A stretch of DNA of 64,000 bases from NCBI RefSeq assembly GCF_000613845.1, contig NZ_BAJT01000001.1:124001-188000 (forward strand). The letters run 5' to 3'. The position numbers and the translations under genes are program-made. This document shows positions 1 to 64,000 of the stretch, in pieces. Below the pieces are notes generated by a model. It was not told where the DNA came from and ran no database searches. It saw only the letters and a program-made list of their open reading frames with translations. Position 1 is the first letter of the stretch. Every line of letters begins with the position of its first letter. This stretch comes from Asaia astilbis JCM 15831 (GTDB lineage Bacteria > Pseudomonadota > Alphaproteobacteria > Acetobacterales > Acetobacteraceae).

Positions 1-25
1 TTATTTAACTAAGGTGTAAAAATAA

Positions 26-562
26 TTAGCGCGATCCTTCATGGTCTCCGTCGCGCAACTGACCTGTGGGCTCCTGAGTGTGGGCCTCGAGGAACCACAG
101 ATGCTTATCGAGCGCACGCGATGCTTCGGTGAAAAGGTCGGCAGTATCGGCATCGCCCGCTTCTTCCGTGATATCGATCGACTCACGGACATTATTGGCA
201 ACCGTTGCATAACGATCGATCAGGGCGGCGATGTGATCGGCAATTTTATAGACATCGGTCGGGTAGGGCTTGCAGGCTGATTTCTTGGTAACATCCTGCG
301 TGGTGCCGTAAGCTGTGCCACCGAGCTGGACCGCGCGTTCGGCAACCTCGTCAACGAGATTATCCACGCTGTCGCGGAATCCGTCGAGCATTTCGTGCAC
401 ACCGATGAACTGCGGGCCTTTGAGATTCCAATGAGCCTGCTTGGTGATCAGGGCCAGATCGATGAGATCGGCGAGGCGTGCGTTGAGCGTCTCGATCGAT
501 ACGGTTTTCGCATTCGATTTTAGAGCGTTCTGTGTCGTGTGTGTCGCATGTTTGGTTGTCAT
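26..562 (-). CDS. dps: Dps family DNA protection / ferroxidase protein
   Basis: Mini-ferritin of 178 aa. Family members oxidise Fe(II) with hydrogen peroxide, store iron in a 12-subunit shell and shield DNA in stress. The ferroxidase residues have the expected spacing: His44 in AHWNLKG, then His56 and Asp60 in HEMLD, 12 and 4 residues on, as in E. coli Dps. The first 20 residues are Lys/Thr rich, like the flexible DNA-contacting tail of the family. I start at the ATG at 562 because AAGGG lies 7 bases before it; an in-frame start at 592 would add ten residues without a visible ribosome site. The gene stands alone and is transcribed away from the MFS gene. The stop lies 26 bases from the window edge, so the gene is complete. 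Confidence 0.93.
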   Translation of the reverse strand: MTTKHATHTTQNALKSNAKTVSIETLNARLADLIDLALITKQAHWNLKGPQFIGVHEMLDGFRDSVDNLVDEVAERAVQLGGTAYGTTQDVTKKSACKPYPTDVYKIADHIAALIDRYATVANNVRESIDITEEAGDADTADLFTEASRALDKHLWFLEAHTQEPTGQLRDGDHEGSR

Positions 563-879
563 GGTTTCACCCTTACGATTTCTTGTCAGCATTTCGCGTT
601 AAGCGATGTCCACTGAACGTCGATAATCTGGATCGGTTGCGCGTAAGGGGAAGGAAAGTAACAGCAAGAAAAGAACATGTGCCTCGGGTCCTGTACAACG
701 CCTTCGCGCCGAGACTCTTTTTCTCGAAGGTCCCTGGTCTGTTGACGTCATTTTGAGGCGCAAGCCCTTCGTATTGGTTCGAAGCTGCTGTAAGGGCTGA
801 ACCTGTTTCAGGGTATGCGGTGAGATCCGTAAGGGCGCCCCGATTCAAGAGAACAATCTATAGTATTGCTGAGGGTGGC

Positions 880-2115
880 ATGAGCGGCTTGGGGTCTGGC
901 GATCTGGCTCGATCGATGCGCGATATACGCATCATATTTTTTAGTCTTGGGTTGGGCGCTTTCGCGATCGGTACCGCAGAATTTGCGGCGATGAGCCTCG
1001 TGCCCATGATCGCTCACACCTTTGGCGTGAGCGATCCGGAAGCGGGTCATGCCATCGTGCTTTATGCGGCGGGTGTCTGTATCGGAGCACCGACCATCGC
1101 GCTCTTCAGCGCGGGTATCAGTCGCCGCACGATGCTGATCAGCATGATGATCCTTTATACATTGGGCAACGGATTGAGTGCTCTCGCGCCAAGCTACAGC
1201 TTGTTTCTGGTCTGTCGCTTTGTGAGCGGGCTGCCGCATGGTGCGTATTTCGGTATCGCCAGCATTCTGGCGTCGTCACTCGTGCCGCCCAACAAGCGGT
1301 CTCAGGCGGTGGGGAGAGTCATCCTGGGTCTGACGATTGCGACCATCGGCGGTGTGCCGCTGGCCAACGGGATCGGCCAGCTTGTCGGCTGGCGCTGGGC
1401 TTTCGGTCTTATCGCGTTGCTCGCGCTCTGTACGGCTGTCCTGATTGTTCTCTTCGCTCCCAAGGACACGTCTCGCAAGGATGCGAGCATCCTCAACGAA
1501 TTCACGGCGCTCAAGATCAAGCAGGTCTGGTTGACGCTTGCCATTGGCGCGGTTGGCTTTGGCAGTGTGTTCTGCGTCTACACTTATCTCGCATCGATCA
1601 TGATTCATGTGACAAAGGTGCCGGAATCCTACGTGCCCATCATGCTGGCCGTGTTCGGCGTGGGGATGACAATCGGGACATTGGTCTGCGCGTGGCTTGC
1701 GGACCACAAGATGATGCCGACCCTTGCGGGCGTGCTCCTGATGGGAGCTGCAGCGATGGCAGGATTTCCGGAGGCATCCCATAAGCTGGTTCCGCTTGCG
1801 ATCAATGTCTTCATGATCGGTGCAAGTGGCGGTCTGGCGACGGTGGTGCAGGCGAGGCTGTTGACTGTGGCCGTGGGTGCCGAGGGTCTTGCCGCGGCGC
1901 TCAATCAGAGCGCGTTCAATATTGCCAATGCTGTCGGGCCCTGGCTTGGCGGCCTGGCGATATCGGCTGGGCTGGGCTGGACCTCTGTCGGTTGGGTGGG
2001 TCTCGCGCTCTCGCTTGGCGGGTTCGTGATTTATCTGCTCAGCATCGCAGATGAGTTCAAGCGTCGTAAAAACACGTCTCGCGCCCTTAAGTTGGGGAAG
2101 AAAGAGGGGGCTTAG
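880..2115 (+). CDS. MFS transporter, DHA1-type (AraJ/YdhP-like) efflux permease
   Basis: Inner-membrane proton-coupled exporter of 411 aa with about 12 hydrophobic helices, the usual size of the drug:H+ antiporter-1 family. The first helix contains GTAEFAAMSLVPMIA and the second region ends in SRRTMLI, matching the helix 2-3 loop of AraJ-like sugar or drug exporters. Substrate cannot be read from the sequence. The ATG at 880 is preferred because GAGGGTGG stands just before it; an upstream in-frame start at 820 has no such site. The stop codon sits inside the loop of an intrinsic terminator shared with the convergent glycosyltransferase gene. It is a single-gene unit. Confidence 0.85.
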   Translation: MSGLGSGDLARSMRDIRIIFFSLGLGAFAIGTAEFAAMSLVPMIAHTFGVSDPEAGHAIVLYAAGVCIGAPTIALFSAGISRRTMLISMMILYTLGNGLSALAPSYSLFLVCRFVSGLPHGAYFGIASILASSLVPPNKRSQAVGRVILGLTIATIGGVPLANGIGQLVGWRWAFGLIALLALCTAVLIVLFAPKDTSRKDASILNEFTALKIKQVWLTLAIGAVGFGSVFCVYTYLASIMIHVTKVPESYVPIMLAVFGVGMTIGTLVCAWLADHKMMPTLAGVLLMGAAAMAGFPEASHKLVPLAINVFMIGASGGLATVVQARLLTVAVGAEGLAAALNQSAFNIANAVGPWLGGLAISAGLGWTSVGWVGLALSLGGFVIYLLSIADEFKRRKNTSRALKLGKKEGA

Positions 2116-2128
2116 GCCCCCTTTTTTT
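2106..2128. terminator. Bidirectional intrinsic terminator
   Basis: GGGGGC (2106-2111), loop TTAG, GCCCCC (2116-2121), then seven T. An A-rich run on the left side gives a T tract on the other strand too, so it can end both the MFS gene and the convergent glycosyltransferase gene that stops at 2130. The MFS stop codon lies in the hairpin. Confidence 0.85.
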
Positions 2129-2129
2129 C

Positions 2130-4634
2130 TTAGGTGCTCGACGGATCGACGAGATCGAAAAAGGGCTGCAGATCGACCGTGAAGAAGCGCGGGTAAGCGG
2201 GGTCGCGTTCATAAAGCGCGTGGCCGGTCCATCTTTTTTGCATGACCTGCCCTTCTTCGAAGAAACGGGCTTCGTGTTCCGGGACGTCATCTGAACCACG
2301 TGTCAGGCTCTCATGGTGAGACGCGACGGCTTCGGCGCAATAGATGATCCGGTGGCCAGCGCTACGGATACGCAGGCAGAGATCGACGTCATTGTACGCG
2401 ATCTTGAGATCTTTTTCGTCGAACCGCCCGACTTCTTCGAAGACCTCACGCCTGACAAGCATGCAGGCGGCGGTCACGGCTGTGACTTCATGGCTGAGAA
2501 GAATACGCCCGATATAGCCGTAATCTTCCGGCCCGCAGCCTCTATGGGCGTGGGCACCGACCCCAGCCGGTCCGACCACGACACCGGCATGCTGGATGGT
2601 CTGGTTGGGGTAGAGCAGTCGCGCGCCCACAGCAGCAACCCGATCACCGGCGAGTGCCTCGTTCACCATCAGGCGAAGCCAATTGCGCTGTTCGACGAAA
2701 ACGTCGTTGTTCAGGAAAAGGAGAAACTCTGACTGGCAGGTCTGGGCGGCGATGTTGTTCAGCCGCGAATAGTTGAACGGCTCCTCGATCGTCAGAAAGC
2801 GTACCCTGTCATGCTTACTGAATGTCTCGATGAAAGACGCGGCCTGCGGTGTGACAGACCAGTTGTCGACGAGGACGATCTCGAAACTGGCGTAGTCGGT
2901 GTGCTTCAGCAGATTTTCCACGCAGCGCTGCGTAATGTCGATCTGATCCTTGAACGGGATGATGATCGAGATCGACGGCGTTTCAGAGAGTTTCCAGTCC
3001 ACGCGGTAAAGTGTCAGCCCATTGATCGACGACACGTCAGCGTTGAAGCCACGTCGGGCGAGGTGATCCGAGACAGCCTTCACACCAGCGGCAATGGCGT
3101 AGGTCTTGTTGCCTACGGCGACCGCTGTCGAATTGGGGGTCATGCGCCAGTGATAGAGCAGCTCTTCGACATGGGCGATTTTGTCGTGAGGGAGTAATTC
3201 AGAGGCGCGAAGAATGAAATCATGATCCTGCGCGCCATCATAATCGGCGCGGAGCAGGCCGATCTGCCGCATCGTCGCGGTGTCGATCATCGTCAGGTGG
3301 CAGATATAATTGCAGCCAAGCAGATAACGATAGTTGAAGTCCGGCTTGAAGTTCGGTGATTGCCAATTATTGGCCTGATCGACCTTGTCTTCATCCGAAT
3401 AGAGCAGGAGGGCGCCCGTTTCCTGCACCCTGCGAACCATGGTTTCGAGGGCGACATCGACGAGCATGTCGTCATGATCGAAAAAGACGGTGTACTCGCC
3501 CTTGGCGGCCATCATCCCTTCATTGGTCGCGCCCGAGATGCCAAGATTTTTGCTCAGAGGCAGAATGCGGATCCGGCTGTCGCGGTCGGCATAACTCTGC
3601 ATCAGGGCGGTTGTCTGGGGGCAGACCATGCCGTCATCGATCAGGATCAGCTCCCAGTTACGCCAGCTTTGACCGATGACGGACTCGATTGCCGTGATGT
3701 AGTCGGCTTTCAAAGGTCTGTATGTGGGACACAGAATGCTGATGAGCGGCTCATCTTTGAGAGGGGCTTTCACGCGGGCCATGGCGGTGCGTTCGCGCAA
3801 GGCCGTATAGTAAAGTGTCGCCCAGCGATCGTAGTTGCCGAGGTTGAAGCCCGCCTGCGGGATCGCGCTGCGTATCTCCGTCCGTAATTTGGTGAGTTCC
3901 CGATGAAGGCGATCGATCGTGTCGGCAATATCGAGCAGTCGGGTTTCGAGCGCGTCGTCGGCGATCGAACTGATGAACGGGCTTCCCATGAGCTCGTCCC
4001 CTTCGGGCAGGACCTTGACCGAAAAGCTGCGCGGCGACGAGCCGCGAAAGCGCTGCGGGATAGGGATATCGAAGCCGCAATTCGGATTGCAGCCGATGGC
4101 TGCGGCGACATCGCCTCGATAACGATCGGCTCTGACCTGGGCCACCAGCACATTATTGGCTGTGACGGACACGACGCAGTCACCGCGCCACTCCTCCTCG
4201 CCCGGGAGCTTCTGCAGGATCCAGCCTTTGAGGGCACCTTGCTTGATGCCATCAACACAACTTGAGTATTCGGGTCGTGACTCTAGGTTAAAAACCTGAA
4301 ATAGTCTTTTTCCTTCAGGTATAGTTTGATCCGTTATGGGTAATACTGATCGATCTGGAAGGCGAATAGAGATTTGATGAGGCTTTCCATCCATGAATGT
4401 TACGGGAATGGAAAAATTGAACCCGAGTCTGTCATGAGGTGTTTTGAGGGCATCCTGAACGTCGGACCGCGATTCTTCAGCAAGAATCTGGGCGATTTCC
4501 TGGCCGTCGATCAGAATATGGAGACGCACCGGCGTCGCAGGGTCTCGTCTGTTGACTGCCCACCCGATCAGGATATCGCTTTGAAGACCGTCGCAATAAC
4601 CGATGAAAGGGCTGTTGGCTGGGGCAGCTGTCAT
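2130..4634 (-). CDS. Two-domain family 2 glycosyltransferase with N-terminal tandem beta-type modules
   Basis: Large (834 aa) cytoplasmic glycosyltransferase, probably for surface polysaccharide. The first ~215 residues hold two similar modules, each with a G-x-x-x-GW motif near its start and a GF-x-(F/I)-x-IP motif near its end. A helical segment follows (about 235-260). The first GT-A domain begins near residue 295 with ISILCPTYRP and has the acidic nucleotide-sugar/metal motif FFDHDD. The second begins near 555 with ISIIIPFKD and has LLFLNNDV. Two GT2 domains in one chain suggest a polymerase-like or dual-linkage enzyme; acceptor and sugar are unknown. The start at 4634 has only a weak purine-rich site. 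Divergent from the next glycosyltransferase. Confidence 0.85.
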   Translation of the reverse strand: MTAAPANSPFIGYCDGLQSDILIGWAVNRRDPATPVRLHILIDGQEIAQILAEESRSDVQDALKTPHDRLGFNFSIPVTFMDGKPHQISIRLPDRSVLPITDQTIPEGKRLFQVFNLESRPEYSSCVDGIKQGALKGWILQKLPGEEEWRGDCVVSVTANNVLVAQVRADRYRGDVAAAIGCNPNCGFDIPIPQRFRGSSPRSFSVKVLPEGDELMGSPFISSIADDALETRLLDIADTIDRLHRELTKLRTEIRSAIPQAGFNLGNYDRWATLYYTALRERTAMARVKAPLKDEPLISILCPTYRPLKADYITAIESVIGQSWRNWELILIDDGMVCPQTTALMQSYADRDSRIRILPLSKNLGISGATNEGMMAAKGEYTVFFDHDDMLVDVALETMVRRVQETGALLLYSDEDKVDQANNWQSPNFKPDFNYRYLLGCNYICHLTMIDTATMRQIGLLRADYDGAQDHDFILRASELLPHDKIAHVEELLYHWRMTPNSTAVAVGNKTYAIAAGVKAVSDHLARRGFNADVSSINGLTLYRVDWKLSETPSISIIIPFKDQIDITQRCVENLLKHTDYASFEIVLVDNWSVTPQAASFIETFSKHDRVRFLTIEEPFNYSRLNNIAAQTCQSEFLLFLNNDVFVEQRNWLRLMVNEALAGDRVAAVGARLLYPNQTIQHAGVVVGPAGVGAHAHRGCGPEDYGYIGRILLSHEVTAVTAACMLVRREVFEEVGRFDEKDLKIAYNDVDLCLRIRSAGHRIIYCAEAVASHHESLTRGSDDVPEHEARFFEEGQVMQKRWTGHALYERDPAYPRFFTVDLQPFFDLVDPSST

Positions 4635-4753
4635 TTTCTGTCTCTCGTTTCGGGCGGATCGCAGAAGTTTTCTGTTCGTTGCAGTCTGAAATGCCGCACT
4701 TCGTCTGCGAAGGCTAGATGAATGCCTGAACTGCGTGCGAGGGGGATCTTATC

Positions 4754-5722
4754 ATGAGCGGGCCACCCCGAATTCGTGTTGTGATGATGCAACGCGACGA
4801 GGGCCCTATGCTCATGGCCTGGCTCTCCTATTACGGCCAGATCTTTGGATTTCCGGCATTGACCATTTTCGACAATGGTTCAGTCGATCCCCTGACGGTG
4901 CATCTGCTTGCTCACGCTGAGAAATGCGGGGCGTCGGTCAGGCGCGATCGCCCTGACCCTGCGGATTTTCATGGCAAGGGTCTGCACTTCGCAGAGCAGT
5001 TTCGTGAGTGGGATCGGCAAGGTGATTATGATTTTGCCTTGCCGGTCGATTGCGACGAGTTTCTGGTGGTGATCGATGACGAGGGAATCTCGACAAGCCG
5101 CGAGCGTATCTTGCAGGAATTTGTATGTCATCTTGGGGAAAAGCGTGCGCTCAGGATCGGGAGTTCGCTGTTCAATGTTCCTTCCAAGCCTGGCTGGTTC
5201 GCGCTCGATACGGGTTTCATTAAAGGGTTTCTTCCGTCGGGCAGTGTGGCCGTTGTAGATAACGGTCAGCACAATCCATCTTCACGGCTCGCTTCGGGTT
5301 TTGCATTAACCCGGTTTTCGTATCTTCATTTTCACAACCATGAATTTCCGGAGATGCAGCGTCGGGCGCGCCTCAAGCTCTCAAGTTCCCTGCTCAACCC
5401 TGACGATCGGGCTGCGCTCCTGCGTTTCGCGGAGTTGCCCAACATGCCTGGTCGCCACCTCGTCGGGGTATTGCTCAACGATGAAGCGCATTATCTCACA
5501 CGTTACAATGCGCTGTTGCAGCTCTATCTGCCATGGGCGAGGTCCGCCTCGGCCCTCAATACGCATCTTGCGAATGGTCCGGTCCTGATAAGAGACAGAC
5601 AGATGGCGCAGCCCTGGTCAGGCAGCGCCTATCGGGAGCACTATGCAGATGTGGAAGCCTGGCCGCCTGGTCCCTTGATGCACTATCTTCTGCATGGGTG
5701 GTGCGAAGGACGGCACCTCTAG
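4754..5722 (+). CDS. Glycosyltransferase family 2/92-like protein
   Basis: 322-aa enzyme of the GT2_4/GT92-like type. It opens with VVMMQRDEGPMLMAWLSYY, typical of this group (an Asn/Arg-Asp-Glu block followed by a helix ending in a Tyr pair), then IFDNGSVDP, and carries the metal-binding acidic motif PVDCDEFLV near residue 100. The ATG at 4754 has GAGGGGG about 9 bases upstream. It lies head to head with the two-domain glycosyltransferase, separated by about 120 bases that must hold both promoters, which suggests a shared role in surface glycan synthesis. Sugar specificity cannot be told. No membrane segment is seen. Confidence 0.8.
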   Translation: MSGPPRIRVVMMQRDEGPMLMAWLSYYGQIFGFPALTIFDNGSVDPLTVHLLAHAEKCGASVRRDRPDPADFHGKGLHFAEQFREWDRQGDYDFALPVDCDEFLVVIDDEGISTSRERILQEFVCHLGEKRALRIGSSLFNVPSKPGWFALDTGFIKGFLPSGSVAVVDNGQHNPSSRLASGFALTRFSYLHFHNHEFPEMQRRARLKLSSSLLNPDDRAALLRFAELPNMPGRHLVGVLLNDEAHYLTRYNALLQLYLPWARSASALNTHLANGPVLIRDRQMAQPWSGSAYREHYADVEAWPPGPLMHYLLHGWCEGRHL

Positions 5723-5724
5723 GT

Positions 5725-5742
5725 CTGTCATGAAATATTCAT
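5725..5742 (+). promoter_or_regulatory. PhoB-binding site (Pho box) upstream of pstC
   Basis: CTGTCAT, four bases, TATTCAT: two 7-base direct repeats 11 bases apart, the Pho box layout. The first half is a perfect match to the alphaproteobacterial consensus CTGTCAT and the second matches at four of seven. It lies about 120 bases before the pstC start and would make the phoBR-containing operon autoregulated. Confidence 0.75.
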
Positions 5743-5860
5743 AGCGCTTGCCTGGCGAGGCTTGTTGTCTCATCAATGCGGGGAAGCTACACGACAGACT
5801 GGCACCGGGTGCCGTTTAGATATTGTTTACTTCTTGTCTGAGCCAGGACGAACTGACCGA

Positions 5861-6835
5861 ATGACTAGCGCTGCCGCTCCGCGGACCCAGCCTGCCCCCC
5901 TCCAGGAAGCCCGGAAAACTCCCTTTTGGAAAGGCGATCGGCTTTTCCGTCTGCTGGTGGGCGCCTGTGCGCTTCTGGTTCTTGTCTCGCTTGGAGGGTT
6001 GGTCCTCACGATGGCGGTTGGTGGAAGCAAGGCCTTTGCCACTTTCGGTCCGTCATTCGTTTTCAGCAATGTGTGGAATCCGGTTTCGAACACCTATGGT
6101 GCGCTTGCTCCCGTCTTCGGTACGATCGGTTCGACGCTGATTGCGGTGATCATCGGCGTGCCGCTCGCCTTCGGTGCGGCCTTCTGGCTCACGAATATCG
6201 CGCCGCCCATGGTGGCTGGTGTGGTTGGGACGGCTGTTCAGCTTCTGGCGGCGGTGCCCTCGATCATTTTCGGCATGTGGGGCTTCTTCATTGTGGTGCC
6301 TTTTATGGCGCAGCACGTTCAGCCTTTCTTCCGCCATCATTTCGGTCACGTACCAGGTATTCGCTGGCTCGTGCACGGTGCCCCTTTCGGCTACGGTCTG
6401 CTCACCGGCGGGCTGGTGCTGGCTGTTATGATTACGCCTTTCGTGACGGCGGTGATGCGCGATGTGTTTGCCGTCATGCCGCCGATGCTCAAGGAGAGCG
6501 CCTATGGATTGGGCGCGACACGTTGGGAAGTGATGCGACGTGTGATCGTTCCGTGGTCGCGTGCAGGCATGATCGGCGGCGTGGTACTGGGCATGGGGCG
6601 CGCACTTGGCGAGACCATGGCTGTGACCTTCGTGATCGGTAATGCCAATACGATTGGCTGGTCACTCTTCGCTCCACGCAACACAGTGGCTTCCCTCGTT
6701 GCCCTCGAATTTCCCGAGAGTGCGGCGGGCAGTCTCAAACTTTCTTCCTTGCTGGCTCTGGGTTTTATCCTGATGCTGCTTTCCTTCACCACTCTTGCCA
6801 TTGCGCGCTGGCTGCTGCGGGAGAAAAACGCATGA
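5861..6835 (+). CDS. pstC: Phosphate ABC transporter permease PstC
   Basis: Inner-membrane permease of the high-affinity phosphate importer, partner of PstA. About 324 aa with six hydrophobic segments. The conserved cytoplasmic loop that docks on the ATPase is present (LKESAYGLGATRWEVMRRV, around residue 210), followed by GRALGETMAV, diagnostic for PstC. The start at 5861 gives the usual short N-terminal tail; an in-frame start at 5762 would add 33 atypical residues. First gene of pstC-pstA-pstB-phoU-phoB-phoR, with its stop overlapping the pstA start (ATGA). The binding protein gene pstS, often the first gene of such operons, is not in the window. Confidence 0.95.
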   Translation: MTSAAAPRTQPAPLQEARKTPFWKGDRLFRLLVGACALLVLVSLGGLVLTMAVGGSKAFATFGPSFVFSNVWNPVSNTYGALAPVFGTIGSTLIAVIIGVPLAFGAAFWLTNIAPPMVAGVVGTAVQLLAAVPSIIFGMWGFFIVVPFMAQHVQPFFRHHFGHVPGIRWLVHGAPFGYGLLTGGLVLAVMITPFVTAVMRDVFAVMPPMLKESAYGLGATRWEVMRRVIVPWSRAGMIGGVVLGMGRALGETMAVTFVIGNANTIGWSLFAPRNTVASLVALEFPESAAGSLKLSSLLALGFILMLLSFTTLAIARWLLREKNA

Positions 6836-7700
6836 GCAAGCCTAAAGGGCAGGGATGGCGCAAGGATCCCCGCGCGACGCAGCGCCTGATCATGGATCGG
6901 CTGGCCACTGGAGCAAGTTTTGCCGCTACCGGCATTCTCGTGATCGCCTTGGTTTCCATCTTGTGGACGCTGCTGCGTAACGGTCTTGCCGGTCTGTCTA
7001 TTGCTGCGCTGATGCATCCGATGGGGCCGCCGGGTAGCAATGGTGGCCTGGCCAATGCAATCGTCGGGAGTGTGATCCAGACAGGGGTCGCGTTGCTTAT
7101 GGCCACGCCGGTCGGACTGGGGTGCGGTATCTATCTCTCTGAATTCGGCCGTGGGTCGAAATTTGCCACCTCGGTGCGTTTCGTCTCCGACGTGCTTCTC
7201 TCTGCGCCGTCGATCCTGATCGGTCTGTTCGTCTATCTCGTTCTCGTAGCGCCGTTTGGACATTTTTCGGGTCTGGCTGGATCAGTCGCGCTTGCGATCC
7301 TCGCAGTGCCGATCATCGTTCGTACAACGGAAGATATGTTGCGTCTCGTTCCTGTGGCGATGCGCGAGGCGGGCTCTGCGCTCGGGGCTGCGCATTGGCG
7401 TGTTGTTCTGTTCCTGTGTCTCCGCTCGGCAGCGCCGGCGTGTTGACAGGCATCCTGCTCGCCCTCGCACGCGTCAGCGGTGAGACGGCTCCGCTACTCT
7501 TCACCTCGCTTGGCAATCAGAACTGGTCCTTCAGTCTTGATAAACCCATGGCGAGTTTGCCCATTGCCATCTACCAATATGCGGGCGCGTCCTATGACGA
7601 TTGGGTGCGCCTTGCCTGGACAGGTGCGCTTCTCGTGACGCTGGGCGTTCTCAGCATCAATATCATCGTGCGGTTCGGCTTCCGCAGCAAACAATCGTAA
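6832..7700 (+). CDS. pstA: Phosphate ABC transporter permease PstA (frameshift near 7422)
   Basis: Second permease of the phosphate importer. The N-terminal 200 residues include the ATPase-docking loop ([16 protein letters not shown]); the C-terminal part, with [14 protein letters not shown] and the last helix, is in another frame. The first frame stops at 7446. One extra C at the CC at 7422-7423 joins the halves as [12 protein letters not shown], as expected for PstA, giving about 290 aa. I therefore treat it as one gene with a missing base, either in the sequence or in the organism. It overlaps pstC by four bases and is followed 19 bases later by pstB. Confidence 0.88.
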
Positions 7701-7719
7701 GCAAGAGGACGTTACGCTC

Positions 7720-8526
7720 ATGAGCGAAGCCCTGCAGGATCCCTCATTCCCACCGCAGAATATCGATGCGCCGGAAGCCGCTCTGGCTGTGCGTGGGCTC
7801 GACTTCTATTACGGCGAAAAACAGGCTCTCAAATCCATTAATATGGATTTCCGCAAGCAGAGCGTGACGGCCATGATTGGCCCGTCTGGTTGCGGTAAAT
7901 CGACGCTCCTGCGTATCTTCAACAGAATGTACGACCTGTATCCCGGTCAGAAGGCGACGGGGTCTGTCCTGTTCGATGGCGCCAATATTCTCGACCCTTC
8001 GCTCGATCTCAACACGCTGCGGTCGCGTATCGGTATGGTGTTCCAGAAACCGACGCCATTCCCGATGTCGATTTACGACAACATCGCCTTCGGCGTTCGC
8101 TTGCATGAAAAGCTTTCGCGCTCCGAGCTCGATGGACGCGTCGAGGATGCCCTGACCCGTGTCGCCCTCTGGAAAGAAGTGCGCGACCGCTTGAAAGAAC
8201 CGGCGACGGGAATGTCTGGAGGCCAGCAGCAACGCCTTTGTATCGCTCGTAGTATCGCGACCAAGCCTGAAGTCCTGCTTCTGGATGAGCCAACTTCAGC
8301 GCTCGATCCGATTTCGACGGCGCGCATTGAGGAGTTGCTCGATGAGCTCAAGCAGGATTTCACGATTGCGATCGTGACGCACAACATGCAGCAAGCGGCA
8401 CGCTGTGCCGATCAGGTTGGCTTTTTCTATCTGGGTTCCTTGATTGAAATGGATAGTGCGGACCGGATGTTCACCAATCCGCGTCAGAAGCAGACGCAGG
8501 ATTATATTACCGGGCGTTTCGGTTAA
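7720..8526 (+). CDS. pstB: Phosphate ABC transporter ATPase PstB
   Basis: ATP-hydrolysing subunit that drives phosphate import through PstCA. 268 aa with Walker [10 protein letters not shown] (about residue 52), signature [13 protein letters not shown] (about 165), Walker [14 protein letters not shown] and the switch histidine in IVTHNMQQA. The PstB-specific [18 protein letters not shown] context makes the assignment firm. The signature starts with Met instead of the usual Leu. The N-terminus has a 20-residue extension before the ABC core. It sits between pstA and phoU in the pho operon. Confidence 0.96.
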
Positions 8527-8556
8527 GTTTTCCCCAAGCGGTAGGGACAGAAAAAG

Positions 8557-9273
8557 ATGCCAACTGATAGCCTTCACACCGTCAAAAGCTACGAGCAGGA
8601 ACTGGACCGGATGCGTGCCATGATGGCGCGCATGGGCGGGATCGTCGAAAGTCAGGTGGCGCAGGCTGTGGCTGCTGTGACCGAGCATGACGAGGATGCC
8701 GCTCAGGCAGCGCCCGCTCAGGATCCTCAGGTCGATCTGCTGGAACGCGATGTTGAAGCGCTGGCTATTCGTCTGCTCGCCCTTCGAAGCCCCATGGCGG
8801 GCGATCTGCGTGAGATTGTGGCAGCGCTCAAGATTACCGGGGATCTCGAGCGCATCGGAGATTACGCGGCGTCAATTGCACGACGCAGCCAGCGCTTCGA
8901 TCTCGCTGATCGTCAGATTTCGCTTTCAGGCCTCAGAAGCATGGGGCGACTGGTGCAGGAAAATCTGCGTCGCGTCATAGATGCCGTTACCCAGCAGGAC
9001 GATGATCGCGCCCTGGAAGTGTGGCAGGCTGATCGTGAAGTCGACGAGTATTACACCGCGATGTTCCGTGAACTCGTCACGTACATGATGGAAGATCCAC
9101 GCAATATCAGCCCATGTACGCATCTGCTCTTCATTGCTAAAAATTTCGAGCGTATCGGCGATCACACGACCAATATTGCCGAGCGTGTTTATTATGCTGT
9201 GACTGGCGACAACCTGCCGGCAGTGCGTCCGCGCGGCGGGCTCTCCAACGGGGAAGATGTGGTTTCGCGATGA
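8557..9273 (+). CDS. phoU: Phosphate signalling regulator PhoU
   Basis: Cytoplasmic adaptor that represses PhoR signalling and Pst activity when phosphate is plentiful. 238 aa, two repeats of a three-helix PhoU domain: the first has LRSPMAGDLREIVAALKI and LERIGDYAASIARR, the second repeats the pattern with HLLFIAKNFERIGDHTTNIAE. The E-R-I-G-D metal-binding motif is present in both repeats. The C-terminus overlaps the phoB start by four bases, so the genes are translationally coupled. The start at 8557 is preceded by GGGACAG. Confidence 0.95.
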   Translation: MPTDSLHTVKSYEQELDRMRAMMARMGGIVESQVAQAVAAVTEHDEDAAQAAPAQDPQVDLLERDVEALAIRLLALRSPMAGDLREIVAALKITGDLERIGDYAASIARRSQRFDLADRQISLSGLRSMGRLVQENLRRVIDAVTQQDDDRALEVWQADREVDEYYTAMFRELVTYMMEDPRNISPCTHLLFIAKNFERIGDHTTNIAERVYYAVTGDNLPAVRPRGGLSNGEDVVSR

Positions 9274-9965
9274 GTGCTGCGCTGGTGAAGATTGTCGTCG
9301 TCGAGGACGATCCGTCTCTTCAATTGATGATCCGTTATAATCTGGACAAGCTGGGCTACGAAGTCTCGGCTTTTTCAGAGGCTGAGCAAGCGCTGGAATC
9401 CATATCTCGCACGCGTCCCGATGCTCTTGTGCTTGACTGGATGCTGCCAGGCATGTCGGGGTTAGATCTCTGCCGTAAGGTCAGAGGAATGCCCAATCTG
9501 CATGATCTGCCTGTCTTGATGCTGACGGCTCGCGCCGACGAGCAGGATAGCATTCGCGGCCTCGATAGCGGAGCCGATGATTATATTGCGAAGCCCTGCA
9601 GCATCGAGGCTCTGGATGCCCGTCTGCGCGCGCTGCTGCGCCGCACCCAGCCGGTCAAGCAGAACGTCCTGAGCTTTGCGGATCTGCAGCTCGATCTGCA
9701 GACCCATCGGGCAGAACGTGATGGCCGGTCTCTGACCCTGGGTCCGACAGAGTTTCGTCTGCTTGAATTTTTGATGCGGCATCCCCGGCGGGTTTTCTCG
9801 CGTGAAGATCTTCTGCAAAAGGTCTGGGGTTCGAATGTGCATGTCGAATTGCGCACAATCGATGTTCACATCAGACGCTTGCGACGCGCGCTCAATCTGG
9901 ATCATGAAATGGATTATGTGAGAACCGTGCGATCCGCCGGTTATGCGCTCGACGATCAGGCCTGA
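9270..9965 (+). CDS. phoB: Phosphate response regulator PhoB
   Basis: OmpR-type response regulator of 231 aa that binds Pho boxes when phosphorylated by PhoR. The receiver domain has the acidic pair in VVEDDPS, the phospho-acceptor Asp in LVLDWMLPG (about residue 53) and the lysine of YIAKP (about 105). The winged-helix domain has LTLGPTEFRLLEFLM, RRVFSREDLLQKVWG and RTIDVHIRRLR, all typical of PhoB. The ATG overlaps the phoU stop, and the phoR GTG follows the phoB stop after six bases. Confidence 0.95.
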   Translation: MSAALVKIVVVEDDPSLQLMIRYNLDKLGYEVSAFSEAEQALESISRTRPDALVLDWMLPGMSGLDLCRKVRGMPNLHDLPVLMLTARADEQDSIRGLDSGADDYIAKPCSIEALDARLRALLRRTQPVKQNVLSFADLQLDLQTHRAERDGRSLTLGPTEFRLLEFLMRHPRRVFSREDLLQKVWGSNVHVELRTIDVHIRRLRRALNLDHEMDYVRTVRSAGYALDDQA

Positions 9966-9971
9966 GGCAGC

Positions 9972-11123
9972 GTGACGCTTCCCGCAGTTCTTGCGGTCCT
10001 GCTGGGACTTTCCCTGCTGGGCTGGGGCGTCTCCTGGAGATCCTGGCGGCGTCGAGCCAATCTGGCCGAGGCAAGTGTGCTCAAGTCCAGGCCGGTGCAG
10101 AACGAGGCGCCTCAGGCACCGGCTTTCTGCGAGCTTCTGCCCATCCCGGCAGTCCTGCTGGATCAGGGGGGGCGCATCTTCCATGCTAATCGTGTGGCGC
10201 ATTCAACCTTTGGAGATGCACTAGGGGCCGTTATCCGGCACCCCGCAGTACAGTCGGTCCTGGCGACGCTCACCCCGGAGACGGGGGTTGTGACCCGCGT
10301 CGAGCTGGACGTGCCGGTGCGGCGCATCGTTCAGGTCACCTTCCGCAAATGGTCGGAGCGGTTCGCCAAGGGCATCGGCTGGGATGAGGGGGTTCTTGCC
10401 GTTCTGGAAGACTGCTCGGAGTTTGAGGTGGTCGACCGGATGCGCGCCGATTTTGTCGCGTATGCCAGCCATGAACTCCGAACGCCTCTCGCTTCGCTCA
10501 TCGGGTTCATCGAAACTCTGCAGGGACCCGCTTCTGACGATCCTGCGGCGCAACAGCAGTTTCTGGCGGTCATGGCCGCTCAGGCAGCCCGGATGGAGCG
10601 TCTGATCGAGCGTCTTCTCTATCTGTCTCGAGTGCAACGTCTGGAACATATGCGCCCGCATGACATGGTGGCGGCACAGGACATTATGGATCGTCTGCTC
10701 GAGGACACCCAGATTCTGATCCGTTCATCGGAGGCCAGACTGATCCTCTTGCCGACCGAGGAGGATCTTCTTTTTCCGGCCGATGAAGACCAGATTGTTC
10801 AGGTTCTGCTTAACCTGATCGAAAACGCTCTCAAATATGCCGGGCAGGATGTCGAGATCCGAGTCGGCATCACTGCTGATAATGGCAAGGGCGTCGAGAT
10901 CACCGTTGCCGATAATGGACGTGGGGTGGATGCGCAGCATGTCCCCCGTCTGACAGAGCGTTTCTATCGGGTAGAGGGACGCGTGACTGCATCGCAGACC
11001 GGCACCGGCCTCGGTCTTGCGATCGTCAAGCACATCGTCGATCGCCATGGAGGGCGGTTGCGTATCGAGAGCGCCCCTGGAAAAGGGATGACCTGCCGGG
11101 TCTGGCTGCCCAGAACAAGCTGA
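9972..11123 (+). CDS. phoR: Phosphate sensor histidine kinase PhoR
   Basis: Membrane-anchored kinase of 383 aa. One hydrophobic segment at the N-terminus is followed by a PAS-like region (PIPAVLLDQGGRIFHAN), a HisKA domain with the phosphorylated His in YASHELRTPLASLIGF, and an ATPase domain with N box LLNLIENALKYA, G1 VADNGRGV and G2 GTGLGLAIVKHI. Starts with GTG at 9972 behind GAGG, six bases after phoB. In this operon PhoR is the last gene; in enterobacteria phoBR is a separate unit from pst-phoU. It then meets a convergent small membrane-protein gene. Confidence 0.93.
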   Translation: MTLPAVLAVLLGLSLLGWGVSWRSWRRRANLAEASVLKSRPVQNEAPQAPAFCELLPIPAVLLDQGGRIFHANRVAHSTFGDALGAVIRHPAVQSVLATLTPETGVVTRVELDVPVRRIVQVTFRKWSERFAKGIGWDEGVLAVLEDCSEFEVVDRMRADFVAYASHELRTPLASLIGFIETLQGPASDDPAAQQQFLAVMAAQAARMERLIERLLYLSRVQRLEHMRPHDMVAAQDIMDRLLEDTQILIRSSEARLILLPTEEDLLFPADEDQIVQVLLNLIENALKYAGQDVEIRVGITADNGKGVEITVADNGRGVDAQHVPRLTERFYRVEGRVTASQTGTGLGLAIVKHIVDRHGGRLRIESAPGKGMTCRVWLPRTS

Positions 11124-11141
11124 CAGGTCGGGTGGTTTTTC

Positions 11142-11537
11142 TCAGAACCAGCCTTGTGGTTTGCGGATCGCCGACTCATCGACAAGAGCGATAATCGGAC
11201 GGATGACCCGGATCAACCACCAGATGAAAAGCAGCCCGAAGAGCACATAGCCAACCAGAATCAGGCAAAGAACCCCGGCAATGATCGCTCCGCAAAGACC
11301 CAGCCAGAATGTGCGGATAGCGTAGGTGAAATGGCTCTCGTAAATTGTGCCTCGTGCTTCACCGCGCTTGAAATAAGCGACGATGACGCCGGGGATGCTG
11401 GTAATTCCGAAAAAGAATGACGCAACAAAAAGTATGTGAACGGTCCACGCCCATCGTTTCGCGCGTTCGGCACGTTGAGGATTAGGCCAGGGCTCAGAAA
11501 AACCGTATTGCATGTGATGTTTCGGTCCTTTGGTCAT
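11142..11537 (-). CDS. DUF4870-like small membrane protein
   Basis: 131-aa protein with a short hydrophilic N-terminus, one hydrophobic hairpin (about residues 30-56, ending in IVAYFKRGEA) and a second long hydrophobic stretch (about 75-115). The I-A-Y-F-x-R-x-E-A region followed by an F-x-x-A-I-R-T-F-W segment fits the DUF4870/YidH-like group of unknown function. Start is uncertain: the ATG at 11537 has little in front of it, while an ATG at 11513 (MQYGF) has AAAGGA at a rather long distance. It is transcribed against phoR with only 18 bases between the stop codons. Confidence 0.7.
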   Translation of the reverse strand: MTKGPKHHMQYGFSEPWPNPQRAERAKRWAWTVHILFVASFFFGITSIPGVIVAYFKRGEARGTIYESHFTYAIRTFWLGLCGAIIAGVLCLILVGYVLFGLLFIWWLIRVIRPIIALVDESAIRKPQGWF

Positions 11538-12106
11538 GCGGTGGCAAAGACGGGATTGGGTCGTTCCTTCAGGGTATCCTGAAGAGGGGCCGAGATGTTA
11601 CAAAAAACTCATTGGCGACATGGTTTCTTCTTTGCGTGTGACCCAGCTGTCCGGTGGGGGGCTTCGTTCAGCGACGCCGCTCTCGCAGGCCCGGAACCGG
11701 ACAAAGACCGGCTTCACTGTGAGTGCCCCATCCTGAGGAAGTTCGGTGATTGGCCACAAACAAGTCAGCTCCTGAGTCTGATCAGACCAATGCAGGTCAG
11801 GTCTTGGGATGGCTCAGATCTTCACCAGAACAGTCGATTTCGGGAGACTTCGATGCGCCTAGGAGCCCGGACTAGCTCAGAAGGCAACGTTTTTGCCGGT
11901 TTCTGGTGGCACCGGTGACGGCATTCTGCCTGGCTGGCCATGTCGCGCGCCGACGCTGAAAAGTTCCATGCCGAACCGGTAGCAAAGTCTTGATACGGTC
12001 TGGCATTTTCAATGGCCGTGAGCTGTTTATTCTGCAGGGATGCTTTCGGACCCGGATTGAAAAGACGGCCTCCGACTGAAACAAGTGATAGCGCGGGATT
12101 ACTGCT
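11538..12106. other. 570-base stretch without a recognisable gene
   Basis: No reading frame here looks coding on either strand. It holds a small perfect hairpin, CTTCAGG-GTAT-CCTGAAG at 11567-11584, next to the start of the membrane-protein gene, and several short GC-rich repeats. The bases around 11872-11890 resemble a tRNA 5' arm but no T arm follows. I cannot assign a known RNA family. Confidence 0.5.
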
Positions 12107-12574
12107 ATGCCTTTGCCTTCGTTCCTGTTTGTCTGCACAGGCAATATCTGCCGTTCGCCCCTTGCTGAGGCGGCGATGCGCGCTGAAGCGTCCAAGCGTG
12201 GTCTGGCGCTGGACATCGATTCAGCGGCCACCGGGGTCTGGCATGTTGGCGAGGCCCCGGATGTCAGGGCGCGCCGCGTGGCCAAACGTCATGGGCTCGA
12301 TATCGATTCCTACGTTGCCAGGCAGGTGCAGGAAGAAGATTTCGAGCGGTTTGACCATATCATCGCGCTGGATTCAGGGCATATGCGCGCCTTGCGTCGT
12401 CTTGCGCCCGAGACCGAGCAAGACCGTATCCGTCTGCTGCTTGACTACGTTCCCGAGCGGCGCGGTGAAGAGATTTCAGATCCCTTCTACGGAAAAGAGG
12501 TCGATTTTGAGACGGCCTGGCAGGAAATCGCGCTCGGTTGCGCGAGCCTTGCGAGTTTCTCTCTGGACTCCTGA
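12107..12574 (+). CDS. Low-molecular-weight protein-tyrosine-phosphatase family protein
   Basis: 155-aa cytosolic phosphatase. The catalytic P-loop is CTGNICRSPLAEA at residue 10, with nucleophile Cys and phosphate-binding Arg; the general acid Asp is in ISDPFYG (about 126). Close homologues act on phosphotyrosine, but some bacterial and plant members dephosphorylate ketosamine phosphates. The stop codon is followed without a gap by the start of a fructosamine-kinase family gene, so both are made from one message. That pairing favours a role in removing sugars from glycated proteins. The ribosome site (GGGAT) is weak. Confidence 0.9.
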   Translation: MPLPSFLFVCTGNICRSPLAEAAMRAEASKRGLALDIDSAATGVWHVGEAPDVRARRVAKRHGLDIDSYVARQVQEEDFERFDHIIALDSGHMRALRRLAPETEQDRIRLLLDYVPERRGEEISDPFYGKEVDFETAWQEIALGCASLASFSLDS

Positions 12575-13399
12575 ATGACGACACGTCTCGACCATGCGGC
12601 GGTGCTCCTCGGGGACAACACGGCGTTCGAGGCGCTTCCTTTAAGTGGCGGCGATCTCTCAGAGATTTGGCACCTTCGTTTTGCCTCAGGTCGCGATGTC
12701 GTCGTCAAGCTTGGGGGGGACGCCGAGGCAGAGGCCGAGATGTTACGCGCAATCGCGGAAACAGGGGCTGGGGCGCCAGATGTTCTGACAGCGCAGGGCG
12801 ATCTGCTCATTCTGGAGTACCTGCCTGCGTGCGGCCTGACCGAGCAGGGCTGGAAGGCCTTGGGAAAGTCTCTCTTTACACTTCATAACAAGAGCCAGCC
12901 CTCCCGCTATGGATGGCATCGGAATTATGCTTTCGGCGCCATGCCGATCCCTAACGGCTGGACAGCGGACTGGTGCAGCTTCTGGCGCGAGTATCGTCTT
13001 CTGCCCTGTAGTGGTTTTCTGCCCAAAACGCTTGCGTTCAGGGTGAACCGGCTTGCTGACAGGCTCGACGGTCTTTTGCCTCGAACGCCGCGTGCGGCTC
13101 TCCTGCATGGTGACCTCTGGAGCGGGAACGTGCTCATGACGGGTCAATCGGCTTACTCTGTACGAAGCGTGCTGATCGATCCGGCTTGCTATATCGGAGA
13201 TGCCAGCACTGACTTCGCCATGCTGACACTGTTTTCAACACCGCCAGAGGCGTTCTGGCAAAGCTATGGATGTTTGCCAGAGGGATACGAGCGAAGCATC
13301 GACGTCTATCGTTTGTGGCCTGCTCTCGTGCATTACCGTCTTTTCGGAACTTCCTATCTCGGCATGATCGAGAGTCTGCTCGACCGACTGAACGTCTGA
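12575..13399 (+). CDS. Fructosamine/ketosamine-3-kinase family protein
   Basis: 274-aa kinase of the FN3K fold, related to aminoglycoside phosphotransferases. It phosphorylates sugar adducts on protein amines so that they fall off. The catalytic loop LLHGDLWSGNVL (about 182) and the metal-binding IDPACYIGD (about 206) are the FN3K signatures; the nucleotide-binding Lys is in VVVKLGG (about 46) and LEYLP marks the hinge. Published work found bacterial homologues to prefer ribulosamines and erythrulosamines and to lie beside LMW phosphatase genes, as here. Start codon abuts the phosphatase stop. Confidence 0.88.
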   Translation: MTTRLDHAAVLLGDNTAFEALPLSGGDLSEIWHLRFASGRDVVVKLGGDAEAEAEMLRAIAETGAGAPDVLTAQGDLLILEYLPACGLTEQGWKALGKSLFTLHNKSQPSRYGWHRNYAFGAMPIPNGWTADWCSFWREYRLLPCSGFLPKTLAFRVNRLADRLDGLLPRTPRAALLHGDLWSGNVLMTGQSAYSVRSVLIDPACYIGDASTDFAMLTLFSTPPEAFWQSYGCLPEGYERSIDVYRLWPALVHYRLFGTSYLGMIESLLDRLNV

Positions 13400-13543
13400 A
13401 GAAGCCTCGGCTCCAGTCCCGTGAGACATGATTGAAGGCAAAAGCGGTCTTCGTATGCGCCGAGCATCTAAAAATTGCGGGCATCCTGCCTCTCCGATCA
13501 GTGCTTTTCCTGCACCGACCGGAGGAAATCGGGTCGATAAGCG

Positions 13544-15165
13544 CTAGAGCGCTTTGGCGAGGGTTTCGAAGAGAACAGCAATCGCTTCAGCTCCCGGATC
13601 CGGGATGTCTTTCAGTTGTTCGTCGGGGATATAAGAAGCGCGACCAGCGCGCGCCTTCATGCTGCGCGTCGCATCGGCACCTGCACGTGACGCCTGCGCC
13701 ACCTCGTGCAAAGAACTTCCAGCTTCAAGAGCCTCGATTGCTGGAAGGAGGGCATCGAGCATGGTGCGGTCGCCTGCTCGAGCCCCTCCATAGCCCTGCA
13801 TGCGTGCAGCACCTTTTTGCAATCCCTGACGCCAGCTTGGTTCGTTGCCAGCCGTCGTTGCCAAAATCGACAACAGAACCCCGCTTGATCCGCCACTATG
13901 GCGTGCGAGCAAGCGACCCAGGGTCGACAACACCTTTTGGGGAGAGGCGAGGGGCAGGGAGTCGATCGACTTCAGGACGACTCGTGACGATTCAGCAAAG
14001 GTCGAGCCGGCATCGCCATCGCCACATTTGGCATCGAGCGCATTCAGTCTGGCTTCACTCGCGATCAGGGCCTCGGCGCCCGTGACGATAAGCCGACGCA
14101 GCATCGTATTTTCCGATGGGGTATCGAGGAATGTGTCGGTCATGGGCGGTAACGGGAGTGTGGCGATTGGGGCGTAGGGCGCCAGTCCCGGCCAGGCACG
14201 AGGCTCGGCATCGCTCGACAAGGCGTCGAGAAAGGCGGGCTCTGACGGCAGGGTCGTGAGAGAAAACCCGTTCATGTCGAGCGCGGTCATAACGGGAGCC
14301 GGACCGATGATCCAATCGGTCCGGGCAGCAAGCGCAGTACGCGAGAAACCGTCGAGCAGCGCATAGGCTTCAAGAGGGGGCACACTGCCCAGCATGTTGA
14401 GAAGCACGATGAACCTGCCTTCACGTGGCAGAGACGCTTCCAGTTTTTCCGCCGCGCGTGTCATGAGGCGTCGAGCCCTGTCAGGGGAATGCGTTCGATC
14501 CCGGCTTCACCGTGGATACCAAGCCCGAGTTCGGCCTCGTCGTCGCGTAGGCGAGGCTCCTGCTCAGGATTGTAGACAGAGCAATCGCTCAGAGCGAGGC
14601 CGATGGAGCTAAGTGACGCCGCGGCCTTGCGGGCGAGCGCAGCGACTTCGACAAGAGACTTGCCAGATTCTGCTGCGGCACCAGCGATTTTGTGGACAAG
14701 TACGGTGCCTGCGATGCCGCGTGCCTTGCTGTTCCGACCCAGGGCGATGTCATCGCCGATGATCACGACCTCAACGTCAAGACCCAGAGCTTTGGCCTGC
14801 TCGGCGGCGATACCGAAATTCAGGCGATCGCCTGTATAGTTCTTCACGATGAGCAGGCAGCCTGCTTCGCCGGTGACGGAACGAATGGCCGCGAGAATGG
14901 CATCGACGCCGGGCGAGGCAAAAAGCTGGCCGCAAACGGCGCCGGTCAGCATGCCTTTTCCCACAAATCCGGCATGAGCGGGTTCGTGGCCTGAGCCCCC
15001 GCCGGAGAGAACAGCGACACGATCCTTGCTCCAGTCTTTGCGGAGAATGACATGAATGTCGTCTGCGCCTGTCAGGCGACAGAGTTTGGCACCGTAGGAA
15101 GAGCGTAAAAGCCCTTCGAGTCCCTCTGCTACAATGGTGTCGCGCTTGTTGAAGAACCGCTTCAT
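13544..15165 (-). CDS. Dihydroxyacetone kinase, ATP-dependent DhaK-DhaL type (frameshift near 14467)
   Basis: Phosphorylates dihydroxyacetone to the glycolytic intermediate DHAP. The DhaK part has SGGGSGHEPAHAGFVG and the substrate-binding His in GLGIHGEAGIER (about 215). The frame then ends at 14461, and a second frame begins with the C-terminal third of DhaK and continues into the DhaL ATP-binding domain with DAKCGDGDAGSTFAE. Adding a C to the CC opposite 14467-14468 joins them as L-D-A-L-M-T-R, giving about 540 aa, close to the single-chain ATP-dependent family. Because the DhaK domain itself is cut, two separate proteins are unlikely. GGAGA precedes the start. Fits glycerol/dihydroxyacetone metabolism of acetic acid bacteria. 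Confidence 0.88.
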
Positions 15166-15483
15166 GTCTCGTCTCCGCGTCGAATTTCCGTGTGGTTTTT
15201 GCCGGGGAATGTCGCTTCAGGAGGAGAGAGTAGGAGCTGAAATCATGCGCGAATACGACATATCGAGGTGAGGTGAGACACATTGATGTGACGGCACGTA
15301 TCGCGCGCGACGCGCTCTTCAAGAGGGGCGAGACCTGAAGCTACCTAGAGAGGAAAGTCGTCCCGGAGCCGGTGCCGTTGGCCATGGTCGCTCCCGGATC
15401 CATCATGTAAATGATTGGCAGCGATCGTCGTTATCGTTACGATTAAACAAGAAATCTCGTTAACCGGGTCAGGAATACAGAGC
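15166..15483. promoter_or_regulatory. Divergent intergenic region between the dihydroxyacetone kinase and permease genes
   Basis: 318 bases between two divergent genes. It should carry both promoters, but I cannot pick a clear -35/-10 pair. A purine-rich run (AGGAGGAGAGAGTAGGAG) lies at 15219-15236 and an AT-rich stretch with CGATCGTCGTTATCGTTACGATTA lies closer to the permease start. No gene or known RNA seen. Confidence 0.4.
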
Positions 15484-16889
15484 TTGAACAGTCCATCCAC
15501 GTCGCATCATCCGCCCCCAGAAACGGATGAAGGATATCACAAGGATCTGGGACGTCGTCAGGTCCAGATGATCGCCATCGGTGGCGCCATTGGTACGGGT
15601 CTCTTCCTGGGTGCGGGAACGCGCCTGCAACAGGCAGGCCCGTCTCTGGCGATCGACTACCTCGTCTGTGGCTTATTCTGCTTTCTCATTCTCAGGGCGC
15701 TTGGCGAACTGGTGATGTATCGCCCCAGTGCGGGCAGTTTCGTGTCCTATGCCCGTGAGTTTCTCGGTGAAAAAGCAGCCTACGCAGCCGGCTGGCTTTC
15801 TTTTCTGAACTGGGCGATGACCGGTATCGTCGATATCACGGCAGTCGCGCTTTACATGCATTTCTGGGGCACCTTCGAGCATGTGCCGCAATGGGTGTTC
15901 GCTCTGGTCGCACTCGGTATTGTCGGCACCATGAACATGATCGGTGTGCGCTATTTCGGTGAGCTGGAGTTCTGGTTTTCGCTCATCAAGGTGGTTGCCC
16001 TTGCGCTCTTCCTGATTTTCGGTTGCGTCGTTCTCGGTCTGAAAATGCCTGTTGGTGGCGAGGTGCCGGGCTTTCACCTGATCTCGGAAAATGGTGGCAT
16101 CTTCCCCCACGGAATCATGCCGGCCCTGTTTTTGATGCAGGGTGTCGTCTTTGCCTATTCGGCGATTGAGCTGGTTGGCACGGCGGCTGGAGAGTGCGCA
16201 AATCCGCGGGACATCATTCCTCGCGCCATCAATAGTGTGATCTGGCGTATCGGCCTTTTCTATGTCGGTTCGGTGATCCTGCTGGTCTGCCTTCTGCCCT
16301 GGACTGCCTATCACAAAGGCGTCAGCCTTTCGTGACCTTCTTCCAGGCTCTCGGCGTGCCACATGTTGATACGGTCATGAATATCGTTGTTCTGACCGCG
16401 GCTTTGTCGAGCTTGAACTCGGGTCTGTATTCCACCGGTCGTGTGTTGCGTGCCCTCGCTCTCGGGGGATCGGCACCGCGCGCACTGGCCAGGATGAACC
16501 GTCAGTCAGTCCCGTATGTTGGCATTCTGACGACGGTTGTCGTGTATCTCGTGGGTGTCGGTCTTAATTACCTGATTCCGGCACGGGTGTTCGAAATCGT
16601 CCTCAATGTTGCCGCGCTCGGGATTATCAGCACCTGGAGCTTTATCCTGATTTGTCAGATCCGCATGCGTAAGCTGGTCAATAACGGTCAGATCGAGAGT
16701 GCGGGCTTCCGGATGCCGGGCGCGCCTTATACGGCCTGGCTCACTCTGGGTTTTCTCGGCTTCGTTGTGCTGATGATGGCGCTCGATTATCCTGAGGGCA
16801 CCTATACGGTCATTGCGATCCCGTTCATCTGCTTGCTTCTTGCTCTGGGTTGGGGCCTGATTATTCTGAGCCGCCGAAAGGCCGCCTGA
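15484..16889 (+). CDS. ansP: AnsP-like amino acid permease, APC superfamily (frameshift near 16326)
   Basis: Inner-membrane proton-driven amino acid importer with about 12 helices. The N-terminal [20 protein letters not shown] and GTGLFLGAG, the central [15 protein letters not shown], and [19 protein letters not shown] follow E. coli L-asparagine permease closely. The first frame ends at 16335 after KGVSLS; one extra C at 16326-16327 gives S-P-F-V-T-F-F, the sequence expected there, and carries on to 16889 (about 468 aa). I propose TTG at 15484 as start, behind AGGA, because it gives a tail like AnsP; upstream in-frame codons are not excluded. Substrate could also be another neutral amino acid. 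Confidence 0.85.
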
Positions 16890-16907
16890 CCATTTGACGG
16901 AATTTGT

Positions 16908-18158
16908 TCAGCCCTCGGCGGGCTGAGCAAGGTTTTTGGGGAGTTGACCCTCCCATTTGGCGACCACTGCGGTCGCTAGAGAATTGCCCACGACATTCGT
17001 GGCGGAACGTCCCATATCCAGAAATGTGTCGATGCCGATAATGAGGAGAACACCTTCCTCCGGCAGTTTGAATTGACTGAGCGTCGCAGCAATTACGACC
17101 AGAGAGGCGCGGGGAATGCCTGCTACACCTTTGCTTGTCAGCATCAGGGTCAGAAGCATCACAATCTGCGTGCTCCACGGAAGGCTGATATCATAGGCCT
17201 GAGCAATGAAGATGCTGGCAAAAGTGCAATACATCATCGTGCCGTCCAGATTGAACGAATAGCCGAGCGGCAGCACAAAAGAGGAAATGCGGCGTGAAAT
17301 AGGGAAGCGGGAAAGCTGTTCGAGCATCACCGGATAGGCGGCTTCCGAGCTGGCTGTCGAAAATGCCAGCAGAAAAGGTTCCCGCATCAGCGAGATCAGT
17401 CGCTTTGCAGGGCGTCCGAGGATGAGAAATGCCGCGGCGATCAGGGCACACCAGAGAAGAAACAGGGCGACGTAGAATTCGCCCATAAACTTCCCGTAAT
17501 TGATCAGGACGCCAAGTCCGTTCGTCGTGATGGTCGCCGCCATGGCACAGAAAACGGCGATCGGTGCGAGCATCATGACATAGCCCGTGACCCTCAGGAT
17601 GATGTGGGACAGGCTCTCGGTCCACTCCATGACAACCCGGGCCTTGTCAGGAGCAGCAGCGCACGCAATGCCGAAAAAGACGGAAAATACCACGATCTGC
17701 AGGATTTCGTTGTCGGTCATGGCACGAAAGACCGAATCCGGAACGATATGTTTGACGAAGCTGTCGAGCGACATCCCCGACGTCGCAACCGGCGATGTGA
17801 TCGCACCCTGAAGGCGGTGCATGCCGATGCCCGGGCCAAAGAGATTGACCAGAAGCATGCCAAGCGTGAGCGAAAACAGGGAAGCCCCGACGAACCAGAT
17901 CATGGCCTTGGCCCCGACGCGTCCCACGGAGGACGCATCTGACATACGACCGATGCCGACGACGAGTGTGGAGAACACGAGCGGGGCAATGATCATTTTG
18001 ATGAGACGTAAAAAGACGGTCGAACCAATTGAGAGATAATGCGCGATAGCTTGTTGCTGGACCGCATCAGTTCCCAGACTGTGAGCCGCCGCTCCGACGG
18101 CAATGCCGAGCAGCATTGCAATGACGATCAATGTAGTCATGCTCACGCGCTTCATCAT
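16908..18158 (-). CDS. Dicarboxylate/amino acid:cation symporter (DAACS family)
   Basis: 416-aa secondary transporter of the GltP/DctA fold, importing C4-dicarboxylates or acidic amino acids with protons or sodium. Eight membrane helices plus re-entrant loops are suggested. Key motifs: serine-rich hairpin STASSEAAYPVML, NLDGTMMYCTFASIFIAQA in helix 7, the second hairpin TSKGVAGIPRASLVV, and helix 8 DTFLDMGRSATNVVGNSLA, whose acidic and Asn residues bind cation and substrate. AAYP in place of TTLP in the first hairpin is common in GltP-type proteins. It converges with the AnsP-like gene with 18 bases between. Substrate not certain. Confidence 0.88.
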   Translation of the reverse strand: MMKRVSMTTLIVIAMLLGIAVGAAAHSLGTDAVQQQAIAHYLSIGSTVFLRLIKMIIAPLVFSTLVVGIGRMSDASSVGRVGAKAMIWFVGASLFSLTLGMLLVNLFGPGIGMHRLQGAITSPVATSGMSLDSFVKHIVPDSVFRAMTDNEILQIVVFSVFFGIACAAAPDKARVVMEWTESLSHIILRVTGYVMMLAPIAVFCAMAATITTNGLGVLINYGKFMGEFYVALFLLWCALIAAAFLILGRPAKRLISLMREPFLLAFSTASSEAAYPVMLEQLSRFPISRRISSFVLPLGYSFNLDGTMMYCTFASIFIAQAYDISLPWSTQIVMLLTLMLTSKGVAGIPRASLVVIAATLSQFKLPEEGVLLIIGIDTFLDMGRSATNVVGNSLATAVVAKWEGQLPKNLAQPAEG

Positions 18159-18377
18159 TCGGGCTCCCTATCCTGCAGAAGGCACGGGTCTAGGCTATAA
18201 TCCCCTTCGATATCAAATGACGGTCCCGCAACAGCTTCGAGCTCGTGGGCCGATAGGGGCGCTGCCGACGAGGCGCCGAAATCGAAAGGCGACTTTGCGC
18301 GTTGTGAGAGCCGATGATCTCGGTCATACGGATATCAGGTAGTCTGACGTCAAAAGGCGTTGAGAGAGGGGCAAAGC

Positions 18378-18662
18378 GTGATCCAGAGTGCGATAGCAAT
18401 AGTCACGGGCCTCATACTTGGCTTGTTCACTCTCATTATTTCCGTAATTGCGGCGATCGAAGAAGCAGGCAGGAGAGGATTGGTGGCGCTTGGTGTGCCT
18501 CACCAGGTGCAGACAGCCTTGCTGGCTTTGCTGCTCCTTGTGCTCGTTGTTCTGTCGTTCCGTTTATTCGGTCGACTTTTCGGCGTGTTGATCGCGGCGG
18601 TTCTTTTGGCTCTGCTGTTCCACGCGCTTTTCGCACCTGAAGTCACCGCTTTTTCTTTCTGA
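18378..18662 (+). CDS. Small hypothetical membrane protein
   Basis: 94 aa, nearly all hydrophobic. Three helices can be drawn: about 3-27, 44-60 and 63-80, separated by a short charged turn (EEAGRRG). I start at GTG 18378 because GAGAGGGG stands 7 bases before it; a TTG at 18360 would add six residues. No family recognised. It sits alone between the symporter and the intron-containing tRNA gene, which is on the other strand. Confidence 0.55.
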   Translation: MIQSAIAIVTGLILGLFTLIISVIAAIEEAGRRGLVALGVPHQVQTALLALLLLVLVVLSFRLFGRLFGVLIAAVLLALLFHALFAPEVTAFSF

Positions 18663-18740
18663 CTCTTTGTGGCTTGGCACACACACACCAAGCCTTGCCC
18701 GCAAGAGGGGGAAGGTGGGTGCTGTCTTTAGTGTCGAGAA

Positions 18741-19054
18741 TGGTGTCCGCGGCGGGATTCGAACCCACGGCCCCAGGATTCATCCCACTTCGACTTTCGC
18801 CGCCGAAGCCTCCGGCTGGAGGCTTCGTTCGTGGTCTGGACTGTCTCTTCACCATAGTCTGGCTCGCCAGACGACAGGTGCTGCCCGTACAGTCTCTACA
18901 CCTTCGCCTCTCTTTTCAGAAAAGCGCTTGGCTCGGGATTGGCACGCTTGCGCCAGAGCGTTCCCCGAATTTGAGCAGATCCACCACGCCGTTTCCGAAC
19001 GAGGCGCCCAATTATCTAGGAATCCTGTGCTCTATCCTGCTGAGCTACGCGGAC
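18741..19054 (-). tRNA. tRNA-Arg(CCU), interrupted by a group I intron
   Basis: Mature 77-base tRNA in two exons: 19054-19018 (37 bases) and 18780-18741 (40 bases, with encoded CCA). The acceptor GTCCGCG pairs with CGCGGAC, the D arm is GCTC...GAGC, the T arm has GGGTTCGAATCCC. The anticodon stem is CAGGA/TCCTG around loop TTCCTAA, whose central CCT reads AGG arginine codons. The loop is split after the last anticodon base (position 36) by 237 bases that look like a self-splicing intron; without its removal the gene cannot give a tRNA. All exon junctions follow from pairing alone. Confidence 0.95.
18781..19017 (-). ncRNA. Group I self-splicing intron (IC3-like) in the tRNA-Arg anticodon loop
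   Basis: 237 bases, no reading frame, so no homing endonuclease. The 5' exon ends in U and the intron ends in G, as group I splicing needs. A three-base internal guide GGG pairs with the anticodon CCU, giving the U.G pair at the splice site. Core helices are visible: P4 TCGGG (complement of 18964-18968) with CCCGA (complement of 18933-18937); P7 GACTGT with ACAGTC within the R (18877-18902) and S (18838-18860) segments; and a perfect terminal hairpin at 18805-18826. Similar introns are known in Agrobacterium tRNA-Arg(CCU) and Azoarcus tRNA-Ile(CAU). Confidence 0.93.
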
Positions 19055-19205
19055 CACCATCTCCATTCTAGGGGGGGCTTGCGCAGCAATCAAGCTGTTC
19101 TCTTTCAAATTTTTCTGTTCACCATCATCGGTTGCAATACTGGCAAGTGAAAGTAAGATTGTTTCTTGTAGTAAGTTCCGTTCCCTGCCGACATAGGGCA
19201 TTAAG

Positions 19206-19220
19206 AAACACTTAGTGTTT
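19206..19220. promoter_or_regulatory. Perfect 7-1-7 palindrome upstream of the SARP-like regulator
   Basis: AAACACT-T-AGTGTTT, about 180 bases before the regulator start, in the 342-base gap between the tRNA gene and the regulator. It has the size of a dimer operator. The rest of the gap is AT-rich towards the gene, with a possible -10 (TATAAG) near 19368. Bound protein unknown. Confidence 0.4.
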
Positions 19221-19396
19221 GCAGGATGGTGGTTTTACTGCGCATTTTCCCCAAGGGGCCATTGTCAGCTAAAACAGTCTCGGCCTTTATCGTCTTCCCT
19301 AAACGTGATCGGGATGTTGAAGTGGGGAATACGTTTCGTAAAAAAACCGAGTTGGGAAATGTGATATAAGGCGTGCAGAAAAGAAAGCGTGAAGTA

Positions 19397-21505
19397 ATGT
19401 TCGATCTGGCCCTCCGTGGCGTTGCAAAAACCGACTCTACCCTGCTGCGTCTGCGACTCATTGGTCGCGTTGAGGCGACAACGCTTACTGGTGAAAGCGT
19501 TCTTCCTGTCGGCGGAAAGACAAAAGGGCTGCTCGCGATACTTGCTTTATCGGATCGCAAGCCTGTTGCCAGATCCCATTTAGCCGAGCTTTTGTGGAGC
19601 CGACGCCCGGACGATCTGGCACGTGCGTCACTGAGGCAGGAAATCCACCGTCTTCTTGATGCCTTGAGCCCGCTTGGCGTCGACGTGATCGATGTGCAGC
19701 GCCATACGCTCGCGCTCAAACCTGCCCTGACCTCGGTAGACGTCGAACGGATTCTCAATGGCGGCAAATCGATCCTGCGCGAATTGCCTGCTCCGAATGA
19801 AGTTCTGCTGAGCGAGCTCAATGGAATCGACCCGGCGTTCAATGAATGGATCGAAGGCCAGAGAGCGCGCCTGAACCGTCACATCTATCAGCTGTTCGAG
19901 AGCGCCCTGCGCACTCAGGTCGATCCCGATACAATCCTTGAGACGGCCGATCATTTGTTGATGCGTGACGGGCTTAACGAGGCGGCCTGGCGCGCGCGTA
20001 TCCAGGCCTGGGTGACCAAAGGGGAATATGCTCAGGCGGCAACTCTGGGCGATCAGGTGGTGCAGCTTTTTCAGGACCAGCTCGGCACAGTTCCTGGCCC
20101 GGCAACGATGGGGCTGGTCCGCGGCCTGCAGGAACGTATCGCCTTCGATTCCTATTCCAAGACGCATCATGGGCAATCCGTCGAGAACGATGCTCGATGC
20201 TCCATGCCGATGCGCGTCCTGAAAACGCCGGACTTTTTTCCCCGATGGAGGAGAGGGGGCTTTCCTCTCTGCTGGTTCACCACCGCGTACTCTGGGCTCA
20301 ATTGCTGTTGCTCCGCTTAAATCCACGGGTGGCGATCACGCTGAGGCATTGGCAGCGGAGTTGACCGAGCGTCTGGAGGTCAAGCTTGTCGGATTGCAGA
20401 CCTTCACGGTGGTGCCTTTCCCTGAAACACCGCTGGGCGATACGGGGCCACTCTTAGGGAATACGCATAACCCCGGCACGGATTACGTCATCTCGGGGCT
20501 GGTTCGGGCAAATTGCCCTCATGATGAGTCGTCTGAAGCTATGTCATCATTCGCCTGCTGAGTTTGCGTCAGGAAGGGAGCGTTGTCTGGGCGGATCGAT
20601 TCGAGCTGCCAAAGGATACGCGCGCGCAGCGGGCCTTGCTTTTCTATGTGATGAAGTCGCTCCAGTGGTCGCTTGTCCTCTCCGAAGGGCAGCGGATGAT
20701 GTCGCGCCCGATTGCCGAGTTGTCCGCTTTCCAGATGGCCATCCGTGCCCTCACTCTTTTGCTGCGCTGTGATGTGACACTCACGGCTGAGCTGGCAGAG
20801 TTGGTGGAGCGCGCCTATCAGTCGGATCAGGAATCGGTTTTCGTTCTTTATGTGCGCTCGCTGATTCGTTTTTTTCTCTATCAGGAAAACTGGACGCGGG
20901 ATTCTCGCGAAGAGATGGAAGAGATTGCCTCCGCAGCTGGATACGTGGCCATTCAGCTGCGGTCCAACCCGCTTGGTGTCTGGCTTTCCATGCTGACGAG
21001 GACCTTCACTCCAGGGCAGCTTGATGAAGCGAAGGCGCTCACGGCCGAATATACAGGCGAGGATGGAGTATTCCCGGCGATTGCGATTTCGCCGTCGATT
21101 CATGCTCTCCGGGCGGTGCAGGCGCTTTTGAGCGAGAACAACAAGGTCGCTCTCGAAGAGATTCAGCAATTCCGGGCTTTGCGGGCGTCTCAGCCCCTCG
21201 CCGTTCTCTCGGAGCCGTTCAGTATCTTCGTGCTTGAAGTGTCCGGTAATGCTGAAGAAGCCCGTCAGGCAGGCGCGGCGTTCGTGAGCCTTTATCCCAG
21301 AAGTGTTGCCGGGGTCCTGTACTATCTTGCTGCCCTGGCGGCACAGGATATGGGGGAGGAAACCGAGCGTGTGAAGCGACATCTTCTCCGTCTGGCACCC
21401 GACATCACGATCGAGGGGGTGTTGTCACGCCACGAATATCTGCCAGCTTCCATGCAGGCATGGCTGCGTGACAAGCTCGAGCGGGTGAATATCCCCAAAG
21501 GTTAA
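19397..21505 (+). CDS. SARP/BTAD-like transcriptional regulator with TPR-like C-terminus (two frameshifts)
   Basis: One regulator of about 700 aa in three frame segments. The N-terminal winged helix has GGKTKGLLAILALS and the recognition region SHLAELLWSRRPDDLARASL; a BTAD-like helical region follows (WVTKGEYAQAATLGDQVV). The middle resembles the TolB-like segment of CadC-type regulators (SIAVAPL, YVISGLV, VVWADRFELP), and the rest is helical and TPR-like. Shift one is at TTTTTTCCCC (20234-20243), one base too many; shift two near 20539, one base too few, where repair reads S-E-A-Y-V-I-I-R-L-L. They cancel, so both ends share a frame. Start ATG 19397 is chosen over GTG 19373; neither has a strong site. 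Target genes unknown. Confidence 0.75.
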
Positions 21506-21623
21506 ACCATCGCCCCGCTTGGCGTGGCTCTGTGGGCGCGATATGAATTGCTTTCAGAGCCGGACGCGGGTACCGCGATCAGGGATTTCGACACGCCACC
21601 AGTGCCAGTCTAATAGGGACATC

Positions 21624-22157
21624 ATGACTCCTCGTTTGCAGCCGATTGCCCCTCTCTCCAAGCCCGCCAAGGCATCCTCTCTAATGAGGCAGCTCCTGCC
21701 CGTAGTGCCGCTCTGCGCGCTCATGGCTTTAAGTGCCTGTGGCGGTGGACGTGATCCCGACAGCCTGACCCAGCCCCGTAATCATCTTCTGGGTGTTGAT
21801 CGCGGCGCCACGGGTGGCGATGACGAACTCAAGGGCGGAGTCAACGCGTATCTTTGGCGCGGAGCGATCGACACGCTCTCCTTCATGCCGTTTGCGTCTG
21901 CCGACGCCAATGGGGGTGTCATCCTGACCGATTGGTATCAGCCGCCTGCAAGCACGAATGAGCGTTTCAAGATTGCGGCGTATATCCTCGATCGTCGTCT
22001 GCGTTCCGATGCGTTGCGCGTGTCGATTTTCCGCCAGGAAAAGCAGGGGGCTGAATGGGTCGATACGTCGGTTGCGCCCAACACGACGTCTGACATCACA
22101 ACGCGTATTCTCGCTCGCGCCCGTCAGCTCCGTGCCGATAACGGCAATCGGGACTGA
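21624..22157 (+). CDS. DUF3576 family lipoprotein
   Basis: 177-aa outer-membrane or periplasmic lipoprotein. The signal peptide ends in LMALSACGGG, a lipobox with Cys after Ala. The mature part carries the DUF3576 core: VNAYLWRGAIDTLSFMPFA, then GGVILTDWYQPP and NERFKIAAYIL. This family is found in Alphaproteobacteria, commonly just before leuS, as here. Function unknown; the location with LptE suggests an envelope role. ATG 21624 is preceded by AGGGAC at a good distance. 47 bases separate it from leuS. Confidence 0.88.
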   Translation: MTPRLQPIAPLSKPAKASSLMRQLLPVVPLCALMALSACGGGRDPDSLTQPRNHLLGVDRGATGGDDELKGGVNAYLWRGAIDTLSFMPFASADANGGVILTDWYQPPASTNERFKIAAYILDRRLRSDALRVSIFRQEKQGAEWVDTSVAPNTTSDITTRILARARQLRADNGNRD

Positions 22158-22204
22158 TCCCTGCCTTTCGACGACAACGTGACCGAAACAAACGATAGAA
22201 GATT

Positions 22205-24802
22205 ATGACGGAACAAGAGACACTCGGCTACGATTTCGATGAGGCCGAGCCCAAATGGCAAGCCAAATGGGACGGTGCACGCGCGTTTGCAGCTGACGAT
22301 CATCCAGCTGCGGACAAGCCGAAATATTACGTGCTTGAGATGTTTCCTTATCCGTCCGGTCAGCTCCATATGGGCCATGTGCGTAATTACGCCTTGGGCG
22401 ATGTGGTCGCGCGCTACAAGCGTGCTCGCGGTTTTTCGGTCCTGCATCCCATGGGTTGGGATGCGTTCGGCCTGCCTGCTGAGAACGCTGCGCGCGAGCG
22501 TGGCGTACATCCCGGCCAGTGGACGCTCGATAACATCGCAGCAATGCGTGGGACGCTGCAGCGTCTTGGTTTTTCGCTCGACTGGGAACGTGAAATCGCG
22601 ACCTGTCTGCCGGAATATTACGGTCATCAGCAGAAGCTGTTTCTCGATATGTGGCGCAAGGGCCTGGTCGAGCGCCGTGAATCGGCGGTCAACTGGGACC
22701 CGGTGGACAACACGGTTCTGGCCAACGAGCAGGTTGTCGATGGGCGTGGCTGGCGATCTGGCGCGCTGATCGAGAAAAAACGCCTCTCCCAGTGGTTCCT
22801 GAAGATCACAGACTTTGCCGCTCCATTGCTCGAAGGGCTGGACAAGCTCGATCGCTGGCCAGCCCGAGTTCGCGTCATGCAGGAACGCTGGATCGGTCGG
22901 TCGGAAGGTGCACGTGTACGCTTCGCGCTCCATGCTCCGCCATCGGGATATGATGTGGATCTCGACGCGGTCGAGGTCTTTACGACGCGCCCCGATACGT
23001 TGTTCGGGATGAGCTTTGTCGCCATCGCCGCCGATCATCCCCTTGCGGCAAAAGTCGCTGCGGGCAATGACGCGGCGCGCGGCTTTATCGAAGAATGCCA
23101 GAGACTGGGCACGTCGGAAGAGGCCATCGAAGCCGCAGAGAAGCGCGGGTTCGACACGGGGCTGCGTGTCAGCAACCCGTTTGCGCCTGACGAGACGGTG
23201 CCGGTCTGGATCGCCAATTTCGTTCTGATGGATTACGGCACAGGAGCCGTGTTCGGCTGCCCCTGCGGCGATCAGCGCGACCTCGATTTCGCTCGTAAAT
23301 ACGATTTGCCGGTTCGTCCTGTCATTCTTCCTCCGGGTGAAGAGCCGAGCACCTTCACTGTCGGCAAGACAGCCGTCACTGGTGATGGCACGCTCTATAA
23401 TTCCGGCTTTCTCGATGGTCTTGGAACCGTTGAGGGCAAGCGCAAGGCGATTAAGCGCGTTGAGGCCATGGGCGTAGGCCGTGGCGTCGTGAACTGGCGT
23501 CTGCGTGACTGGGGTATTTCGCGTCAGCGTTACTGGGGTTGCCCGATCCCGGTCGTCCATTGCGAGTCCTGTGGGGCTGTCCCGGTCCCTGACGACCAAT
23601 TGCCGCTCAAGCTGCCGGAAGATGTCACGTTTGACCGGCCGGGAAATCCATTGGATCATCACCCGAGCTGGAAGCATGTGTCGTGCCCGCAATGTGGTGC
23701 TGATGCCCGACGTGAGACGGACACGTTCGACACGTTCGTCGACAGTTCCTGGTATTTTGCCCGCTTTACCGCGCCTCAAGCGGGCACGCCGACAGACCCG
23801 ATTGCGGCCAATTCCTGGCTTCCGGTCGATCAGTATATCGGCGGCATCGAGCATGCGATTCTTCATTTGCTTTATGCGCGCTTCTTTACGAGAGCCATGA
23901 AAGAGACCGGCCATCTGGATATCGATGAGCCATTTGGCGGTCTGTTCACTCAGGGGATGATCACCCATGAGAGCTATCGGGATGAAAATGGCTGGCTCTC
24001 GCCGGAGGATGTCGTTCGTTCCGGGGAAGGCTATGTTCGTCGGGATAACGGTCAGCCGGTTCAGCTCGGGCGTCTCGAAAAGATGTCCAAATCAAAGCGC
24101 AATACGGTGTCACCCACCGCGATTATCGAACGCTTCGGCGCGGACACGGCGCGCTGGTTCGTGCTGTCAGACAGCCCGCCAGAGCGTGATATGGAATGGA
24201 CAGAGTCAGGTGTCGCGGCTTCAGCCCGTTTTGGACAGCGTCTGTACCGTCTGGTGCAAGCCGTCGCCACTCAGGTCCCGCAGAATGCGGCTTTTGCCGA
24301 GGGTGGCCGTTCCTTGCGACAGGCGACGCATCGTTCCATCAAGGCAGTGACCGAAGCGCTTGAGAACTTTACGCCAAATGTGGCGGTAGCCCGATTGCAT
24401 GAGTTGAGTGCGGCCCTGGCTGAGGCAGAGAAGACGACGGAAGACGGGATTGGGGCCGCACGTCGTGAGGCTGCCCTCACGCTCGCCTTGCTCGTTGCTC
24501 CGATGATGCCGCATCTGGCGGAGGAAATGGTCGCTCTGCTTGAGCCGGAGAGCGCCATGGTGGTTGAGCGATCATGGCCTGTGGCCCTTGAAGAGTTCAT
24601 CGCCCTCGACAGCATCACGCTGGGCATTCAGATCATGGGCAAGCTGCGTGGGACAATTGAGGTGCCGCCGGATGCGCCTTCTGATATGGTCCTGCCTCTT
24701 GCAGAGGCCGAGCCGAATGTCGCCCGGATGCTTGAGGGCAAGCGGATCGTCAAACGGATCCACGTGCCGAATCGTATCGTCAATTTTGTTGTGGCAGGCT
24801 GA
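22205..24802 (+). CDS. leuS: Leucyl-tRNA synthetase
   Basis: Charges tRNA-Leu. 865 aa, class I synthetase. The HIGH box is HMGHVRNY after MFPYPSGQL (about residue 50), the KMSKS loop is KMSKSKRNT (about 625). Between them lies the CP1 editing domain with TTRPDTLFG and the threonine-rich region, and a Cys cluster CESCG...CPQCG that fits the bacterial zinc domain. [13 protein letters not shown] is a LeuS signature. The start at 22205 is the usual one for the family ([10 protein letters not shown]). The 3' end is five bases from lptE, so the essential envelope gene is co-transcribed. Confidence 0.98.
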
Positions 24803-24806
24803 GTTT

Positions 24807-25460
24807 ATGCGTCGTTTCGTTCTGCTCGCCTCTCTGACCCTGAGCGGGTGTGGTTTTCAACCGCTTTATGGAAGTGACGGCGCGGGTGGGACACGTGTGG
24901 TTCACGAACTGCAGCGTATTTATGTTGCCAACATCCCGGAGCGCCAGGGGCAGGAACTGCGTCTGGCCCTGCAGGAGCAGTTGGGAGGCGGGAGCACCAA
25001 GGCGCCTGACGGTTATACCCTCAAGGTCAGCTTTAACGTGAATGCCTCGGTGATCGACATTCATAGCGATAACACGGCAGGTCGTTTCCGCGAGATCGGC
25101 TCGGCGCATTGGCGTCTCTGGACCGTCGATGCCTCGCCGAAATTCCTGGCTGAAGGCGACGTGTCCTCGCTCGATGGATTCAATGCCACCTTTGAGCAGT
25201 ATTTAGCTCAAACCTTGAACGATGAGACAGTGCGTGCTCGTCTTGCCGAAACGCTTGCAGGCTCCATCCGCCAGCAGATTGCCGTCTGGTTCAAATCCCA
25301 GATCAAGCCGTCTCGGGACAATGCCCGGAACGTGCCGTCCTATTTCGATCCCAATGCGATGCCGACGCGGGATGGCCAGCCTTACCAGAGCGCGGGTCCG
25401 GACGGCTTCCCGGCGGCAGCGACCGGACGTACGGATCTGAACAGCCAGAACGGCGACTGA
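24807..25460 (+). CDS. lptE: LPS assembly lipoprotein LptE
   Basis: Outer-membrane lipoprotein that plugs LptD and helps insert LPS. 217 aa, with signal peptide and lipobox LTLSGCGFQPLYG; the C-G-F-(Q/R)-P-L-Y motif right after the lipid Cys is characteristic for LptE. The position leuS-lptE-holA is also the standard one in Proteobacteria. The C-terminal 50 residues after KSQIKPSRDN are low-complexity and polar, a longer tail than E. coli LptE. ATG 24807 is five bases after the leuS stop. Confidence 0.93.
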   Translation: MRRFVLLASLTLSGCGFQPLYGSDGAGGTRVVHELQRIYVANIPERQGQELRLALQEQLGGGSTKAPDGYTLKVSFNVNASVIDIHSDNTAGRFREIGSAHWRLWTVDASPKFLAEGDVSSLDGFNATFEQYLAQTLNDETVRARLAETLAGSIRQQIAVWFKSQIKPSRDNARNVPSYFDPNAMPTRDGQPYQSAGPDGFPAAATGRTDLNSQNGD

Positions 25461-25466
25461 TCTTTC

Positions 25467-26477
25467 ATGAAAATCGATGCCCGCTCGACGTCGAGAACAC
25501 TCGCCGAAATCGGCAAGTGGCGGGGTGTCCTGCTTTACGGTGATGATTTCGGCCTGATCCGCGAACGTGCGGCGCACTGCGTGCGTCAGGTCGCAGAATC
25601 GCTCGATGATCCGTTTCGGGTTGCTCTTCTGGATCAGGAGCAGCACGGCCGCGTGGAAGAAGAGACCGGCGCCCTGTCGCTTATCGGCGGACGCCGCGTC
25701 GTCTGGGTGCGCGACGCCCAAGACACGCTGCTTTCCCGCGTGACAGCCGCTCTGGCCATCGAGAGTGATACCTTGCTGGTGATCGAGGCTCCCGGTCTTG
25801 CCTCACGCGCCAAGCTGCGTGCGGCACTCGATGCCCATCCAAAGATTGCGTCGATCGGGTGCTATCCCGACGAAGGACGCAGCCTGATTGCCTCTCTGAC
25901 AGATCTGTTCCGAGACGCATCGGTTGCGATCGACCGGGATGCCTTGTTCTGGCTCTCGTCCGTGCTGGGGGCTGACAGGGCAGCGGTGCGGAGCGAGGTT
26001 GAAAAACTCATTCTCTATGCGGGCGAGGGCGGAAAATTGTCTCTCGACGATGTACAGGAATGTATCGGAGACTCAGCCAGCGCAACGCTCGATGATGCAA
26101 CAAATGCTGCGATGGCTGGCGAGCGGGCTCTGGCCGATATGGCGCTCGAGCGCGCTCTGGCCGATGGTCTGTCGCCAATCGCTCTTGCCAGGGCCTGCCT
26201 GTCCCTCATGACGCGTCTTCAACGCGTTCTTGTATCCATGGATGAGGGAAAGTCTCGGCAGGAAGCCATCAAGGCGCTCCGGCCTCCGGTGTTTTTCAAA
26301 CGGATGGACAGTTTCACCAAGGCGCTCGAGCGTTGGGACAAGGCTGGTCTCGGTCGGGCCTGCGAGGCGGTGCAGGGATTCGAGCTTGCCTGCAAGCAGA
26401 CGGGCTGCCCCGACCTCGCTTTGTCGCGACGTCTGATTGCCCAGCTCTGCCTTGGCCCACGCTCATTCCAGCGTTGA
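25467..26477 (+). CDS. holA: DNA polymerase III subunit delta
   Basis: Clamp-loader subunit that opens the beta sliding clamp. 336 aa, AAA+-like fold without a working Walker A. The N-terminal VLLYGDDFGLIRERA and the FSLIGGRRVVWVRDA-type segment (here ALSLIGGRRVVWVRDA), then LVIEAPGL and a helical C-terminus, fit HolA. It follows lptE after six bases. The C-terminal part QTGCPDLALSRRLIAQLC is also typical (family proteins end near here). No anomaly seen. Confidence 0.94.
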   Translation: MKIDARSTSRTLAEIGKWRGVLLYGDDFGLIRERAAHCVRQVAESLDDPFRVALLDQEQHGRVEEETGALSLIGGRRVVWVRDAQDTLLSRVTAALAIESDTLLVIEAPGLASRAKLRAALDAHPKIASIGCYPDEGRSLIASLTDLFRDASVAIDRDALFWLSSVLGADRAAVRSEVEKLILYAGEGGKLSLDDVQECIGDSASATLDDATNAAMAGERALADMALERALADGLSPIALARACLSLMTRLQRVLVSMDEGKSRQEAIKALRPPVFFKRMDSFTKALERWDKAGLGRACEAVQGFELACKQTGCPDLALSRRLIAQLCLGPRSFQR

Positions 26478-26571
26478 AATTATCGGGCGGTTCTGTCACG
26501 CCTGAAATCAGGGCAGGGCTGAGACGGGAGATGGATCAATCGGTCGCGTTAAATCCTTTTTCGGTCGAACG

Positions 26572-27511
26572 ATGTTTTTCTGGCGCCGCAAATCCGTGTT
26601 GCTGGCTCTCGGGCTTCTGAGCGTCCTGTTTTTCTCCGCTTTGGCCGCGCCGCTTTATGCACGCATCGTCGGTGTCGACGCGATGCAGTCAAATCTCGCT
26701 GGTACGGTTCTGCGCGATGGCGCGGCGATGGACATCATGCAACCGAATGATAATCCGCTCCATCTTGGCCTGTCGCCGATCGGGCCGTCATGGCGCTGGG
26801 GCCCCTATGCGCTTGGCGCCGACTCTCAGGGGCGGGATCTTGCGGCACGCCTGCTTTACGGCGCGCGTAGCTCCCTGATCATCGCGTTTTCCGCGGCCTG
26901 TCTCTGCCTTGTCATGGCGACCGGATGCGGGTTGCTGGCGGGGTATTGTGGAGGCTGGATCGACATCATCGTGTCTCGGCTGCTCGACATTCTCTGGGCG
27001 GTGCCGGTCTATCTCTTCGCAATCAGTCTGAGTGTCGTCACGATCGGGCACGGTCTGTCTGTCGGACCGTTTCACGTGGAGGCAGACAGTCTCCTGCTTC
27101 CGATCGGTATTATTGCGCTCATCTACGTGCCTTATGCGGCGCGCCCGATCAGGCACGAACGAAAAGCCTTGCCAGTGCCGGTTTCGTCCTTGCCGCTCGA
27201 GGTCTGGGTGCGTCCACCTCGCGAATTGTCTTGCGCGAAATTCTTCCCGTCCTTGCGGAGACGGTCCTTGTGCTCGCGCCTCTTGTTATGGCGCTTTGTC
27301 TCCTGGCCGAATCTGCCTGTCTTTTCTCAGCCTCGGGGTGCAGGCGCCGGCGGCATCCTGGGGTAGTCTGATCCACGATGGAGAAGGGCTGATTTACAGC
27401 CGCCCCGTCGTTGCGATTGCGCCGGGTCTGGCCATTATCGTGACCGTGCTCTCGCTCAATATGCTGGGTGACGCGGCTCAGGCTGTGTTGCGAGAACGGG
27501 GGGGACGATGA
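26572..27511 (+). CDS. Oligopeptide-type ABC transporter permease, OppC/DppC-like (two frameshifts)
   Basis: Inner-membrane permease of a peptide or nickel-type importer. Segment one (to about 27150) has an N-terminal helix, GADSQGRDLAARLLYGARSSL, the DppC signature, and helices 2-4. Segment two continues SLASAGFVLAARGLGAS, the ATPase-docking loop, and segment three LSFLSLGVQAPAASWG to the end. Each junction is repaired by adding one base: a G at the GG at 27152-27153, a C at the CC at 27316-27317, giving A-E-S-A-L-S-F-L. About 313 aa. The ATG has no clear ribosome site. Its stop overlaps the next permease start (ATGA). The usual order is OppB then OppC; here it is reversed. Confidence 0.85.
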
Positions 27512-28487
27512 AAGCGCTGCTTTCCCGCCTCGGGCAGATGGCGCTCGTTCTTTTCGGCATCTCGGTTCTGGTCTTTGCAGTGTTCTTCGCAACGCCCGGT
27601 TCGGACCCTTCTGCGCGTATCGCCGGACGCGGTGCGAGCCCTGAGGTGATCGAGCGGGTGCGACACGCTTACGGTTTCGACCGTGCTCTACCCATGCGTT
27701 ATCTCACGATGATGGACCATCTGTTCATCTCGCGTAACCTGACATCCTATGTGAATCACGGTCAGAACGTGGTGTCCGAGGTCTTCGAGGCAGCTCCGGT
27801 GACCTTGTCGCTCGTTTTGTGGGCAGCCGTATTCTGGATCACGGGTGCCTGATGTTCGGGATGATCGGAGCCGCTTTTCAGGGAAGCTGGTTCGATCGTT
27901 TCCTGTCTCTTCTTGCTCTGGTCGGTCTTTCCATTCCGGTTTTCTGGCTGGGCGAGATGGTCAATCTTGTGAGCCAGAGCCGCTTCCACGAATTCTGGCT
28001 ATTCCGCTGGGTACCGCCCCTTGGCTATGTGCCGCTCATGACGAGCCCGATCGGATGGGCGAAAGCGCTGATCCTGCCCGCTTTGACGCTCTCTGTCTCT
28101 TTTGTCGGGCTCTATAGCCGCGTGCTGCGGACCGATCTTCTGACCGCGATGCAGGAAGATTCCCTGCGTACCGCGCGGGCGAAGGGGGCAGGGCCGCTCA
28201 GGCTCTGGTTTGCCCATGCGCTTCGTCTTTCCGGGTTAAGTGCCCTTTCTCTCTTCGGCCTCGATTTCGCCCAGCTGCTTGGCGGCGGTGCCTTGCTGAC
28301 CGAAGTGGTATTTGCTCTCCCCGGCGTCGGGCATCTCACTTATCAGGGTCTCAGCACACTCGATCTGCCTCTGATCATGGCGACAGTGCTGTATGCGGCG
28401 TTCTTCGTGGTGATTGCCAATGCCTTGATCGATGGTCTCTATCGTCTGATGGACCCGCGTATCGGCGGAGGCTCTTATGGCCGGTGA
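27508..28487 (+). CDS. Oligopeptide-type ABC transporter permease, OppB/DppB-like (frameshift near 27848)
   Basis: Second permease of the importer, about 326 aa. The N-terminal FGISVLVFAVFFATPGSDP and the R-x-x-Y-G-F-D-x-x-(L/M) pattern (RHAYGFDRALPMRY) are OppB features; the docking loop DSLRTARAKGAGPLRLW and the end VLYAAFFVVIANALIDGLYRLMDPRI complete the domain. The first frame stops at 27852. Adding a C to the CC at 27848-27849 reads I-T-G-A-L-M-F-G and continues without a break. Overlaps the previous gene by four bases and the ATPase gene by 11, so it is tightly coupled. Confidence 0.88.
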
Positions 28488-29424
28488 AGCGCTTCTGGAG
28501 CTTGAGGATCTGCGTCTCGATCACGAAAAAGCAGGGGTTCTGCTCGATGGGGTGTCGTTGACCGTCAGGCGGGGGCAGGTTCTGGGCGTCGTGGGCGAAT
28601 CAGGCTCGGGGAAAAGCCTGACTGGGCTCAGCGTTCTCGGATTGCAGCCCAAGGGCAGGCTCAGCGGGACGATGACGTTTGCCGGAGAGGATCTGACGCG
28701 GTTCGGCTCTCGGGACTGGCGTCGTTTTCGCGGTCGGCGCGCGGCCATGATTTTTCAGGACCCCATGACGGCGTTTTTGCCGGTGCGCCGGATCGGGGCG
28801 CAGATCATCGAGCAGATCAGATTGCACAAATCGGTGTCACGACAGGAGGCCAGAAAACAGGTCGTGTCGCTGCTTACGCGCATGGGCGTGCCCGCACCGG
28901 AGCAGGCAGCGGATCGCTTTCCACACGAGCTCTCCGGCGGATTGCGCCAGCGCGCCATGATCGCCATGGCGCTGTCCTGCGACCCGGAGCTGTTGATCGC
29001 TGACGAGCCCACGACAGCACTCGATGTGACCGTTCAGGCTCAGATCCTGACGCTCATCAGGGAAATCGGTGCACGAGAGGCCAGCGTGATGCTCATCACG
29101 CATGATATGGGCGTAGTCGCCCAGAGCTGCACCGATGTCGCGGTGCTGTATGCGGGGGTGGTGGTCGAGACGGGTCCCGTTACCGAGGTACTCCAAACGC
29201 CTTTGCACCCTTATACGCAGGCGCTTTTACGCGCTATTCCACCCATGGACGGCCCCCGCCCCGAGCGTCTGCCTGTTATCGAGGGAGTGCCGCCTTCACC
29301 GGAAACGCGGCCCGCAGGCTGCGTTTTTGCGCCACGTTGCCCTCAGGTGACGTCAAAATGCGCCGTACGTCCCTCAATGAGAGGCGAGGGGCTGCATCGT
29401 GTGGCTTGTGTGCTTATCGCATGA
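28477..29424 (+). CDS. Oligopeptide-type ABC transporter ATPase, OppD/DppD-like
   Basis: 315 aa. Walker A GESGSGKSLTGLSVLG, signature ELSGGLRQRAMIAMAL, Walker B LLIADEPTTALDVT and switch ITHDMGVVAQ. The C-terminal extension with the Cys motif CVFAPRCP...C...C is the iron-sulfur/peptide-transport domain found in OppD and DppD. GLRQR in place of GQ/MRQR in the signature is a small variation. ATG at 28477 lies inside the end of the OppB-like gene. Four-base overlap with the second ATPase. Confidence 0.92.
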   Translation: MAGEALLELEDLRLDHEKAGVLLDGVSLTVRRGQVLGVVGESGSGKSLTGLSVLGLQPKGRLSGTMTFAGEDLTRFGSRDWRRFRGRRAAMIFQDPMTAFLPVRRIGAQIIEQIRLHKSVSRQEARKQVVSLLTRMGVPAPEQAADRFPHELSGGLRQRAMIAMALSCDPELLIADEPTTALDVTVQAQILTLIREIGAREASVMLITHDMGVVAQSCTDVAVLYAGVVVETGPVTEVLQTPLHPYTQALLRAIPPMDGPRPERLPVIEGVPPSPETRPAGCVFAPRCPQVTSKCAVRPSMRGEGLHRVACVLIA

Positions 29425-30352
29425 CGGCGTTGCTCGAAGCGAAGGATGTTGTCCGCACCTACGCCGCCGGAGGTAAGGGGCGTTTGCGTGCTGTCGATGG
29501 CATCTCCCTGTCGCTGGCGCCGGGTGAAACGCTGGCTCTGGTTGGTGAATCGGGATGTGGAAAATCGACGCTGGGCCGTCTGCTCATGGGGTTCGACCGC
29601 CCTGACCGGGGACAGATCCTGTTCGATGGCCAGGACATGGCCAGGCTTTCATCCCGTGCACTCCGTCAGACACGCAGTCAGCTGCAGATGGTGTTTCAGG
29701 ATTCCGCCTCGGCTTTCAATCCCAGATGGACGATCGGCAGTGCGCTCGCCGAGCCTTTTCGCATTCATAAACGCCCGTTTTCCCGGCAGAGCGTGGAAGA
29801 CCTTCTGGAGCGTGTTGGACTCTCAGGCAGTTTTTACGATCGCTATCCAGCCGCGCTTTCCGGCGGCCAGCGGCAAAGACTGAATATCGCCCGTGCCATC
29901 GCATTGAGCCCGAGAGTAATCGTGGCTGACGAGCCTGTCTCGGCGCTCGATGTTTCGGTGCAGGCGCAGATCATCAATCTGCTTCGCGATCTTCAGACGG
30001 ATATGGGACTGGCCAGTCTGTTCATTTCTCATGATCTTGCGGTGGTGCGTCAGATCTCGGACCGCATTGCGGTCATGTATCTGGGTGGGATCGTCGAGGA
30101 GGGCGAAACCCTCTCTCTTCTTGCGGCACCGGCTCATCCTTATACACGAGCCTTGTCGACGCCGTGCCACAGCCCGGGAAAACTCTCGGTCAGCCTTTGC
30201 CGGGAGATGTGCCGAGCCCGCTTTCGCCTCCTTCAGGCTGTCGGTTTCATACGCGGTGCCCCGGAGCTCAGCCTCGATGCGCAGTCGAGCGACCAGAGCT
30301 GGAGGAAAAACAGAGTCAACATCGCGTAGCCTGTCATTTCCCCTCGCTATGA
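29421..30352 (+). CDS. Oligopeptide-type ABC transporter ATPase, OppF/DppF-like (frameshift near 30151)
   Basis: About 310 aa. Walker [17 protein letters not shown], signature [17 protein letters not shown], Walker [17 protein letters not shown], switch [10 protein letters not shown], then HPYTRAL at the start of the C-terminal extension. There the frame shifts: adding a C to the CC at 30151-30152 reads [12 protein letters not shown] and runs to 30352 with the [14 protein letters not shown] motif of the family. Without repair the frame ends at 30329 in an unrelated tail. Last gene of the operon. No solute-binding protein gene is adjacent. Confidence 0.88.
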
Positions 30353-30398
30353 CGCTTGAGCTAATAATTTAGACAGTCTCCTTCAATCCAAGTGGTAT

Positions 30399-30436
30399 CC
30401 AAAAGGCGACCGCCCTTTGGTGGGGTTCGGGGCAAA
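30399..30436. repeat. Double hairpin, possible interspersed palindromic element or terminator
   Basis: Two hairpins in a row between convergent genes: CCAAAAGGCG with CGCCCTTTGG (30399-30420, one mismatch), then GGGGC-AAA-GCCCC (30430-30442 region). There is no T run, so it may be a repeated extragenic palindrome rather than a simple terminator. Only one copy is seen here. Confidence 0.45.
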
Positions 30437-30450
30437 GCCCCAAGGCAACG

Positions 30451-32777
30451 TCAAAACCGCTGGGAAATCCCCGTCAGGATCGTCCGCCGTAGCCCGTATT
30501 GCGGTGCTCCCACGCCGACACCCGAACCGTCACGAATTTCATACGTCCTGTCGAACAGGTTCAGCACATCGAGACGCAGCTCGGTGCGCTTGAGGAAGGG
30601 CACCTGAAACAGGTCCTTGAAGGACTGCACGAGCGAGAGGTTGAAGGTGGCGTAAATCGGCACGGAGCGGCCGTTCGGCACGGTGCCATCCGCACGCAGA
30701 CCGCTGCCATAGACCATCGATGCGGACACGCGGGTTGGGTGGCCTGTATGGTAGAAGAAGGAATAGCTTCCTCCGGCGGAGGCCGTCCAACGCTGGTCGT
30801 GATCGAGATGAATCCAGCGATGCTGGATATAGGCCAGATCGTCCGGATCCATGGTCCACTGGGCCGTGGTGATGTCCTTGCCCATGGCGCGCGACCAGGA
30901 GGCATTGCCATAAAGCGAAAGCGGGCCGTGCTCGTAATTGGTCGAAAGCTCGTAGCCGTTCACCTGACCGCGACGATAGTTGAAGGCTGAGAGAATGATC
31001 GGCGCGCCGAACTGGCCTTCATCGATCATGTTCTTCGCCAGTTTGACATAGGCATCGAACGACGCATGCCAGCCGGGCAGGAGGGATTGGGTCACACCCG
31101 CATCGAAATAATGGTCTCGCTCGGCCTTCACCGTGTTGTTCTGCAGCGTCTGGGGCTCGTTGGAGGTGCCGACGAACTTGCTCAGAGAGGTATTGGCGAC
31201 GAGTTCGAAAGGGGGCGGGGTGAAATAGCGTGAGTACCCTGCATGGATCACACCGCCGCGCCAGGCACGCCAGACGATGTTGATCCGGGGGCTGACCTGC
31301 TTGGCATGGTGTATTCATCGACCCCATCAAAACGCAGCCCGTAATTAATGGTCAGGTTTCGAAGGGGACGCCACTCGTCTTGTGCGTAAAGGCCATACAT
31401 CCAGCCCGTGCGGCCGCTGCCATCATGCACGGTCGTGGTCGTGCCATCGTAAATCGCCGTACCATCGTCTTCCGCGCCGGTCTGCTGGTAGACGATCGAA
31501 TTCGTTTTCGAGCTGTTGCGCTCGACATAGACCTGATAGCCGAAGCGTACCGTGTGATGCGGGCTCGCTTTCCACGTGACATCGCTTTGCGACCCTGTCG
31601 AGAAAACCGAGCGCGCGGCGTGTTGGCTGATGCCGTTATAAACCAGATCGCCCAAGGGATCGGGAGAGTACCCGAGTGACGAATAACGGGTGATGATCGA
31701 GCTTTGCAGGCTCACTTTGCCCATATCTTTTTGCAGCGACAGGATGCCGAAATCGGTGATTTCTTTCTGGCGCTCATTCAGGCTGGCGCTATCGACGCTG
31801 CCATAAACCTGCTGTGACAGAGCGGAATCGAGAAAGCTCGGATTGGCGAATTGTCTTTGTTGACCCGGATTATTCGGCAGCTGATACTGCGCATTCGAGA
31901 CGCCGCCGATAAGGCTGATGCGGGTGTTCTCATCGGCCGTGTAACGCAGATGACCGAGCGCATGGTACTGATTGCTCAGATCATGAATGGCGTTGAAGCT
32001 GGGGGTCGGGTTCTCGACGCCCACACGGTTATGCACGAAGTCACCCGTCGCGAAGAAATCCCATTTCCCGGCATGGCCACCATATTGCAGGGACGGGAAG
32101 AAATAATCGCGCGCGCCTCCATAAATCGAGGCATCCCCGCCGGGATCGGCACTGCCGTTTTTGGTCGTGATATCGATGACACCGGCCTGCAGAAACCCGA
32201 ACTCACTGGGGAGCGCACCGGTCGTCAGCGAGGCGGAATGGGCAAAGCGCGTCATCAAGGCCTGACCGAAAACGCTCAGACCTTCGGGCAGCTGCACGCC
32301 GTCGAGGCGAAACTGCACTTCGTTATGATCGCCACGGACATGGATCTGGCCGAAACTATCCTGCGCCACGCCGGGAGCCTGAAGCAGGAGCGTGTTCAAC
32401 GGGGCATTGTCGCCACCCGGATTTTTCTCGATATCGCCGCGCGTAAAGCGGTAGGTCGTGGCTCCGGTTGAAGCCTGAAGCGAGGAGCGGATTTCGTCCA
32501 GCCGGGCATTGACGACGATATGCTCCTCTTTCGGCGCTGCTGACGCGGCTGAAGGTGCGACTGTGTCGTTGTCGAAGGACGTGCGTGACTCTTGCGCAGG
32601 AGCGGAGGCAGTTGCAGGGCGTCTGACCTCAGTTTTCGAAGGCGGGGTCTGAGGCGTGGCTGGCGAAATCGGCCGATCCTGCGTGGTCTGCGCCTGCACA
32701 TGTGTCGGCAGGGTCAGCGCCAGCACGGAGCAGGAAAAAAACAGGCCGGATAACCACAGGGATCGAGGAGAGGTCAT
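30451..32777 (-). CDS. TonB-dependent outer-membrane receptor (frameshift near 31308)
   Basis: About 775 aa. The signal peptide ends in VQAQ, followed by a Pro/Ala/Thr-rich linker (to about 85), the plug domain (EHIVVNARLDEIRSSL; LLLQAPGVAQDSFGQIHVRG; RLDGVQLPEG; GVIDITTKNG) and the 22-strand barrel. The first frame breaks before residue 510. Adding a C opposite the GG at 31308-31309 reads E-Y-T-H-A-K-Q-V-S-P-R-I and continues to a C-terminal end in GISQRF with terminal Phe, as barrel proteins need. Substrate unknown; an AT-rich palindrome upstream hints at metal control. Divergent from the Tat-exported protein. Confidence 0.88.
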
Positions 32778-32827
32778 GACAATCCAACAGGCTGGGAGCG
32801 GAGCAAATCGTCAGCGTTCCTAATCCG

Positions 32828-32841
32828 TATGATATAACATA
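32828..32841. promoter_or_regulatory. AT-rich palindrome upstream of the TonB receptor (Zur/Fur-like candidate)
   Basis: TATG-A-TATA-A-CATA: a 14-base inverted repeat with one imperfect pair, 51 bases before the receptor start and 154 before the divergent gene. Read on the minus strand it contains TGTTATATCATA, similar to the half-sites of Zur-type zinc operators (GTTATA...TATAAC). An operator is an inference. Confidence 0.4.
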
Positions 32842-32994
32842 ACAATACATACGCCACTGAGGCGCCCGCTTTATGGCATAGTGTGACAAAAGAGCGACAG
32901 AGATCGAAGCTTCACGGAAGGCGTTGTGAGACGATTTTGTCCCCTGCGACGTTGAGCAAAGGCTTTTTCTCCAGCCCTGCCAAGGTCAGATGCC

Positions 32995-34172
32995 ATGAAA
33001 AGACGGTCCTTCCTCTCTGCTGCGTCAGTAGCGCCTTTGCTGGCCACGGCCGGGCAGGCGCGCGCCAGCGGTAACGCAGATAATGGTCTCAGCTCCGTCG
33101 GTGTTTTCGACATCGTTGCCGAATTCACTGGCCCCGGACCTTCAGGCGTGGCGGTGTTGCCCGATGGGCGTCTGTTTGTTGGCTTTCCCCGCCATGCCGA
33201 GAACCATTCGGGTGCCACATTGGGAGAGGTGAAGGGAGGGAAGGTTGTGCCTTATCCCTCGGCAGAGTGGAGCCTTCCTTCGAATCGATCGCCTGCAGAT
33301 CGATTGATGTCGGTTCATGGCCTTGCGCTCGACAGCAGGAACCGGCTCTGGCTCATCGACGATGCAAGCTTGCCAAACATGATATCCCGGAGGGAGCGGC
33401 CAAAATTCTGTGCATCGATCCAACGACGGACCGGGTTGTGCATAAATTCCTGCTCAAATCGCCCGTCATGCTGCCCGACAGTCATATGAACGATTTGCGC
33501 GTAGCGCTCTCGGCAGGTGAGCAGGGGACAGTCTTCGTGACTGACTCCTCCTTCGGGATGAAGCCGGCTCTGATTGTCGTCGATATCGCGACGGGCGAGG
33601 CGCGACGCGTACTGGCCGAGCATCCCTCTGTTCAGGCCGAAACAGGGTTCATGGCCATTATTGAAGGGGAACCGCGTCGCTATATACCGCATCGTCCCCA
33701 GCTTGTTTCAGGAGGCGCTGACGGGATCGCACTCCTGCCCGATGAGTCACGTCTTTACTACGCGCCGCTGACGAGCCGGCGGCTGTATAGCCTGCCAACC
33801 GAAGCTCTCGCCGATCGCTCTTTGTCGGATAAGGCCCTTGGCGATCTGGTGCGGGATGAGGGGGAAAAGGGGACGGCAGACGGATTGTGTTTCGATCGTC
33901 ATGCCAGACTGTACACCACGAATTACGAGCATGACTGCATTTTGCGGCGTGATCCGGATGGTTCCTTCACCGTGGCGGTGAGGGACGCCCGTCTTCTTTC
34001 CCCGGATGGCATCTGCGCGACACGAGACTGGATCTACTGCACTCTAGGACAATGGAACCGGTTGGCATCGTTCAATGACGGGGAGAACCGCCGTCGGCCG
34101 CCTTATTTCCTGATCCGGTTTCCCGTTGAACCGCTTCCGCCGCTCTCAGCGCAGTCCGATCATTCCGGTTGA
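32995..34172 (+). CDS. Tat-exported Yellow / major royal jelly family protein (frameshift near 33364)
   Basis: About 392 aa, predicted beta-propeller of the MRJP/Yellow family (related to SMP-30 lactonases). The N-terminus MKRRSFLSAASVAPLL is a twin-arginine signal ending in ARAS, so the protein is likely exported folded to the periplasm. Propeller motifs: GPGPSGVAVLPDGRLFV, HMNDLRVAL, SGGADGIALLPDE, LYYAPLTSRRLY, and SPDGICATRDWIYC. The frame breaks near 33364: one extra G gives I-D-D-G-K-L-A-K-H-D-I-P. Bacterial members have no fixed function; sugar-lactone or aromatic substrates are possible. Divergent from the TonB receptor, with 217 bases between. Confidence 0.8.
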
Positions 34173-34200
34173 GACGCGAGTGCTTTGCCCCTGAAACGAC

Positions 34201-34231
34201 AAAAGCCGGATCGCATCGTGATCCGGCTTTT
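34201..34231. terminator. Bidirectional intrinsic terminator
   Basis: AAAAGCCGGATC (34201-34212), seven-base loop, GATCCGGCTTTT (34220-34231). Perfect 12-base stem with A/T tracts on both sides, placed between the convergent Yellow-family gene and the YidB-like gene, so it can stop transcription from either side. Confidence 0.9.
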
Positions 34232-34258
34232 GCATCGTACCCATTGGTCGATTGAGGT

Positions 34259-34621
34259 TCAGGCAGACTGCGTGCCTTCACCCTGCTCATTCGTGTGACG
34301 ATCGACCACTGCGGGGAGGAACTGGGCAACTGCCGGAAGCAGGGCGGCAGCGGGAAGTCCCGTCTTGGAGACGAGCGCCTGAACCTGCTCATCGGTCAGA
34401 AGGGCGCGAATTTCGTCCGCAGAGATGGGCAGGTTTTCACCATTGCCAATCCAGGACCGCACTTTCTCATCCAGACCGGCCTTGCGGGCCTGTTCAACGA
34501 GGGTCTGGATACCCTGCTCACTGGTGAGGAACTCACCAATGCCGCCACCGAGCTTTTCCTTGAGCTTGTCGCCCACAGACCCCAGAGCCGAATTGACCAT
34601 CGAACCGATAAAACCGCTCAC
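34259..34621 (-). CDS. YidB-like (DUF937) protein
   Basis: 120 aa, largely helical. It begins with a Gly/Ser/Ala-rich segment (GSMVNSALGSVG) and has the core IQTLVEQARKAGLDEKVRSW followed by GNGENLPISADEIRALL, the signature of YidB proteins, whose role is unknown. It is the last gene downstream of minE on the same strand after 33 bases and may be in the min transcript. No signal peptide or membrane helix. Family assignment is from motif memory. Confidence 0.75.
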   Translation of the reverse strand: MSGFIGSMVNSALGSVGDKLKEKLGGGIGEFLTSEQGIQTLVEQARKAGLDEKVRSWIGNGENLPISADEIRALLTDEQVQALVSKTGLPAAALLPAVAQFLPAVVDRHTNEQGEGTQSA

Positions 34622-34654
34622 ATCACATCTCCCGTTCCTGGCGCGGCCCGAGGA

Positions 34655-34927
34655 TCAGGCCGAGCGTCGCGTTTCCTTGTCGATTTGCGGCATCTCGATA
34701 TCGATCTCGAGAACCGAGCATCCGTCGAGCCCGCCATCGAGCTTGACCTGCACCTTGTCCTGATCGACCGTCACATGACGTTTGATCACTTCAAGGATTT
34801 CCTTGTGTAACTGGCTTATCAGCTCGGAGTTGCCATTTCCCGAACGTTCATGCGCCAGAAGGATCTGAAGACGGTCGCGAGCGACGGTGCTGGTGTTGCG
34901 CTTGGTAAAAAGACCGAACAGGCTCAT
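34655..34927 (-). CDS. minE: Cell division topological factor MinE
   Basis: 90 aa. Drives MinD off the membrane so that MinCD oscillate and the Z ring forms at mid-cell. The anti-MinCD segment [16 protein letters not shown] and the topological domain with [10 protein letters not shown]...VLEIDIEMP are conserved. The N-terminal [10 protein letters not shown] is the membrane-binding helix. It overlaps the minD stop by four bases. Confidence 0.96.
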
Positions 34928-35739
34928 GAGGTCCTCTTCTTGAACAGCCAGTCGAGCAACCCCTTGCGCTCAAGCGGGATCTGAATTTCGAGCTTTTCAC
35001 CCTGCAGGCGACGCGCCGCGTCGAAATAGGCGCGAGCCGGAGCAGAGTCGGGGTTCGAAAGAGTGACGGGCGAGCCTACGTTTGATGCGCGCAGCACTTC
35101 CTCGCTTTCGGGGACGATGCCGAGCAGCGGAATGGAGAGAATTTCCAGAACGTCTTCCGTGTTCAGCATCTCGCCCCTGGCCGCGCGGGAAGGGTCGTAA
35201 CGGGTCATGAGCAGGTGCTTTTCGACCTTCTCGCCGTTTTTCGCCTTCTCGGTCGTGCTGTCGAGCATACCGATGATGCGGTCGCTATCGCGCACCGAGC
35301 TCACCTCGGGATTGGTGACGACCACGGCAACGTCGGCGTGATACATCGCCATCTGGGCACCGCGCTCGATCCCGGCCGGACTGTCGCAGATGATCCAGTC
35401 GAATTTCTCACGCAGTTCCTCGATGACCTTTGCCACGCCTTCGGCGGTCAGTGCATCCTTGTCGCGTGTCTGCGATGCAGGGAGAATCGAGAGCGTTTCA
35501 CAGCGCTTGTCACGGATCAGGGCCTGAGCAAGCTTGGCATCGCCCTGAACGACATTGATGAAGTCGAACACAACGCGGCGCTCGGCGCCCATCACCAGAT
35601 CAAGGTTGCGCAGACCGACATCAAAATCGATCACAACCACATTCTGGCCCGACTGGGCGAGCGCTGCACCAAGTGCTGCTGTCGTGGTCGTCTTTCCGAC
35701 CCCACCCTTACCGGAAGTGACTACCAGCACCTTAGCCAT
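34924..35739 (-). CDS. minD: Septum site-determining ATPase MinD
   Basis: 271 aa. Membrane-cycling ATPase that recruits MinC and MinE. It has the deviant Walker [11 protein letters not shown], with the signature lysine, switch I region [14 protein letters not shown], Walker [14 protein letters not shown], and a C-terminal amphipathic helix ([10 protein letters not shown]) for membrane binding. Start at 35739 (MAKVLVV), which has GGAG seven bases upstream; an ATG at 35760 would add seven residues. Between minC and minE in one unit. Confidence 0.97.
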
Positions 35740-35852
35740 GTGCGCTCCACCAAAACTCAAACGGTATCAGCCGCAATCCTGATGGCGCGGCGGCCTTCAT
35801 ACTACTGACGAAAGGGTTTGCCCCGCAATGTCCTGAAAGCAAATAGTTCCGG

Positions 35853-36600
35853 TTACGGGAGTTTTGTTACCGTCACACGATCTTCGTTTAGCAAGGCCTG
35901 TGCCGATTGATCGTGCAGATCGGCGTCGATCTCTTCTGCGATCATGTAAAATCCATCGATGGCGAGCAGCTCGGCCTGCATGCGAGCGACAAAGATGCGC
36001 GCTCCCGGCTGGCCACCCACGCCGGCAATCGCGCGTCCCCGCAGCGCCATAGACATGGATGGATCCGCCTGCAATCAGCTCGGCTCCTGACGCAACCGAT
36101 CCGGTCACGACGATATCGCCATCGAGATGCATGATGCTCTGACCAGAGCGAATGGCACGATCGAGGATCAGGCTTTCGGCCCGTTGTGGAGCGACCGGGG
36201 AAGCCGCCAGTTCATCATCCTGTCCGTCTGGAAAATCGATGGTGCCGCTTGCGCGGCCCCCATCGAGAACGGCAGGCCAGACCCAGTGAGCGAGCGCAGG
36301 CCAATCGGGACTGGCCCCTTCGATCCCGATCATGTGGATGCCGCGTTCGGTCAGATCTGCCTGAAGCGTTTCGAGCCCGGCATCATCCTGCGAAACAAGG
36401 CCGAGATCGAGAATGACGGGGCGTCCGGCGAAGAAGCCGACCGAGCGCGCGATCTGGTTATCCAGCCCTTCGAGCCAGTGATCCAGCGGCGCTTCGGGAG
36501 ACAGAACGAGCGCCAGAAAGGAGCGTCCCCGTGCGCGGATGCGCATTGGCGTCCTGGCCGGAGCGTGGACGGGATCTGCGCTGGTCGTCTGGTCTGTCAT
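35853..36600 (-). CDS. minC: Septum inhibitor MinC (frameshift near 36045)
   Basis: About 248 aa. Blocks FtsZ polymerisation away from mid-cell. The N-terminal domain (MRIRARGRSFLALVLSPE, GRPVILDLG) and the beta-helical C-terminal domain (VTGSVASGAELIAGGSIHVYG) are in one frame, then RGRAIAGVGGQPGARIFV, ELLAIDGFY and the end are in the next. The junction after V-Y-G lacks two bases or has one too many; two C would restore V-Y-G-P-L-R-G-R, the usual MinC sequence. The unrepaired frame runs to 35797 in nonsense. First gene of minCDE, starting 113 bases upstream of minD's start region. Confidence 0.85.
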
Positions 36601-36700
36601 GGGTCGGAAAACGCTCTAAAATGCTCATGAACGGGAATTAGGGTTGCAACTGGTTCAGTTCTCTTGCTTCGCCAGCGTGCAGACGCTTAAGAATAGAGTT

Positions 36701-37369
36701 ATGCGTATTCTGTACCATCTGCCGCTCTCTCCGCAAAGCCGCCAGGTTAGGCTCGTTCTTGCTGAGAAACGGTTACCTTATGAACCGAAGACCGAGAAAA
36801 TCTGGGAAAACCGCCCGGATTATCTCGCACTCAACCCGGCGGGCGACGTGCCTCTTCTGGTTGAGGAGAATGGTTTGTCGATCCCTAACGCCTGGGTGAT
36901 CTGCGAATATCTCGAAGAGGCCTATCCCGATAACCCACTCATGGGGCGCACGCTGGCCGAGCGCGTCGAGGTGCGTCGCCTGATGGCCTGGTTCGAGGGC
37001 AAGTTTGGCCATGAAGTCTCGCGCAATCTCCTTGGCGAGAAAGTCGACAAGCGTCTGGCGGCGCGCGGCAATCCCGATGGGACGGCGCTGCGTGCAGGCT
37101 ATGCCAATATGCGCTTTCACCTCGATTATATCGGCTGGCTGGCTGAGACGCGGTCCTGGCTTGCGGGCAATATGCTCTCCATCGCCGATTTCGCAGCGGC
37201 GGCGCATCTCTCCTGTCTCGACTTCATCGGCGATATCGATTGGTCGAAGGCGCCTGCAGCCAAGGACTGGTATGCGCGCATGAAGTCGCGTCCCAGCTTC
37301 CGCTCTCTGCTTAACGATCGCGTGAACGGGTTCAATCCGCCCGCGCATTATGCCGATCTGGATTTCTGA
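36701..37369 (+). CDS. Glutathione S-transferase-fold protein, FzlA-like
   Basis: 222 aa with a thioredoxin-like N-terminal domain (ILYHLPLSPQSRQVRLVLAE; NPAGDVPLLVEENG) and a helical C-terminal domain ending SRPSFRSLLNDRV and HYADLDF. The catalytic Ser/Cys region is SPQSR. As I recall them, alphaproteobacterial FzlA proteins, which bind and curve FtsZ filaments, share the W-F-x-G-K-F and HLDYIGWLA motifs and the same end, and the min genes are divergent next door. It could still be a plain GST. I start at ATG 36701, since the upstream extension to 36644 is not family-like. The next gene starts right after its stop. Confidence 0.7.
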   Translation: MRILYHLPLSPQSRQVRLVLAEKRLPYEPKTEKIWENRPDYLALNPAGDVPLLVEENGLSIPNAWVICEYLEEAYPDNPLMGRTLAERVEVRRLMAWFEGKFGHEVSRNLLGEKVDKRLAARGNPDGTALRAGYANMRFHLDYIGWLAETRSWLAGNMLSIADFAAAAHLSCLDFIGDIDWSKAPAAKDWYARMKSRPSFRSLLNDRVNGFNPPAHYADLDF

Positions 37370-38547
37370 ATGAGTTATAGTTTTGACGTTGCCATTCTGG
37401 GTGCTGGGGCAGCCGGACTGATGGCTGCTGCCTCGGCGCGCAAGGGCGGGGCCTCGGTCGTGGTGCTCGACCATGCTGCCGAGCCGGGACGCAAGATCCT
37501 GATCTCCGGGGGCGGACGCTGCAATTTCACCCATCTCGACGCAAAAGCCGAAAATTTTCTCTCTGCAAACCGGCACTTCATGCGCTCGGCATTGGCTGGC
37601 TACACACCGCGCGACTTTCTGGCTCTTGTCGAGCGTCATGATATTGCGTGGGAAGAAAAGACCGAAGGGCAGCTCTTCTGTCGGCAGTCGGCGCGCGATA
37701 TCGTGTCGCTCCTGTTGCGTGAAGCCGAAGGCTGCGAACTGAGGTTCAATACCTCGGTCCGGAGCGTGACCAAGGGAGACGTTTTCTGCATTCAGACGGA
37801 TGCAGGCGAGGTGAGGGCGACCAACCTCATTCTGGCGACGGGCGGGTTATCCATCCCCAAGCTGGGTGCGACCGATCTTTCCCTGCGCCTTGCGCGGCAG
37901 TTCGGCCTGCCGGTCGTGCCGACCGTGCCGGGGCTGGTGCCGCTGACGCTGGAAACACCGCTGCCTGAGCTGGCCGGGGTGTCGCTGCCTGTTCGGGCGA
38001 GCATGGGCAAAATCGGATTTACCGATGGCATGGTATTCACCCATCGTGGTCTGTCCGGGCCGGCTATTTTGCAGATATCGTCCTACCAGAACGGCCCGCT
38101 CGATCCTCCTTTGATCGACATGATGCCGGGAGTGGATGCGCGGGAGGCTTTGGGCGCGATCAAGAAGGCGCGGCCGCGTGCTGAACCGCCGTCACTTCTT
38201 CAGGAGCTGCCGCAACGCCTGGCCCGCCATATTGCGCAGAACAGTCTGGGCGATCTGACCTGCACATTGGCCAATCTGCCCGATAAGCGCATCGCCGATC
38301 TGGCGGCACAGATCGCCTCCTGGCGTCCAAGACTTTCTGGCACTGAGGCTATGCCAAGGCCGAGGTCATGAAAGGCGGGATCGATACGCGCGTTCTATCT
38401 TCCAAGACCATGGAAGCCCGTGACGTGCCAGGTCTGTTCGCCATCGGTGAGGCTGTGGATGTGACGGGCTGGCTCGGGGGATATAATTTCCAATGGGCCT
38501 GGTCGAGTGGCGTGGCAGCGGGCAGGGCGATCGCAGCGAGACGCTGA
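37370..38547 (+). CDS. HI0933/YhiN-family FAD-dependent oxidoreductase (frameshift near 38347)
   Basis: About 392 aa flavoprotein. The N-terminal FAD-binding motif is ILGAGAAGLMAAASARKGG, followed by PGRKILISGGGRCNFTH, the signature of the HI0933/YhiN group, and VLATGGLSIPKLGATD. The C-terminal part, with VMKGGIDTRVLSSKTMEA and GLFAIGEAVDVTGWLGGYN, lies in another frame: one extra G at the GG at 38347-38348 reads T-E-G-Y-A-K-A-E-V-M. Substrate unknown; family members may act on dihydro compounds. Start codon abuts the GST-fold gene stop, so both are one unit. Confidence 0.9.
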
Positions 38548-38637
38548 TTTTTCGAACCCGGTCCTGCCCTGAGCGTCATGTCTGCAGCGTGTTTGAGCCC
38601 CCTTGGGGCTGAGACTTCATGTCAGGAGATCGTTTAG

Positions 38638-39174
38638 ATGAGTCAGTGCGTGGCCATTCTCGCAACCGATGGTGTCGAGGAATGTGAGCTGGTCCAGCCC
38701 CGTGAGTCGCTGGAAAAGGCCGGGATCAAGACGCTGTTGGTTTCGCCGACACAAGGTGCGATCCAGTCGATGGAAGGGGATGTTCGTCCGGTCGCGACCC
38801 ATCGCGTAGACGCCACAATCGGCGCCGCTGCTGACATGGAGTTTGCGGGGATTCTGCTGCCCGGGGGCACGACCAATCCGGATAAGCTGCGTCTCGATGA
38901 ATCGGCTGTCGCGTTTCTTCGAGGCTTCGTTGCCGAGGGAAAGCCGATTGCGAGCATCTGCCACGGCGCCTGGACCCTGATCGAGGCGGGTGGCGTCAAA
39001 GGCCGCACCCTGACATCGTGGCCCTCCTTGCAGACCGATCTGCTCAATGCAGGGGCGAACTGGGTCGATCGTGAGGTGGTCGTGGATGGTAATCTCGTAA
39101 CGTCCCGCTGCCCTGAAGACCTGCCTGTCTTCTGCGAAGCGCTGCTTGCCCAATATCGCAACAGACCTGCCTGA
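38638..39174 (+). CDS. DJ-1/PfpI family protein (YhbO-like)
   Basis: 178 aa. The nucleophilic elbow SICHGAW with its reactive Cys (about residue 108), preceded by GILLPGGTTNPDKLR and followed by RTLTSWPSLQTDLLNAGA, fits the PfpI/YhbO branch, whose members are reported as stress-protective deglycases or glyoxalases; that activity is debated. Intracellular, no signal peptide. ATG 38638 lies 90 bases after the flavoprotein gene. It might add to glycation defence together with the fructosamine kinase module, an inference only. Confidence 0.88.
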   Translation: MSQCVAILATDGVEECELVQPRESLEKAGIKTLLVSPTQGAIQSMEGDVRPVATHRVDATIGAAADMEFAGILLPGGTTNPDKLRLDESAVAFLRGFVAEGKPIASICHGAWTLIEAGGVKGRTLTSWPSLQTDLLNAGANWVDREVVVDGNLVTSRCPEDLPVFCEALLAQYRNRPA

Positions 39175-39267
39175 AAACTGCCTTCTTTCTCGGTCGTTGA
39201 TCGCAACGAAGAGGGGCTGTCGGACTTTGTCTCCAAAAGCAGCCCCAAAGCAGAAAGGGATAGTTAG

Positions 39268-39540
39268 ATGACGCACTCACCATCGATCCGACGCTCGGCA
39301 CGGGCTCTCGGAGGATTGGCCGGTCTATTGATGCTCGCGGCCTGTCAGGGCACCGCAGCCCCCGGTCCGACCCCGCCGGGCACGCAGGTCGTCGGTTACG
39401 GTTATACCTGCAAGGCGGGCATCTATACCTGCAAGATGCCAACCAGGTGCCGCTCGGTAATCCCTGCTCCTGTCCCGGCATTGGTGCAGCCTCATACGGC
39501 AATATCCATCAGCCTGAGAATATAAGCACTGAGGTGTGAA
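39268..39540 (+). CDS. Small Cys-rich lipoprotein (frameshift near 39435)
   Basis: About 90 aa. Signal peptide with lipobox LLMLAACQG, then a Pro/Gly-rich linker and a YTCKAGIYTC segment. The frame breaks at 39435; with one more G it reads Y-T-C-K-D-A-N-Q-V-P-L-G-N-P-C-S-C-P-G-I-G-A and ends at 39540, giving four Cys after the lipid anchor. The unrepaired frame ends at 39525 in a tail without sense. No family recognised; similar short lipoproteins occur in acetic acid bacteria as far as I recall. Start ATG 39268 is preceded by AAAGGGA. Confidence 0.6.
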
Positions 39541-39645
39541 CCCGGTGGTCTCTGTCAGGCGGTGCGTTGCGGCATTGCCTGACAGGAAACGGCTTTCTTC
39601 ATTCCTATTTTGTTCTTATAGAAGGGGCATGATACGGAGCCGGAA

Positions 39646-40878
39646 TTGTCGCAGGATTTCTTGAGTTTTTTTCCCTGGCTGGTCGCGGTTCTCGCGCTTG
39701 CCCTTGCTGTCTTTCTTTGGTCGCGGCTTTCGCGACGCGGTACCGATCGCGATCTTCTCTCGCGCATCTACATCCTGCTGGAGCGCGAAGCTGCCGAGCG
39801 GGGTTCGGGTATCGAATTTCAGCGTAACGCGCTGGTTGAAACCGAGCGGGCGCTTGCCTCGCGTCTGGAGCAGCAGCGAAGCGATGTAAGTGACAGAATA
39901 GCGGGGCTCAGCCACCGCCTCGGTCAGGAACTGGCTGATACGCGCCTCGCCCAGGCGGAGATGTTGCGCGACATGATGCGTGAAAATGCGGAGCAATTGG
40001 CCCAGATCAGGGCCTCTGTCAGCGAGCAGCTTCATGTGACGGTCGAAAAGCAGATGCAGACCTCGTTTCAGCGCGTGGTCGAGCAGTTTTCAGCGATGCA
40101 GAAGGCCATTGGCGAGGTGTCTGCGGTCACGGCCCAGATCGGTGATCTCAAAAGGCTGTTCGGTAACGTTAAGACCCGAGGAGGGTGGGGCGAGGCCCAG
40201 CTGAGGGCCATTCTGGACGATATTCTCCCCGCCAACTCATACGACAGCAATTTCCGGATCGGCGATGGAGGCGAGGCGGTCGAATTCGCTCTGCGCATGC
40301 CCGTTCGCAGTACTGTGCCGCCCAGGCTGGCGATCGACAGCAAATTTCCCACAGAAGCCTATGAGCGTCTGCTCGATGCCGTCGACCGGACCGATCAGGC
40401 GGCTGAGCGCATCGCCCGACGTGCGCTCGATAATGCGGTGCGGCTCGAAGCGCGCAAGATCAGCGACAAATATATCCACCCGCCGATAACGGTCGAGTTT
40501 GCCGTGCTCTATCTGCCGACAGACGGGCTTTATATGGAGGTGGCCCGCATTCCCGGACTGATCGACGAAATAGGGCGACTGCACCGCGTCATCATCATGG
40601 GGCCGTCCTTGATGCCAGCGCTGCTGCGCACGGTTCATCTCGGATATGTGACCCTGGCTCTCGAGGAGCGAACTGATGCCATTGCGCGTTTGCTCGGGCT
40701 GACACGTCAGGAAATGTTGCGCATGGATGGCGTGCTCGAGAAACTTTCCCGCGGCGCCGGGGCTATGAGTAACACGATCGATGAGGCCAGACGGCGCACG
40801 CGTGTTCTGGGCCGCAAGTTACGTGGTCTGGACGGGCAAAATCCGGGTGACGAGCTGGAGTCACTGGACGAGCTTTAA
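39646..40878 (+). CDS. rmuC: DNA recombination protein RmuC
   Basis: 410 aa. RmuC limits inversions at short inverted repeats; it has an endonuclease-like core. A membrane helix at residues 10-27 (LVAVLALALAVFLW) is followed by a coiled coil (about 40-150), then the core: GNVKTRGGWGEAQLRAILDDIL, RLAIDSKFPTEAYERLL, KYIHPPITVEFAVLYLPTDGLY, and IMGPSLMPALL. I start at TTG 39646 behind GGAG, since no ATG is in frame upstream. Single gene, followed by a two-component system. Confidence 0.92.
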   Translation: MSQDFLSFFPWLVAVLALALAVFLWSRLSRRGTDRDLLSRIYILLEREAAERGSGIEFQRNALVETERALASRLEQQRSDVSDRIAGLSHRLGQELADTRLAQAEMLRDMMRENAEQLAQIRASVSEQLHVTVEKQMQTSFQRVVEQFSAMQKAIGEVSAVTAQIGDLKRLFGNVKTRGGWGEAQLRAILDDILPANSYDSNFRIGDGGEAVEFALRMPVRSTVPPRLAIDSKFPTEAYERLLDAVDRTDQAAERIARRALDNAVRLEARKISDKYIHPPITVEFAVLYLPTDGLYMEVARIPGLIDEIGRLHRVIIMGPSLMPALLRTVHLGYVTLALEERTDAIARLLGLTRQEMLRMDGVLEKLSRGAGAMSNTIDEARRRTRVLGRKLRGLDGQNPGDELESLDEL

Positions 40879-40925
40879 ACCAATTTTACTATCGAAGCGG
40901 GGCAGGTTTAGGCAGTGTCGACACC

Positions 40926-41651
40926 ATGATATCGGATCAAGCTCTTTCATCTGTGCTGCCTGAGGGGCCCTCCAAGGCACGTATTCTGCTTGTGGAGGAT
41001 GACGATACGCTTGCCCGCGAGGTGGTTGAGGAACTGGCTGCCCGAGGTTTTGCCGTCTCCCATGTCTCGACCGGGCAGGCCGGTCTCGATGCCGCGATGA
41101 GTGAGGCTTATGAGCTTCTCGTGCTCGACCGCATGCTGCCGCTGCTCGATGGTCTCAGCGTGATTGAGAAATTGCGTGGTCAGAATGTACAGTCTCCTGT
41201 TCTCGTGCTCTCCGCGCTCTCGGCCGTCGATGACCGCGTGACGGGGCTCAAGGCCGGGGGAGACGACTATCTGACAAAGCCGTTCGCGATGGACGAACTC
41301 GCTGCGCGGATCGAGGCGCTCTTGCGTCGCCCGAACGATTCGCGGGCCACAACCCTGCGCGTCGGCCCGCTCGATATGGATCTGATCGATCGGACGGTTA
41401 TGCGCGAAGGGCGCGAGATCGAATTGCTGCCCCGGGAATTCCGCCTTCTCGAATATCTCATGCGTCGCCCCAATCAGGTTCTGACGCGGACGATGTTGCT
41501 CGAGGATGTGTGGAATTACCGTTTCATTCCGCAGACCAATCTCGTCGATGTTCATATCGGCAAGCTGCGACGCAAGGTTGATGCGCCCGGTGAGGCGCCT
41601 CTGATCCACAGCATCCGGGGATCGGGATTCATGCTGCGTGTCGCCCTCTGA
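40926..41651 (+). CDS. OmpR-type response regulator
   Basis: 241 aa with a 15-residue N-terminal extension. Receiver: acidic residues in LVEDDDTL, phospho-acceptor Asp in LLVLDRMLPLLDG (about residue 65), Lys in YLTKPFAMDEL. DNA-binding winged helix: IELLPREFRLLEYLMRRPNQVLTR and TNLVDVHIGKLRRKVD. The D-R-M-L-P phospho site instead of D-x-x-(L/M)-P with other residues is typical of QseB/CopR-like regulators. Overlaps the sensor kinase start by 14 bases. The RND pump operon starts 1.7 kb downstream, so it may control efflux or metal response. Confidence 0.9.
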   Translation: MISDQALSSVLPEGPSKARILLVEDDDTLAREVVEELAARGFAVSHVSTGQAGLDAAMSEAYELLVLDRMLPLLDGLSVIEKLRGQNVQSPVLVLSALSAVDDRVTGLKAGGDDYLTKPFAMDELAARIEALLRRPNDSRATTLRVGPLDMDLIDRTVMREGREIELLPREFRLLEYLMRRPNQVLTRTMLLEDVWNYRFIPQTNLVDVHIGKLRRKVDAPGEAPLIHSIRGSGFMLRVAL

Positions 41652-43083
41652 TAATCCGCGCTTTGGCGTTTTCCGGACAGCCACGTTTCGACTGACGCTG
41701 GCCTTCGTCGCCGCGATTATCTGCGGCATGGTGCTCCAGTTCGTTCTGCTCTTTGTGCAGATGACGCATTTCGAGGCCGAACGCTCAAGTGGCATCCTGC
41801 ATCGGGAGGCCGATGTTCTTGAGCAGGAAACGCCCGAGCGGCTGGAATATCAGGTCCGCGAGCGTGCCAATAACGATCTGCGTGTTGTCATCAACTGGGT
41901 CGGTCTGTTCGATGGCCATTATCGTCATATCGCCGGTGATCTGAAGACCTGGCCGGAAGGTCTTGTGGTCGATGGCCAGGTGCATCGTCTGACTCTCTCT
42001 CCCACCGATGATGCGCCGTACGAGATGCGGTTTCTGGCAGTCAAAGTGCCCGGCGGACGTATTCTGGTGCTGGCCCACTCGCTGCATCTGCTCTCGGAAC
42101 TGCGGTTCATGATCCGCCGCGGTGCGCTGCTCTCGGTTTTTCCGGTTGTCATGTTTGCGCTGCTGACCGGCATCGTGCTCAGTCATCGTGCTCTGGCCCG
42201 CGTCAAGATCATGCATGAAGCCATCGATCGCATCATGCAGGGTGACGTTCACGAGCGCTTGCCCGCTGCGCGCGAGCGTGACGAGCTCGAGCGGCTCGCG
42301 GGCTCGGTCAACCGCATGCTCGACAGGCTCGAACATCTGATGGACGAGATCCGCGATGTGGGGAACGACATCGCGCATGATCTGCGTACGCCGCTCTCAC
42401 GTGTGCGGGCACGGCTCGAACGGGCAACATCGAGCCCGCATGACGCCGATTATCTGAACTCGGTGATCGAGAGAGCGACGCTCGATCTCGATCAATGCTT
42501 TTCGGTCATCACGGCTCTGCTGAGGATCGGTGAAATCGAGAACGGCCGTCGTAGAGCGGGCTTCGCCTTGGTCAATCTGGCCGATCTGGTGGCCGATATC
42601 GTCGATCTGTACGAGCCGATCGCCGAGACGAACGGGCTGACACTCACCAACGCGATACCGATCACAAATGCGTTAGAAAATCAGTCTGGAGAGACCGACG
42701 GCCATGCCATGATCACGTTCGGTGATCGAGATCTTCTCGTCGAAGTCCTGGCCAATCTCTTCGATAACGCACTGAAATTCACCCCTGAAGGAGGGCGCGT
42801 GACGGTCTCGGCGAGTTCGGTTCCCGGTGGCATTCGTCTGCGTGTGGCCGATACCGGTATCGGGATCCCTGAAGCAGAACGCGAGGCCGTCCTGGGTCGT
42901 TTTTATCGCTCCGACAAGAGCCGGCATGTGCCGGGAAGTGGCCTTGGGCTGAGCCTTGTTCTCGCGATTTTGAGGCTGCACGCAGTGGAGCTTTCCATCT
43001 GCGGTGGGGATGGTCCGCCGGACATGCCGGGCTGTGCCTTCGAGATGGTTTTTGTTCTCTCGACCGGGTCGGAGACAGTCTGA
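41638..43083 (+). CDS. Sensor histidine kinase, partner of the preceding regulator
   Basis: 481 aa membrane kinase. Two membrane helices (about 17-40 and 160-182) bracket a periplasmic sensor of about 120 residues. HAMP linker (RVKIMHEAIDRIMQGDVHERLP), HisKA with phospho-His in DIAHDLRTPLSRVRARLER, ATPase domain with N box LANLFDNALKFTPEGG, G1 VADTGIGIPE and G2 GSGLGLSLVLAIL. GTG start inside the regulator's end. Signal is unknown. The tail carries a short extension VFVLSTGSETV. It is followed by a structured gap and then the RND genes. Confidence 0.9.
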   Translation: MSPSDNPRFGVFRTATFRLTLAFVAAIICGMVLQFVLLFVQMTHFEAERSSGILHREADVLEQETPERLEYQVRERANNDLRVVINWVGLFDGHYRHIAGDLKTWPEGLVVDGQVHRLTLSPTDDAPYEMRFLAVKVPGGRILVLAHSLHLLSELRFMIRRGALLSVFPVVMFALLTGIVLSHRALARVKIMHEAIDRIMQGDVHERLPAARERDELERLAGSVNRMLDRLEHLMDEIRDVGNDIAHDLRTPLSRVRARLERATSSPHDADYLNSVIERATLDLDQCFSVITALLRIGEIENGRRRAGFALVNLADLVADIVDLYEPIAETNGLTLTNAIPITNALENQSGETDGHAMITFGDRDLLVEVLANLFDNALKFTPEGGRVTVSASSVPGGIRLRVADTGIGIPEAEREAVLGRFYRSDKSRHVPGSGLGLSLVLAILRLHAVELSICGGDGPPDMPGCAFEMVFVLSTGSETV

Positions 43084-43382
43084 CAGCCCCGGCTCACGTC
43101 CTCGCGCGGGGATGGCGAGAGAGGGGCGAGGGGATCTAGTGTTTGCGGTGGGACCGGAGGTCGAACCAGAGAAGGGCGGAGCCGCAGAGACGCAGAAAGG
43201 ACGATCCTTGCGGATCGGAACTTAAAAGGGAATTTCCTTGTCGCGTTTCTGCGTCGTTGTATTTCTGGCCGTAACAGAAAAGGAAGCTCCTTGATGATAT
43301 CGGGATACGGATGGAGACTCCTCGTGTCGGTCATTGACCTGAGGCACCGGGCAGTTTCTGGACTGCGGAATGGGATAACGGC
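43084..43382. other. Gap with a nested inverted-repeat structure before the RND operon
   Basis: 299 bases. At 43189-43255 the arms GACGCAGAAA and TTTCTGCGTC (10 perfect pairs) enclose a smaller hairpin, CGATCC-TTGC-GGATCG (43202-43217), and the near-palindrome AAGGGAATTTCCTT. This could be an RNA element in the leader of the efflux operon or a terminator/attenuator for the kinase gene; no T run is present. Confidence 0.4.
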
Positions 43383-46300
43383 ATGAATCAGGTTGTTATC
43401 ACTGCGCTCAAGCGGCCTTACACATTTGTCGTCCTGTCCATCTTCATCGTGATCTTCGGCGTTCGTTCGGTCATCAAGACACCAACTGACGTCTTTCCCA
43501 ACATCAACATTCCGGTCGTCGCGATTGTCTGGTCCTATCTCGGTCTGATGCCCGAGGATATGTCAGGGCGAGTCGTTTATTATTACGAGCGGACCCTGAC
43601 CACGACCGTCAATAATATCGAGCATATCGAGAGTGGCTCGTTTTACGGACGTGGCATCGTCAAGGTCTTCTTCCAGCCTGGTACCGATACGGCTGTCGCA
43701 CAGACGCAGATTACTTCGGTCTCCCAGACGGTCATCAAGCAGCTGCCGACAGGGGCCACGCCTCCGCTTATTCTGGCTTATAATGCGTCATCGGTGCCGG
43801 TGCTTACGCTTCAGATCAACTCGGACAAGCTGAACGGCTCCGAGCTGTACAACATGGCGTCCAACCTGATCCGACCGCAGCTTATCTCCGTGCCCGGGGT
43901 TTCCATTCCCAATCCTACGGGGGGCTGGCGCCCTACATCACGGTCGATATCGATCCAGCAAAACTGATGGCGCATAATCTGTCGGCAGTGGATGTCAGCA
44001 CGGCGCTGAACAAGCAGAATATCGTGCTGCCTGCGGGTGATCAGCGTATCGGTCCGTTCGACTATATGGTCCGAACCAACGCCCAGCCACGTGAGATCGA
44101 GACATTCAACAATCTGCCGCTCAAGCAGGTGGGCAATGCCGTGGTCTATCTGCGTGACGTTGCTCATGTGCATCGCGGCGGCCCGCCTCAGGCCAATATG
44201 GTGCTCGTGAAGGGGCGCCAGGCCGTCATGATGGTCATCATGAAAACGGGCGATGCGTCCACGCTCGACGTGGTGGCCGGGGTCAAGAAGCTCTTGCCTC
44301 AGGTGATCGACACCCTGCCCAAGGGGACGAGCATCAAGATCCTGACCGATGCGTCGGGCTTCGTGAAGGATTCGGTCGAGGATGTTGTCCGCGAAATGGT
44401 CATCGCGGCGCTTCTCACCTCGCTGGCTGTCCTTCTTTTCCTCGGGTCGTGGCGATCGACCCTGATCGTCGCAACCTCGATTCCGCTTGCCATCCTGTGC
44501 TCGGTAATCGGCCTCAGTCTTGTGGGGCAGTCGATCAACGTCATGACGCTGGGCGGGCTGGCGCTTGCTGTCGGTATTCTTGTCGACGACGCGACTGTCA
44601 TGATCGAGAATATCGATGCCCATCTTGAAATGGGCAAAGATCTAGAGATGGCCATCATCGATGCGGCCAACCAGATCGTTGTGCCGACTTTTGTCTCGAC
44701 CACCTGTATCTGCATTGTCTGGCTCCCGCTCTTCGAGCTGACCGGCGTTGCAGGCTGGCTGTTCATGCCAATGGCGGAAGCCATCATCTTTGCCATGATC
44801 GCGTCGTTCATCCTGTCGCGTACCTTGGTGCCCACCATGGCCAACTGGATGCTTGCAGCCCAGGTCGCGGCCCATGCGCATGGCGATGAGGGCAGGGAGC
44901 CGGGCTTCTTCGGTCGCTTCCAGCGGGGTTTCGAGCGCGGATTTACGCGGTTTCGCGAGCGCTACAAGATCGTGCTCAGCGGGCTGATCGAGGAGCGGGC
45001 GAAGTTTGTCCCGTTCTTTATGGCGGTCTCGATTGCGTCCAGCGGCCTGTATTTCTTCGTGGGTCAGGATTTCTTCCCCGAAATCAAATCCGGTACGTTG
45101 CAACTGCATATGCGCGCGCCGATCGGCACGCGGCTTGAGGAATCCGGCAAGATCTCGGTGCTGATCGAAAAGAAGATGCATCAGATCCTTCCCGGTCAGA
45201 TCGACGCCGTGCTGAATAATTGCGGTCTGCCGTTCTCACAGCTGAATCAGGCATTTATCCCGACACCGACCGTCGGGACGGAAGATTGCGATATCACGGT
45301 CTCGCTCAAGAATGACGAGAGCCCGACCGCCGAGTATCGCCGCAAGATCCGTGCGGGTCTGATCGAGGCTTTTCCGGGCACGCAGATTACATTCCAGCCA
45401 GCCGATCTGACGGCCAAGATCCTGAATTTCGGCCTGCCTGCGCCGCTCGATGTTCAGGTGGTCGGGCGTGACCTCTACGGCAACTTTGCGTTTGCCAAAA
45501 AACTGCGCCGCAAACTGGCGGAAATCCCCGGGATCACGGATGTCTCCATTCAGGAGCCGATGACCCAGCCGACGCTCAGCATCAACGCCAAGCGCAGCTT
45601 TGCGTTGGGGACGGGTATTACTGAACAGAACATCGCGCAGAACGCGCTGATCGTGCTGTCAGGGAGCGCGCAGGTCGGGCAGGTCTACTTCCTGAACAGC
45701 TCAGGTGTAGCGCAGCTGATCGATGTGCAGACCCCGGCGAACTACCTGCAGACCCTGAACGACCTTCAGACGGTGCCCATCGATCGTGGCGACGGTAATC
45801 CGACCAACGCTCAACCCCAGCTTCTGGGAGCTTTGTCTGAAATCCAGCAGACCGGCACCCCGGCTGAGGTCGCGCATTACAACATCATGCCGGTGTTCGA
45901 TATCTATGCGTCCAACGAGAATATCGATCTCGGAACGGTGGCGCGGTCTGTGCAGCGTGTCGCTGACTCGATGAAATCCGAGCTGCCACGGGGATCGCAT
46001 CTCGTGGTGCGCGGGCAGGCTGTCACGATGTCAGGTGCCTATTCGCAGCTGATCGTCGGTCTCGCGATGTCGATCACGCTGGTTTACCTGATTATCGTCG
46101 TCAATTTTCAGTCCTGGCTCGATCCGTTCGTCATCATCACGGCGCTGCCAGGCGCATTGGGCGGCATCGCATGGAGCCTGTTCCTGACCCATACATCGCT
46201 TTCGGTTCCTGCTCTGACAGGTGCCATCATGTGCATGGGAACCGCGACTGCCAATGCCATCTTGGTTGTCTCCTTTGCCCGAGAGCGCATGGAAATTCAT

Positions 46301-46552
46301 GGCGATGCACTCAAGGCTGCGCTTGAGGCCGGGTATGAGCGTATCCGCCCGGTTCTGATGACAGCTCTCGCCATGATCATCGGCATGGTGCCGATGTCCA
46401 TGAGCAATTCCGACAACGCCCCGATCGGCAAGGCCGTGATCGGTGGCCTGATTGTAGCGACCGCAGCGACGCTTCTGTTCGTCCCCTGTGTCTTTGCCAT
46501 CGTCCATTACAGAAAGCCGCGCGAAAGCGGAGATGAGGGAGCCCACGCATGA
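43383..46552 (+). CDS. RND efflux pump permease (frameshift near 43919)
   Basis: About 1056 aa inner-membrane pump. The start ALKRPYTFVVLSIFIV and the porter domain up to PGVSIPNPTGG are in one frame; the rest in another. One more G in the G6 run at 43919-43924 reads T-G-G-L-A-P-Y-I-T-V-D-I. The proton-relay Asp pair is present in VGILVDDATVMIENI (TM4). The TM10 lysine known from AcrB is not: the segment reads CMGTATANAILVVSF, as in some other RND branches. The adaptor gene overlaps by four bases. Substrate unknown. About a dozen helices and two large periplasmic loops are present. Confidence 0.9.
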
Positions 46553-47829
46553 CCCAGCACCCAAAACACGGTGCCGAGCAGAACCGCAAGCGGGGCCGCT
46601 TTATCATCATCATCGTCCTCGCCCTTGCCCTGTTGCTGGCAGCCTGGGGAATCATCGAGCGCTCGATGCATTACCGCAGTCTGGAAGACGAGGTTGAGGA
46701 CAACGCCAAAGCACGTGTCAGTCTGATCACGCCTCAGCCGGGGCCGAGCGAGCGTCATCTGGACCTGCCGGCCAATCTGGCCGCTTGGTATCAGGCGCCG
46801 ATCTACGCGCAGGTCTCCGGCTATGTGAAGATGTGGTACAAGGATTACGGCGCCCATGTGAAAACGGGCGAACTTCTGGCCGAAATCAGCACACCGAGCC
46901 TCGACGCCCAGTATGAGGCAGCCAAGGCCAATTATAACGTGGTTGTTGCCCGGTATAAGCTTGCTGTCATCACGGCCAAGCGATGGGCCGATCTGCGGGA
47001 TACGCAGGCTGTCTCGCGTCAGGAAGTGGATGTTCAGGCGGCCAATGCCGCGGCGCAGAAGGCTCAGGTCGATCAGGCGCAGCATGAGGTCGAGCGTTTC
47101 GAGGCGCTTGAGAACTTCAAGCGGATCGTGTCTCCCTTCGATGGCATCGTGACGTCGCGTCGCGTCAATGTGGGCGATTATGTCAACGCAGGAAGTGGCG
47201 ATCTTAATTCGAGAGGCAATGCGTCGGAGCTGTTCACCGTAGCCGACACACACCGCATGCGCGTCTTTGTCTCGGTGCCTCAGGATTATGCGGCGGTCAT
47301 CTCCGACAAGCTCTCAGCCAAGCTGACGCTTCCGCAGTTTCCTGGCCGGGTGTTTGACGCCAGCTTCTTGGCGAGCGCTCAGGCGTTTAACGCCGCAACG
47401 CGCACCGTCACGACCGAGCTCGAGCTTGCAAATGACGATGGGTCGCTGTGGCCAGACTCCTACGCGACGGCGCATTTCACGGCTCCGGGTGAGCCGGATA
47501 TCCTGATCGTGCCGGTCAATGCGCTGATTTTTCGGGCGCAGGGGACGCAGATCGCGACGGTCGAGAACAATCATGTTCATCTGATCGATGTGAAGACCGG
47601 CATCAATTACGGCATGACGATCCAGATCCTGAGCGGTATTTCAGCCAAGGATGAGATCGTGGCCAATCCGACCGCGGATATGCTTGAGGGCGATGAGGTG
47701 AAGGTCGTGAATCCAACCCGGGGCTATAATGATGTGACGGCGGCAGCGCGGAAGAATGTCACGCCTGTGCCGGGCCATGCTGCTCTCGAAGAAAACGGCG
47801 ACAGCGACGAACATGGAGCGCCCCGATGA
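46549..47829 (+). CDS. RND pump periplasmic adaptor (membrane fusion protein, HlyD/AcrA type)
   Basis: 426 aa. A basic start and one N-terminal helix (FIIIIVLALALLLAAWGI) anchor it in the inner membrane; the lipoyl-like motif around VSGYVKMWYKDYGAHVKTG, the alpha-hairpin (about 125-175) and RIVSPFDGIVTSRRVNVGDYV are characteristic. The C-terminal beta-barrel and membrane-proximal domains follow (TVTTELELANDDGSLWPDSY). It links the permease to the outer-membrane factor encoded next, with which it overlaps by four bases. Confidence 0.93.
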   Translation: MTQHPKHGAEQNRKRGRFIIIIVLALALLLAAWGIIERSMHYRSLEDEVEDNAKARVSLITPQPGPSERHLDLPANLAAWYQAPIYAQVSGYVKMWYKDYGAHVKTGELLAEISTPSLDAQYEAAKANYNVVVARYKLAVITAKRWADLRDTQAVSRQEVDVQAANAAAQKAQVDQAQHEVERFEALENFKRIVSPFDGIVTSRRVNVGDYVNAGSGDLNSRGNASELFTVADTHRMRVFVSVPQDYAAVISDKLSAKLTLPQFPGRVFDASFLASAQAFNAATRTVTTELELANDDGSLWPDSYATAHFTAPGEPDILIVPVNALIFRAQGTQIATVENNHVHLIDVKTGINYGMTIQILSGISAKDEIVANPTADMLEGDEVKVVNPTRGYNDVTAAARKNVTPVPGHAALEENGDSDEHGAPR

Positions 47830-49448
47830 GTGGCAGAACGACACGTCGTGCCTTGGGTGGCGGCATCGCCAGCGCTGTTTTCAGCCTCTCATTGCTGTCG
47901 GGCTGTGATCTCGCTCCCAAATATGAGGCCCCCAAATTCATCTATCCCGATGGATGGGGCGGCAAGGGCGTGCTGGTCGACGGAAAACCGGCCGATGACG
48001 TGCCCAAGGGCAAATGGTGGGAGGTCTTTCACGATCCCCAGCTAAACGCGCTCGAAGAGAAGATGCTGGCCTCGAACCCTGATCTGCAGGCCCAGGCCGA
48101 AATCTTCACCCAGTCGCGTGACATTGCGCGAGAGACCGAAGCCCAGCTCGCCCCTCAGCTCAATGGCTCAGCCGGGATGTCGAACAACAAGACATCCCAG
48201 ACACGGTTGTGGCGCGGGGCAAATGCCAACTCTCCCACGACAGAATCCAGTGTGTTCTATAGTGGTGCCGCAACGTGGGAGCCGGATTTCTTCAGCCGTA
48301 TCCGCAACTCGACGCATATGCAGAAGAACATGGCTCAGGCCAGTGCTGCGGATTACGCCAATCTGCGTCTGATGCTCGAAGCAGAGCTGGCTTCGACCTA
48401 TCTCGGGCTGCGGGGCCTCGATGCCCAATATGCCGTCTATGACGATTCGATCCGTTATTATCAGACAGCGGTAAAGATCACCCGACTGCGTCAGGCGGGC
48501 GCTATTGCTGCTGGACTGGATGTGTCACGCGCCGAGAATCAGCTTTTTGCCACTGAAGCGGCCCAGAGTAATGTGCGGGCTCAGCGACAGGTGCTGGAAC
48601 ATGCGATCGCGGCCATGGTGAATACCGTACCCGGCAGCTTTCACATTGCACCGTCGACGGCGCCGGTTCTTCCTTACTCGATCCTGCGTATTCCTGCGGG
48701 CTTTCCTTCCCAGCTTTTGGAGCGCCGTCCTGATATCGCCTCGGCCGAGCGTAATCTGGCGGCCAATAGCCGTGCGATCGGCGTTGCTCGCGCGGCCTTT
48801 TATCCCAATGTCACGTTCAGCCTGAATGGCGGCTTCATGAATAACGGGTTCGATCTGGCGAGCCTGAGCAATTCGATGTGGAGCTACGGTGTGCAGGCTG
48901 TTGAGCCGCTCTTTACTGGCGGCCTGCGTCGTGCCGCGTTGCAGCGTGTCTGGTCGCAATATCGCGAGAGTGCCGATCGCTATCGCTCGACCGTGCTGGC
49001 AGCCTTTCAGGATGTCGAGGACGGCATCTCCCAGACCACCGCCTATGCCGACCAGCAAAAGCAGCAGATGGAGGCTGTGGACGCGGCCTTGCGCACACAG
49101 CGCATGACCATGGCGCTCTACACAGGTGGGCTGACCAATTATCTTGACGTCGTTGTCGCGCAGCAGGCGGCGCTTGTAGCACGGATCGATGCGGTGCAGG
49201 CGCAGACCATTCAGGTTCAGGCCAGCGTGCGTCTGATCAAGGCGCTCGGCGGTGGCTGGGATCGTGCAGCTCTGCCTTCTGTCAAGGCGATCGATCCGTT
49301 CGGAATCCTGCAATATGACGGGCTTCGGCATCCGCGACCTGCTGGTGATGTAGATACGCATACGAGCCCGGCAGACCAGGATTTATCCGGAGTTCAGCCC
49401 GGGACTCCGCCCATGAAAGACTTGACAGCCGCCTCTTCAGGACGGTAA
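47826..49448 (+). CDS. RND outer-membrane factor, NodT/OprM-type lipoprotein
   Basis: 540 aa. Lipobox LLSGCDLAP marks a lipidated outer-membrane channel of the TolC fold. Two repeats of the OEP domain: KWWEVFHDPQLNALEEKML and LERRPDIASAERNLAA, with the exit end YRSTVLAAFQDVEDG and GLTNYLDVVVAQQ. An extended C-terminus of about 50 residues (after GGWDRAALP) is longer than usual. Third gene of the efflux operon. It is followed after 103 bases by rplK. Confidence 0.93.
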   Translation: MSGRTTRRALGGGIASAVFSLSLLSGCDLAPKYEAPKFIYPDGWGGKGVLVDGKPADDVPKGKWWEVFHDPQLNALEEKMLASNPDLQAQAEIFTQSRDIARETEAQLAPQLNGSAGMSNNKTSQTRLWRGANANSPTTESSVFYSGAATWEPDFFSRIRNSTHMQKNMAQASAADYANLRLMLEAELASTYLGLRGLDAQYAVYDDSIRYYQTAVKITRLRQAGAIAAGLDVSRAENQLFATEAAQSNVRAQRQVLEHAIAAMVNTVPGSFHIAPSTAPVLPYSILRIPAGFPSQLLERRPDIASAERNLAANSRAIGVARAAFYPNVTFSLNGGFMNNGFDLASLSNSMWSYGVQAVEPLFTGGLRRAALQRVWSQYRESADRYRSTVLAAFQDVEDGISQTTAYADQQKQQMEAVDAALRTQRMTMALYTGGLTNYLDVVVAQQAALVARIDAVQAQTIQVQASVRLIKALGGGWDRAALPSVKAIDPFGILQYDGLRHPRPAGDVDTHTSPADQDLSGVQPGTPPMKDLTAASSGR

Positions 49449-49551
49449 GGGGCCGCTCCAATTCGGAACGCGGGAGAGGTTGTGTCGGTCGTAAGGCCGG
49501 GTGAATCTCATTGGAACCGCGGTTCGGGCAAACCATCAAGGAGTCCCGGAT

Positions 49552-49986
49552 ATGGCCAAAAAAGTTGTTGGCTACATCAAGTTGCAGATCCCGGCAGGCA
49601 AGGCGAATCCGTCTCCGCCAGTCGGCCCGGCGCTGGGTCAGCGCGGCCTGAACATCATGCAGTTCTGCAAAGAGTTCAACGCCAAGACGCAGACCCTCGA
49701 GCCCGGCATGCCGATCCCGGTCGTTATCACGGCTTATGCGGATCGTACGTTCAGCTTCGTCACCAAGACCCCGCCGAACACCTACTTCCTGCTCAAGGCT
49801 GCCAAGATTTCCAAGGGTAGCCAGACCGTTGGCAAGTCTGCCGCAGTCGGTTCCGTGACGACCGCGCAGCTGCGCGAGATCGCTGCAGAGAAGTTCAAGG
49901 ACATGAACGCGAATGACATCGACGGCGCCGTGCGCATGTTGGCCGGTTCGGCCAAGTCGATGGGTCTGAACGTGGTGGAGGGCTGA
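49552..49986 (+). CDS. rplK: 50S ribosomal protein L11
   Basis: 144 aa. Binds the GTPase-associated centre of 23S r[38 protein letters not shown] with the cis-proline switch, and the C-terminal ARTMG-type end (here [12 protein letters not shown]) are family features. ATG 49552 follows AAGGAG at 7 bases. In most bacteria secE and nusG come immediately before rplK; here the efflux operon does. Confidence 0.97.
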
Positions 49987-49990
49987 TCCT

Positions 49991-50683
49991 ATGGCCAAGA
50001 ATAAGAGGCTGAACGCTGCCCGCGCAACGATCGACACCAACAAGGTCTATGACCTTGCCGCAGCTGTCGCTCTGGTAAAGGGCAATGCCAAGGCAAAGTT
50101 CGACGAGACGATCGAAATCTCGCTGAACCTCGGCATCGACCCCCGTCATGCTGACCAGATGGTTCGTGGTCTGATCTCGCTGCCGAACGGCACGGGCAAG
50201 ACCCTGCGCGTTGGCGTGTTTGCACGTGGCCCGAAGGCTGAAGAAGCCAAGGCAGCTGGTGCAGAAGTCGTCGGTGCGGAAGATCTGGCCGAGAAGATCC
50301 AGAACGGTGAAATCGAGTTCGATCGCTGCATTGCGACGCCGGACATGATGGCACTGGTTGGTCGTCTGGGTAAGATCCTCGGCCCGCGTGGCCTGATGCC
50401 GAACCCCCGTCTGGGCACGGTGACCATGGACGTTAAGGGTGCCGTGACGGCAGCCAAGTCCGGCCAGGTCGAATACCGCGCTGAAAAGGCCGGTATCATT
50501 CATGCTGGCGTTGGCAAGGCTTCGTTCGGCGAAGACAAGCTGGTCGAGAACATCAAGGCTCTGGTCGATGCCGTCCAGAAGGCTCGTCCGACCGGCGCCA
50601 AGGGCACCTATCTGAAGAAGGCAGCCCTGTCTTCCACGATGGGCGCAGGTGTGAGCGTCGACGTCGCGACGTTTACGGCCTGA
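49991..50683 (+). CDS. rplA: 50S ribosomal protein L1
   Basis: 230 aa. Forms the mobile L1 stalk at the E site and in many bacteria represses its own operon. Motifs: [55 protein letters not shown] and [17 protein letters not shown], all typical. Starts five bases after rplK. Full length. Confidence 0.97.
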
Positions 50684-50971
50684 TTTGAGAGATGACACTG
50701 CGTGGCTATGCCGCGCAGTGGCGTAGGGGCAGGGCGTCAGTCCTGCTTCCGAACCTGTCCGAGACCGGGCGTGTTACCCTGTAAGGGGTGATCTAAGGGA
50801 TCCTGCAAGGGATCCGCGAGCGGGAGACGGGGCGCCAGCAGTGCAGGGTGGGTAACCACTAGTCATGCTGGGTTCCGATTGAATGGACAGGCGAGCGGCG
50901 CTCTTCCGATAATGGGGGAGCGTCATGGGTAACCCGGTCTGGAAACTCCGGTTTTCAGGCTGACGAGGAGA
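50684..50971 (+). promoter_or_regulatory. rplJ leader, probable L10-binding autoregulatory region
   Basis: 288 bases between rplA and rplJ without a gene. The place where bacteria keep the L10(L12)4-binding leader. Several hairpins are visible: CTGCGTGGC..GCCGCGCAG (near 50698-50718) and GGGATCCTGCAAGGGATCC repeats at 50797-50815. A promoter for rplJL-rpoBC may be here too. Assignment by position, not by a folded model. Confidence 0.5.
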
Positions 50972-51496
50972 ATGGATTTGGACCGTCAGGAAAAACGGGC
51001 CTTTGTCGAATTCCTCGCCAACGTGTTCAACAGCACGTCCATGGTTGTCGTGACCGAAAACAAAGGTCTCACGGTAGCTGATGTGACGGAGCTGCGTCGA
51101 CGCGTTCGTGCGGCGGGTGCGACATATAAGGTTGCGAAAAACCGGCTGGCCCGCCTTGCTCTGGATGGGACCCAATTCGACGGTATTCTTCCGCTGCTGA
51201 AGGGCCCGACCGCGCTTGCGTGGTCTGAGGACCCCGTCGCAGTTGCGAAGGCGATCGTCGAGTTCGCCAAGACGAATGAGAAGCTTGTGGTGCTCGGTGG
51301 CGCCCTTGGTAACCAGACGCTCGATGCGAATGGTATCAAGGCTCTTGCCGCGCTGCCGTCGCTGGACGAACTGCGTGCGCAGCTGGTGGGTATGATTTCT
51401 ACCCCCGCTACGCGTATCGCAGGCGTTGTCCAGGCTCCGGCTGGCCAGCTTGCTCGCGTCTTCGGCGCCTATGCCAAGACCGGCGAAGCCGCTTGA
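50972..51496 (+). CDS. rplJ: 50S ribosomal protein L10
   Basis: 174 aa. Base of the L7/L12 stalk. N-terminal RNA-binding part MDLDRQEKRAFVEFLANVF, SMVVVTENKGLTV, and RAAGATYKVAKNRLARLA; C-terminal helix with GVVQAPAGQLARVFGAYA binds L12 dimers. GAGGAGA just before the ATG is a strong ribosome site. 78 bases upstream of rplL. Confidence 0.97.
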   Translation: MDLDRQEKRAFVEFLANVFNSTSMVVVTENKGLTVADVTELRRRVRAAGATYKVAKNRLARLALDGTQFDGILPLLKGPTALAWSEDPVAVAKAIVEFAKTNEKLVVLGGALGNQTLDANGIKALAALPSLDELRAQLVGMISTPATRIAGVVQAPAGQLARVFGAYAKTGEAA

Positions 51497-51574
51497 AGTG
51501 TCTTACACAGCACAACCCCGGTTTCCGGGTGCGCGTTGTGAATCGAAAACCAGTTGTAATTAAGGACCATTACC

Positions 51575-51946
51575 ATGGCCGATCTGAACAAAATCGTTGA
51601 CGAACTGTCCGCTCTGACCGTTCTCGAAGCTGCTGAACTTTCCAAGCTGCTCGAAGAGAAGTGGGGCGTTTCTGCTGCTGCTCCTGTTGCTGCTGCTGCA
51701 CCGGCTGCTGCCGCTGCTGCTCCTGCTGAAGAGCAGACCGAGTTCACCGTTGTTCTCGCCGCTGCTGGCGACAAGAAGATCAACGTCATTAAGGAAATCC
51801 GTGGCATCACCGGCCTCGGTCTGAAGGAAGCCAAGGACCTGGTCGAAGGCGCTCCGAAGACCGTTAAGGAAGGCGTTTCCAAGGACGAAGCAGCTAAGAT
51901 CAAGAAGCTGCTCGAAGACAACGGCGCCAAGGTCGAAGTCAAGTAA
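51575..51946 (+). CDS. rplL: 50S ribosomal protein L7/L12
   Basis: 123 aa. N-terminal dimerisation helix ([20 protein letters not shown]), Ala/Pro-rich hinge (about 35-53), and the factor-recruiting C-terminal domain [36 protein letters not shown], full length. GCT/GCC-rich hinge gives a long run of similar codons. Followed by an attenuator-like hairpin before rpoB. Confidence 0.97.
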
Positions 51947-52006
51947 CCAAGCCCACGAACTGTGCCTTGCCTGCGGGTGAGGCCGGTTGTGGATTGAGAC
52001 AGGTCA

Positions 52007-52034
52007 GGGCGGAAATCCTTCGGGGTTTCCGCCC
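52007..52034 (+). terminator. Attenuator-like hairpin between rplL and rpoB
   Basis: GGGCGGAAATCC, loop TTCG, GGGTTTCCGCCC: a 12-pair stem (one G.T) with a stable UUCG tetraloop, then GATTTG. It sits 60 bases after rplL. In many bacteria a partial terminator here lowers RNA polymerase output relative to L7/L12. Confidence 0.7.
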
Positions 52035-52184
52035 GATTTGCCGTTGCGGCCAAACCCTGTATAAGGGCCGGTTGTCGCACAAGTAATGGCAGAAATCATA
52101 GCGCCGGTCGTTCCGGTCGCCCGTCGACTCAGGATTTCTGAGGCGCGGACGACCCGAAGGTCTGGTGCGAGAGGGCAGGGATAG

Positions 52185-56360
<4,176 letters not shown>

Positions 56361-56448
56361 TGCCTTCAGCTTCTGCCTTCTCTGTGTTTGTTGCTAACGC
56401 GGGCGCGGCCGGTTTTCCGGCCCGCTCCGTGAAATGGGATTTCGGCGC

Positions 56449-60699
<4,251 letters not shown>

Positions 60700-60737
60700 A
60701 GACCTCCACAGGGTCAGAAAAGCAGTTTACGTTTGAG

Positions 60738-60763
60738 ATCGGGCGGGGTAATACCCGCCCGAT
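60738..60763 (+). terminator. Hairpin after rpoC
   Basis: ATCGGGCGGG, loop GTAATA, CCCGCCCGAT: ten perfect pairs 38 bases after the rpoC stop. Only TTCG follows, so it may be a weak or Rho-assisted terminator; the GC-rich stem supports a stop before rpsL. Confidence 0.65.
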
Positions 60764-60824
60764 TTCGTATCCGGCGAGTCGAAACGGGACTCGTATGAGA
60801 ATCGAGCAGAACTCTAGAGAATGC

Positions 60825-60853
60825 TTGACTTTCATTCTGAATAGCCATAGGTT
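60825..60853 (+). promoter_or_regulatory. Predicted sigma-70-type promoter for rpsL
   Basis: TTGACT (60825-60830), 17 bases, TAGGTT (60848-60853). The spacing is ideal and the -35 is close to consensus. It lies about 210 bases before rpsL in the 364-base gap after rpoC, so the str/S10 genes can be transcribed apart from rpoBC. Otherwise I see no gene in this gap. Confidence 0.55.
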
Positions 60854-61063
60854 CCGCGCCCTCGGCTACCCCCGTCTCGTAAGGCGTCTGAGCCGTTGAT
60901 AGACAGCATCAAACGCTAACGGTGCCGCCGCCTTCGGGTGAGGCTTAGGCCGGTAGTGAAAGAGTCAAAGCGGGCGACATTCTGTCGCGCGCTGCATTTT
61001 GTTGGAAGCGAGTAAATCGGGCCCCGGTCCGGTCTCGCATTAAGCAAGGATCGGGAAGGGCGT

Positions 61064-61435
61064 ATGCCGACCATCAACCAGTTGATCGCCAAGGGCCGTG
61101 AGCCTGCCGCCAAGCGGAATAAAGTGCCGGCCCTTCAGGGTTGCCCCCAGAAGCGCGGCGTGTGCACGCGCGTCTATACGGTTACCCCGAAAAAGCCAAA
61201 CTCGGCCCTGCGTAAGGTGGCTAAGGTGCGCCTGACCAACGGGTATGAGGTCGTGAGCTACATCCCCGGTGAAGGCCATAACCTGCAGGAACACAGCGTC
61301 GTGCTGATCCGCGGCGGCCGTGTAAAAGATTTGCCGGGTGTGCGTTATCACATCCTGCGCGGCGTGCTTGACACGCAGGGCATCGCCAAGCGTCGTCAGC
61401 GCCGTTCGCTGTATGGCGCGAAGCGTCCGAAGTAA
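61064..61435 (+). CDS. rpsL: 30S ribosomal protein S12
   Basis: 123 aa. Decoding-centre protein. [12 protein letters not shown] at the start; [20 protein letters not shown] with Lys43 and [13 protein letters not shown] with Lys88, so wild-type at the sites of classic streptomycin-resistance changes. First gene of the str cluster and followed after 14 bases by rpsG. Confidence 0.98.
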
Positions 61436-61449
61436 GAGGAAATTCAGGC

Positions 61450-61926
61450 ATGAGTCGCCGTCATCGCGCTGTTAAGCGTGAGATCCTTCCCGATCCGAAG
61501 TTCGGAGATGTCGTCATCACGCGTTTTATGAACGCCCTGATGTACGATGGTAAAAAGTCCACAGCCGAGGGCATCGTCTATGGAGCGCTGGAATCAGTGC
61601 GCCGTCGCGGTGGTGCTACAGCTGACCCGGTCGCCATGTTCCATGCGGCCCTGGACAACGTGAAGCCGGCCGTAGAGGTCCGCTCCCGCCGTGTCGGCGG
61701 TGCGACCTATCAGGTCCCCGTCGAAGTCCGCACCGAGCGCCGTCAGGCTCTCGCGATCCGCTGGCTGATCGACGCCTCGCGTAAGCGCGGTGAGAACACG
61801 ATGCAGGAGCGTCTCTCCAACGAGTTGATGGACGCGATCAACAATCGCGGTTCCGCCGTCAAGAAGCGTGAAGACACGCATCGCATGGCTGAAGCAAATA
61901 AAGCGTTCAGCCACTATCGTTGGTAA
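61450..61926 (+). CDS. rpsG: 30S ribosomal protein S7
   Basis: 158 aa. Nucleates assembly of the 30S head and binds near the E site. [18 protein letters not shown] at the start, [41 protein letters not shown], and [21 protein letters not shown] at the end. AGGAAATTC precedes the ATG. Normally fusA would follow; here 108 bases lead directly to tuf. Confidence 0.98.
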
Positions 61927-62034
61927 GCTTTTACGGCTAACCGGTTTCGCCGGATGTCTCGCGTAGAGACGTCCGGTACGAATTAGCAATCTTCCCCGCC
62001 GCAACTCCTTCGGCGGTGGGTTATGGAGAGAATG

Positions 62035-63225
62035 ATGGCTAAGGCTAAATTTGAGCGGACGAAGCCGCACTGCAACATCGGCACCATCGGTCACGTTGAC
62101 CATGGCAAGACTTCACTGACGGCTGCTATCACGAAGACGCTCGCCAAGTCCGGCGGCGCGACCTTCCGTGCATATGACCAGATCGATGCGGCTCCTGAAG
62201 AGCGCGCTCGTGGCATCACGATCTCCACCGCTCACGTTGAGTACGAGACGAAGAACCGTCACTACGCCCACGTCGACTGCCCCGGCCATGCTGACTACGT
62301 CAAGAACATGATCACCGGTGCCGCTCAGATGGACGGCGCGATCCTGGTTGTGTCCGCTGCTGACGGCCCGATGCCGCAGACGCGTGAGCACATCCTGCTC
62401 GCTCGCCAGGTCGGTGTGCCGGCTCTGGTTGTCTTCCTGAACAAGGTTGACCAGGTTGATGACGCCGAGCTCCTCGAGCTGGTGGAAATGGAAGTTCGTG
62501 AACTTCTTTCGTCCTACCAGTTCCCTGGCGACGATATCCCCATCATCAAGGGTTCGGCTCTTGTGACGCTTGAAGACGGCGACGCAGCAATCGGTGAAGA
62601 CCGCGTGCTCGAGCTGATGGAAGCTGTTGACGCCTACATCCCGCAGCCGGAGCGTCCGGTTGACCGTCCGTTCCTGATGCCGATCGAAGACGTGTTCTCG
62701 ATCTCTGGCCGTGGTACGGTTGTCACGGGTCGTGTTGAGCGCGGCATCGTGAACGTCGGTGACGAAGTCGAAATCGTCGGCCTCAAGGACACCATCAAGA
62801 CGACCGTTACGGGCGTTGAAATGTTCCGCAAGCTGCTTGATCGCGGTGAAGCCGGTGACAACATCGGTGCACTGGTTCGTGGCACGAAGCGCGAAGACGT
62901 CGAGCGTGGCCAGGTTCTTGCAAAGCCGGGTTCAATCACCCCGCACAAGAACTTCAAGGCTGAGGCTTACATCCTCACGAAGGAAGAAGGCGGACGTCAC
63001 ACTCCGTTCTTTACAAACTATCGTCCGCAGTTCTATTTCCGCACGACCGACGTCACTGGCGTTGTTCAGCTGCCGGAAGGCACGGAAATGGTCATGCCGG
63101 GTGACAACATCGCTATGGACGTCGAGCTCATTGCTCCGATCGCCATGGACGAAGGTCTCCGCTTCGCTATCCGCGAAGGTGGCCGCACCGTCGGTGCAGG
63201 CGTGGTCTCTTCGATCGGCGCCTGA
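62035..63225 (+). CDS. tuf: Elongation factor Tu
   Basis: 396 aa GTPase that brings aminoacyl-tRNA to the ribosome. G1 GHVDHGKTS, switch I RGITIS, G3 [12 protein letters not shown] with the catalytic His, G4 NKVD, G5 GSAL. Domains 2 and 3 are complete ([34 protein letters not shown]). I take the ATG at 62035 behind GGAGAGA; two in-frame ATG codons at 62023 and 62032 are possible. Follows rpsG without fusA. Confidence 0.98.
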
Positions 63226-63350
63226 GTTTAAGCACGGGTCCTGATTTGTGGCAGGCCCCGGTCGGAGAAATCCGGCCGGGGTCGGCTTTCAAAGGGACCA
63301 GGAGGGAGCAGGGTAAGACCCGAACCCCAACGAGTTGGATTATTGGTAAG

Positions 63351-63659
63351 ATGGACAACCAGAACATCCGCATTCGCCTAAAGGCGTACGATCACCGCGT
63401 GCTCGACAACAGCACGAAGGAAATCGTAAACACGGCGAAGCGTACGGGTGCGCGGGTTCGGGGTCCTATCCCGCTACCGACGCATATCGAGCGGTTCACT
63501 GTGAACCGTTCCCCACATGTGGACAAGAAAAGCCGCGAGCAGTTCGAGATTCGAACTCATCGCCGCCTGCTCGACATTGTTGAGCCGACACCGCAGACCG
63601 TGGACGCCCTCATGAAGCTCGACCTCGCCGCTGGCGTTGATGTCGAGATCAAACTTTAA
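63351..63659 (+). CDS. rpsJ: 30S ribosomal protein S10 / NusE
   Basis: 102 aa. [40 protein letters not shown], and the [15 protein letters not shown] segment are typical. Also the NusE partner of NusB/NusG in antitermination. ATG 63351 follows GGTAAG. First gene of the S10 ribosomal operon, 125 bases after tuf, which is the usual joining of the str and S10 clusters. Confidence 0.98.
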
Positions 63660-63669
63660 GGTCCAGACG

Positions 63670-64000
63670 ATGCGTACCGGATTGATCGCAAAAAAGCTGG
63701 GTATGACCCGGCTATTCAAGGAAGATGGCACACATGTGCCGGTCACAGTGCTGCATCTCGACGAGGTCGAGGTGGTGGATACCCGCACGCAGGAGCGTGA
63801 TGGCTATACCGCAGTACAGGTCGGCATGAGCAAGGCGAAGGTGAAGAACGTCACCAAGCCGATGCGTGGCCATTATGCTCGCACCAAGGTGGAGCCGAAG
63901 AAGACTCTTGTCGAGTTTCGCGTGGCAGAAGATGCCGTGCTTGAGGCTGGCACGAAGCTCTCTGCGGCCCATTTCGTCGTTGGCCAGAAGGTCGACGTCA
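63670..64000 (+). CDS. rplC: 50S ribosomal protein L3 (3' part outside the window)
   Basis: First 110 codons, frame open to the window end. [20 protein letters not shown] is the L3 start, followed by [33 protein letters not shown] and [16 protein letters not shown]. Ten bases after rpsJ. L3 starts 50S assembly and reaches towards the peptidyl transferase centre. Confidence 0.95.

Follow-up and report, generated by a model that had tools for sequence, protein, structure and literature searches.

One tRNA(Arg) gene split by a group I intron homologue has been listed, in Table 1 of a 2015 paper, for Asaia bogorensis, Acetobacter pasteurianus, Gluconobacter oxydans, Komagataeibacter medellinensis, and Gluconacetobacter diazotrophicus (PMC4596401). 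These introns share the amino acid of their tRNA with the locus described here, and Asaia bogorensis also shares its genus; they are described there in a footnote, without anatomy or anticodon, and our locus comes from another species, Asaia astilbis JCM 15831. The intron BbgpI of Bartonella bacilliformis, with CCT repeats at its ends, is reported to splice in vivo and to self-splice in vitro (PMC7717549). Like other alphaproteobacterial tRNA-Arg(CCU) introns, e.g., that of Agrobacterium, BbgpI agrees with the A. astilbis intron in the tRNA, the site after CCU, the guide region, and the core, whereas length and outer hairpins differ (237 nt in A. astilbis versus 213 to 318 nt among the matches listed). 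The A. astilbis intron groups with alphaproteobacterial tRNA-Arg(CCU) introns in a tree, Agrobacterium being likened by description, and is an ordinary member of this already known family.

The intron of Azoarcus tRNA-Ile(CAU) is located after U36. It is assigned to subgroup IC3. Compared by description, it likewise uses a guide of three bases, and its anticodon also has U as last base; the guide is GUG for CAU where Asaia has GGG for CCU (PMC6274277). The GMG/CNU genotypes that have been studied with fragments of the Azoarcus ribozyme include the combinations GGG/CCU, GUG/CAU, and GCG/CGU (PMC6274277). The tRNA-Leu(UAA) introns of cyanobacteria and plastids are likewise group I introns in a tRNA anticodon loop, but they are spliced after U34 with the guide GAGU; the cyanobacterial copies were likened by description. 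Host tRNAs for fMet and Ile2 are named in the tRNAscan-SE 2.0 paper (PMC8450103), and a weak search through titles and abstract openings of the open-access literature found no paper on such introns in bacterial tRNA-Thr, -Lys, or -Asn.

An interrupted tRNA-Arg(CCU) gene in Asaia astilbis

The stretch of DNA under study, here called the window, is 64 kb long, and ARAGORN found no tRNA in it at default settings. With introns allowed, the program returned a single gene, tRNA-Arg(cct) at complement 18741 to 19054. Its intron of 237 bases follows gene base 37 and so separates U36 from A37. Halves of 37 and 40 bases give a spliced tRNA of 77 bases with an encoded CCA and a seven-base anticodon loop (UUCCUAA), which bears out the canonical 77-base tRNA and the insert between positions 36 and 37 of the initial annotation. 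As claimed there, the insert follows a U (U36) and ends in G (18781), and a three-base guide GGG lies opposite CCU at 19009 to 19007. Site, exons, and guide were read directly from the DNA. The gene and its intron comprise the following features.

19018 to 19054, minus strand: tRNA-Arg(CCU) 5' exon, 37 nt, ending in the anticodon CCU (ARAGORN and sequence)
19018 to 19020, minus strand: anticodon CCU, which doubles as the exon strand of P1; its U36 precedes the 5' splice site
18741 to 18780, minus strand: tRNA-Arg(CCU) 3' exon, from A37, CCA encoded
18781 to 19017, minus strand: group I intron of 237 nt with G as its last base (ARAGORN, RF00028, alignment)
19010 to 19012, minus strand: AUU before the guide, can pair with AAU of the 3' exon (P10; read from sequence)
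19007 to 19009, minus strand: internal guide GGG, paired to CCU, the pair at the splice site being U.G
18982 to 19006, minus strand: P2 (19006-19000 with 18988-18982) and loop L2 GAAA (18996-18991) (alignment; 3' strand counted by hand)
18973 to 18978, minus strand: P3, 5' strand (alignment structure)
18964 to 18968, minus strand: P4, 5' strand (alignment structure)
18933 to 18937, minus strand: P4, 3' strand (alignment structure)
18900 to 18932, minus strand: P6 (GCC with GGU) and P6a (RNAalifold and hand-written structure)
18890 to 18894, minus strand: P7, 5' strand, which we take to be the guanosine-binding site (alignment structure)
18881 to 18886, minus strand: P3, 3' strand (alignment structure)
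18850 to 18880, minus strand: P8 (18880-18877 with 18853-18850) (alignment structure)
18839 to 18843, minus strand: P7, 3' strand (alignment structure)
18785 to 18834, minus strand: P9 region, CCAC/GUGG (18834-18831 with 18788-18785) (3' GUGG located by counting back by hand from the end of the intron)
18827 to 18804, minus strand: perfect 10-bp terminal hairpin, enclosed by P9 CCAC/GUGG
18801 to 18792, minus strand: GNRA hairpin, enclosed by P9 CCAC/GUGG

P2 of the window copy contains one U.U mismatch. The P4, P7, and perfect terminal hairpin of the initial annotation are all present, the first two as placed in the alignment structure and the last as the 10-bp hairpin listed above.

The Asaia assembly (3.14 Mb, 88.8% complete) yielded 42 tRNA matches, and ARAGORN reads a tRNA at every one of them (42/42); the Arg anticodons among them are UCU, CCG, and ACG (two genes). 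An intact tRNA-Arg(CCU), i.e., the second, uninterrupted gene that the initial annotation had considered, was not found among these 42 matches. The interrupted copy is the only tRNA-Arg(CCU) found in the genome, whose completeness leaves some room for a second one. Since this gene is missed by a default tRNA search as well as by the curated cut-off of Rfam, a tRNA for AGG can look absent in standard scans.

Over about 7.4 kb, the nearest named relative is Asaia siamensis with 80 to 82% DNA identity, followed by Asaia lannensis and Swaminathania salitolerans. Two frames at 19373 to 21505 of the window separate the tRNA from a DUF3576-leuS pair. The first contains a bacterial transcriptional activator domain (BTAD, 23.9 bits versus a cut-off of 22.1), a Pfam search with the second gave no match, and the two may be one gene split in two.

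Assignment to group I

The Rfam model of group I introns, RF00028, matches the window at 19023 to 18824 over its full length (model positions 1 to 253 of 253) with an E value of 1.7e-7 and 35.5 bits, and at E 0.001 this match is the sole one in the Asaia genome. The score falls short of the gathering score of 50 bits, and a scan of the window at gathering scores reported nothing. As a curated cut-off, the gathering score does not define the class; among the three control genomes with a match, one lies below it as well. In the family of the window, RF00028 matches 39 of 150 genomes at E 0.001, and only 7 of the 150 reach the gathering score. The covariance match exists, albeit below the cut-off, and together with the covarying core and its P3/P7 pseudoknot described below it upholds the group I intron of the initial annotation.

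Folded alone, the window intron is more stable than expected (z = -2.8), none of 200 shuffles being as stable. Its 3' terminal base is the G at 18781, and in the CCU/GGG helix U36, the last base ahead of the 5' splice site, is paired with a G of the guide. The subgroup is probably IC3, whose traits are GNRA loops at L2 and L9 and the lack of a P5abc extension. IC3 introns are described as lacking P5(a-d) (PMC11835236). P5 is short in the introns aligned here. Among the matches listed, loose searches found GAAA near L2 in 134 of 142 introns, and all 142 have a GNRA hairpin close to the 3' end.

Conservation and covariation among tRNA-Arg(CCU) introns

A pattern scan of named genome contigs gave at least 119 stretches. 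At least 142 interrupted tRNA-Arg(CCU) genes were assembled from 28 genes of the window's family, including the window itself, and from 114 of the 119 named stretches listed (L085, L119, L130, L143, and L175 were left out); some genomes are represented twice, and the distinct introns number 135. L130 was rejected as a chance pattern match without a tRNA. Among the matches listed, the insertion site is identical in all 142 genes, and the length ranges from 213 to 318 nt with a median of 230 nt. All 142 resolved introns, that of the window included, contain the guide GGG, which in L013 is located further in, behind a longer P1 loop. The terminal G is likewise found in 142 of 142, but the rule for the 3' splice site demanded a G, so that this count is no independent test. 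In 139 of the listed Arg(CCU) introns, the triplet preceding the guide is ATT (125/139) or ACT (14/139).

For 24 introns, including the window copy and one with masked bases (L114), an alignment (A1) was combined with a hand-written structure containing the P3/P7 pseudoknot, in which 94.2% of 1,147 cells are paired. This conserved core covaries: double changes occur at 22 of 48 pairs and in 135 cells, compared with 42.4 in shuffles, and none of 500 shuffles reached as high a value; sliding the structure by 1 to 3 columns lowers the paired cells to 30 to 48%. RNAalifold found compensatory changes at 39 of 65 pairs in A1. The covarying elements are P2, P3, P8, and the hairpins of P9, whereas P4, P6, and P7 are invariant in A1 and covariation therefore speaks neither for nor against them. 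P6a is one column off in the hand-written structure, and 56% of its cells are paired. A pairing of the guide with the 3' strand of P7 proposed by RNAalifold (columns 1 to 6 with 234 to 239) was rejected as incompatible with P1 and P7; it is contained in the covariance model R1, which was built from the 24 introns. R1 gives the window copy, itself one of the 24, a score of 212.9 bits (E 3.6e-61).

This clade-specific model finds introns in 71 of the first 150 family genomes, compared with the 39 of RF00028 (7 above its cut-off). To 58 of these 71 genomes an Arg(CCU) intron was assigned, in 29 cases by reading the sequence and in the others by model score or matching coordinates. An uninterrupted tRNA-Arg(CCU) site (at most 3 mismatches) is present in 45 of the 150 genomes and in none of the 58 with an assigned intron (0/58); for the 47 with neither intron nor uninterrupted site, divergent arms, incomplete assemblies, and missed introns are possible reasons. 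R1 also matches all six of the other Asaia genomes that were searched, two of which were read by sequence. These relatives, along with the at least 142 genes read by sequence, refute a chance pattern or an assembly artefact, to which we assign a vanishingly small probability.

A further explanation is a decaying gene whose intron no longer splices, the codon AGG being read by another tRNA. By wobble, tRNA-Arg(UCU) could read AGG. Such a tRNA is present in the Asaia genome, and the sub-threshold Rfam score of the intron would also suit decay. However, exons and core motifs agree with the family, low Rfam scores are usual there (39 of 150 genomes at E 0.001, 7 of 150 over the gathering score), and an intact tRNA-Arg(CCU) is absent among the 42 tRNA matches; decay is very improbable. 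Overall, we have high confidence in the best explanation, which places the insert among the group I introns known from alphaproteobacterial tRNA-Arg(CCU) genes.

Proposed splicing

Two-step splicing initiated by guanosine is established chemistry for group I introns. The precursor tRNA would be transcribed from the minus strand, and the intron would fold into the group I core, with the guide GGG paired to the anticodon CCU and U36 held in the U.G pair. Free guanosine bound in P7 would then cut after U36, and the freed anticodon end would attack behind the terminal G at 18781, a step that the P9 region and the pairing of AUU to the exon AAU (P10) would help. Joining of the exon halves would yield a functional tRNA-Arg(CCU). 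To judge by relatives and by general knowledge of group I introns, the Asaia intron probably follows both reaction steps, self-splices, and is active in the cell; this small RNA in a tRNA gene very probably removes itself.

Inheritance within the acetic acid bacteria

An intron tree was calculated for 169 introns with the guide omitted; its bootstrap had not settled, so that all support values are rough. The window intron groups with those of Asaia siamensis, Asaia lannensis, the genome G149 of the same genus, and Swaminathania (100/96), and this Asaia group is nested in 40 rows that all belong to Acetobacteraceae, the named ones being acetic acid bacteria (99/100). The neighbourhood is shared as well: of 53 Acetobacteraceae loci, 29 contain leuS or the adjoining DUF3576 gene, compared with 0 of 61 other named loci among the matches listed (10 of the 61 carry no family name), and 11 of the 24 Acetobacteraceae misses fall within 1.5 kb of the locus end. 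Tree and neighbourhood suggest vertical inheritance within the acetic acid bacteria, in line with the initial annotation. Outside the acetic acid bacteria, the orders are mixed in the intron tree.

That mixing speaks for a rival reading, in which the Asaia intron is a recent mobile arrival by horizontal transfer or homing; in addition, a relative in tRNA-Leu(UAA) of another alphaproteobacterium holds an antisense HNH-like frame, and Paquin et al. reportedly argued in 1999 for horizontal transmission. Against a recent arrival of the window copy stand its place with Asaia and Swaminathania (100/96) inside an all-family clade (99/100), albeit with rough support, and the leuS/DUF3576 neighbourhood with its 29 of 53 versus 0 of 61 listed loci. 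Moreover, none of the four open reading frames of at least 60 amino acids that overlap the gene has a Pfam match at E 0.01; in agreement with the initial annotation, no endonuclease was found in this copy. Recent mobility is accordingly rated as highly unlikely, and vertical inheritance remains our preferred reading. The term "immobile" of the initial annotation can stand for this copy only insofar as Pfam revealed no endonuclease in it; the wider lineage occurs in several different tRNA genes.

The Arg(CCU) intron of Acetobacter nitrogenifigens (L121) does not join the clade formed by the remaining acetic acid bacteria (97/84, rough tree), and leuS was not found within its 8-kb locus; it is a candidate for transfer.

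Hosts and guides in the wider lineage

R1 matches 140 of 299 family genomes, with 54 of 102 genera represented, as well as 49 of 385 genomes in the class sample and 42 of 398 in the phylum sample; the three samples share some genomes, and part of the weak matches disappear under stricter filters. In Proteobacteria, members of the lineage sit in at least nine kinds of tRNA; the 210 introns that were read represent nine tRNA host kinds and four loop registers (after U33, U34, U35, or U36), with a U before the splice site serving as the placing rule, which L205 and L207 may break. As counts of fetched loci and not frequencies, the hosts are Arg(CCU) with 139, Leu(UAA), the commonest after it in the survey, with 39, Thr(GGU) with 10, Lys(UUU) with 9, Lys(CUU) with 4, Leu(CAA) with 4, Arg(UCU) with 2, Thr(CGU) with 2, and Asn(GUU) with 1. 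Left out of the 210 were L205, L206, L207, L079, L231, L233, L245, L273, L274, L276, and L277 as well as Arg rows with N or identical sequence; nine rows had to be placed by hand, as did the guide of L248. In the phylum sample of 47 loci, one without a resolved host, several ambiguous, and some the same as earlier loci, the hosts were read as Arg(CCU), Arg(UCU), Leu(UAA), and CAU tRNAs.

Guides that fit the host exons include GGG, GAGU, GGUC, GCC, GCG, GGAG, and GAC. At least three guide-exon pairs form in 210 of 210 introns, a partly circular result as the guide helped to place the non-Arg splice sites. When placed without the guide, 79 of 84 loci have at least three pairs, whereas 500 permutations gave 52.4 on average and never more than 61 (87 loci examined, 3 unresolved, and 27 tied placings of which the first was taken). 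The fit is not crisp, however: when guide and exon are taken from rows with different loops, 2,696 of 5,298 combinations likewise form at least three pairs, owing to U-rich exons and G.U pairing.

A quick tree placed 97 of 98 Arg(CCU) rows together (SH-aLRT 99). A single clade of all 98 is not rejected (p 0.73), and the constrained tree lies 29.4 log units above the free one, i.e., the free search missed a better-scoring tree; a single Leu(UAA) clade is not rejected either (p 0.37). Repeated entry into one host is not supported, since neither of the single clades is rejected. Independent origins of the Arg(CCU) intron were considered, as free trees imply 2 changes (14 over the nine hosts) with L240 resembling a second origin, and are likewise not supported, the single clade having a p value of 0.73.

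Nine host kinds require at least eight switches. Whether the Asaia intron is the tip of a single lineage that re-aims at tRNAs by rewriting a guide of three to four bases is, in our estimation, evenly balanced. Such re-aiming would fit a spread in which introns enter anticodon loops by reverse splicing and then change their guide, rather than homing. If it is true, the lineage would provide a natural series for testing substrate change in a ribozyme and would parallel in nature the guide/tag sets that have been examined in vitro with the Azoarcus ribozyme. This series of hosts and guides outside the window is more interesting than the window copy itself.

Several minor observations concern individual loci. 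A tRNA-Leu(UAA) gene (L276/L277; G534, contig 76, about 1850 to 2640) contains a 693-nt insert with intron ends resembling those of the lineage and an antisense frame of 154 amino acids (167 between stop codons) in which an HNH-like motif occurs (HNH_3, 20.0 bits versus a cut-off of 24.8); some members of the lineage may home. L205, L207, L206, and L079 are Leu-like tRNAs with odd loops, which appear to have the intron behind C34, a C as base 33, or a loop of eight bases. L245 (G307) appears to be a partial or decayed second copy, with 3' exon-like sequence and no clear 5' exon. Two or three introns of the lineage occur in different tRNAs of the same genome in G024 (L019/L079), G079 (L018/L073), G658 (L236/L237), G421 (L249/L250), G1007 (L284/L324), and G1036 (L318 to L320), the hosts of L079, L319, and L320 being uncertain.
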